Shown here one piece after another: positions 1 through 38,817 of a stretch of 38,817 bases of DNA. Position numbers and translations under genes: made by a program. This DNA is from Petrotoga sp. 9PW.55.5.1 (GTDB taxonomy: Bacteria; Thermotogota; Thermotogae; Petrotogales; Petrotogaceae), in contig NZ_AUPM01000002.1 of assembly GCF_003265365.1 (NCBI RefSeq), positions 10,556 through 49,372 of the forward strand, read 5' to 3'. The notes under the pieces are model-generated. The model saw nothing but the letters and a program-made list of their open reading frames with translations. It searched no databases and had not been told where the DNA came from. How positions within the stretch are numbered: the first letter of the stretch is position 1; each line of letters starts with the position of its first letter.

Positions 1-150
1 TGCATCCACCCCTTCGAGGAAGGGGAATAGAAGCGACTACCCCGTCTGCAGCATAAAACGCTGCATCCACCCCTTCACAGAAGGGGAATAGAACCGACTA
101 CCCCGTCTGTGACAAAAAGCGTCACAGCCACCCCTTCAAAAAGGGGAATT
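1..150. repeat. Tandem hairpin-rich intergenic repeat, left end
   Basis: Two near-identical units with a 61-bp period (starting at 1 and 62) are followed by a third partial unit from about 123. Each unit holds two hairpins: CCCCTTC-loop-GAAGGGG (loop variable, third copy shortened) and a second stem that is TGCAGC/GCTGCA in the first junction but TGTGAC/GTCACA in the next. The stem is kept although both arms changed. The CGACTACCCCGTCT segment links the hairpins. The array appears to continue beyond the window edge. The same unit occurs in reverse orientation at the right end. No coding potential was seen here. Confidence 0.9.
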
Positions 151-152
151 AA

Positions 153-204
153 ACCTCCAAAGCAGTTTGGTAATTTTTATTAATTACGTGTCTACTTTGG
201 AGGT
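153..204. repeat. Nested inverted repeat (long hairpin)
   Basis: A perfect 10-bp inverted repeat, ACCTCCAAAG at 153-162 and CTTTGGAGGT at 195-204, encloses a second 6-bp stem, GTAATT at 170-175 with AATTAC at 182-187. The structure sits between two GGGGAATT copies (143-150 and 220-227), so it looks inserted within the repeat tract. No T-run follows it, so it is not a standard terminator. It could be a small mobile palindromic element or a structured RNA. Function is unknown. Confidence 0.7.
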
Positions 205-236
205 ATCATATCATCAAGAGGGGAATTTCTGTTACA

Positions 237-271
237 TTTACCCTTTCGAGGAAGCGGAATAGAACCGAACA
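237..271. repeat. Degenerate fourth copy of the end repeat
   Basis: The stretch CCCTTTCGAGGAAGCGG followed by AATAGAACCGA matches the CCCCTTCGAGGAAGGGG-AATAGAACCGA core of the left-end repeat, with two changes that weaken the stem. It lies just upstream of the phosphatase gene. It looks like a decayed unit at the inner border of the array. Confidence 0.75.
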
Positions 272-301
272 CACACCCGAATATTGGATTGGGAGATTTT
301 T

Positions 302-976
302 ATGGTTTGGATAATTTCAGATATTCATGGTATGTACGATTGTTTAATTTCTCTTTTAGAGAATTTTCATATTAAAGATGAAGATAAGTTAATATTTTTA
401 GGAGATTATGTTGATAGAGGTCCAAATTCAAAGAAAGTATTGGACTTTTTAATAACTTTGAGTAAGGGTAATAAGCATATTTTTATTAAAGGTAATCACG
501 ACGATATGATGGTAGATTATTTTAGTAAATATGGTGATTACGAGCATGGGCTTTGGTTTTATAACGGAGCAAAGTCAACTATTAATAGTTTTAATGGTAG
601 TGTGGATAGAGAATATCTAAATTTTTTGGAAGATTTACCTCTTTATTACGAGGAAAAAATTGGCAACGAGAATTATCTTTTTGTTCATGCTGGAATAAAT
701 CCTCATAAATCAGTTGATGAACAAGATAAATTCGATCTATTATGGATCAGAGAAGAGTTTTTAGAAATAAACGAAAGGTATTCGAACTATATTATAATTC
801 ATGGGCATACTCCAACGCTTTATTTAACAGGAAAAGATGATGTGTTTATTAAAAAAGATGATGATAATAGAATTATAAGCATTGATATAGATACAGGTTG
901 TGTTTATGGTGGGAAATTGACTGCCTTAGGTATAACGAATGAAAACAAATATATAATAGTGCAAGTTTCTTGTTAG
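302..976 (+). CDS. PPP-family metallophosphoesterase (serine/threonine protein phosphatase-like)
   Basis: This is a calcineurin-like phosphoesterase of the bacterial PPP type (PrpA/ApaH-like), predicted to hydrolyse phosphoester substrates with two metal ions. The motifs appear in order: SDIHG near residue 6, GDYVDRG near 35, GNHDD near 64, then HAGI and HGHT, which supply the usual metal and phosphate ligands. The length of 224 residues is normal for the family. The ATG at 302 is preferred because GGGAG at 290-294 is well spaced before it; an upstream in-frame TTG at 284 precedes that site. The gene is monocistronic, with repeats upstream and a bidirectional terminator downstream. Whether it acts on phosphoproteins or dinucleotides cannot be told from sequence. 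Confidence 0.88.
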   Translation: MVWIISDIHGMYDCLISLLENFHIKDEDKLIFLGDYVDRGPNSKKVLDFLITLSKGNKHIFIKGNHDDMMVDYFSKYGDYEHGLWFYNGAKSTINSFNGSVDREYLNFLEDLPLYYEEKIGNENYLFVHAGINPHKSVDEQDKFDLLWIREEFLEINERYSNYIIIHGHTPTLYLTGKDDVFIKKDDDNRIISIDIDTGCVYGGKLTALGITNENKYIIVQVSC

Positions 977-1046
977 AGGCTTTCTATTTTTAATTTCAGG
1001 GGTGCATGTAGGCTTGATAATTAGGAAAACAAGAGAAAATTGATTA

Positions 1047-1074
1047 ACAAAAAAGGATGCCTTAAGCATCCTTT
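1047..1074 (-). terminator. Bidirectional intrinsic terminator between convergent genes
   Basis: A perfect 9-bp stem, AAAGGATGC at 1052-1060 and GCATCCTTT at 1066-1074, has a 5-nt loop. On the minus strand it is followed by an uninterrupted T run, ending the rubrerythrin-like gene. On the plus strand a looser T-rich tail follows, so it can also serve the phosphatase gene. Confidence 0.85.
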
Positions 1075-1101
1075 AAGTTTTTGATTTTTTTCTTCCGTTT
1101 A

Positions 1102-1608
1102 TCAATATAATGGTTCTACATCCATGTGTTCCCAATAATCTTTTGAGAGTTTTTGATACAAGGTGTAAATTCTATCTCTGTGCTCTTTTTCCCATTCTGC
1201 AAGGTGCTTTAGTATTTTTTTAATATCTTCATCTTCTACACTTTCAGCGGCCTTATTATAATAATTCATGAAGTCTTCTTCAATTAAATAAGCCATTCTT
1301 AATACAGGTATATCAGATTTTACAGCTGAAAAGTCACCACCATACACTATTTCTTGAGAAGCTCTTTTGGTAAAAGACTGCCCAACATCACTTGGTTGTG
1401 AAAAATGAACATAATCGTGACTTTTTATATCTTTTATGAGTCCGCTTATATAATCCACATGGCTTTTTTCCATTCCGCTTAAACTTTCAAAAGTTTCTTT
1501 CACATCTTTTATTTTTACTGTTTTAGCTTTTGATTCGTAAAATTGCATTCCTTCCATTTCTTTAGATAAAGCATATTCTAATATCCCTAAAACCTTTTTC
1601 GTATTCAA
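1102..1608 (-). CDS. Ferritin-like / rubrerythrin-type diiron protein
   Basis: This is a four-helix diiron-carboxylate protein of the rubrerythrin/ferritin-like superfamily, probably used in oxidative-stress defence or iron handling in the cytoplasm of this anaerobe. The paired metal-binding patterns are visible: E-x-E in helix 1 with EKSH in helix 2, and EED in helix 3 with EKEH near residue 141 in helix 4. The C-terminal rubredoxin-like Cys4 domain of classical rubrerythrin is absent, so this is the short form (168 residues). The start is a TTG at 1606-1608, with GGAGGTGG seven bases upstream. It is the last gene of the minus-strand run and is followed by a strong terminator. Confidence 0.85.
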   Translation of the reverse strand: MNTKKVLGILEYALSKEMEGMQFYESKAKTVKIKDVKETFESLSGMEKSHVDYISGLIKDIKSHDYVHFSQPSDVGQSFTKRASQEIVYGGDFSAVKSDIPVLRMAYLIEEDFMNYYNKAAESVEDEDIKKILKHLAEWEKEHRDRIYTLYQKLSKDYWEHMDVEPLY

Positions 1609-1632
1609 AATACCACCTCCAAATTTTTTTAA

Positions 1633-2223
1633 TCACTGTTGAGAATATACCACATAAATGTATGGTAAAAGTATGTATTGCAACAATATAGAAATATATA
1701 TACCTACTACTGGTATTAATCCTAGAAGAAATATAATAGTTAAAACGATCAGTATTTGTACAAAATGATTGCTGTTAAAAACAAAAGAAAAGCTTTTTTT
1801 GATTGCCTCTGTGACTGACAGCTTATCAACTACCAAAGCAGATGGAGAAAATATTAGAAAAAGAGCTAATATAATCCCTGGAACAACGAAAGCCATAAAA
1901 CCAATAGCAATTAAGAAACCAACAACGATGGAAAGAACTAATATTTCAAGGGACATGCTTTTAAGTTCTGAGTAACTTTCTTTTAGATTAACTTCTGATC
2001 CTGATAAAACCTGTTTAAAATGCAAAGTAACCCATGGATAAAAAAACATAGAGATAATACCCACTATTATGCTTGAAACAACTAGAGCAACAGGACCGAT
2101 TAGTCCAATTATTCCAAATAACAAAGATACAATTATACCAATGAAAACAGGTATTAGAATAGCTGGATTTTTACCTATTATTTTGAATGGTTCTGTGAAT
2201 ACCTTAACCAAGTCTATATTCAA
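1633..2223 (-). CDS. Small integral membrane protein, function unknown
   Basis: This 196-residue protein is dominated by hydrophobic segments, roughly residues 20-55, 90-125 and 150-185, giving about five or six membrane spans. A short polar stretch around residues 65-85 carries several charged residues. It resembles the loosely defined membrane proteins with glycine/proline-rich spans (DUF4013-like or GDPD-membrane-domain-like), but no diagnostic motif allows a firm family call. The start is TTG, with an AAGGAGAG site just upstream. It lies 27 bp after the methyltransferase and 24 bp before the rubrerythrin-like gene, so it is probably co-transcribed with them. Function is not inferred. Confidence 0.7.
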   Translation of the reverse strand: MNIDLVKVFTEPFKIIGKNPAILIPVFIGIIVSLLFGIIGLIGPVALVVSSIIVGIISMFFYPWVTLHFKQVLSGSEVNLKESYSELKSMSLEILVLSIVVGFLIAIGFMAFVVPGIILALFLIFSPSALVVDKLSVTEAIKKSFSFVFNSNHFVQILIVLTIIFLLGLIPVVGIYISILLQYILLPYIYVVYSQQ

Positions 2224-2250
2224 TTTAATTCTCTCCTTTTTTAAAGTATC

Positions 2251-2775
2251 TTATGAAGCAGGGTAATTTTCAGATTCATACACATAAATGCCTTTTTCAT
2301 ATTTAGAATGTTTCCATTTAGGGAATGTCCATTGATTAGATATGACCTTTGCGCCTGGTTTTAGTTCTTTGGATATTTTTTTTTCAAGTTTGTTCATAGC
2401 AAAATCAACCTGAAAAACGGTGATTATATCATACCTAGATAAGTCTGCTTTCCAAAAACTTTTCCAATGAATGAAAGCTTTTCCTTTTAAGCCTTCCCTT
2501 CTTATATTTATTTTTGAAAGCAAAACTAATAACGGGTTGATTTCAAATCCATGTGCTTGGATACCTTTTTTTGCAAAAGCTATGACCACTCTTCCGTCTC
2601 CAGAACCTAAATCAGCTGATACTTCATTTCCTTTTATTTCGGCAACTTCTACCATTTTTTCAACATCTTTTTTTCTACTTGGATCATATATTGCTCCATT
2701 TAGTGAAAATGGAATTATCCAAAACAAAATTAAATAAGTTAGTAGTAAGAGTAATAATATAATTAGTACCCACAT
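2251..2775 (-). CDS. Membrane-anchored class I SAM-dependent methyltransferase (FAM173/ATPSCKMT-like)
   Basis: An N-terminal hydrophobic segment (residues ~2-22) anchors the protein. A short linker containing YDPS leads into a Rossmann-fold methyltransferase with motif I DLGSGDGR near residue 56 and an acidic residue after it in GFEINP. This arrangement of one membrane span, a Y-x-P-T/S element and DLGSGDGR resembles the FAM173/ATPSCKMT type, whose eukaryotic members methylate lysine in ATP synthase c subunits. The bacterial substrate is unknown. The 174-residue length is compact but complete. The ATG at 2775 has a GGAG site. It is flanked closely by the NIF3-like gene and a membrane protein gene. 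Confidence 0.72.
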   Translation of the reverse strand: MWVLIILLLLLLTYLILFWIIPFSLNGAIYDPSRKKDVEKMVEVAEIKGNEVSADLGSGDGRVVIAFAKKGIQAHGFEINPLLVLLSKINIRREGLKGKAFIHWKSFWKADLSRYDIITVFQVDFAMNKLEKKISKELKPGAKVISNQWTFPKWKHSKYEKGIYVYESENYPAS

Positions 2776-2798
2776 TTTTTCTCCTTGTTAGAAATACG

Positions 2799-3503
2799 CT
2801 AAATATTATTATATACGTCTATAAAAACTGTGTCTATGTTAAATTGTTGTTTGATTAATTCTCCCAAGTTTTTAACTCCAAAAGTTTCGGTGGCATAGTG
2901 TCCGGCGTTAATAAAGGTTATTCCCATTTCTTTTGCCATATTTCTTGTTTGTTCTTTAACCTCTCCTGTTACAAAAGTATCTATCTCACCTTCAAGTGTT
3001 TCCAATAAAGAAGAGCCTCCACCAGATACAACTCCAACTTTGTGCACAAAATCATTATTTTTATAAATCGTTAAAGGTTGATCGCCGAATAAATCTTTCA
3101 GTTTATTTTCAAATTCTTCGAATTTTAGGGGTTTTTCATATTCACCAATAAAAGCGATTCCTTCTCTTTTTGTCATTATTAGACCTAACTCACTTATTAA
3201 TGAAATATTATTCCCTAATTGCAAGTTTGCATCTAAAGGTAGATGGTACCCCATGAGCGTTAAATCATTTTTGATAACCTTTTCTACTCTTTTTTTTAAA
3301 AATCCTCGTAAATTAAAAAAATCCTTTCCAAATATTCCGTGGTGAACTAACAAAAGTTCTGCTCCTTCTTTTAAAGCTTTGTCAACAAAATCAAGGTTAA
3401 ATGAAACTCCTAAAGCGATTTTATTAACGTTTCTTTTTCCTTCTATTTGGATGCCGTTATGACAATAATCCTCGTAATCATCAGGTTTTAATATTGAATT
3501 CAA
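2799..3503 (-). CDS. NIF3-like dinuclear metal-centre protein
   Basis: This is a member of the NIF3/YbgI (GTP cyclohydrolase I type 2-like) family, hexameric proteins with a two-metal site and poorly defined biochemical role. The diagnostic elements are HHGIF near residue 55, a later HLPLDAN, and the C-terminal GHYATETFGV, which supply the metal ligands. The coordinates use the first conventional codon, TTG at 3503, but this removes most of helix 1. Reading back in frame to 3530 adds nine residues (IDIYEIERF) that fit the family N-terminus, and a good ribosome site sits six bases before an ATA there. The true start may therefore be an AUA codon at 3530. The gene directly follows the adenosine-kinase stop. 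Confidence 0.88.
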   Translation of the reverse strand: MNSILKPDDYEDYCHNGIQIEGKRNVNKIALGVSFNLDFVDKALKEGAELLLVHHGIFGKDFFNLRGFLKKRVEKVIKNDLTLMGYHLPLDANLQLGNNISLISELGLIMTKREGIAFIGEYEKPLKFEEFENKLKDLFGDQPLTIYKNNDFVHKVGVVSGGGSSLLETLEGEIDTFVTGEVKEQTRNMAKEMGITFINAGHYATETFGVKNLGELIKQQFNIDTVFIDVYNNI

Positions 3504-3533
3504 AAATCTTTCTATCTCGTATATATCTATTTT

Positions 3534-4028
3534 TTACCACCTCTTGTATTTGGTGATTTCTCTTAAAAATTCTTTTCTTTTATTACGGTCTTCTTCTTTT
3601 TCAATACCCAAAGGTGGCTCTCCATCTATTACCCCCAAAATGCCTCTTCCTTGCTTAGTTTCTCCGACTACAATTTGTAAAGGATTAGCAGTTGCTGCAA
3701 AAATATTTAAAACTTCTTGAACATTTTGAAGTTGATTTTTAATATTTATTGGGAAACCATTTTTTATAATTAATACAAAACAGTGCCCTGCCCCTATTTT
3801 TTGAGCGTTTTCTATCGCTACTTTTATCAATTCTTCGTCATTTCCATCGTAACGTATCAATTTTGGTCCAGATGCTTCGTTAAAAGCTAAACCAAACTTC
3901 AAAGAAGGGTTTGAGGTAACTATTATTTCATAGATATCTTCAACTGTTTTTATAAAATGCGATTGCCCTACTATGATATTGCTGTCTTCAGGTATATTCA
4001 TCTGAACAACATCTATTTTTAGTTCCAT
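3534..4028 (-). CDS. Adenosine-specific kinase family protein
   Basis: The whole 164-residue protein matches the small archaeal/thermophile family described as adenosine-specific kinase. It has [18 protein letters not shown] near the N-terminus, [22 protein letters not shown], and the C-terminal [14 protein letters not shown] segment. Family knowledge suggests phosphorylation of adenosine, but bacterial members are little studied. The start ATG at 4028 has a strong AAGGAGGG site. It is placed between a PEBP protein gene and the NIF3-like gene, and its last codons include the ribosome site for the latter, which suggests translational coupling. No anomaly was seen. Confidence 0.85.
3537..3545 (-). 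promoter_or_regulatory. Ribosome-binding site ahead of a putative AUA start
   Basis: On the minus strand AAGAGGTGG ends six bases before ATA (3530-3528). It is about 33 bases from the first conventional start, TTG at 3503, too far for that codon. The site lies inside the last codons of the upstream adenosine-specific kinase gene. It is the main evidence that translation of the NIF3-like protein begins upstream of the annotated TTG. Confidence 0.6.
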
Positions 4029-4056
4029 TTCTTATTTGCCCTCCTTTTTAAGTTAA

Positions 4057-4083
4057 AGGGGTTGAAATATTTACTCAACCCCT
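4057..4083 (-). terminator. Hairpin between PEBP and adenosine kinase genes
   Basis: AGGGGTTGA (4057-4065) pairs with TCAACCCCT (4075-4083) around a 9-nt loop. On the minus strand it follows the PEBP gene stop by a few bases. The downstream tail TTAACTT is only moderately T-rich, so it may be a partial terminator or an attenuating hairpin ahead of the next gene. Confidence 0.6.
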
Positions 4084-4089
4084 ATAATA

Positions 4090-4560
4090 TTAATTCCTTT
4101 TATACAATCCTATTAATTCAGTTTCTTCTATAATATGCCCTTCCATCGATTTTAACAAATCTTCTTTTTTGGTATTTTCTGGTAAGTTAAGGTCAGTATC
4201 TAAGGCATATAATTTAAAATGGTAATGATGAACCCCATGTCCAACAGGAGGACAAGGTCCCATGTATCCAGTTTTTTCGGCAGTATTTAGCCCTTGTTTA
4301 AGTGAAATAGGATGATTAACAGTTGATTCTTTTGGTATACCTTCGTGAATTTCATCAGCTAATTCAATGTTCCAAGCAACCCAATGTACAAAAGTTCCCA
4401 TCGGAGCATCGGGATCATCCATTATTAGAGCTAGAGTTTTAGCATTTTCTGGAATTCCTTCTATAATCAATGCTGGGTTTATATTCCTTCCCTCGCAGGT
4501 GTATTTGCTAGGTATAAAATCATTATCTTTAAATGCGGGTGAAGAAATCTTCATGCTCAT
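4090..4560 (-). CDS. YbhB/YbcL family PEBP-like (Raf kinase inhibitor-like) protein
   Basis: This is a phosphatidylethanolamine-binding-protein fold with the bacterial signature elements in order: SPAF near the start, YTCEGRNINPAL, the DDPDAP segment near residue 48, HWVAWNI, and GPCPPVGHGVHHYHF. These form the conserved anion-binding pocket. The cellular function of bacterial members is not established. The length of 156 residues is typical. There is no signal peptide, so it is cytoplasmic. ATG at 4560 is chosen because GGAGGG lies eight bases upstream; a second ATG two codons later is possible. A TGGTATAAT extended -10 lies in the upstream gap. Confidence 0.88.
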   Translation of the reverse strand: MSMKISSPAFKDNDFIPSKYTCEGRNINPALIIEGIPENAKTLALIMDDPDAPMGTFVHWVAWNIELADEIHEGIPKESTVNHPISLKQGLNTAEKTGYMGPCPPVGHGVHHYHFKLYALDTDLNLPENTKKEDLLKSMEGHIIEETELIGLYKRN

Positions 4561-4628
4561 GATCTAATCCCTCCTTTTTAGTAATAAGGTTGGATAACAA
4601 TTCTTCTAATATTATGTATAACAATTAA

Positions 4629-4637
4629 ATTATACCA
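4629..4637 (-). promoter_or_regulatory. Putative extended -10 promoter for the PEBP gene
   Basis: On the minus strand the 85-bp gap after yjbQ contains TGGTATAAT, a perfect TATAAT box with the extended-10 TG, about 70 bp upstream of the ATG at 4560. No good -35 hexamer is visible at 17 bp. It would allow the genes from PEBP downward to be expressed separately from yjbQ and the DUF2179 gene. Confidence 0.45.
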
Positions 4638-4645
4638 TAAAAATA

Positions 4646-5062
4646 TTATTCTCCGATTATCTTGACTAAAACTCTTTTTCTTCTTCTACCATCAAACTCA
4701 CCGTAGAAGATCTGCTCCCATGGACCAAAATCCAACTTTCCGTTAGTGATGGCAACGACTACTTCTCTTCCCATAATCGTTCTTTTTAAATGTGCGTCAG
4801 CATTATCTTCAAAGGTATTATGTTCGTACTGATTATAAGGTTTTTCTGGTGCTAATTTTTCTAAAAAAGTCTCGAAATCTTGATGTAATCCACTTTCATC
4901 ATCATTGATAAAGACACTTGCTGTGATATGCATTGCATTACATAACAATAGTCCTTCCTTTACGCCACTTTCCTCCAAACATTCTTCAACAAGACGAGTT
5001 ATATTAATAAACTCTCTTCTTTTTGTTGTATGAAACCACAACTCTTTTCGGTAAGATTTCAT
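4646..5062 (-). CDS. yjbQ: YjbQ family (UPF0047) protein, secondary thiamine-phosphate synthase-like
   Basis: The 138-residue protein shows the full UPF0047 pattern: FINIT near residue 19, [34 protein letters not shown] with the histidine-rich metal site, and the [17 protein letters not shown] segment close to the C-terminus. Members are trimeric metal-binding proteins; a weak thiamine-phosphate synthase activity has been reported for the E. coli protein, but the main role is uncertain. A GGAGG site precedes the ATG at 5062. It follows the DUF2179-type gene by 27 bp, so the two are probably one transcript. Confidence 0.88.
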
Positions 5063-5089
5063 CGAATATGCCTCCTTCCGAATTGTTTT

Positions 5090-5680
5090 TTACTTTCCTT
5101 TTCTTCTAAACTTGTTGGCAAATATTAAATTATTTTCTTGAGCAGGAAAAATTCCTTTGTTTATTCCACGGACTTCTTCTATGGAATAAAAAGCATTTGG
5201 GTTAAATTCTTTTACTATGTTAATCATTTTTTGGAGGTCTTTTCTCCTTACAACACTGTATAAAATCTTAACAGGTCCTTTTGCTCCTTCTGCATCTATG
5301 CTTGTAACCCCAAAACCAGATTTTCTAAGATAATCCACCAAAGGTTGAGCATCTTTGTTGGTTATAACCCTTAAAAGATTCACACCAATAGCTATTTTTT
5401 CTTCTAAAACAGCTCCCAAGTAATTACCCGTTGCAAAACCTAAAGAATAAGCAAGTGCGTAAAGGGGATTGTCTAGATTGTTCATAACTTGAGATATAGC
5501 GATAAGCCAAACGGTTATTTCAAAAAACCCTAAAACAGATGCCCAAAACTTAATCCCTTTTGAAACAAAGATGATTCTGATAGTCATCAAACTGACATCA
5601 CACAACCTCATTGCAAAGATAATAATAGGGAAGATAAATAAAGAAAAAAAATTTGAATCCATCAAAGCTGAGAAGGACAT
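5090..5680 (-). CDS. UPF0316-type membrane protein with C-terminal DUF2179 domain
   Basis: Three N-terminal hydrophobic segments (about residues 10-30, 40-60 and 70-90) contain the DVSLMTIRIIFVSKG and FFEITVWL elements typical of this family. A cytoplasmic ferredoxin-like DUF2179 domain follows, with GFGVTSIDAEGAKGPVKI and a later DLQKMI-NP-AFYSIEEVRG pattern. The function of the family is unknown; the soluble domain resembles small-ligand-binding regulators. The length of 196 residues is normal. ATG at 5680 has AAGGAG seven to eight bases before it. It is the first gene of the minus-strand run and diverges from the gene at 6001 across a 320-bp intergenic region. Confidence 0.85.
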   Translation of the reverse strand: MSFSALMDSNFFSLFIFPIIIFAMRLCDVSLMTIRIIFVSKGIKFWASVLGFFEITVWLIAISQVMNNLDNPLYALAYSLGFATGNYLGAVLEEKIAIGVNLLRVITNKDAQPLVDYLRKSGFGVTSIDAEGAKGPVKILYSVVRRKDLQKMINIVKEFNPNAFYSIEEVRGINKGIFPAQENNLIFANKFRRKGK

Positions 5681-5823
5681 TTTTATCGCTCCTTTATATG
5701 ATTTATTCTTTCAACAATATCTTATCACATGGCCCTTATTTTTGCATTAATATTTAAGACAGATTATTTATTTATAAAATCTGAAGCAGAAAATGTGCTT
5801 TTGTTTTTAGAAAGAGAAAAGTT

Positions 5824-5832
5824 TGATATAAT
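5824..5832 (+). promoter_or_regulatory. Putative extended -10 promoter for the 6001-12118 operon
   Basis: TGATATAAT is a perfect -10 (5827-5832) with the extended TG. The nearest -35-like element, TTGTTT at 5801-5806, is spaced too widely (20 bp). It predicts a leader of about 160 nt before the TTG start at 6001. Confidence 0.5.
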
Positions 5833-5885
5833 ACAAATATACCAGAATTAATGAAAACAAATACCACTATTATCAATGTTAATTC

Positions 5886-5942
5886 CTTAGGGCCAGTTTA
5901 GTGTAGTTATTGGAGATGCACATGTAGGAGATTGGCCTTAGG
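5886..5942 (+). other. Possible structured mRNA leader (unassigned)
   Basis: CTTAGGGCCA (5886-5895) can pair with TGGCCTTAGG (5933-5942), a 10-bp stem with two G-U wobbles closing a 37-nt purine-rich loop. It lies between the putative promoter and the gene at 6001. It matches no riboswitch consensus that I recognise. Confidence 0.35.
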
Positions 5943-6000
5943 ATGGTTAGTATATTAGCAGAACAAAATCATTTACTAATTAACGGAAGGAGAAAAAACT

Positions 6001-7506
6001 TTGAAAAAGGCACTTCTGTTTATGTATGTTTTTTTTATCTTTTCATCCATTTTTTCTATAAATGTCGATGGGTTTTATAAATCTATAGACCTTGTTAATG
6101 AAAGTATGGGAAAGGTTTTTTTTAATTTTACCAACAATAAAAACAATAATATTCTAGTTAGTTTTGAAGATCCAATAAAATCAAATAATATTCAAATAGA
6201 GTATATTCAGGAATTTTATCTTTCGCCTCATGAATCAAGAGAGGTTGAGTTTAATATAACAAATATTGATAATATACAAGGAAATGATTATATAATTATT
6301 CCTGTTTCTGTAAAAGAGTATTTTTCTGAAAAAATAAAGGTTTTTCAATATACATTTCCAATAGTTATAAAAGCTTCTTTTTTCGAAAGAACAAATATTG
6401 TTGCGGATTTAGAAATTCAATTTGGTGAACCTTTTATATCGGGTGAATATAATTCAGGGGTGTTTTTCCCTATAGAATTAGTCAATAAAAGTATTTGGGA
6501 AATAGAACTTTGGGGAAGTATTATTTTGTATTCGTTAGAAAATAATCAGTTGGTTTTTCAAAAGGATTTTCCTAAAGAACAATCTATAACTTTGTTTCCT
6601 AATACAAAAAAAGGAAAAGACCTGTTTTTTGAAAAATATTTAGAGCCTGGTAAGTATAAAATAAGAATTGAGATTCACTACGGGTATAAAGATTTTTTTG
6701 AGAATATACATATTTACGAAAAAGAATTCAACATAACCAGTAATTTATATTCAGATAGGAAAGAACTTAATTTAAAAACCAATGTAGACTATATGTACGT
6801 AAATATCCCCAAAACCATGAGTTCAAGAGAGTACATTACAACCCCACAAGAGAGTTCTTTTAAAATAATTAACAACGATATTTTAGATATGCAACTTGAT
6901 ATACTAACTGAGGTATCTTCTTCTACATTTAATCCTGAACGGATGGTAGATAATGAAAAATTCTTAATTGTACCTCAAAAACAATTTATTCTTGAAAGTT
7001 CAAAATACAAAGATATTGAGGTTATAGCGGATTTTCGAAGGGCAAATTTAATTGAAATGAATGGTGAATATTTTACAAATATTCTTCTATTTGCGCATTC
7101 AAAAGGAGAAGAAAATCTTCAAAAAAGAATTGAACTACCTTTTATTTTTGATTTCGGGGATAATATATACAATATAGATTCATCTACAAAAATAGAGGAT
7201 GTTAATTCCTTGAATGCCTTTTATGATGAGGTTGATTTAAGTTTTGAAATTCAAAATAAAGGAAATTCCTCTGTTTATGTCAGTACGACCATCAAAAAGT
7301 GGAATTCAACTACTAACAGACAAGTAGGAAAAGATATAACTGTTGGAGAATTAAATTATTTAATACCAGGAGATAATATAGAATTTTTTACACAGTTAGA
7401 TGTTGAGTTGGGAATTGATAAAATATTTGTGAAATTCAGTTATTTCAAAGGTTCTAATCCCAATGAACTTTTAGATATTCAAACGCATATTATAGATTTA
7501 AATTAA
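6001..7506 (+). CDS. Exported beta-sandwich protein, possibly PapD-like; function unknown
   Basis: A signal peptide (positively charged MKK, hydrophobic residues 4-20) marks export across the inner membrane. The mature 480 residues are rich in alternating hydrophobic/polar strands. Two stretches, around residues 60-125 and 315-385, resemble periplasmic pilus-chaperone or Ig-like modules: a proline- or serine-terminated 'LSPHESREVEF' type turn followed by long beta strands, and 'FLIVPQKQFILESSKYKDIEVIADF' style segments (the latter shown only in part of its length). This similarity is by eye and weak. The start is TTG with GGAAGGAG upstream. The gene lies 16 bp before the secretin-N0-like gene, so the two are probably co-expressed and may work together in the envelope. 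No catalytic motif was seen. Confidence 0.6.
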   Translation: MKKALLFMYVFFIFSSIFSINVDGFYKSIDLVNESMGKVFFNFTNNKNNNILVSFEDPIKSNNIQIEYIQEFYLSPHESREVEFNITNIDNIQGNDYIIIPVSVKEYFSEKIKVFQYTFPIVIKASFFERTNIVADLEIQFGEPFISGEYNSGVFFPIELVNKSIWEIELWGSIILYSLENNQLVFQKDFPKEQSITLFPNTKKGKDLFFEKYLEPGKYKIRIEIHYGYKDFFENIHIYEKEFNITSNLYSDRKELNLKTNVDYMYVNIPKTMSSREYITTPQESSFKIINNDILDMQLDILTEVSSSTFNPERMVDNEKFLIVPQKQFILESSKYKDIEVIADFRRANLIEMNGEYFTNILLFAHSKGEENLQKRIELPFIFDFGDNIYNIDSSTKIEDVNSLNAFYDEVDLSFEIQNKGNSSVYVSTTIKKWNSTTNRQVGKDITVGELNYLIPGDNIEFFTQLDVELGIDKIFVKFSYFKGSNPNELLDIQTHIIDLN

Positions 7507-7522
7507 ATTTAAGGAGAAAAAA

Positions 7523-8941
7523 GTGAAGAAGTATACTTTAACATTATTTTTTATACTATACATAACCTTTTGCTTTTCTAATATATATTTAGAATTTTAT
7601 GAAACTCCATTAAAAGATGCTTTAAAAGAGATTGAAGAAAAGAGTGATTCAGTTATTTTAACTGTTCCAAGTATCAAAGGGGTAAAAAGTAAAATAATTA
7701 ATACAGTTGATGTAAAAAACGCTCTTGACATATTATTGTATGGGACTCCTTATGATTATAAGATTGTAGATGACGATGTATATATCATAGGAAATTTTGA
7801 TTATTTTAGAAAGAGTTTCGCAGCGAATTCAACACAGATAATGTTTGAAAATTTAGATCTATCAAAAGTATCGCATGTTCTTTCTTTGCTAAATCAAAGG
7901 GTTTCACAAATTCCTAATACAACTAATATAGTTGTTTTTGGGAATGATTCGCTTAGTTATTCAATAGAGAATTTTTTTAGGTATTTGGATGAAAATGCAG
8001 GAGAGAATAAAGATATTCTATATCTTTCTTTGCATGAAATTTCACAAGATGTATTTGATTACTTACTTTTGCTGGAAGGTGTTTCAGAAAATAACCTACT
8101 TGATAACAAAGATTCTATAGGTTTTTTGGAAAACTATTTTTCTTATTTAACAGAGTTAAAAAAAGTTGATTACTTTGAAACTTTTCAGCACGCTCAAAAG
8201 AAAAGTGAAAACTCTGTAATAAAAGAGAACATACTAGATTTGGTAGGAATAGAAACACAGGTAGAATTCACAAACTTAGTTAGCTCCAACCAGAACAATT
8301 ATTTTTTGTTAGAAAAAGATGAAGAATACTATATTTTAGTTTTGTCGATAATCAATTTATATAATATTTCGAAGAATTATAAAACAACAGACTCAGAAGA
8401 TCTATTTTTTATTAAGATGAATATAAATTATAACTTTAACACCGGTAATTATCTTCCAACTTCAATAGTAACTTTTTATGGAAATGAGTTAGGTGTTTCT
8501 TCTGATTTTAAAAATTACATAAGTTTTTTATTTAGAACTAACCTTTTCGAAAAATTTAGAATAGGCGTAAGTCTGGAAAATGAAGAAGAAGTATTGAATG
8601 TAAAATTACTTTTGGATGATTATGAAAAGTTTGATAGATTTGACTTATATGGTGTTTTGCAGATAAATAATCAAATAAATAACTTAGATAATATTCTCAA
8701 TAGTATTCGAGGTTTGGATTACGATCTATTTCTTATCAATGATTTCAAAATCGGGGAAAAGGAAAAGTTACAAATACTAACTTTCCCCGGAATAGGGGTA
8801 GAGATTCCAAAAGACGGTAAGTCAGCTTTGCACTTTAATTTTGCAGTTATGGGCGGATTACAACTTGAAAGAATGAAGATTTCTCTTTCTTATTCATTTT
8901 ATCATGAAATTCATTCGATCAATTTATCTTTTAATTTTTAA
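7523..8941 (+). CDS. Secretin N-domain-like (STN/N0-N1) exported protein with barrel-like C-terminus
   Basis: A signal peptide (residues 1-19) is followed by an STN/secretin-N0-like module, about residues 21-90: FYETPLKDALKEIE, a VPSIKGVKS strand, the VDVKNALDILLYGTPYDY helix and the final DDVYIIG strand. Residues ~103-155 look like an N1-type ring-building module ending in FFRYLDENA. The classical secretin domain is not seen. Instead, after a helical middle region, the last ~180 residues have short amphipathic strands and end in ...INLSFNF, the terminal phenylalanine pattern of outer-membrane beta-barrels. This suggests an outer-membrane protein of the toga with periplasmic N-domains. The start is GTG with AAGGAG. 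It sits between the exported protein at 6001 and a two-component system. Function is unknown. Confidence 0.6.
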   Translation: MKKYTLTLFFILYITFCFSNIYLEFYETPLKDALKEIEEKSDSVILTVPSIKGVKSKIINTVDVKNALDILLYGTPYDYKIVDDDVYIIGNFDYFRKSFAANSTQIMFENLDLSKVSHVLSLLNQRVSQIPNTTNIVVFGNDSLSYSIENFFRYLDENAGENKDILYLSLHEISQDVFDYLLLLEGVSENNLLDNKDSIGFLENYFSYLTELKKVDYFETFQHAQKKSENSVIKENILDLVGIETQVEFTNLVSSNQNNYFLLEKDEEYYILVLSIINLYNISKNYKTTDSEDLFFIKMNINYNFNTGNYLPTSIVTFYGNELGVSSDFKNYISFLFRTNLFEKFRIGVSLENEEEVLNVKLLLDDYEKFDRFDLYGVLQINNQINNLDNILNSIRGLDYDLFLINDFKIGEKEKLQILTFPGIGVEIPKDGKSALHFNFAVMGGLQLERMKISLSYSFYHEIHSINLSFNF

Positions 8942-8964
8942 TTTTTAGTTTGGGGAGGATAAAA

Positions 8965-9639
8965 ATGTATAGAATTTTGGTAGTAGAAGATGATAGATCA
9001 ATTTCAAGATTGTTGGAGTTGGAACTTACTCATGCTGGATATCAAGTAAAAGTAGCCAAAGATGGAGATGAGGCATTAAATTTCTATGAAAATTTTAAGC
9101 CTGATGTTATATTATTGGATATAATGTTACCTGTAAGAGATGGATTTGAGGTAGCTCAAGCTATAAGAGAATTCGACAAAGACGTTGGCATAATAATGTT
9201 AACTGCTAGGGGTGAATTAGAGAGTAAGGTTAAAGGTCTTAAAAATTCTGATGATTATGTGGTTAAACCTTTTGAAATTGAGGAAATATTAGCAAGAATA
9301 GATTCTCTTTTGAGAAGGCTGGGAAAGACTAAAGAATTGATTAAAGTGGGAGATATTGAAATATATCCCAAAACGATGGAAGTTTTTGTAAAAAAGAAGA
9401 ATGTTCATCTGAGTTTAACCGAGTTTAATATCTTAAAATTATTGGCAATAAACAAAAATTTGGTTGTGTCAAAAGAGAAGATTTTGGAAGAAGTTTGGGG
9501 TTATTATGACGAAGAAAACAATAATTTAGTTGAGGTGTATATAAATTATCTCAGAAAAAAATTAAAAGATTCATCTCAAAATATAGAAACGGTGAGAGGT
9601 GTTGGTTACATTGTTAGGGAGAAAGAAAATAAAACATAG
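8965..9639 (+). CDS. OmpR/PhoB-family response regulator
   Basis: The receiver domain (residues 1-115) has the acidic pair VVEDD at 8-10, the phosphoacceptor Asp52 in LLDIMLP, Thr in MLTAR and the Lys in VVKPF. The C-terminal winged helix (about 125-224) has LTEFNILKLL, VWGYYDEE and VYINYLRKKLKD-TVRGVGYIV, which are typical OmpR DNA-binding elements. It should bind DNA as a dimer when phosphorylated by the adjacent kinase. ATG at 8965 is used because GGGGAGGA lies just upstream; a TTG at 8950 precedes that site. The end overlaps the kinase start, so the pair is translationally coupled. Its place after two envelope-protein genes suggests control of an envelope function. Confidence 0.93.
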   Translation: MYRILVVEDDRSISRLLELELTHAGYQVKVAKDGDEALNFYENFKPDVILLDIMLPVRDGFEVAQAIREFDKDVGIIMLTARGELESKVKGLKNSDDYVVKPFEIEEILARIDSLLRRLGKTKELIKVGDIEIYPKTMEVFVKKKNVHLSLTEFNILKLLAINKNLVVSKEKILEEVWGYYDEENNNLVEVYINYLRKKLKDSSQNIETVRGVGYIVREKENKT

Positions 9640-10957
9640 CGCTATTTTTAGGCAAACAATAGTATTTACGGCAGTTACTATGGCCATAGTTCTTGCTATA
9701 GTAGGTGTTGTTAGGGTTGTTTTTATTCAATTTACTCTTCAAAGTTACAACGAATTGTACATTTCACAGTTAAATGTAAGTGGAGGGACTAGAGGAAATC
9801 CAAAGAATACAGAAGATCCAATAGAGTTACTTTATCAGATTATGCAGGACTCAAGTGTTTTAAGAAGAAGTTTGTTATCAAACAGGATAGTTATACTTGA
9901 TGGGACATTGATTTCAGATCCATATGGTTTGATAGACACTAACTTCAAAATACCAAGATTACCGTATTTATACGAATCAGGAGGTATGTATTACATCTTT
10001 GCTGGAATTCCTGTATTTGGTTCGTCACTTCTAATAGTAGGTGGTCCTTCGCTTGAGTTAACGGCACTTTTAGAGAGTTTTGAGAAAGCTGTTTTTTGGA
10101 TAATAACCTTCGGTTTTTTCATATCTTTGCTAGTTTCCTACCTTCTTGCAAAAGACGCACTTAAACCTGTTGTTAAAATGTCAGAACAAATTTCAAAAAT
10201 AGATGCACAGAATATCGATGAGAGAATTCCCGAACAAAAATCAAAAGAGTTTGACATTTTTGCAAAAAAACTAAATTCTATGCTTGAAAGAATCGAAGAC
10301 GCTTTTGAGGTGCAAAACCAATTTGTATCTGATGTGTCTCACGAATTAAGAACCCCTCTAACTTCTATAAATGGATATATAAAGATGCTTAAAAGATGGG
10401 GAAAAGATGACCCTAAAATTATGGAAGAATCGTTAAACAGTATAGAAGCCTCAAACGAATATTTAAGGGATTTGGTGGAAAAATTATTGCTTCTAACTAA
10501 AAATGATTATTCGATAGAAAGAAAAGATGTAGAAGTTTTATCAGTAGTGGAAGAAATATTAGAATTATTTAAATTGGAATTAGTAGATTTTAAAGTTAAG
10601 ATAGAAGGCGAAAGTTTTACTGTTTCTACTTCAAAAGAATATTTATCGTTGATCTTGAAAATCTTGATTGAAAATGCGATAAATTATTCAAAAGATGAAA
10701 AAGAACTTACAATTAAACTTGATCCACAGCAAAAAATCATAGCTATTAGCGATAAAGGTATAGGTATAGAAAAAGAAAAGTTAAAGAACATCTTTGAAAG
10801 GTTCTACAAAGTAGATTTTTCAAGAAGCGATAAAAGCCATGGGTTGGGTTTGTCAATTGCAAAAAGGGTTGCAGAAAATTTAGATATAGAATTAAAACCA
10901 GACTCAGAGCTAGGCAAAGGAAGCACTTTTACTTTAGTTTTCAAACAGAATGAATAA
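9611..10957 (+). CDS. Sensor histidine kinase, two-component partner of the upstream regulator
   Basis: The architecture is classical: membrane span 1 at about residues 12-38, a ~115-residue extracytoplasmic sensor region, span 2 at about 155-178, HAMP (~180-235), HisKA with the phosphoacceptor His244 in VSDVSHELRTPL, and a HATPase domain with N box ENAINYS, G1 DKGIGI, F box FERFYK and G2 GLGLSI. The start is uncertain: GTG 9599, TTG 9602 and TTG 9611 are in frame. TTG 9611 best fits the GAGAGGTG site and begins with a basic stretch before span 1. The gene overlaps the end of the response regulator. The sensor domain is not a recognised type, so the signal is unknown. Confidence 0.92.
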   Translation: MLGRKKIKHSAIFRQTIVFTAVTMAIVLAIVGVVRVVFIQFTLQSYNELYISQLNVSGGTRGNPKNTEDPIELLYQIMQDSSVLRRSLLSNRIVILDGTLISDPYGLIDTNFKIPRLPYLYESGGMYYIFAGIPVFGSSLLIVGGPSLELTALLESFEKAVFWIITFGFFISLLVSYLLAKDALKPVVKMSEQISKIDAQNIDERIPEQKSKEFDIFAKKLNSMLERIEDAFEVQNQFVSDVSHELRTPLTSINGYIKMLKRWGKDDPKIMEESLNSIEASNEYLRDLVEKLLLLTKNDYSIERKDVEVLSVVEEILELFKLELVDFKVKIEGESFTVSTSKEYLSLILKILIENAINYSKDEKELTIKLDPQQKIIAISDKGIGIEKEKLKNIFERFYKVDFSRSDKSHGLGLSIAKRVAENLDIELKPDSELGKGSTFTLVFKQNE

Positions 10958-10984
10958 CTAATTTTTTGGCAGGAGGTATTTTTT

Positions 10985-12118
10985 TTGATCTACTTTGATA
11001 ACAACGCTACTACAAAAGTTGATGATGAAGTTGCAGATATTATTTTAAAGTATATGAAAGAACTATATGCCAATCCCAATTCCATCCACCAATTTGGTGT
11101 TGATATAGAAAACGATATGGAAGAAGCAAGAGAACAAATCTCAGAGTTACTTAAAGTCTTACTCACTGAGATTTTTTTTACATCTTGTGCAACAGAGTCA
11201 ATAAACTGGGTCTTAAAAGGCGTTGCAAAGGCTAATAAAAATAGAGGAAATCACATAATAACTTCGTCTATAGAACATTCTGCCGTTATAAACACAGTGG
11301 AACAATTAGAAAGAGAAGGTTTTGAAATAACTTATCTAAATGTTGACAAAAATGGGGTTATAAACTTAGATGAATTATCCAAAAGTATCAGAGATGATAC
11401 CATTTTAGTTAGTTTAATGGCAGCAAACAACGAGGTGGGTACTATACAGCCTGTTGAAGAAGCGTATAAAATAATAAAACAAAAAAATAGTGAAACGTAC
11501 TTTCATATAGATGGTGTACAGGCTATTGGCAAAATTCCGTTTGATTTAGAAAAGTGTCAGTGCGATTTTGCCTCTTTTTCCGCTCATAAATTTCATGGTC
11601 CTAAGGGGGTTGGAATTTTATACAAACATAGAGGAAGAAGAATATTTCCATTCATTACTGGTGGTTCTCAAGAAAATGGCATGAGGGCAGGGACACAAAA
11701 CGTTCCTGGCATCGTTGGAACTTCACTTGCCTTAAAAAAAGCTTTTCAACACGTTGAGATTATGGAAAATAAAATAAGAAAAATAAGGGATGATTTAGCT
11801 CAAGAATTATCCAAACTAGGGGCGAAAATAGTAACTCCTTTAGACAATTCTGTTCCAAATACTTTAGCTTTTTTCTTTCCAAAATTACGAGGCGATATTA
11901 TCGTCAATGCTCTTTCAGAAGATGAAATCTACGTATCGACTACTTCTGCATGTTCTAGCAAAATCAAATCCTTTAGTAGAGTTATGGAAAGTATGGGTTA
12001 CAGTGATGAAGCCTCAAGAGGTATGGTGCGAATTAGCCTGTCACACCTGAATAACTCCGATGAGGCCGAATTATTCGTAAATAAGTTAAAATATGTGCTA
12101 AAATTTTTGAATTATTAG
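10985..12118 (+). CDS. Cysteine desulfurase (NifS/IscS-like class V aminotransferase)
   Basis: This is a PLP-dependent enzyme that removes sulfur from cysteine for Fe-S cluster or thiocofactor assembly. It has YFDNNATT at residue 3, the EHSAV segment near 97-101, the PLP-binding Lys202 in SFSAHKFHGPKG, and the GGSQENGMRAGTQNV motif. The catalytic Cys323 lies in TTSACSSK. The 377-residue length and the short loop around Cys323 place it with the NifS/IscS group rather than SufS. The start is TTG preceded by GGAGG. It follows the histidine kinase by 27 bp, with no scaffold gene (iscU) next to it, so its sulfur acceptor is elsewhere. Confidence 0.92.
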   Translation: MIYFDNNATTKVDDEVADIILKYMKELYANPNSIHQFGVDIENDMEEAREQISELLKVLLTEIFFTSCATESINWVLKGVAKANKNRGNHIITSSIEHSAVINTVEQLEREGFEITYLNVDKNGVINLDELSKSIRDDTILVSLMAANNEVGTIQPVEEAYKIIKQKNSETYFHIDGVQAIGKIPFDLEKCQCDFASFSAHKFHGPKGVGILYKHRGRRIFPFITGGSQENGMRAGTQNVPGIVGTSLALKKAFQHVEIMENKIRKIRDDLAQELSKLGAKIVTPLDNSVPNTLAFFFPKLRGDIIVNALSEDEIYVSTTSACSSKIKSFSRVMESMGYSDEASRGMVRISLSHLNNSDEAELFVNKLKYVLKFLNY

Positions 12119-12134
12119 CTTTTTAATGTATAAT
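12107..12134 (+). promoter_or_regulatory. Putative sigma-A promoter for yicC-remA-gmk-rpoZ
   Basis: TTGAAT (12107-12112) and TATAAT (12129-12134) are separated by 16 bp. The -35 overlaps the last codons of the cysteine desulfurase gene, and the predicted start point lies a short distance before the GGGGG ribosome site of yicC. This would start an independent transcript for the conserved housekeeping block. Confidence 0.6.
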
Positions 12135-12156
12135 ATCAGTTAAAGGGGGCGAAAAT

Positions 12157-13035
12157 ATGAGAAGTATGACCGGTTATGGGAGATTAACAAAAATTATTGG
12201 GGATTATAGTTATAATATTGAAATTAAATCTCTTAATTCAAAGTCTTTAAACGTAAATACAAATATTTCATATATATTCTCTCCTTTAGAAATTAAAATT
12301 CAGAGTTTTTTAAAAGATTACTTTCAAAGAGGCACTTTAAAAGTGTTTGTAGATATTAAACTTTTAAAGACTGAAGACATCGTTGATATCGATATGGGTT
12401 TAGCCAAATCTTATTACAATGCCCTCGATAATATCATAAATGAATTACATTTAACTGATGATGTTGATCTCGACACTCTTCTTAAATTTAGAGATATTAT
12501 AAAAGTTTCTATCGATGAAGAAAAAATAAATGTTATCTGGGAAGGAATGAAACAAGTTTTAAAAGAAGTCATAGAAATGGTATTAAATTACCAAAAAGAG
12601 GAAGGCCAAGACCTTAAACGTTACCTTGAAGGTTATATAAATGAATTGAAGCAAGTAATAGAAAAAATATCAGAAAATTCTGATAAAATGAAAGAAAAAT
12701 ATAGGGACCAGTTAAAAAATAATATTAATTCGATAATAAATGGTTTTCAAAATGTTGATGAAAATAGGCTTGAAATGGAGATTGCTCTTTTAGCGGAAAG
12801 ATCAGATATAAACGAAGAGATAGATCGTTTAAAAAGTCATATTAATAGGTTTAACGGTCTTCTAGAAGAAGATAAAGACAGTATAGGGCAAGAGCTGGAT
12901 TTTATTTGTCAAGAAATGCATAGAGAATTCAATACAATCGCCTCCAAATCAAAAATATTAGAAATAACCAACCTTTCCTTGGAAGGAAGAACTCTAGTTA
13001 ATAAAATTCGGGAACAAGTACAAAATGTACATTAG
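12157..13035 (+). CDS. yicC: YicC/YloC family endoribonuclease-like protein
   Basis: The N-terminus begins with the hallmark MRSMTGYGR and continues with EIKSLNSKSLNV and SPLEIKIQSFL. The C-terminal DUF1732-type region has LEMEIALLAERSDINEEIDRLKSHI and the closing QELDFICQEMHREFNTIASKS block. Members act as oligomeric ribonucleases implicated in small-RNA turnover in other bacteria. The length of 292 residues is standard. ATG at 12157 follows AAAGGGGG. The order yicC-remA-gmk-rpoZ is a conserved gene string in Firmicutes and relatives, supporting the assignment of all four. Confidence 0.92.
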   Translation: MRSMTGYGRLTKIIGDYSYNIEIKSLNSKSLNVNTNISYIFSPLEIKIQSFLKDYFQRGTLKVFVDIKLLKTEDIVDIDMGLAKSYYNALDNIINELHLTDDVDLDTLLKFRDIIKVSIDEEKINVIWEGMKQVLKEVIEMVLNYQKEEGQDLKRYLEGYINELKQVIEKISENSDKMKEKYRDQLKNNINSIINGFQNVDENRLEMEIALLAERSDINEEIDRLKSHINRFNGLLEEDKDSIGQELDFICQEMHREFNTIASKSKILEITNLSLEGRTLVNKIREQVQNVH

Positions 13036-13104
13036 AAAATTTTATATACTAAGTTAATAGAAAAATAGTCATTTATTTTTATTTTGTTTGTGGAGGTGCT
13101 CTTT

Positions 13105-13392
13105 ATGTACGGATTAATAAACATTGGCTTTGGGAACGTTGTTGTTGGCGATAGGGTAATAGCAATAGTTACACCCACTTCTCAACCGTTAAAAAGGTTA
13201 AAAGAGGTAGCCGAACAACAAGGGAAACTTTTAGAAGTTAACCATGGAAGAAAAACTCGTGCATTTATAATAACAGACTCTGGACACGTTATAGCCAGTG
13301 CAATTCAGCCCGAAACAATTACCAACCGTTTTCTGCAGAATTTTTATGATATAGAAAAGGCTTTAGACAAAATACGTAAGGAAGTTCCATAA
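13105..13392 (+). CDS. remA: RemA/DUF370 family DNA-binding regulator
   Basis: The 95-residue protein carries the DUF370 pattern: [19 protein letters not shown] at the N-terminus, SQPLKRL, and [20 protein letters not shown], the conserved basic segment. In Bacillus the homologue RemA is a multimeric DNA-binding activator of biofilm-matrix genes. In a bacterium with an outer toga the targets are unknown. ATG at 13105 is selected because GGAGGTG lies seven to eight bases upstream; an earlier TTG at 13084 precedes it. It lies 70 bp after yicC and two bases before gmk. Confidence 0.9.
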
Positions 13393-13394
13393 TA

Positions 13395-14012
13395 ATGAAA
13401 GGATTGCTATACATAATTAGTGGACCATCAGGTGCTGGTAAATCTACTATAATAAAAGCCTGCTTGAAAAAAATTTTTGGTTTCACTTTCTCTGTTTCTT
13501 ATACTACTAGATCTAAAAGGCCTGGAGAAGTCGATGGAGAAGATTATTTTTTTATAGATTTAGATACTTTTATGAAAATGAAAGAAAACGGTGAATTTTT
13601 AGAATGGGCAAACGTTCATGGCAACTATTATGCAACCTCCAAAAAGTTTGTGGAAGAAAAATTACAAGAATCTTATGGACTAGTTTTAGATGTTGATGTA
13701 CAGGGTGCTTTAAATATAAAAAAAAGTTATCAAGACGCCGTTTATATATTTATCTTACCTCCTTCGAGTGAGGACTTAAAAAAGAGATTAACAAAAAGAG
13801 GAACCGAATCAGAAGAAGCTTTAGAAAGAAGATTAAAAAATTCCCAATGGGAAATGTCTATGATGAATGAATTTAATTATGTTTTAGTAAATTGTGATAT
13901 CGAAGAATCTACAAACCAACTTTTATCTATACTTGTATCAGAACAATTAAAATATGTTAGGTACAAAGAAGAAAAAAAGCCACTTTATTTCTTTAAAAAA
14001 AGAAAAGTATAA
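13395..14012 (+). CDS. gmk: Guanylate kinase
   Basis: The enzyme phosphorylates GMP to GDP with ATP. Walker A is GPSGAGKST at residues 10-18, followed by SVSYTTRSKRPGEVDGEDYFF, the GMP-binding signature of the family (key residues S35-R42 and Y52). FLEWANVHGNYYAT and LDVDVQGA follow, then the lid RLTKRGTESEE and the C-terminal NCDIEES. The length of 205 residues is normal. It begins two bases after the remA stop, with the ribosome site inside remA. Its position directly upstream of rpoZ is the usual arrangement. Confidence 0.96.
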   Translation: MKGLLYIISGPSGAGKSTIIKACLKKIFGFTFSVSYTTRSKRPGEVDGEDYFFIDLDTFMKMKENGEFLEWANVHGNYYATSKKFVEEKLQESYGLVLDVDVQGALNIKKSYQDAVYIFILPPSSEDLKKRLTKRGTESEEALERRLKNSQWEMSMMNEFNYVLVNCDIEESTNQLLSILVSEQLKYVRYKEEKKPLYFFKKRKV

Positions 14013-14036
14013 TCTTAACGGATGAGGTGAAACTTT

Positions 14037-15561
<1,525 letters not shown>

Positions 15562-15567
15562 TTATAC

Positions 15568-16266
15568 ATGCCGAACGCTTTTTATGGTAAAAAAACTAAC
15601 GAAATTATAATTCTAGATGAGGAAGAGACCTCTCACTTAAAAGTTACGCGCAAAAAAACAAACGAGCTGATACAAGTTATAACAGGTGATGGATTTTTAT
15701 ACAAGGCAAAGATAAATAAAATAGGTAAAAAACAAACAACTCTTGAAATTTTAGATAAAGAAGACAAAAGCGAAAGCTATGAGCCATATATATCAATTTA
15801 CTTTGGAATGAGTAAATGGAACAGAACGCAATTTCTTCTTGAAAAGCTAGTGGAGTTAAGAGTAAATCAATTTTATGTTTTTCGTGGAGAAAAATCAGAT
15901 ATAAAGTATAAAAACTTAATTAAATTCCAAAAGGCTATAATAGAAGCTTGTAAACAAACAATTTATCCTGTTATCCCCCAGATAGATTTTACTAACTTAG
16001 AAAGTATTCCTAAAGAAAATACAATAATTTTAGACTTAATTGAAAACAGAAAAAATATTAAAAGCTTTCTTAAAGAAAATAAAAAGCTTAAAAACATTAA
16101 CATTGTTATAGGACCAGATTCAGGTTTTTCTGAAAATGAAAAAAATTACTTTTGTTCTAATGGGTTTGAAATTATGAACTTAGGAAACAGTATTTTTCGT
16201 TTTGAAACTTCTGCAATTTACACAGCAAGCATTATCAATTATGAATTTGATAGGCTAAACATTTAG
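15568..16266 (+). CDS. rsmE: 16S rRNA (uracil1498-N3)-methyltransferase RsmE
   Basis: This is a SPOUT-fold methyltransferase. The N-terminal PUA-like domain has EEETSHLKVTRKK and ITGDGFLYKAKI. The knotted C-terminal domain has EKLVELRVNQFYVF, EACKQTIYPVIPQI and IVIGPDSGFSENE, followed by the NLGNSIFRFETSAI segment, equivalent to the usual LG-x-x-ILRxETA SAM-binding knot. The 232-residue length fits. The start ATG at 15568 lies six bases after the serS stop, with a modest ribosome site within the serS end, so coupling is likely. The F for L and S for A replacements in the knot motif are mild variations. Confidence 0.9.
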   Translation: MPNAFYGKKTNEIIILDEEETSHLKVTRKKTNELIQVITGDGFLYKAKINKIGKKQTTLEILDKEDKSESYEPYISIYFGMSKWNRTQFLLEKLVELRVNQFYVFRGEKSDIKYKNLIKFQKAIIEACKQTIYPVIPQIDFTNLESIPKENTIILDLIENRKNIKSFLKENKKLKNINIVIGPDSGFSENEKNYFCSNGFEIMNLGNSIFRFETSAIYTASIINYEFDRLNI

Positions 16267-16278
16267 GGGGTGAATTTT

Positions 16279-17115
16279 ATGCCAGATTGGTTGGTAACTA
16301 CGATTAACTTTTTAATAAGAATCGGAATTAGTGTTGCTATAATATTCGTTGCGAGATATCTAGCAAAATTACTTTACAAAATTATCATAAGCACTGCTGA
16401 AAAGAGCGGAAAAGTAACCGTCCAATATAGAAAGTCTTTGATGACCATTCTAAACATCTCTATGTACACTTTGGGTGGATTTATAATCATATCAGTAATA
16501 TTTACTAATCTGAGCGCCTTTTTGGCAGGTTTAGGTATCAGCGGTATAATAGTAGCTTTCGCCGTTCAAGAACCACTAGGAAATTTGATATGTGGTTTTT
16601 TAATTATGTTAAACCATTTGGTGGTAGATGGTGAAGCTGTAGAAATAAATGGGATATCAGGTTCAGTCGAAGAAATAAATGTGAACCACGTTGTTATGAA
16701 AACATGGGATGGACGAAGAGTTCACCTCCCTAGTAGAGAAGTTTGGTCTAGCAAAATAATTCACTATTGGCCTACTAACATTAGAAGAAATGAGGTAAAA
16801 GTGGGTGTATCCTATTCGTCAGATTTAAACAAAGTCATTAAGGTAATAGACGAAGCCGTTAGAGAAACAGAAATTGTTCATATAGATGATGATCACCAAC
16901 CTATGATACTATTTGATGGGTATGGAGATTCTTCAATAAATTTTATAGTTAGATTTTGGGCAGAAACACCTAACTTTCTTATTTCACCAACTCATGTAGC
17001 AAAATCAATTAAGAAAAAATTTGATGAAAACGGCGTAGAAATACCGTTTAACCAAGTAGATCTTCACGTTAAAGATGTTAACACTGAAATAAACAAAAAT
17101 AAAAACAACGTATGA
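16279..17115 (+). CDS. mscS: Small-conductance mechanosensitive channel, MscS family
   Basis: Three membrane spans lie at about residues 8-30, 55-78 and 80-105. The pore-lining third span has the glycine/alanine pattern LAGLGISGIIVAFAVQEPLGN, equivalent to MscS TM3. The beta domain follows with EAVEINGISGSVEEINV and the 'R-VHLPSREVW' loop, then the C-terminal alpha/beta domain to residue ~275. The channel should open on hypo-osmotic shock. ATG at 16279 is chosen because TAGGGGGTG lies just upstream; the GTG at 16270 overlaps that site. It starts 12 bp after the rsmE stop and is followed by a clear terminator. Confidence 0.92.
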   Translation: MPDWLVTTINFLIRIGISVAIIFVARYLAKLLYKIIISTAEKSGKVTVQYRKSLMTILNISMYTLGGFIIISVIFTNLSAFLAGLGISGIIVAFAVQEPLGNLICGFLIMLNHLVVDGEAVEINGISGSVEEINVNHVVMKTWDGRRVHLPSREVWSSKIIHYWPTNIRRNEVKVGVSYSSDLNKVIKVIDEAVRETEIVHIDDDHQPMILFDGYGDSSINFIVRFWAETPNFLISPTHVAKSIKKKFDENGVEIPFNQVDLHVKDVNTEINKNKNNV

Positions 17116-17135
17116 GTTTTATTTCTAATCAAACT

Positions 17136-17160
17136 AAAAGGCGGTGAAAACCGCCTTTTT
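17136..17160 (+). terminator. Intrinsic terminator after the MscS gene
   Basis: AAAAGGCGGT (17136-17145) pairs perfectly with ACCGCCTTTT (17150-17159) around a GAAA tetraloop, followed by T residues. It ends the yicC-to-mscS transcription unit and separates it from the flagellar cluster. It is also strong in the reverse direction because of the A run. Confidence 0.93.
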
Positions 17161-17175
17161 ATATATTATATGAAG

Positions 17176-17181
17176 TATAAT
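17176..17181 (+). promoter_or_regulatory. Possible -10 box upstream of the flagellar cluster
   Basis: TATAAT occurs about 55 bp before the motE-like start, directly after the terminator. No good -35 hexamer is visible at 16-18 bp, because that position lies in the T-rich terminator tail. No sigma-28-type flagellar promoter was found. The call is tentative. Confidence 0.35.
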
Positions 17182-17236
17182 TTAGGAATATTTGTTTTCA
17201 TAACAGAACAATAATAATGTAAGGAGGAAACACCGT

Positions 17237-17908
17237 ATGAGAAAAAAAGATGAAAAAAAACCACACAAAAACAAGCGCAAAAAATTTGTTCAACTTATTC
17301 TAATAGCGTTAGTTGTAATTATTTTACTACTAGGTTTTGGCTATATATACTTTGAGTACAACAGGATTTCTTATTATAATTTAAACTTTCAAGAAAGTTG
17401 GAGAGGATATTTGGCATATTTAATTGATTTCGTGCCTGGATTGAGAAATCTATCAAAATATGAGTATTTAGAAGTTACTGACCCTCTTTTTTTGGAAAAA
17501 GAAGTATTAGAAATAAGGTTTAAATCTATTACGGATGAAAGGCAAGAACTTGAAAAACAAAAAGAAGATTTGGAAAAGCTCTTAGCTCAAATATCTGTAG
17601 AAAGTGAGCAACTTATGAAACAAAAGGCCGAATTAGAAAAACTAAATCAAGAATACCAACAAAAGATAGCTGAATACAACGACTATCAAAATAGAATAAA
17701 CACACTATCTAATTGGCTTGCTAGATCTACCCCACAACAAATAGCTAATGCTTTAAGTAGAGAAGAAGTAAGTATAGAATTATTAGTAGATACTTTGGCA
17801 ACTCTTGAAGCTAAATCTGCAGCAGAGATTTTACAAGCACTCGCGATAGTTAACCCCCAAAAAGCCGCTGAAGTTATAGCAAAAATGGGAGAAAAAAGGA
17901 GCGAATAA
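17237..17908 (+). CDS. motE: MotE-like flagellar protein (membrane-anchored, coiled coil, MgtE-N-like domain)
   Basis: The protein has a highly basic N-terminus, one membrane span (about residues 18-38), a long coiled coil (about 85-150) and a C-terminal domain (about 158-218). That domain, with TPQQIANALSREEVSIELLV-TLEAKSAAEILQALAI-NPQKAAEVIAKMG, matches the helical-repeat pattern of MgtE N-terminal/MotE domains. MotE-type proteins act as periplasmic chaperones for stator assembly in some bacteria. Here the domain order and flagellar location support that class. It starts with ATG after GGAGGAAAC and ends two bases before fliK. It could equally be an uncharacterised stator or rod accessory protein. 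Confidence 0.72.
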   Translation: MRKKDEKKPHKNKRKKFVQLILIALVVIILLLGFGYIYFEYNRISYYNLNFQESWRGYLAYLIDFVPGLRNLSKYEYLEVTDPLFLEKEVLEIRFKSITDERQELEKQKEDLEKLLAQISVESEQLMKQKAELEKLNQEYQQKIAEYNDYQNRINTLSNWLARSTPQQIANALSREEVSIELLVDTLATLEAKSAAEILQALAIVNPQKAAEVIAKMGEKRSE

Positions 17909-17910
17909 AG

Positions 17911-19731
17911 TTGAACATAGTTCAAGGAAATTTTGAGAAATTTTTGCCTGTAAAGTTAAATAATAATTACTCATCAACAACATCGTTAAACAATGATTTT
18001 GACAGCTTTGCAGAAAAACTTCGATCTTTTTCACGCATTTCCGATAATTCAAATGGTAAAAAGATTTCTAATTCTACTCAAAAAACTGTGCAAAACGTTG
18101 AAACATTCAGTATATCGATAACGTTGGATTCAGATACTTCAAAATTAATTAAAGTCGACTCCAAAAAGCTTTTATCATTAATAAATTCACTTTTAGAAAA
18201 TTCAGAAAAGACGTGGGATACTGATGAGTTAAATCTATTAAAAAGCGCCCAGAAAATACTAAATTCCTCTAAAACTGAAATAACTGACAAAGAAATAGCC
18301 ACTCTGCAAAAAGCATTAGGTTTAATCATAGAAGATGGTGTGAAAAGTAAGGAAGCTCCTTTTTTGCAAGAAACAGAAAGGATACTTTCTGGGGAAAATT
18401 TACCTAAAGAATTAGAAGACGTATTAAAAAATCAACCAACTACTCCTTCAATGAATATAGAAAAGAATACTGAAAAAACTGAGCAAAATAAATTAAACGC
18501 TGTAAAAAAAGCAAACACTATAATTATTCTAGATAAAGAAAATAATAAAAATGTTAAGATAGATACCAAAAAATTATCCGCGCTTTTTAATGATCTTTCT
18601 AAAAATTCAAATAATTTAAATAATAATCAAATAGCTGTTCTAGAAACCGCTAAAGATATTTTAACGTCATCCGAAACCAATTTGTCACAAGAAGAACAAG
18701 AAGTTATAAAAAATGCGTTTGCTATATTATTAAAAGAGTCAAAAGCTTTTGAAAACAATCAGAATCTATCAAACAAATCAAACTCCAAACAAACTTTAAA
18801 TTTAGATTTAAATATTGAAGAAGTTATTCTAGAAAGTTCTATCTTTGAAAATCCATCTGCTTCTAAAAATATTAGCTCAATAAGTAGTATCAACAATCTT
18901 AATTTTAAGGAAAACACTCACAACTTATCGAACAATAAAAATGATAGTGTAAATTTCGTAAAGATTAATAACGAACTTTTTAACCAATTTACCCAAGTAA
19001 AAGACAAAAATATTAAAGATAATAATTTAAGACAAAGTAAAGATAATTCAACTGATTTTACAAACATTAAAAATAATCAAAAAACTTCATATATAGACCC
19101 TTATGAAACAAGAAAAAATAGTTCAAACAAATCAGAATCTGTTGAAGAAAAAATAGGGAATCTCAAAAATATAACAGAAAACAGCCATGATGGTAGCAAC
19201 AAAAATTTCAATATTGACAATTTAAAAGTTTCAACTTCTAATAATGAAGTTACTAACAAAACACCCATTATAAATAAAAATACAATAAATCAAGAAATAC
19301 CGAAAACAAACCTAAACGATTTAAATACACAAATAAAAGATGTAGTAGTTTCAAAAAACACACAAACATTTTTTAATGAAAGTTTTTCTGTAAAGATTTC
19401 TCCTCCTGATTTAGGGAAAGTCGATGTCCAAATTGTTAAAAATGGACAAGCGGTTACTATAACAATAAGCGCCGAAAGCGAGAACACAAAAAATATTATT
19501 TCTAAATCATTACAAACATTAGTTGGCAGCCTAAGAGACGAGGGTTATCAACCGGTTAATATAAAAATAAATCTTTCACAAAATGAAAATTACTTAGCTC
19601 ATCAAAACCCTCAAGAGCAATCTCAACAAGAAAAAAATGAATCAGACGCTCAAAAACACCAGAATAATGAAACTCAAGAGGAACCTACCCAAAATTTCGA
19701 GGAATATTTAAGGAGTGATCTAAATGCTTAA
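17911..19731 (+). CDS. fliK: Flagellar hook-length control protein FliK
   Basis: The C-terminal domain (about residues 485-575) has the FliK switch pattern: FSVKISPPDLGKVDVQIV, then AVTITISAESENTKNII and LVGSLRDEGYQPVNIKINLS, the region that triggers the export-specificity switch through FlhB. The preceding ~480 residues are Asn/Lys/Ser-rich, low-complexity ruler sequence. Within it, residues ~66-148 and ~201-281 are similar to each other (see findings). The 606-residue length is long for FliK. The start is TTG with GGAG upstream. The stop overlaps flgD by eight bases, so the two are coupled. The asparagine-rich composition is unlike neighbouring genes but fits the disordered ruler role. Confidence 0.88.
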   Translation: MNIVQGNFEKFLPVKLNNNYSSTTSLNNDFDSFAEKLRSFSRISDNSNGKKISNSTQKTVQNVETFSISITLDSDTSKLIKVDSKKLLSLINSLLENSEKTWDTDELNLLKSAQKILNSSKTEITDKEIATLQKALGLIIEDGVKSKEAPFLQETERILSGENLPKELEDVLKNQPTTPSMNIEKNTEKTEQNKLNAVKKANTIIILDKENNKNVKIDTKKLSALFNDLSKNSNNLNNNQIAVLETAKDILTSSETNLSQEEQEVIKNAFAILLKESKAFENNQNLSNKSNSKQTLNLDLNIEEVILESSIFENPSASKNISSISSINNLNFKENTHNLSNNKNDSVNFVKINNELFNQFTQVKDKNIKDNNLRQSKDNSTDFTNIKNNQKTSYIDPYETRKNSSNKSESVEEKIGNLKNITENSHDGSNKNFNIDNLKVSTSNNEVTNKTPIINKNTINQEIPKTNLNDLNTQIKDVVVSKNTQTFFNESFSVKISPPDLGKVDVQIVKNGQAVTITISAESENTKNIISKSLQTLVGSLRDEGYQPVNIKINLSQNENYLAHQNPQEQSQQEKNESDAQKHQNNETQEEPTQNFEEYLRSDLNA

Positions 19732-20386
19732 TTCAGTATCGATGGACTCCATATACCAAAGTACGTATGAAGCAAAAAAAGATAGAGAAATAAAGAAAGA
19801 GTTAGACAGAGACGCCTTTTTAGAACTACTAGTAACGCAGCTAAAAAATCAAGATCCCACTGAACCACTAAGTAACAAAGATCTTGTTGCTCAGCTTTCT
19901 CAACTATCCACCACAGAACAAATAATGAACATGAGCCAAGCGGTACAAGAGATGGTAAATTCACAAATGTCACTTAGTAAATTACAAGCTGCTAGTTTGA
20001 TAGGGAAAAATGTCGTTATAAATGACAATACTTTAGAGCTTAATAGTGGTGTTGCCGAAGGGATAAATTTTAGTTTAGATAATTCTTCGCAAGTCATTCT
20101 AGAAATATACAATTCAAATGGAAGGCTAGTTTATGCAGAAGATTTGGGAGTGAAAGAAGTAGGCTTACATTCTTATTTATGGACTGGAAGAAACAACGAC
20201 GGCACTATGATGCCAGATGGGGAATATATCTATGGAATATACTCTATCAAAAACGGTCAAATAATTGGAAATCCTGGTCTGAAAAATGGTACTGTAGAAG
20301 CAGTTAAATTTATAAACAACGAACTTTATTTAATAGTTGACGGACAAATGTATCCATACTCTGCTATAAACGAAATAAGTGCTTGA
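19724..20386 (+). CDS. flgD: Flagellar hook-cap assembly protein FlgD
   Basis: FlgD caps the growing hook and is needed for FlgE polymerisation. The conserved N-terminal block is present near residues 29-70: DRDAFLELLVTQLKNQDPTEPL followed by LSQLSTTEQIMNM (shown in pieces). The C-terminal FlgD Ig/tudor-like part has VILEIYNSNGRLVYAEDLG and LWTGRNNDGTMMPDGEYIYGI. The length of 220 residues is typical. ATG at 19724 lies inside the end of fliK, with AAGGAG upstream. The next gene is its client, flgE. Confidence 0.95.
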   Translation: MLNSVSMDSIYQSTYEAKKDREIKKELDRDAFLELLVTQLKNQDPTEPLSNKDLVAQLSQLSTTEQIMNMSQAVQEMVNSQMSLSKLQAASLIGKNVVINDNTLELNSGVAEGINFSLDNSSQVILEIYNSNGRLVYAEDLGVKEVGLHSYLWTGRNNDGTMMPDGEYIYGIYSIKNGQIIGNPGLKNGTVEAVKFINNELYLIVDGQMYPYSAINEISA

Positions 20387-20435
20387 ATGATTTAATAATA
20401 CATAAATAATATAAAAACTACAGGAGGAATATAAA

Positions 20436-22559
20436 ATGCTTAGATCAATGTATTCCGGCATAACGGGGATGAGAAACTTTCAAAATCAACTGGATATAGT
20501 TGCAAATAATATTGCAAATGTAAACACCGTTGGTTTTAAAGGTTCAAGGGCAACATTTCAAACAACGTTATTTCAAACGCTAAATGCGGGAAATGCTCCT
20601 CAAAACCAGCTTGGAGGAACTAACCCAATGCAAATTGGGCTAGGTTCTCAGATGGCTTCCATCGATCAAATCATGACGCAAGGTTCTCCAATGGCTACTG
20701 GTAAAGCAACTGACATGATGATTCAAGGCGAAGGATTCTTTATTTTATCTGATGGGACAGGCCAATATTACACTAGGGCTGGAAATTTCACAAGGGATCA
20801 TAACGGTTATTTTGTAGATCCTGCTTCTGGAATGAAACTTCAAGGTTGGACAGCTAAAATAAACGTGGATGGAGAAAGGGTTATAGACACTAACGATCCT
20901 ATAGGAGATATTCAAATATCAAGCGGACAGATTATGCCTGCCAAACAAACAACATTTGTAAGGTTAGCACATAATTTAAATGCCGGAGCTGGCATACAGG
21001 ATACAACGATCGTTGTGAAAAGTAGTTCTGGTGAAAATATACCCGTTAAATTCTCGTTCAAAAGAGACTTAACTAATTTAAATCAAAATGCCTACATATG
21101 GGAAGCTGAAATTTTAGGATCTGATTATAATTTTTCTGTTTTTGATCCAACTCCGGCTCCCGGTTCTCTTACTTCTTCAAATACAATGAATGGAAGAGTT
21201 GTGTTAGATGATAATGGGAATGTAGTCAATTGGGTAAATTATGATGCAGATGAAGGTCCACTAAGTGATTCAAAAATCTCTATATTCGATACCAAAGGAA
21301 ATATTGTAGGGTCAAATGGGGATCCGGTTAAAATTAGTACTAGTGATCCTAATGATGCAACACTCGCAGGAACGATAAAAGTAGTCGAGGGTACAGAAGA
21401 AATTTATTATGATCCTGAAGATATAAAGATAGATTTTTCTACTCCTAATCAAGTACAAATCACTTTAAAAAAATCAGATGGAACCACCCCTATGACTTTT
21501 ACTAAAACTTTTACTGGCCCAGTGACAGTGGGTGATTTTAATGATACGCTTTCTTTAGGCATTGATAATGGAAGCCAAACCCTGTCAGGTTTAAGATTAA
21601 CAGGTGGAAGTGCTGGTGATACAATAGATACCATCACATATTCGGATTTAAAATCCGTTCGAGAAATTATTCAACCACCTTCTGGAGGTTCTATTAGGTT
21701 AGCAGACCTAAACAACCCAACAAATTTTGCTGAAGCTACTTATATTAATCCAAACGTTACAACGTCTACTGTGGTTTATGATTCATTGGGTAATCCATAC
21801 AACGTTTATTTAAAATTCACAAAAATCAATGCGAATACCTGGTATTGGAAGGCAGAGTTAGAAGATGGGACGCCTTTGTACAAAAATACAGCCGATGGGG
21901 TGCAAAGCGATGAACCAGCTGAAGGTGTTATTGCTTTTGATTCAAACGGGAATATTGCTGCCACTCAATGGAGAATAGATCCCACAACTGGAAGTATAGA
22001 TCAAACAATTGACGATGGCAACAATGGTTCAGCGGGTTTTTGGTTCGATCCCAATAAACTTGGAGCTGCTCTAAATCCAAATGTTGATCCACAATCAGCT
22101 GCAGGGGCTGGAGCTGTGAACGTTACTATTAATTTTCAAGGTCTTTCTCAATTTTATGCTCCTAATTCTGTAGCGGTAACCGAACAAGATGGTAACGCCC
22201 AAGGAACTTTAGATTCTTTTTCAATAAACACAAACGGCCAAATAATAGGAACTTTCACCAATGGTTTAACAGCAGCTTTAGGCCAAGTTGCTTTGGCTTC
22301 GTTTAATAACCCTGAAGGTTTATATGCAGTTGGTAATTCTATGTATTCAATGAGCTCTAATAGTGGGCTACCGCAGATTGGTGTTTCAGGTGTTGGAGGG
22401 AGAGGAACAATAAATCCTGGGGCATTAGAGATGTCAAATGTTGATCTTGCTGAAGAATTTACCAATATGATAATAGCTCAAAGAGGTTTTCAAGCTAATT
22501 CAAGAAGTATAACTACTGCCGATCAGATACTTAATGAGTTGGTTAATATTAAGCGATAG
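20436..22559 (+). CDS. flgE: Flagellar hook protein FlgE
   Basis: This is the structural protein of the hook. The N-terminal rod-type motif (MLRSMYSGITGMRNFQNQLDIVANNIANVNTVGFKGSRA, residues 1-39, key N26-N29 and TVGFKG) and the C-terminal SNVDLAEEFTNMIIAQRGFQANSRSI block form the D0/D1 coiled core. At 707 residues it is much longer than enterobacterial FlgE (about 400). The extra mass is in the middle, where two D2-like segments near residues 190-290 and 440-545 look related. A strong AGGAGG site precedes the ATG. It follows flgD by 50 bp. Confidence 0.96.
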   Translation: MLRSMYSGITGMRNFQNQLDIVANNIANVNTVGFKGSRATFQTTLFQTLNAGNAPQNQLGGTNPMQIGLGSQMASIDQIMTQGSPMATGKATDMMIQGEGFFILSDGTGQYYTRAGNFTRDHNGYFVDPASGMKLQGWTAKINVDGERVIDTNDPIGDIQISSGQIMPAKQTTFVRLAHNLNAGAGIQDTTIVVKSSSGENIPVKFSFKRDLTNLNQNAYIWEAEILGSDYNFSVFDPTPAPGSLTSSNTMNGRVVLDDNGNVVNWVNYDADEGPLSDSKISIFDTKGNIVGSNGDPVKISTSDPNDATLAGTIKVVEGTEEIYYDPEDIKIDFSTPNQVQITLKKSDGTTPMTFTKTFTGPVTVGDFNDTLSLGIDNGSQTLSGLRLTGGSAGDTIDTITYSDLKSVREIIQPPSGGSIRLADLNNPTNFAEATYINPNVTTSTVVYDSLGNPYNVYLKFTKINANTWYWKAELEDGTPLYKNTADGVQSDEPAEGVIAFDSNGNIAATQWRIDPTTGSIDQTIDDGNNGSAGFWFDPNKLGAALNPNVDPQSAAGAGAVNVTINFQGLSQFYAPNSVAVTEQDGNAQGTLDSFSINTNGQIIGTFTNGLTAALGQVALASFNNPEGLYAVGNSMYSMSSNSGLPQIGVSGVGGRGTINPGALEMSNVDLAEEFTNMIIAQRGFQANSRSITTADQILNELVNIKR

Positions 22560-22587
22560 GTTTAATATTTAATAGTGGAGGATAACT

Positions 22588-22779
22588 ATGATTAAATTAA
22601 CTAAACTTAATGATGACGAGTTTTATATCAATCCATACCAAATAGAAAAAATAGAGTGTCACCCTGATACGACAATTACAATGATGAACGGCCATGTGTA
22701 TGTTGTTAAAGAAAAGATTGAAGATTTAATCCAAAAAGTGATAGAATTTAATAGGAAGATCTTTAGTACATCAAATTGA
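22588..22779 (+). CDS. flbD: FlbD-family flagellar protein
   Basis: This is a 63-residue FlbD/YlzI protein with MIKLTKLNDDEFYINPYQIEKIE at the start and TTITMMNGHVYVVKEKIEDLIQKV following, the standard short family pattern. These proteins are conserved between flgE and motA in many Gram-positive and thermophilic flagellar operons; their exact role is uncertain. TGGAGG lies upstream of the ATG. The 51-bp gap to motA contains no clear promoter. Confidence 0.88.
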   Translation: MIKLTKLNDDEFYINPYQIEKIECHPDTTITMMNGHVYVVKEKIEDLIQKVIEFNRKIFSTSN

Positions 22780-22830
22780 TTATATATAATTTTAGGATAT
22801 ATTGAATGAAATTTAAGAGGTGGGATAGTT

Positions 22831-23610
22831 GTGGAAATATCAACTTTAATAGGTTTAGCGTTGGCAATAGTTGCCATAGTGGTTGGGGCAGGAAGTGAGT
22901 TTACCACGCTTATAGACATCCCTTCCTTTTTTATAACTATCTTGGGTTCTCTTGGTGCCACTTTTATCGCCCATCCAAGTTCAAGGTCCTTTAAAATTTT
23001 CAACGTTATATTAGAAGCCATAAAAAATCCCAAAATAAATAATCTCGAAACTTTGAGAACGTTGTACTCTTTTTCAGAAAAGGCGAGAAGGGACGGAATG
23101 ATATCTTTAGAGGAAGATATTCCATCAGTTGAAAGTGATTTTTTAAAAGATGGTCTAAGAGCGGCTGTTGATGGGACAGATCCAGAAGAGATTAAAAAAA
23201 TACTAGAAGTTAAAATGGAAATGTACGAAGAGCAAGAGGAAGATAAAATTTCTGTCTTGGATACATGGGGGGCTATGGCACCAGCTTTTGGTATGATTGG
23301 AACACTTATAGGATTAGTACTACTACTTGATACCTTAAGTGATCCTACAACAATAGGGCCAAGAATGTCGTTGGCATTAATTACTACTTTGTATGGTGCA
23401 TTAATTGCAAATATTATAGCGCTTCCGCCAGCGGAAAAATTAAAAAGACGTATGAGTAAAAATATAAATCAGATGAGGATGATGTTGGAAGGCGTTTTAT
23501 CTATAGTTCAAGGGGAAAACCCTCATTTAATGGAAGAAAAACTAAAGGCTTTTTTGAGTGATGAGGAAAGAAAAGAGTACGAAAAAGAAAAAGGTGAAGC
23601 TGTTCTTTAA
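22831..23610 (+). CDS. motA: Flagellar motor stator protein MotA
   Basis: This is a four-span stator subunit of the ion channel. Spans lie at about residues 4-24, 30-50, 148-170 and 180-200. The large cytoplasmic loop between spans 2 and 3 carries the charged residues that act on FliG, including the EKARRDGMISLEED segment. GAMAPAFGMIGTLIGLV and GPRMSLALITTLYGALIAN match the conserved MotA channel-lining helices. The start is GTG at 22831 with GAGGTGGG upstream. The length of 259 residues is normal. It forms a pair with motB 20 bp downstream. Ion choice (H+ or Na+) is not settled by eye. Confidence 0.95.
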   Translation: MEISTLIGLALAIVAIVVGAGSEFTTLIDIPSFFITILGSLGATFIAHPSSRSFKIFNVILEAIKNPKINNLETLRTLYSFSEKARRDGMISLEEDIPSVESDFLKDGLRAAVDGTDPEEIKKILEVKMEMYEEQEEDKISVLDTWGAMAPAFGMIGTLIGLVLLLDTLSDPTTIGPRMSLALITTLYGALIANIIALPPAEKLKRRMSKNINQMRMMLEGVLSIVQGENPHLMEEKLKAFLSDEERKEYEKEKGEAVL

Positions 23611-23630
23611 TTAAAAAGCGGTGATGACAA

Positions 23631-24503
23631 ATGGCCAGAAAAAAGAAAGAACAAAAAGGTGGAGCCAGTTGGCTGCAAACATTCAGCGATATGACTACTT
23701 TACTTCTAACAATGTTTATTGCTTTATTTTCTATGGCGACAATAGCACCAGGAAAATTTCAACAAGCGGTAATGAGCTTACAAAGTGTTTTTGAAGGGCA
23801 GCCAATGGGCGTATTAGTGGGTGGGAGAAGTATATCCGAAGAACCATTAATAACATCTAATCCAGGAGTTAGACAAGAACTGTTAAAAATAGTAGAGGAT
23901 GAAAAATATAAAGGTAAAATTACTATTGAGGAAATTGATAAAGGGACGATAATATCTATGAGGGATATTTCGTTTTTTAGGTCTGGAAGTGCTGAGTTAA
24001 CAGCTGAAGCTAAACAACTTTTATACCAGATAGGGACAATTATATTAGAATACACTCAAAATCCAATAGAAATTTACGGTTACACTGATGATGTTCCAAT
24101 CTTGCCAACCAGCGTTTATCCATCTAACTGGCATTTAAGCGCTGCTAGAGCTTCCAGCGTAGTTAACTTTTTCACTAGTGAACTCAAAAATAGAAGAATG
24201 GTTGAGAGAATGGCAGAGATTAGTGCAGGACAGTTTGATATTGAGTATTTCTATCGATTAGATAGATTTTTCCCCATTGGGCTTGGAGAAAGTGAAATAA
24301 GAAGGGAAATTAATCTTTTAAGATCAGAAATAGATTCTAGAAAAACTGCAGCATTAACTCAATTTAAAGAAGGAGAAATAACTCCTGCAGAGTTACAACA
24401 AATTGAAAGAGAGCTCGAAAACGAGTACAGCAATAGGTTAGAAAAACTAAGAAATCAGTACAGAAGAATAGATATACTTATTTTAAGGCAACGGGTTCGT
24501 TAG
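23631..24503 (+). CDS. motB: Flagellar motor stator protein MotB with enlarged OmpA-like domain
   Basis: The single N-terminal span holds the stator signature WLQTFSDMTTLLLTMFIALF, in which the Asp is the ion-binding residue. The plug/linker leads to an OmpA-like peptidoglycan-binding domain from about residue 110: FFRSGSAELTAEA, EIYGYTDDVPI and NWHLSAARASSVV. After GLGES (about residue 220) the usual short link to the final NRRV-type strand is replaced by about 56 residues of charged helix before RRIDILIL. This insertion may lengthen or dock the peptidoglycan anchor. ATG at 23631 has a GGTGAT ribosome site. motB is followed by fliL. Confidence 0.93.
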   Translation: MARKKKEQKGGASWLQTFSDMTTLLLTMFIALFSMATIAPGKFQQAVMSLQSVFEGQPMGVLVGGRSISEEPLITSNPGVRQELLKIVEDEKYKGKITIEEIDKGTIISMRDISFFRSGSAELTAEAKQLLYQIGTIILEYTQNPIEIYGYTDDVPILPTSVYPSNWHLSAARASSVVNFFTSELKNRRMVERMAEISAGQFDIEYFYRLDRFFPIGLGESEIRREINLLRSEIDSRKTAALTQFKEGEITPAELQQIERELENEYSNRLEKLRNQYRRIDILILRQRVR

Positions 24504-24526
24504 AAATACTTTTGGAGGCGGAAATT

Positions 24527-25057
24527 GTGCAAAATGAAAATTTAGAAACAGGAGAAGAAAGAGCCAAGAAATCAAGCCCTTCTTTTTTAATGATATTGAT
24601 AATAGTTATTGTAGTGGCTTTATTAATATCTGGAGTTACTTCTTACTTTATAGTTAGACTGTTATCTCCTAATGTTTCACAAACTTCTAGCCAAGCAAGC
24701 TCTGGAGATATGGCCACAACACCTGCTAGAGTTATATTAATCAGTGAGGGTTCAAGGTATCCCATGATGTTAAAAGGTGGATATGATGTAGCGGTTGTTG
24801 ATTCTTTGCAATTGGATGTTGGGAGTAATCAAGCCCGAGATTTAATTACTTCAAATAGATTACAAGTTTTGGAAACAATAAGAATGATATTTATGAATAA
24901 AACTAGGGGTGAACTTTCGACACCTCAAGGTATAGAATTAACAAAGAGACAGATAAGAGATAATATTAATGAAATGTTGGGATTTGTAGGTGAAAGAGAA
25001 TCTTTAGGAGTTATAAAAGTAACTATGATAATAATGACTATAACAACCGCACAATAA
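24527..25057 (+). CDS. fliL: Flagellar basal-body-associated protein FliL
   Basis: This is a short cytoplasmic tail, one membrane span (about residues 20-42) and a ~130-residue extracytoplasmic domain. The C-terminal region shows the FliL pattern: a strand-rich part with LQLDVG, then ETIRMIFMNKTRGELSTPQGIELTKRQIRDNINEML. FliL associates with MotAB stators and tunes their engagement. GTG at 24527 is chosen because GGAGG ends eight to nine bases upstream; the in-frame TTG at 24512 overlaps that site. The sequence between the span and the domain is Ser/Gln-rich. It lies between motB and fliM, the usual order. Confidence 0.88.
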   Translation: MQNENLETGEERAKKSSPSFLMILIIVIVVALLISGVTSYFIVRLLSPNVSQTSSQASSGDMATTPARVILISEGSRYPMMLKGGYDVAVVDSLQLDVGSNQARDLITSNRLQVLETIRMIFMNKTRGELSTPQGIELTKRQIRDNINEMLGFVGERESLGVIKVTMIIMTITTAQ

Positions 25058-25088
25058 CTTGTGATTTAAAAGTGAAAGAGGTGTTTTT

Positions 25089-26177
25089 ATGCCTGAAGAT
25101 GAGGCCCTTACCCAGGAAGAGATAGATAGTATATTAAAATCGATGAGTTCAGGCGAACCTGCTGAAAAAGTCTTAGAAGAATTTGAAGAAGAGAACAAAA
25201 GAGTAAAAGAGTATGATTTTAGAAGACCAATGAAATTTTCAAGAGAACAATTAAGAACCCTTCAACTAATTCATGAAAGTTTTGCAAGGGAAATTTCAAC
25301 GTACCTTTCAGGGCGTTGTCGAACGTTTGTTGATGTGAAATATGCAAGTATCGATCAAATAACTTTTTCTGAATTTCAAAAATCCTTGAATTCTCCCACC
25401 TATATAGCAATATTTTCTTCAGAAGCATTTGCTGGGAGTGGTATTTTACAAATGGGTTTGGATTTGGGATATACCATAATTGACAGGCTCCTAGGGGGTT
25501 CTGGGACACCTTTAGAAGAAAGTAGAGTTCCAACAGAGATTGAAATGAATATTTTAAAAAAAGAATCTGCCGTTATGCTTAGAATGCTGGCAAGATCGTG
25601 GTCTAATATAGAAGAATTTGATATAAATTTAGAAAATCTTGAAACAAATCCACAATTTGTACAGGTAGCACCTTCCAATGAGATGACGATTCTAATAACA
25701 TTGTCGATTACGATAAGAAACGTTCAAGGATTTATCAATTTATGTTTCCCTTCATCCACATTGGAACCTTTAAACGATAAATTAACCACCAGGATGTGGA
25801 CAACAACATATAGGCACACAGAAGAATTTAGAGAAAATTTGAAACAGACCTTAATGCTTTCAAAACTTAATTTGTCCGCCATTTTGGGAAAAGCAGTGAT
25901 TTCTTTAAGCGATTTTTTCAATCTTGAAATTGGAGATGTTATACGTTTAGATTCTTTTTACGATGAACCTATCGATTTAGAAATAGAAAATCATCCAATA
26001 TTTAAAGTTAAAATAGGTAAAAGTAAAGGATTTTATGCAGGAGAAATTATTCAAAAGAATAAAGAATTGTTAGAAAAATTGTTAGTTGAAGAGAGCATGA
26101 GAGAATATTCTAAAAGAAACAAAGATCATCTTAATAAGGAAAAAGAAACCACCGTAGGAGATGAAAAAAATGCCTGA
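25089..26177 (+). CDS. fliM: Flagellar motor switch protein FliM
   Basis: The N-terminus has the CheY-P-binding motif in [14 protein letters not shown] linker follows, then the CheC-like middle domain with [33 protein letters not shown] and the FliG-contacting segment around LLGGSGTP. The C-terminal SPOA (FliN-like) domain holds [24 protein letters not shown]. The charged C-terminal tail (from about residue 335) is longer than usual. The length is 362 residues. ATG at 25089 has AGAGGTG. It overlaps fliY by eight bases, so the two switch proteins are coupled. Confidence 0.95.
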
Positions 26178-27291
26178 CGATAATGAAAAGTTTTTAAGCC
26201 AAAACGAATTAGATTCTTTATTAAGTAACTTAAAAAATGAGGATAATGAAGATGATGATGATAATGTTATCGATGAAAATATAGATTCTTTATTAGATGT
26301 CATCGGGGAAATCGCTAACATTACTCTTGGTTCAGGAGTTACTACCCTGTCTACGTTACTCAGAAGAAAAATTGAAATAGAATATCCCCAAACAGATATT
26401 ATAAAATTCAAAAATATTACAACAAATTTTGAAGGAGAACATGTTATAGTTACAGTAGAGTATAAAAAAGGATTATTCGGTATGAACAGTTTAGTCCTTT
26501 CTTCAAAGTTAACTAACATTATCGCTGATTTAATGCTTGGAAAAGAAATAGAAGAAATAGAAGAAAGAGAACTTGATGAAATCAGTTTGAGTGCTGTTTC
26601 CGAAGCAATGAATCAAATGATGGGAAGTGCAGCAACATCTTTAGCCGAATTTTTAAAGACACATATCGATATTTCTCCTCCCACCACCCAAGTGTTAGAC
26701 TTTTCAGATCCAAATATAGAGTTCCCTCCTATAGAAACAAATAATGAAGCATACGTTATTTCTATAAAATTTAAAGTGAAGATTACAGGTATCGCAGAAA
26801 CTTATTTCTGGCAATTTGTACCGGTAAAATTCGCCAATAGGATAAAAGAACTAATGGAAGCATCTTTTGGAAAGTCATCAGAGAATAAAGAAAAAAAGGA
26901 GTCTTCTAAAATTAAGGAAAATATTAAAGAATCGAATTCTAAAGTAATAAAAGAAGAAAAGGTAAAAGTAAAACCTGTTGATTTTGGTGAGTTTGAAAAA
27001 AGTGAAGAACCAATATCTTCTCAAGTCGATCTTTCAAAATTGGATTTACTAATGGATGTTCCTCTGGAAATAAAAGTTGAATTAGGTTCAACAAAATTGA
27101 ATTTGAGAGAAATATTAGAACTCCACGAAGGTTCTATGATTCAATTAAACAAACTTGCTGGAGAACCTTTAGATATATACGCTAACGATAGATTAATTGC
27201 TAGAGGTGAAGTTGTTGTAATAGATGAGAATTTTGGGATTAGAGTAACTGAAATTGTTTCTCTAAGAGAAAGGACGAAGTCAATTAAATGA
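26170..27291 (+). CDS. fliY: Flagellar switch protein FliY (CheC-type phosphatase fused to FliN domain)
   Basis: A CheY-binding-like N-terminal motif [11 protein letters not shown] is followed by a CheC-type domain with the two E-x-x-N phosphatase centres, [11 protein letters not shown] near residue 41 and [11 protein letters not shown] near 143. A charged linker (about 235-285) leads to the C-terminal FliN/SPOA domain: [36 protein letters not shown] and [19 protein letters not shown]. It should both form the C ring and dephosphorylate CheY-P. ATG at 26170 is preferred over 26161, because GTAGGAG directly abuts the latter and is well spaced for the former. It overlaps the following gene by four bases. 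Confidence 0.93.
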
Positions 27292-27923
27292 TTAAAAGAA
27301 GAAAAATACTGATTATTTTTTTAGCTATTTCTTCTTTGTTTTTTTCTCAAGAGACTATAGATGGGCTTTTAAAAACTTATCTTGGAAACAAAAACTTAGA
27401 GGTTGAGGTTGAAGTATTATTTGAAATTACTGAAACAAAGAAAGTCTCAGCTGAAATTGATTATCTAGGAAATAGGTATTTAATCATAACCTTTGAAAGC
27501 CCTTCATTACTAAAGAGTATACATTATTGTTATGACCTTTTTGACAATACACTTTATACCAATGTAAAGCAAGAAGTTGCTCAATACGACTTAATTTCAG
27601 TATACACTGCTAATATTCCAACATTGTTGGAGAACTTTTTAATTTTTCTTGACCCCTCTAATTTTGATATTGAAATATTAAAAGAAGAAAATTACGAAGT
27701 GCATAAATATCTTCCCAAAACGAGGAATTTTTTGAAGTTAATAAATGTTGATTTTACAAAATTTAATGTATACTATTTTCACCCCTGGGAAGATATAAGG
27801 TTATTAGAAATGATTCAAATAATGAATTCAACTGAAAACAAGAAGGTTTCATTAAAAATCGAAAAGATTAAACCTGTCGATGAAAAAACGGCTATATGCA
27901 AACTTGAAAATTTTTTTAACTGA
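27288..27923 (+). CDS. Exported protein, possibly LolA-like; function unknown
   Basis: An N-terminal signal peptide (basic MIKRRK, hydrophobic core to about residue 19) precedes a 190-residue beta-rich domain. The '[21 protein letters not shown]' opening and repeated short strands recall LolA/MucB-type lipoprotein-binding folds, but the match is by eye and weak. There is a single cysteine in the mature part and no lipobox, so it is likely periplasmic and soluble. It overlaps fliY by four bases (ATGA), so it is part of the flagellar transcript. It ends nine bases before the convergent hydrolase gene. It could be a flagellum-related envelope factor, but the sequence does not prove this. Confidence 0.5.
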
Positions 27924-27932
27924 ATCTTCTTA

Positions 27933-28661
27933 TTATTCATCAATTAATTCAGACAAGGAATAATCTGAATATTCTTTTTTCAAAGTAACTCCTTCTTTCC
28001 TCTTTTTCAAATATTTTATTTGTTCATCTAATATTTTTTTATCTTCAGGTTGTCCATGGCCTGGAAAGATTCTGCTAATTTGTAGTTTTTTCATATTTTC
28101 TAAGTTAGAAATCCATTCATCAATGTTTGAATTTAGAATTTCTGCATGAACTTTTGAAAAGACAAGATCTCCTGTTATAAGAAAACCATTAGGTTTTATT
28201 TCGTATATAGTAGAATCCATCGTATGACCACCGATATTATTAGCAAATAAAATTTGATTTTGAAAGATTACGAACAAATTGCTTTCAAAAATAATAGTAT
28301 TCTTATTTTTAAAAGCTTCTTTAAAATTATTGAAGTTAAAGTCCGCCATTTTAGAACTTTCTTTCAAAAACTCTTTATCCATTGAGTTTAGCAAATCAAA
28401 AGTTTTTTTTGTCATATATAAATCAAATTTTCTTCTACTAAAAATAGCCCCAAAGGTATGATCAGGATGAAAATGAGTAAAGAAAACTTTCTTCAATCTT
28501 TTGGAAGTTTTTTCTTCCATTATTTTCGCCATTTCTTCAAACTTTTTTGGATAAAGAGAACTATCAAATGCCAATAATCCATCGTTATATTCTAAAAAAG
28601 TTACGGTGCTTGCTCCATTTTCAAACCAAAAATTATTAATATTTTCATAACTTTCAAACAT
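27933..28661 (-). CDS. Metallo-beta-lactamase-fold hydrolase
   Basis: The metal-binding HxHxDH motif appears as THFHPDHTFGA near residue 65. The later ligands are in GGHTMDSTIYE, TGDLVF and FPGHGQP, all in the expected order for glyoxalase II-like or lactonase-like members. The substrate cannot be assigned. The length of 242 residues is typical. ATG at 28661 is used because AAAGGTGATT lies just upstream; a longer frame to 28739 adds 26 residues that lack a ribosome site and do not match the fold. It diverges from the ABC exporter pair and converges on the flagellar operon. Confidence 0.85.
   Translation of the reverse strand: MFESYENINNFWFENGASTVTFLEYNDGLLAFDSSLYPKKFEEMAKIMEEKTSKRLKKVFFTHFHPDHTFGAIFSRRKFDLYMTKKTFDLLNSMDKEFLKESSKMADFNFNNFKEAFKNKNTIIFESNLFVIFQNQILFANNIGGHTMDSTIYEIKPNGFLITGDLVFSKVHAEILNSNIDEWISNLENMKKLQISRIFPGHGQPEDKKILDEQIKYLKKRKEGVTLKKEYSDYSLSELIDE
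27947..27980 (+). terminator. Terminator for the flagellar transcript inside the convergent gene
   Basis: ATTCAGA (27947-27953) pairs with TCTGAAT (27964-27970) around a 10-nt loop, followed by ATTCTTTTTT. The gap between the convergent genes is only nine bases, so this hairpin in the 3' end of the hydrolase gene is the only visible stop signal for the plus strand. Confidence 0.55.
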
Positions 28662-28723
28662 AGTAATCACCTTTCTGATGTAATATTTGTAATTGAGTTC
28701 TTTTAATTTTTCTACAAAAATGA

Positions 28724-28752
28724 TTGATATTCCCTTCATGAGGTGATATAAT
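28724..28752 (+). promoter_or_regulatory. Strong sigma-A-type promoter for the ABC exporter pair
   Basis: TTGATA (28724-28729) and TATAAT (28747-28752) are separated by exactly 17 bp, and TGA directly precedes the -10 to give an extended -10. The predicted transcript starts about 30 nt before the TTG start of the first half-transporter. This is the best promoter match in the window. Confidence 0.75.
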
Positions 28753-28791
28753 TTTGTTAGGAATACTAATTATTTTAGGTGGGTGAATCTT

Positions 28792-30513
28792 TTGATCAAG
28801 GAATATATAAAAAAATATTGGTGGAGATATTTAATAGGCGTATTGTTTTTGATTGCTGTCGATATTATACAACTTTTTATTCCTAGACAGATAGGGAGTA
28901 TTGTGGATACGTTAAATACTCCCACTCCCGATCTTAACCAAGTTAAAACTTTAATTTTTGGAATAATAATGGCCGCTCTCGGTTTAGGTATAGGCCGTGT
29001 GTTTTGGAGAATTTCTATAATTGGGGCCGCCAGACTTTTCGAATATAAAACTTGGAAAAAAATGTTCAATCATATAATAGGTTTAGATCAAGATTTTTTT
29101 GATAGCTGGAGAACCGGGGATCTTATGACAAGATTTACTTCAGATGTTCTGATGTTAAGACGTTTGATGGGAATGTCAGTAATAATGCTTGTAGACACTG
29201 TTGTAATGACTACATTGACTTTATTTGCGATGGGAACTTTTGTAAATTGGCGTTTGACCTTTATCTCTGTTTTACCTTTACCCTTAATAGCTTTTATTTC
29301 TCTATTTTTTGGAAAATTTATCCATAGAAGATTCAGAGAACTTCAAGAAAAAACGTCTGAATTATCTAATATAACCGAAGAAAATGTTTCAGGTTCTGAT
29401 GTTGTCAAATTATATTCAAATTATGAGACTATGGAAAATATTTTTAATAGTAAATCTCAAGAGTTTTATAACTCATACATTAGATTGGTAAAAGTGTGGG
29501 GATTGATGTTTCCATTGGCAATGTTTGTTGGTCAGCTAGCCACTATTTTTGTTTTTAATTTTGGTGGTCCTATGGTAATAAACAATCAAATCACCCTTGG
29601 TGATTTTATAATGACCAATCAATATATAGGGATGCTAATTTGGCCAATGATGGCTTTAGGGAATCTTGTAAACCTAATTCAAAGGGGAAGAGCTTCACTA
29701 AGAAGGGTTAACGAAGTTTTAGAACAAAAACATTCCATACAGGAACCTGAAAGAGTAGACTATGAATTTAAAGGTCATTATCAAATGAAAAACTTAACTT
29801 TCAAATATCCTAATACACAAAGGGAAGTATTAAAAAATATAAATATGAGTATAGAACCTGGCCAAATGGTGGCATTTGTTGGTAAAATCGGTTCTGGAAA
29901 ATCTACGTTAGCAAAACTTCTTGTCAAACTTTATCCAGTTGAAAGAGAACAATTATTTTTGGATGGAAAAGATATTAATGATGTAAATGGAAGATTTATT
30001 AGGGACCATGTTTCATATGTTCCTCAAGATAGTTTTTTGTTCTCTATGACAATACGAGAAAACATCGCCTTTTCCGATGAAGAAAAAGAGGAGTTGGTTG
30101 AGGAGTACGCAAAACTTTCTCATGTTCATGATGACATAATGGGCTTTGAAAGGAAATATGAAACTATAGTGGGGGAAAGAGGAGCCACTTTATCAGGAGG
30201 TCAAAGGCAAAGAGTGACGATAGCAAGAGCATTAGCCAAAAGGTCTGAAATGATTATTCTGGATGATTGTCTATCTGCCGTTGATACTGAAACAGAAGAA
30301 GAAATAATAGGAACGCTTAGGCAAGAAACAAAAGGGAAAACGATCGTTGTTATATCTCATAGATTAAAGGCGGTTAAAGATGCGGATCAAATATTTGTTT
30401 TTGATAACGGTGAAATAGTAGAAAGAGGCAACCATAGTCAGCTAATATCAAGAGAAGGAATATATTATTCTATGTATATGAAACAATTAATAGAAAAAAA
30501 TCTGGAGGAATAA
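28792..30513 (+). CDS. ABC exporter half-transporter A (degenerate-site subunit, TM287-like)
   Basis: Six N-terminal membrane spans (about residues 10-300) are followed by an ATPase domain with Walker A GKIGSGKST, a complete signature LSGGQRQR and Walker B IILDDCLSAVD. The catalytic glutamate after Walker B is replaced by aspartate, the mark of the non-hydrolysing site in heterodimeric exporters such as Thermotoga TM287/TM288. Its partner follows four bases later. TTG at 28792 is chosen because AGGTGGG ends eight bases before it; GTG 28783 overlaps that site. The likely role is drug or lipid export, but the substrate is unknown. Confidence 0.9.
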   Translation: MIKEYIKKYWWRYLIGVLFLIAVDIIQLFIPRQIGSIVDTLNTPTPDLNQVKTLIFGIIMAALGLGIGRVFWRISIIGAARLFEYKTWKKMFNHIIGLDQDFFDSWRTGDLMTRFTSDVLMLRRLMGMSVIMLVDTVVMTTLTLFAMGTFVNWRLTFISVLPLPLIAFISLFFGKFIHRRFRELQEKTSELSNITEENVSGSDVVKLYSNYETMENIFNSKSQEFYNSYIRLVKVWGLMFPLAMFVGQLATIFVFNFGGPMVINNQITLGDFIMTNQYIGMLIWPMMALGNLVNLIQRGRASLRRVNEVLEQKHSIQEPERVDYEFKGHYQMKNLTFKYPNTQREVLKNINMSIEPGQMVAFVGKIGSGKSTLAKLLVKLYPVEREQLFLDGKDINDVNGRFIRDHVSYVPQDSFLFSMTIRENIAFSDEEKEELVEEYAKLSHVHDDIMGFERKYETIVGERGATLSGGQRQRVTIARALAKRSEMIILDDCLSAVDTETEEEIIGTLRQETKGKTIVVISHRLKAVKDADQIFVFDNGEIVERGNHSQLISREGIYYSMYMKQLIEKNLEE

Positions 30514-30517
30514 AACT

Positions 30518-32455
30518 ATGGCATCTGTTCATGAAGATATCTTTCTAGAAGAACAAGAAAAAAGTGAAGGCGATATAAAAACATTAAGAAAATTGTGGGT
30601 TTATATAAGAAAATATAAATTCCTTTTATTTTTAACCTTTTTAACCCTTGCTTTTGCCACAATAATAGAGCTTGCTTTACCTTTTCTTATACGATACGGA
30701 ATTGACGAAGTTATAAACGTAAGTCACACTTTTAATGTTAGCCAAGGAGCACAAAATCAATTTGTTGAAGATGAAAATGGGCCTTATACTTTAGAAAAAA
30801 GAAGTAACAATTATTATATGATAAACAATGAAACCGGTGAAAGTATCCAAGTTCCACCTGAAGAATATGCAGAATATTTTGATTCTGCCATTAGAAGAAT
30901 TAGATTATTTAGTATGGCTTTTATTATAATTTTGGCAGGGCAATTTTTCTTAAATTATGCTCAAGTATTATCTGCCAATCTGGTAGGTCAAAAGGTAATC
31001 TATAATTTAAGAAAAGATCTCTTTTCTCATATTCTTAGACTAAAATACACTTTTTTTGAAAAGAATCCTCCTGGTAAGGTAACTACCCGTGTAGTAAACG
31101 ATACCCAAAATCTATCGGATTTTTTTAGTGAAGTAGTTACTAGTTTGTTAAAAGATATAGCAATAATTATTGGTGTTGTTGTCTTAATGATGGTTCTAGA
31201 CTTTAAATTAAGTTTATACACACTGACAATGTTTCCTGTCATTATAGTATCAGTGATTATATTCAGATATTTTGATAGAAGAGCATACGACAAAGTAAGA
31301 ACAAGAGTTTCTGCCTTAAATTCTTATTTAGCAGAAAACTTATCAGGAAGTACCGTTACTAAACTATTTAATCAAGAAGAAAGAAAAAGAAAAGAATTCG
31401 ATTATATGAGTACCAAAGTATACAAAGCTAACGTTGAACAAATGTATGTCTTTGCAATATTCAGGCCTTTAATGAGTCTTTTACAATACTTTACCATTAG
31501 TTTGCTTCTTTGGTTTGGTTCAATATTACTAACAGATGGTCAAACTACTTTTGGAACAATATATGCTTTTACATCATATGTTGATATGTTTTTCAGACCT
31601 CTATTTGATCTAGCTGAAAAATATGATATTATGCAAAGTGCTTTTGCTTCTGCTGGAAAAATCTTTAAAATAATGGATCATCCAAAAGAAGATTTTGGTA
31701 AAGGAAAGTATAACACTATTGAAAGAGGAAAAGTAGAATTTAAAGATGTGAAATTTTCTTATGACGGACATAATGAAGTTTTGAAAGGGGTTAACTTCAA
31801 AATAGAACCTAACGAAAGAGTTGCGATAGTTGGTGAAACTGGTTCTGGGAAAACAACTATAATAAAATTAATTAGTGGACTTTACAGGTACAATGAAGGT
31901 AAAATACTTATTAACGATAAAGAACTGTACGATTACGATTTGAATGAAGTAAGAAAAAAAATCGCCGTTGTACCTCAAGATGTTTTTCTTTTTTCGGGTA
32001 CTATATTAGATAACATGAGACTTTTTAACAAAAATATACCAGAAGAAGAAGTTATAAAAGTTTCGAAATCTGTTTTCGCAGATGAGATTATATCTAGATT
32101 GCCTCAAAACTATAATACGGTAATAACTGAAAGAGGAAGTACCCTTTCTTCTGGTGAAAGACAATTAATAGCTTTAACAAGAGCTGTTTTGTTTGATTCT
32201 AAAATAATAATACTTGATGAAGCAACATCGAATGTTGATGTAGAAACAGAATTTCTCATACAACAAGCCTTAACTAAAATATCAAACAGAGTTACTATAA
32301 TTTCTATAGCTCACAGACTATCAACGGTCAAAAGCTCCAACAGAATAATAGTAGTTCACAAAGGTTTAGTTGTAGAAGAAGGTACACACAATCAACTAAT
32401 CAATAATAAAGGAATATACTACGATCTATATAGATTACAGTTTGAGAAAAGCTAA
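30518..32455 (+). CDS. ABC exporter half-transporter B (consensus catalytic Walker B, TM288-like)
   Basis: The six-span domain is followed by an ATPase with Walker A GETGSGKTT, Walker B IILDEATSNVD with the catalytic Glu intact, and switch His in AHRLS. The signature is altered to LSSGERQ (Gly to Ser at the third position). Combined with the Asp in the partner's Walker B, this creates one degenerate and one active ATP site. A ~60-residue polar insertion lies between spans 1 and 2 (about residues 66-128), facing outside. The 645-residue length reflects it. ATG at 30518 has TGGAGGAA. It forms a heterodimer with the preceding gene. Confidence 0.9.
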   Translation: MASVHEDIFLEEQEKSEGDIKTLRKLWVYIRKYKFLLFLTFLTLAFATIIELALPFLIRYGIDEVINVSHTFNVSQGAQNQFVEDENGPYTLEKRSNNYYMINNETGESIQVPPEEYAEYFDSAIRRIRLFSMAFIIILAGQFFLNYAQVLSANLVGQKVIYNLRKDLFSHILRLKYTFFEKNPPGKVTTRVVNDTQNLSDFFSEVVTSLLKDIAIIIGVVVLMMVLDFKLSLYTLTMFPVIIVSVIIFRYFDRRAYDKVRTRVSALNSYLAENLSGSTVTKLFNQEERKRKEFDYMSTKVYKANVEQMYVFAIFRPLMSLLQYFTISLLLWFGSILLTDGQTTFGTIYAFTSYVDMFFRPLFDLAEKYDIMQSAFASAGKIFKIMDHPKEDFGKGKYNTIERGKVEFKDVKFSYDGHNEVLKGVNFKIEPNERVAIVGETGSGKTTIIKLISGLYRYNEGKILINDKELYDYDLNEVRKKIAVVPQDVFLFSGTILDNMRLFNKNIPEEEVIKVSKSVFADEIISRLPQNYNTVITERGSTLSSGERQLIALTRAVLFDSKIIILDEATSNVDVETEFLIQQALTKISNRVTIISIAHRLSTVKSSNRIIVVHKGLVVEEGTHNQLINNKGIYYDLYRLQFEKS

Positions 32456-32497
32456 AGATTAATATTAATTAAAATAATTATAAAAGGGGGATTATGA

Positions 32498-33274
32498 GTG
32501 AATTTCTATGACAGAATTCCCGCAAATACAAAAGTATCTCCAATTTCTAAAGAACTTTATCTTGAGAATGAATCTAAAACAGCTGTGTTAATCATTCATG
32601 GCTACACAGGTTCGCCCCATGACATGTATTATATTGGAAGGCAAATACATAAATCAGGATTTGCAATATATATTCCTAGATTACCAGGCCATGGTACGAA
32701 TTCTATAGACTTTTTAAACTCCAATTGGAAAGACTGGCTTAGGAAATCCTTAGATTCATACCTAAACCTAAAATCTCTTTATGAAAAAGTTTATATTTTA
32801 GGTTTATCAATGGGTGGAGTATTAGCTACACTTGTTGCAAGTAAGTTTAATCCTGAAAAAATAGTTTTAGCAGCACCTGCTTTAAAAGCAAATGATTGGA
32901 GAATAAAAATTACTCCTTTTGTAAAATATTTTACTAAAAAAAGTAAAAAGAAAAATCCCATAACATTTGAAGATGAGAAAGTTAATTATTTAGCAAGAGA
33001 ATATTGGAATTATGACTGGCCATCCAAAGCAGCAGATCTGTACAAGTTGCAACGTCTTGCAGTCAAGAAACTTCCCGAAATAAATTCTAAAACTTATGTT
33101 GTCCTATCAAAAAAGGATGATGCAGTTCCACTTTCTGTAAAAGAATTAATTGAAGAAAATATCAAATCTCAAAAAAAGTTTATGATTCTAGAAGAAAGTG
33201 GGCACGTTGTCGTTAACGACAACGAAAAAGAAAAAGTAGCTCAACAGGTAATAAAATGGTTAAAAGAAGAATAA
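32498..33274 (+). CDS. Alpha/beta hydrolase, carboxylesterase / monoacylglycerol lipase-like
   Basis: The catalytic set is visible: oxyanion region IIHGYTGSPHD near residue 32, LPGHG, nucleophile serine in GLSMGG (about residue 107), acid in SKKDDAVP and histidine in ESGHVV near the C-terminus. The pattern resembles thermophilic Est30-type carboxylesterases and bacterial monoacylglycerol lipases that act on short- to medium-chain esters. There is no signal peptide, so it is cytoplasmic. The start is GTG 32498 with AAAGGGGG eight bases upstream; the out-of-frame ATG four bases earlier ends quickly. It may be co-transcribed with the ABC pair and is followed by a terminator. Confidence 0.87.
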   Translation: MNFYDRIPANTKVSPISKELYLENESKTAVLIIHGYTGSPHDMYYIGRQIHKSGFAIYIPRLPGHGTNSIDFLNSNWKDWLRKSLDSYLNLKSLYEKVYILGLSMGGVLATLVASKFNPEKIVLAAPALKANDWRIKITPFVKYFTKKSKKKNPITFEDEKVNYLAREYWNYDWPSKAADLYKLQRLAVKKLPEINSKTYVVLSKKDDAVPLSVKELIEENIKSQKKFMILEESGHVVVNDNEKEKVAQQVIKWLKEE

Positions 33275-33327
33275 AGAGTAAAATTTAACAATAACTTTTT
33301 TAACTATTTATAGATTTTAATTATAAT

Positions 33328-33358
33328 AAATATGACTATATTAGTCATATTTATTTTT
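33328..33358 (+). terminator. Intrinsic terminator after the esterase gene
   Basis: A perfect 11-bp stem, AAATATGACTA (33328-33338) and TAGTCATATTT (33342-33352), has a 3-nt loop and is followed by ATTTTT. The stem is AT-rich but long. Confidence 0.75.
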
Positions 33359-33360
33359 AA

Positions 33361-33505
33361 ATTATGGAGGTATTTAGATTGGGTATCCAGCTGTGATAAA
33401 CAAAGACGGGGTAGAAAGAACTATAAATATAACGTTAAACGAAGAAGAAACAAAAAAATTTGAAAACTCAAAAAAATAATTCAAGAATATCTAGTAGAAA
33501 TTTAA
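33361..33505 (+). pseudogene. Remnant of L-lactate dehydrogenase C-terminus
   Basis: From 33378 the frame reads [18 protein letters not shown] then [15 protein letters not shown] and a stop at 33477. This matches the end of L-lactate/malate dehydrogenases, whose last segment runs I-G-x-P-A-V-I-N-x-x-G-(V/I)-x-x-x-(I/L)-x-(I/L)-x-L-N-x-x-E-x-x-x-F-x-x-S. Adding one A in the A7 run at 33470-33476 lets the frame continue as IIQEYLVEI to a stop at 33503, also as expected. Upstream only TATGGAGGTATT (Y-G-x-I-like) precedes an in-frame TAG, and the catalytic part of the gene is absent. It is therefore a decayed fragment left by a deletion. Confidence 0.75.
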
Positions 33506-33566
33506 AAAATTTTTCAACAGATTTCATGCAAAAAAACTAATATGATCACTATGTTGAGAAGAAGTA

Positions 33567-33575
33567 TGTTATAAT
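33567..33575 (+). promoter_or_regulatory. Putative extended -10 promoter for the DUF3298-ABC operon
   Basis: TGTTATAAT combines the extended -10 TG with a perfect TATAAT (33570-33575). No -35 hexamer is found at 17 bp. It lies about 48 bp before the ATG at 33623. Confidence 0.45.
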
Positions 33576-33622
33576 AAAAAAGTAATTAGATAAATATATT
33601 AAAAAACGATAGGGGGGAAAAA

Positions 33623-34304
33623 ATGAAAAAGTTCACTATTTTTATTTTTTTTAATTTTTTTGTCTTTAACTGTTTATCCTATAGAATATTTAATACTCAA
33701 ATCTGATATTACAGGAGATCTGGAGGGAAGGGTTGAAGTTCCTTATTTTTTTGGTTCAAAAAGTGAACCTACCACATTACTTTTAAACGCTTACATTTCA
33801 AAGGATGTTGAAAATTTTCTTAGTGAATGGTATGATAATTCTTTAAATTTACCCCTTCTTGAGGAAGATATAAAGCCTATTATAGAGGCTGTTATTGAAT
33901 CTCAAGTTGGATATCTTTCTTCAAGCTTTGTTAGTTTTTATATGGACTATTTTTCTTTTCAAACTTATCAAGCTCATCCAATGACTGTTCGTAAAACATA
34001 TAATTATGATTTATGTAGGAACAAATTCGTAAGTATCTATGATATATTAGGGGATAATACAAAGGAAAGCAGAAAAATTATCATAGATACTATAAACTCA
34101 GAAATAAAAAGTAATAGTGAATTTTATTTTAATACCAAAATCGATACTCTTGATTATTATCAAGATTATTACATTTTTGAAGATAATTTAGTAATAGTTT
34201 TTCAGCTTTATGAGATTGCTCCTTATGTTTCAGGTATAAGAGAATTCAGTTTTCCTTTAGATAAATTGGGGATACAATTGTCTAACGAGGGGGTAAAACA
34301 TTGA
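33623..34304 (+). CDS. Exported DUF3298/DUF4163-type protein with apparent frameshift in signal peptide
   Basis: The main frame (33660-34304, 214 residues) has the DUF4163-like middle (AHPMTVRKTYNYDL) and a DUF3298 C-terminus (FVSIYDILGDNTKE, and YYIFEDNLVIVFQLYEIAPYVSGIREFSFPLDKL shown in pieces: DNLVIVFQLYEIAPY, GIREFSF). Such domains occur in RsiV-like anti-sigma factors and exported proteins. That frame has no ribosome site at its only start, TTG 33660. A strong GGGGGG site instead serves ATG 33623 (MKKFTIFIF), which is one frame out. Removing one T from the T8 (33645-33652) or T7 (33655-33661) run joins them into a clean signal peptide. It overlaps the downstream ATPase gene by four bases. 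Confidence 0.7.
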
Positions 34305-35050
34305 TTAAGGCGGTTAATTTAACAAAAAAGTTCAAGGATTTCACAGCGGTTCATGAGGTTAATCTTGATGTTAAACCAGGTGAAATTTACGGTTTTTTAG
34401 GTCCCAATGGGGCAGGTAAAACAACAACTATTAGAATGCTTACCGGCACATTAAAGCCAACATCCGGCCAAATTCTTATTTTGGATAAAGATTACAATAA
34501 CTATGAATTGGAAATAAAAAGAGAGATAGGAGTTGTACCTGATGAACCAAAGATGTACGAAAATCTCAAAGGTTCGGAATATATAGAATTTATTATGAAT
34601 ATTTATAGACTTGATTCAAAAGAAATATATTCTAGGTTTAATGAGATATGTGAAGCTTTTGGAATAGATTACCTTAACGATTATATAGGGGATTACTCTC
34701 ATGGTATGAAACAGAAATTAATGGTTGCTTCTGTTTTAATGAGAAAACCAAAGGTAATTTTTCTTGATGAACCAACTGTAGGTCTTGATGCAAGAGCAGC
34801 ACGTATACTTAAAGAATTACTTCAGAAATACAAAGAAGAAGGATCTTCTATTTTTTTTACAACACATATTCTTGAAATAGCAGAAAAAATGTGTGACCGA
34901 ATAGCGATTATAGATCACGGGGAGATACTAGCAGAAGGAAATATGCAAGAGTTACAAACTCTTTCCAAGCAAGGTAGTAAAAGTTTAGAAGATATATTTT
35001 TAGAATTGACTGGTGGAAATGAAGTAAAAGATATTATTAAGGAATTATGA
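34301..35050 (+). CDS. ABC transporter ATP-binding protein (ABC-2 type)
   Basis: This is a stand-alone nucleotide-binding subunit: Walker A GPNGAGKTT near residue 34, Q-loop replaced by the VVPDEPKMYENL segment, signature YSHGMKQK, Walker B VIFLDEPTVGLD and switch His in TTHILE. It resembles the CcmA/NatA/YhaQ-type family that energises ABC-2 permeases. The signature has His for Ser in the second position (SHGMK), a common variation in this family. The start is TTG at 34301, with GAGGGGG upstream and overlapping the DUF3298 gene stop. The permease gene follows by nine bases. The substrate is unknown. Confidence 0.92.
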   Translation: MIKAVNLTKKFKDFTAVHEVNLDVKPGEIYGFLGPNGAGKTTTIRMLTGTLKPTSGQILILDKDYNNYELEIKREIGVVPDEPKMYENLKGSEYIEFIMNIYRLDSKEIYSRFNEICEAFGIDYLNDYIGDYSHGMKQKLMVASVLMRKPKVIFLDEPTVGLDARAARILKELLQKYKEEGSSIFFTTHILEIAEKMCDRIAIIDHGEILAEGNMQELQTLSKQGSKSLEDIFLELTGGNEVKDIIKEL

Positions 35051-35059
35051 GGCGATAAA

Positions 35060-36655
35060 ATGAATGAATTAAAATTACTCTTACAATATTCATTTAAAAA
35101 CAAAACTCGCCCAAAAAAGAATAGAAAAGGAAAAGAGGTCAGGCCAGGGGCTTTTTCTACTATTATAGGTTTTCTAATCGTTCCTATAATTTTTTTGGCA
35201 GTTATAATTCCTACCATGTTGGCTTTATCAGGAAGCTTTGATTTAAACATCCCTTTAACTCAGTTGGGACTTGATGCAAATTATACATTGCTTGAATTAA
35301 TTTTTGCACCATCTTTTTTACTTATGGGAGCGATATTTATAATCCAATTTTCACCAATGATAGTAACAACATTATACGATAACGATATGAATGAAATATT
35401 ATTGACCATGCCGATTAAACGTTCTACTCTTTTTTTTGCCTCAACCATCGATAGTTTAATTATGTCAGGAATAGGCAGTGGAGCATTTCTTGCGATGGCT
35501 ATCTCTTATTTTATTATGAAAGATGGAAATATTTTCTTTTCTATTGTATCAACTATCGGATATTTTCTTTTTTTGATCACGTTTGGTATAGTTTTGGGAT
35601 TGATAATGTCTTTGTTCGTTGGTAAAACCTCAGCTAAAAGAATGGCTCAACTTTCATATTTTATTGGAATCATTATATTTGTATTGATTCCACAATTTAT
35701 TCCAAGAATGATGACCAGCGATCCTGAAAACCTTGTTGAAAATTTAGGGAATACTTTGAAGGTTTTTATGAATCCTTTCTGGCCACACGTGCAGTTTATT
35801 AACGCTTCAAATGGGAATATTCTATCTTTAATTTTTATATTTGCAAATTCCATTATTCTTCTATATTTTGTTTATAGATATTCTAAAAACCTTGATTTAT
35901 CAACATCAAGAAAAAAATCTAAAGTTAAAAAAGTAGAAAAATTCAAAACCAAGAGATTACCTCTTTTTGAAAAAGATAGAAAATTGCTATTTAGAAATTC
36001 TCAACTATTGTTCATGATGATATATCCAATAATATTACCTGCTATATTATCTATTTCAGGAATGCAAGATCTAACTTACATGGCTTTATTTTTTATGTTC
36101 ATCGCAGCATCTTATTCTGCCATGATCTCAGCCTACATGTTGACTGAAGAGATAAAAATATGGCCAGTACCTAAATTATTCCCTTTTAAAACTCAAACGA
36201 TGGTTAATTCCAAGGTAATGATCGCAACAGGGCTTTACTCAATCGAATTTATATTGCTAACGTTAGTTTTTTCATTAATTCTACCATTTGAAATCTTTAA
36301 TCTTATACTAATTGTTCCTACAATTGTTTTGTTATACTACTCTTCACTTTTGGGAGCAAGGATATTTTTAAGTGATTCAAAAAGAGATGTTTCCCAGATG
36401 AATAAAGTTTTTAATGGGAAAGAAACGATAATAATTGAATTGGTTACTATGGGGTATGCTGTTGCAATTTTCGGTTTGCTATTTTTCTATAAACTTATGT
36501 TATCTCAAGGACCCATGTGGATATTTAAGAACCTAGGAATGCAACTCACTTCAATAATAATACTAGGAATTGTTATCACTTTGGTGATTATAATAATCTT
36601 TTCAATTAGAAAAGAACAAAAAAAGATCGAAAGATATATAGATGCTATGGAATAA
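35060..36655 (+). CDS. ABC-2 type transporter permease
   Basis: This is a 531-residue polytopic membrane protein with about 12 hydrophobic segments in two groups, residues ~35-275 and ~315-515, separated by a basic cytoplasmic stretch (KKSKVKKVEKFKTKRLPLFEKDRKLLFR region, about residues 283-310). It begins with a basic KNKTRPKKNRKGK tail. The pattern fits large ABC-2 exporter permeases paired with a single ATPase. The ATG at 35060 is preceded by GAGGCGA. The substrate cannot be deduced. The DUF3298-type protein encoded upstream may be its exported partner or substrate-binding factor, which is inference. It overlaps the longest reading of ddl, but not the preferred start. Confidence 0.82.
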   Translation: MNELKLLLQYSFKNKTRPKKNRKGKEVRPGAFSTIIGFLIVPIIFLAVIIPTMLALSGSFDLNIPLTQLGLDANYTLLELIFAPSFLLMGAIFIIQFSPMIVTTLYDNDMNEILLTMPIKRSTLFFASTIDSLIMSGIGSGAFLAMAISYFIMKDGNIFFSIVSTIGYFLFLITFGIVLGLIMSLFVGKTSAKRMAQLSYFIGIIIFVLIPQFIPRMMTSDPENLVENLGNTLKVFMNPFWPHVQFINASNGNILSLIFIFANSIILLYFVYRYSKNLDLSTSRKKSKVKKVEKFKTKRLPLFEKDRKLLFRNSQLLFMMIYPIILPAILSISGMQDLTYMALFFMFIAASYSAMISAYMLTEEIKIWPVPKLFPFKTQTMVNSKVMIATGLYSIEFILLTLVFSLILPFEIFNLILIVPTIVLLYYSSLLGARIFLSDSKRDVSQMNKVFNGKETIIIELVTMGYAVAIFGLLFFYKLMLSQGPMWIFKNLGMQLTSIIILGIVITLVIIIIFSIRKEQKKIERYIDAME

Positions 36656-36671
36656 AGAAAGGAGACACTCA

Positions 36672-37628
36672 ATGGACATTCCAGTTATTTCCGGGGGAAA
36701 GTCAGTAGAAAGAGAAATATCGTTTAAAAGCGCTCAAAACGTATGTAAGAGTTTAAAAAATTTAGGATATAATCCAATATTGATAGATTTAAGTGACGAT
36801 GATTTTTTGCAAAAGATAAAAAGTTACACAATTGCTTTTAATATAGTTCACGGCGATTTTGGTGAAGATGGAAGGTTATCTTCAATTTTAGAACTATTAG
36901 ATATTGATTACACATCGTCGGGCCCTGAAACCTGCCTTGCAACATACGATAAATTCATTTTTTATAACCTTTTTAAACATTATATACCTTTTCCAAAGAC
37001 CATATTAACTAATAAGCTGATTTCCGCTCCTTTTAATTATCCATTCATCATTAAACCACGAAAAAGTGGTTCGAGTAAAGGGGTATATATTATTCATGAT
37101 GAAAATGAATATCATTTTTATCTAGAAAAAGACCTAAGAGAATATGGTGACATTCTCATTCAAGAATATATCAAAGGAAGAGAAATAACCATATCTTATA
37201 TTCAAAAAAAGGACAAATTTGAACTTCTACCAATACTTGAAATAATTCCTAAAAAAGAGTTTTATGATTATGAAGCAAAGTACAGTGAAGGTGTGACAGA
37301 ACTTAAAATATTGGAGAATCCATCGCAGCAAATAATTGATAAAATTGAAAATATAGGAAATCAAATTATGAGTCTTCTCAACTTCAAAGATATGTTCAGA
37401 ATAGATGCCATATTAAAAGGCGATGATGTATTTATACTTGAAATCAATACCGTTCCAGGACTCACAAATTTAAGTGATCTTCCTACATCAGCGAAAGCAG
37501 CGGGGATAACTTTTGATGGTTTAATTGATATAATTTTAAAAAACCATCTTATCGAGGAAAACCAAGATAAAATAGCACAAGGAGGACTAAAAAATGGAAT
37601 TTCACGGAACAACAATATTAGGCGTTAG
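36672..37628 (+). CDS. ddl: D-alanine--D-alanine ligase
   Basis: This is an ATP-grasp enzyme making D-Ala-D-Ala for peptidoglycan. It has the N-terminal [16 protein letters not shown], the HGDFGEDG loop, [17 protein letters not shown], the ATP-binding [21 protein letters not shown] and the final metal-binding [15 protein letters not shown] at 36672 is chosen because AAAGGAG lies just upstream; the reading to 36642 adds residues that do not fit. The last ~20 residues (after NHLIEEN) extend past the usual family end and overlap the hslV start by 35 bases, including its ribosome site. This looks like read-through extension of the tail rather than a functional domain. Confidence 0.94.
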
Positions 37629-38127
37629 AAAAAATGGTAAAACGGTTATATGTGGAGATGGGCAGGTAACGATGGGAGAAACAATATTCAAAGGAAACGC
37701 AAAAAAAGTTAGAAGATTGGGCGAAGGTAAAGTAATTTCAGGTTTCGCAGGTTCAGTAGCCGATGCATTAGCCCTATACGAACGTTTTGAAGGAAAATAC
37801 AAAGCCTCTCATGGGAATCTAATGAAAGCCGCTGTTGAATTGACAAAAGAATGGAGAATGGACAAAGCGTTAAGAAGACTCGAAGCTCTTTTATTAGTTG
37901 CAGACAAAGAGAACATGTTTTTGATATCTGGAAATGGTGAAGTGATGGAGCCTCAAGAAGATGCAATTTCCATAGGTTCGGGTGGCCCTTATGCTTATGC
38001 TGCCGCAACAGCTCTTTTAAGAAATACTGATTTAGACGCAGAAGAAGTAGCTAAACAAGCTATAAAAATTGCTGGAGAGATATGTATCTATACTAACGAC
38101 AATATCACCATGGAGATAATAGAATGA
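37594..38127 (+). CDS. hslV: ATP-dependent protease subunit HslV (ClpQ)
   Basis: This is a proteasome-like threonine peptidase. The N-terminus [12 protein letters not shown] contains a short propeptide ahead of the catalytic Thr. [27 protein letters not shown] and [16 protein letters not shown] follow, then the C-terminal [16 protein letters not shown] and [11 protein letters not shown], closely matching HslV of other Thermotogae. It works with the HslU ATPase, which is not encoded next to it here; the following gene is a NUDIX-type protein. GGAGG lies eight bases before the ATG. It overlaps ddl by 35 bases and the next gene by four (ATGA). Confidence 0.96.
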
Positions 38128-38708
38128 ACGAAAAAATCATGGCTGTTCCAACAAATATTTTGTTAGAAAATTTAGGTATTAAAAATAAAAACTTCACCAA
38201 AGTTGAGTTTTCAAAGTTCACTAAAGTTTTGGAATATGCCGAATTTTTTTCCAGAAATGAGATTGAAAATAACAAAAATTACAAACAAATCATACCATAC
38301 GTCGTATTTAAAAATAAAGAAAACAAAATTCTTGTATTAAAAAGAACAGAGAAACAAGGAGAAAAACGCCTTCACAATAAAGTATCAATAGGAATAGGCG
38401 GGCACATAAACGAAAACGATAAAGGTTTCTCTTTTGAGCAAACCTTTTTCAAAGGGATGGAACGTGAAGTCAACGAAGAGTTATGGATTACCCCTCCTAC
38501 GAAATACGTATATTTAGGGATAATTAATGATGATTCTGAAGATGTTTCAACCGTACATTTAGGGGTTTTATTTGTTGGACATGTTGAATCAGCAGAAATA
38601 AAAGAAGTGGAAAATTTCGAAAGTATTTGGCTCACAAAAGAAGAATTAAACAATTTAAAAGGTGTAGACTACGAAGGTTGGACAAAAATAGCCTTAGAAA
38701 ATATTTAA
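38124..38708 (+). CDS. NUDIX-family hydrolase-like protein
   Basis: The central region shows a NUDIX fold: [20 protein letters not shown] then [19 protein letters not shown] followed by the helix [14 protein letters not shown], which carries the R-E-x-x-E-E core of the NUDIX box. The spacing between GGHI and the helix is longer than the textbook box, as in the COG4112-type phosphoesterase group. An N-terminal ~55-residue extension precedes the domain. The substrate is unknown. The start ATG at 38124 overlaps the hslV stop, so it is translationally coupled. The right-end repeats begin seven bases after its stop, and no T-tailed terminator is visible in the window. Confidence 0.8.
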
Positions 38709-38714
38709 ATCCAA

Positions 38715-38817
38715 ATTCCCCTTCCTCGAAGGGGTGGATGCAGCGTTTTATGCTGCAGACGGGGGTAGTCGGTTCTATTCCCCTTCCTCGAAGGGGTGGA
38801 TGCAGCATTTTATGCTG
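38715..38817. repeat. Hairpin-rich intergenic repeat, right end (inverted relative to left end)
   Basis: ATTCCCCTTCCTCGAAGGGG followed by TGGATGCAGC-GTTTTAT-GCTGCAGACGGGG and TAGTCGGTTCT is repeated from 38777, a 62-bp period (one extra G in the GGGGG run). The sequence is the reverse complement of the left-end unit. The second copy is cut by the window end. It begins immediately after the NUDIX gene. Confidence 0.9.

Follow-up and report, generated by a model that had tools for sequence, protein, structure and literature searches.

The hairpin repeat that stands in opposite orientations at the two ends of the window (the whole stretch of DNA analysed, 38,817 nucleotides) is probably a REPIN-like, non-autonomous mobile palindrome. 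It would belong to a family that is spread across phyla and linked to a nuclease, DUF559, from which the copies found here have been orphaned; the part assigned to the nuclease is deduced from gene neighbourhoods in other genomes.

The window corresponds to C2:10556-49372 of a 2.08-Mb Petrotoga genome assembled in 79 contigs. Window positions 1-150 contain most of three modules of the repeat. The features of the two window ends, the modules among them being located with a covariance model of the module, are the following.

1..28, minus strand: module A (stem TGCAGC/GCTGCA), covariance-model match truncated by the window start; the whole module is C2:10530-10583
36..89 (C2:10591-10644), minus strand: whole module A, covariance-model match of 79.2 bits; hairpin 1 at window 70-86, hairpin 2 at about 46-65
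97..150 (C2:10652-10705), minus strand: whole module B (stem TGTGAC/GTCACA), 77.4 bits
153..214, minus strand: left end, inverted, of an IS3-family insertion sequence, with the terminal repeat TGATATGATACCTCCAAAGTAGACAC and a hairpin of its own
215..268, plus strand: module debris TCAAGAGGGGAATTTC...CCCTTTCGAGGAAGCGGAATAGAACCG, half a hairpin on the far side of the IS end, together with a degenerate unit
38715..38769 (C2:49270-49324), plus strand: whole module A, 71.7 bits
38777..38817 (C2:49332-49372), plus strand: module A, truncated by the contig end

The units of about 61 bp with two hairpins described in the initial annotation at window 1-150 are real, as the pattern of hairpin 1 has nine matches in the window against 0.08 expected from shuffled sequences. 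The reversed copies that it placed at 38715-38817 were recovered as one whole and one truncated module A. Its suggestion that the assembly broke on the repeats applies to the right end, where the last copy is cut by the contig end, and to the genome at large, where 42 of 78 clusters have a contig end no more than 150 bp away. It does not apply to the left end, where the palindromic element (C2:10441-10705) begins upstream of the window and is merely cut into by the window start. The IS end at 153-214 directly adjoins the module array and is 100% identical to the end of an intact IS at C4:10374-12068. No Rfam family matched the window above its gathering score, and a plasmid search with the window DNA returned no match.

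Genome-wide, the covariance model identified at least 145 copies of the module in 78-80 clusters, with inverted doublets, which agrees with the REP/BIME-type family proposed initially. The modules are intergenic, convergent gene pairs being the commonest setting (9 of 19). A five-module array at C60:14900-15060 (left part of L003) directly follows the apparent end of a CRISPR array with TTTTTATCCTACCTATAAGGAATGGA repeats. At three of four clusters tested (C10:95 kb, C10:119 kb and C2:10.4 kb), the flanks are far apart in the complete relative G002, so that no empty site could be demonstrated there. The aminotransferase and metallophosphatase genes that flank the element at the window start (C2:10441-10840) are found at 335 kb and 2115 kb in that genome.

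Each module consists, in order, of AATTCCCCTTC-NNN-GAAGGGG, which forms hairpin 1 (C4/G4), the trinucleotide TGG, hairpin 2, and GACGGGGTAGT. On the opposite strand, hairpin 2 reads CGTC-stem-loop-stem-NCCA. Among 113 such hairpins, the tag is CGTC in 87, CGGC in 21 (the C type) and TGTC in three, while the tail is TCCA in 85 and GCCA in 22, with 107 ending in CCA. Stem 2 comprises 6-7 bp, starting with a T-A pair followed by a G-C pair, and is closed by a loop of seven nucleotides. Its sequence defines three main types of module, A (TGCAGC/GCTGCA), B (TGTGAC/GTCACA) and C (TGCGAC/GTCGCA), and two rarer ones, D (GTCAGAC/GTCTGAC) and E (TTCGC/GCGAA). Tandem modules are most often spaced by 61 bp.

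The arrangement of the modules follows an orientation rule. Where both orientations occur in a cluster, they stand head to head in 25 of 26 cases; the single exception, on contig C9, consists of two elements flanking the remnant of an Rpn gene. Every one of the 25 facing pairs is a heterodimer, with a centre of 47 bp in 12, all of which pair A with B, and of 35-36 bp in six, which pair A with C or E. The complete element is predicted to fold into a large cloverleaf, with an outer stem, two hairpins and an inner stem formed by GGGGTAGTC and GACTACCCC; folding of the whole element gave a dG of -106.5 as RNA (z -11.3) and a z of -9.6 as DNA. At its foot the hairpin has CGTC or CGGC and no GTAG/GTGG head; the tetranucleotide GTAG is confined to the linker GGGGTAGTC.

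The compensatory change noticed initially between TGCAGC/GCTGCA and TGTGAC/GTCACA is genuine, both sides having changed at three of the six pairs of stem 2. Three pairs of this stem are altered on both sides between the A, B and C types, of which 68, 24 and 14 copies, respectively, were counted in the genome, besides the rarer D and E. As these few stem types account for the Petrotoga copies, independent changes of the stem within the genome must have been few; most of the variety lies between phyla. Covariation was assessed by counting and by shuffling on an alignment of 21 sequences that includes a few copies from related genera. In this alignment 84% of the cells pair and four of seven pairs show double changes. 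The covariation score of 0.374, against 0.209 ± 0.027 after shuffling, was reached in none of 500 shuffles, and slid structures scored lower.

An exact 29-mer of module A had no match in the collection of genome contigs; the shorter core of the C module did match, and at least 117 stretches of DNA, belonging to many phyla, contain an exact 22-mer of this module. The core AATTCCCCTCTTGAGAGGGGTG nearly always precedes a hairpin and GGGGTGTG, and the hairpins mostly differ, with 67 distinct sequences among 117 matches of the longer core pattern. The mean best stem of these cross-phylum hairpins is 4.4 bp, compared with 2.6 bp after shuffling. A fixed core followed by varying yet paired hairpins indicates that it is the pairing that is conserved and not the sequence, as had been proposed from the two copies at the window start.

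A gene of TnpA-REP or DUF559 type flanked by copies had also been anticipated. The first was not found in the Petrotoga genome with the RAYT profile (Y1_Tnp, PF01797), for which a control search was positive in five known genomes. DUF559 (PF04480) was likewise not found in this genome, and is flanked by copies in many others. The profile PF12784 had no match anywhere, so that its absence is uninformative. Of 16 genomes with the core, 15 also have DUF559, compared with 2 of 14 control genomes. In the 16 genomes, which were selected for holding the core, 24 standalone DUF559 genes have readable flanks; palindromes with C/G runs stand on both sides of 20 of them and on one side of another, and the density of hairpins in the flanks is 20 times the background. 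A second set was drawn to avoid this core-based selection, consisting of 14 DUF559 matches obtained in plasmid and chromid records by protein search alone. In this small set the density is 13 times the background, with palindromes on both sides of seven genes and on one side of four. The strict CGTC-hairpin-CCA pattern is enriched fourfold beside DUF559, at few loci.

Individual loci illustrate the association. In a Bacillota bin (L360), DUF559 lies between two modules of the Petrotoga design, which contain CTACCCCGTC and CCACCCCTTC and are placed head to head. In Deinococcus psychrotolerans, the paa operon contains, between paaD and paaZ, a DUF559 gene framed by inverted repeats; gene and repeats are both missing from the operon related to it in Deinococcus sp. 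QL22. In a relative from the Petrotogaceae (G008), two related modules directly precede the start of a DUF559 gene, on its upstream side only. DUF559 matches the solved endonuclease-like protein 3hrl. Neither the module sequence nor a link between DUF559 and repeats was found in the open-access literature, which was the part covered.

By analogy with RAYTs and REPINs, two modules with a DUF559 gene between them resemble an autonomous unit, of which the doublets would be derivatives. As the Petrotoga genome contains no DUF559 gene, the nuclease would not be available in trans at present. A wider proposal, to which we lend somewhat less than even credence, is that a trans-phylum set of repeats with C4/G4 plus CGTC hairpins has its dedicated mobilisers in the DUF559 proteins. 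Together they would form a non-HUH equivalent of RAYT and REP, DUF559 would be a candidate for the enzyme missing from the CGTC-tagged REPs, and Rpn, a related nuclease family, would have come to be associated with these palindromes in Petrotoga.

The Rpn link was examined with the profile PF04754, another PD-(D/E)XK nuclease. It yielded 22 fragment matches in the Petrotoga genome, or 21 fragments when two overlapping matches on contig C34 were counted once, and no intact gene was found with this profile in the assembly, which is fragmented into 79 contigs. Of the 21 fragments, 14 lie within 200 bp of a module, a zone that covers 2.2% of the genome (P 7e-19). Since Rpn fragments and modules both tend toward contig ends, these ends were also used as the null, which gave P 2e-4. 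Modules occur on the 5' and the 3' side of Rpn fragments. The junction between module and Rpn leader, GGGGAATT|TTACTTTC, is the same at several Petrotoga loci, and a similar one is found in another genus (G013), together with an intact Rpn gene that has module copies on both sides. Internal-deletion derivatives of Rpn that share one junction, from nucleotide 24 of the 5' leader to the last Rpn codons, are present on contigs C9, C54, C43 and C40.

Rpn itself, in place of DUF559, might therefore be regarded as the mobiliser in Petrotoga, module-Rpn-module being the autonomous unit and the doublets its derivatives. The proximity on both sides, the 5' junction common to two genera and the one-junction derivatives all speak for it, as does the finding that E. 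coli RpnA acts as a DNA endonuclease and stimulates recombination independent of RecA (PMC5350276). Still, we consider it unlikely. Rpn genes are intact in most of the sister Petrotoga genomes, where module matches are few and weak, most clusters here lie away from Rpn, and the current description of Rpn is that of a phage-defence toxin (PMC10327210).

Other observations were made on Rpn genes and their surroundings. Among other Petrotogaceae, in G007 (L093), an Rpn gene has different repeats on both sides, with palindromes GTAGAGACG..CGTCTCTAC, and in G011 (L092) a long direct repeat stands on both sides of the gene. Two Rpn subfamilies, one with L116 and L118 and the other with L095-L107, differ in their N-terminal parts and have nearly identical C-terminal ends, as if the C-terminal domain had been swapped between paralogues. 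At two contig ends (C51:31519-31568 and C3:116837-116884), the promoter region otherwise located before Rpn genes stands upstream of a different gene start (MGDSNIA..), once more beside a module doublet.

A second set of neighbours is of the IS3 family. The intact element at C4:10374-12068 (L039; NF033516, E 6e-82, E-values being approximate) occupies the loop of a module hairpin. On contigs C1, C34, C46 and C43 there are HP2-E-HP3 units, in which a module doublet replaces the transposase genes between IS ends. The unit on C1 (L121, C1:19199-19550) is 352 bp long, carries IS ends and interrupts an intrinsic terminator in its loop. At the matching place in sister Petrotoga genomes, the terminator is intact. 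This empty site implies that the IS has carried along some copies at least; as it belongs to an IS-ended unit, it shows the IS moving the repeat and is not evidence that the repeat moves itself. Several other IS ends adjoin terminator-like sequences. No consistent target-site duplications of the IS were seen by eye.

All copies could, on this basis, be passengers of the IS3 family, a transposase-less IS derivative having taken up the palindrome and the IS transposase having spread it into hairpin loops without any nuclease. The intact element in a module loop, the IS-ended units and the terminator-loop insertion with its empty site are what this explanation predicts, and we give it roughly one chance in five. 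It is at odds with the count of IS ends, which stand near no more than roughly one cluster in four and are absent at most others, and with the head-to-head rule and the module design being found also with DUF559 elsewhere, where the flanks read contain no such IS ends. The least probable explanation, that the modules are selected bidirectional terminators or RNA-stability hairpins beside which nuclease genes merely landed in intergenic space, fits the intergenic position, the frequency of convergent pairs and the interpretation of similar hairpins in Enterobacter 638 as terminators (PMC2869309), but a terminator needs neither a second hairpin with tag and tail, nor a centre of fixed length, nor a head-to-head rule, and inverted repeats flank a nuclease gene with a flank density 13-20 times the background.

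We thus favour the REPIN-like palindrome orphaned of DUF559. Two-hairpin modules of different types, facing each other head to head across a centre of almost constant length, would make up its replicating unit, and this unit may be extruded from single-stranded DNA as a large cloverleaf or cruciform. Against this reading stand the lack of a DUF559 gene in the genome, the frequent absence of the modules from Rpn genes in the rest of the family, and the lack of an assembled intact Rpn gene. We infer that DUF559 or Rpn acts on the module hairpins; DUF559 nucleases, of PD-(D/E)XK type, would recognise and nick them, letting the units copy or insert. The unit with DUF559 between two modules would be autonomous and the doublets its non-autonomous derivatives. 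DUF559 would then have been lost from the Petrotoga lineage, this loss and the order of events being conjectural, and the orphan copies may have spread or persisted as hitch-hikers, next to Rpn nuclease genes and within MITE-like units of the IS3 family, in the loops of terminators and of module hairpins.

Few repeats in bacterial genomes are as numerous as REP-like palindromes, and the partner enzyme of the GTAG-class REPs is the RAYT. If consistent across phyla, the link between DUF559 and palindromes would make the missing enzyme of the CGTC-tagged REPs directly testable. It would also give DUF559, a small uncharacterised nuclease, a first function to test, and would explain assemblies broken on repeats and possibly the position of the repeats at synteny breaks.

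The palindrome that flanks DUF559 is proposed here as a class, and is not an established family. Its closest counterparts are the CGTC-tagged REPs, which occur in Thermotogae too (K. olearia and M. prima) and for which no associated or dedicated transposase was found (Di Nocera et al. 2013; PMC3733652). The Petrotoga modules share with them the CGTC tag, the tail ending in CCA, the predominance of head-to-head dimers and, with some REP families, the heterodimers (PMC3733652). The tag variants of these REPs are TGTC and CCTC, and their stem has 8-9 bp starting with two A-T pairs and a loop of 4-5 (PMC3733652), whereas the stem has 6-7 bp and the loop seven nucleotides in Petrotoga, each module has an additional C4/G4 hairpin, and an association with DUF559 is seen. 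On account of the different stem and loop lengths and of the extra hairpin, the modules are called a variant, and not members, of the CGTC-tagged REPs.

The CCCTCTCCC(XX)GGGAGAGGG repeats of Enterobacter sp. 638, proposed to be terminators with no nuclease link reported (PMC2869309), resemble the modules in their hairpin with C/G runs, their number of about 100 copies and their frequent occurrence in duplicate or triplicate. IS1397, ISKpn1 and ISPsy8 are IS3-family elements that target REPs (PMC1525189). The Petrotoga IS is similarly found within a palindromic repeat, but it also occupies terminator loops, and its MITE-like derivatives carry the repeat. REPINs are extragenic doublets of inverted palindromes in high copy number, and RAYT genes are flanked by inverted REPs (PMC3116915, PMC2817692). 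The Petrotoga repeat is alike in its inverted doublets, which form the conserved unit, in its high copy number and, in other genomes, in the gene flanked by inverted copies. It differs by the absence of a RAYT (PF01797) in the genome and of a 5' GTAG head on the hairpin, and the gene flanked elsewhere encodes a PD-(D/E)XK nuclease, DUF559, in place of the tyrosine HUH transposase of the RAYT-associated REPs.
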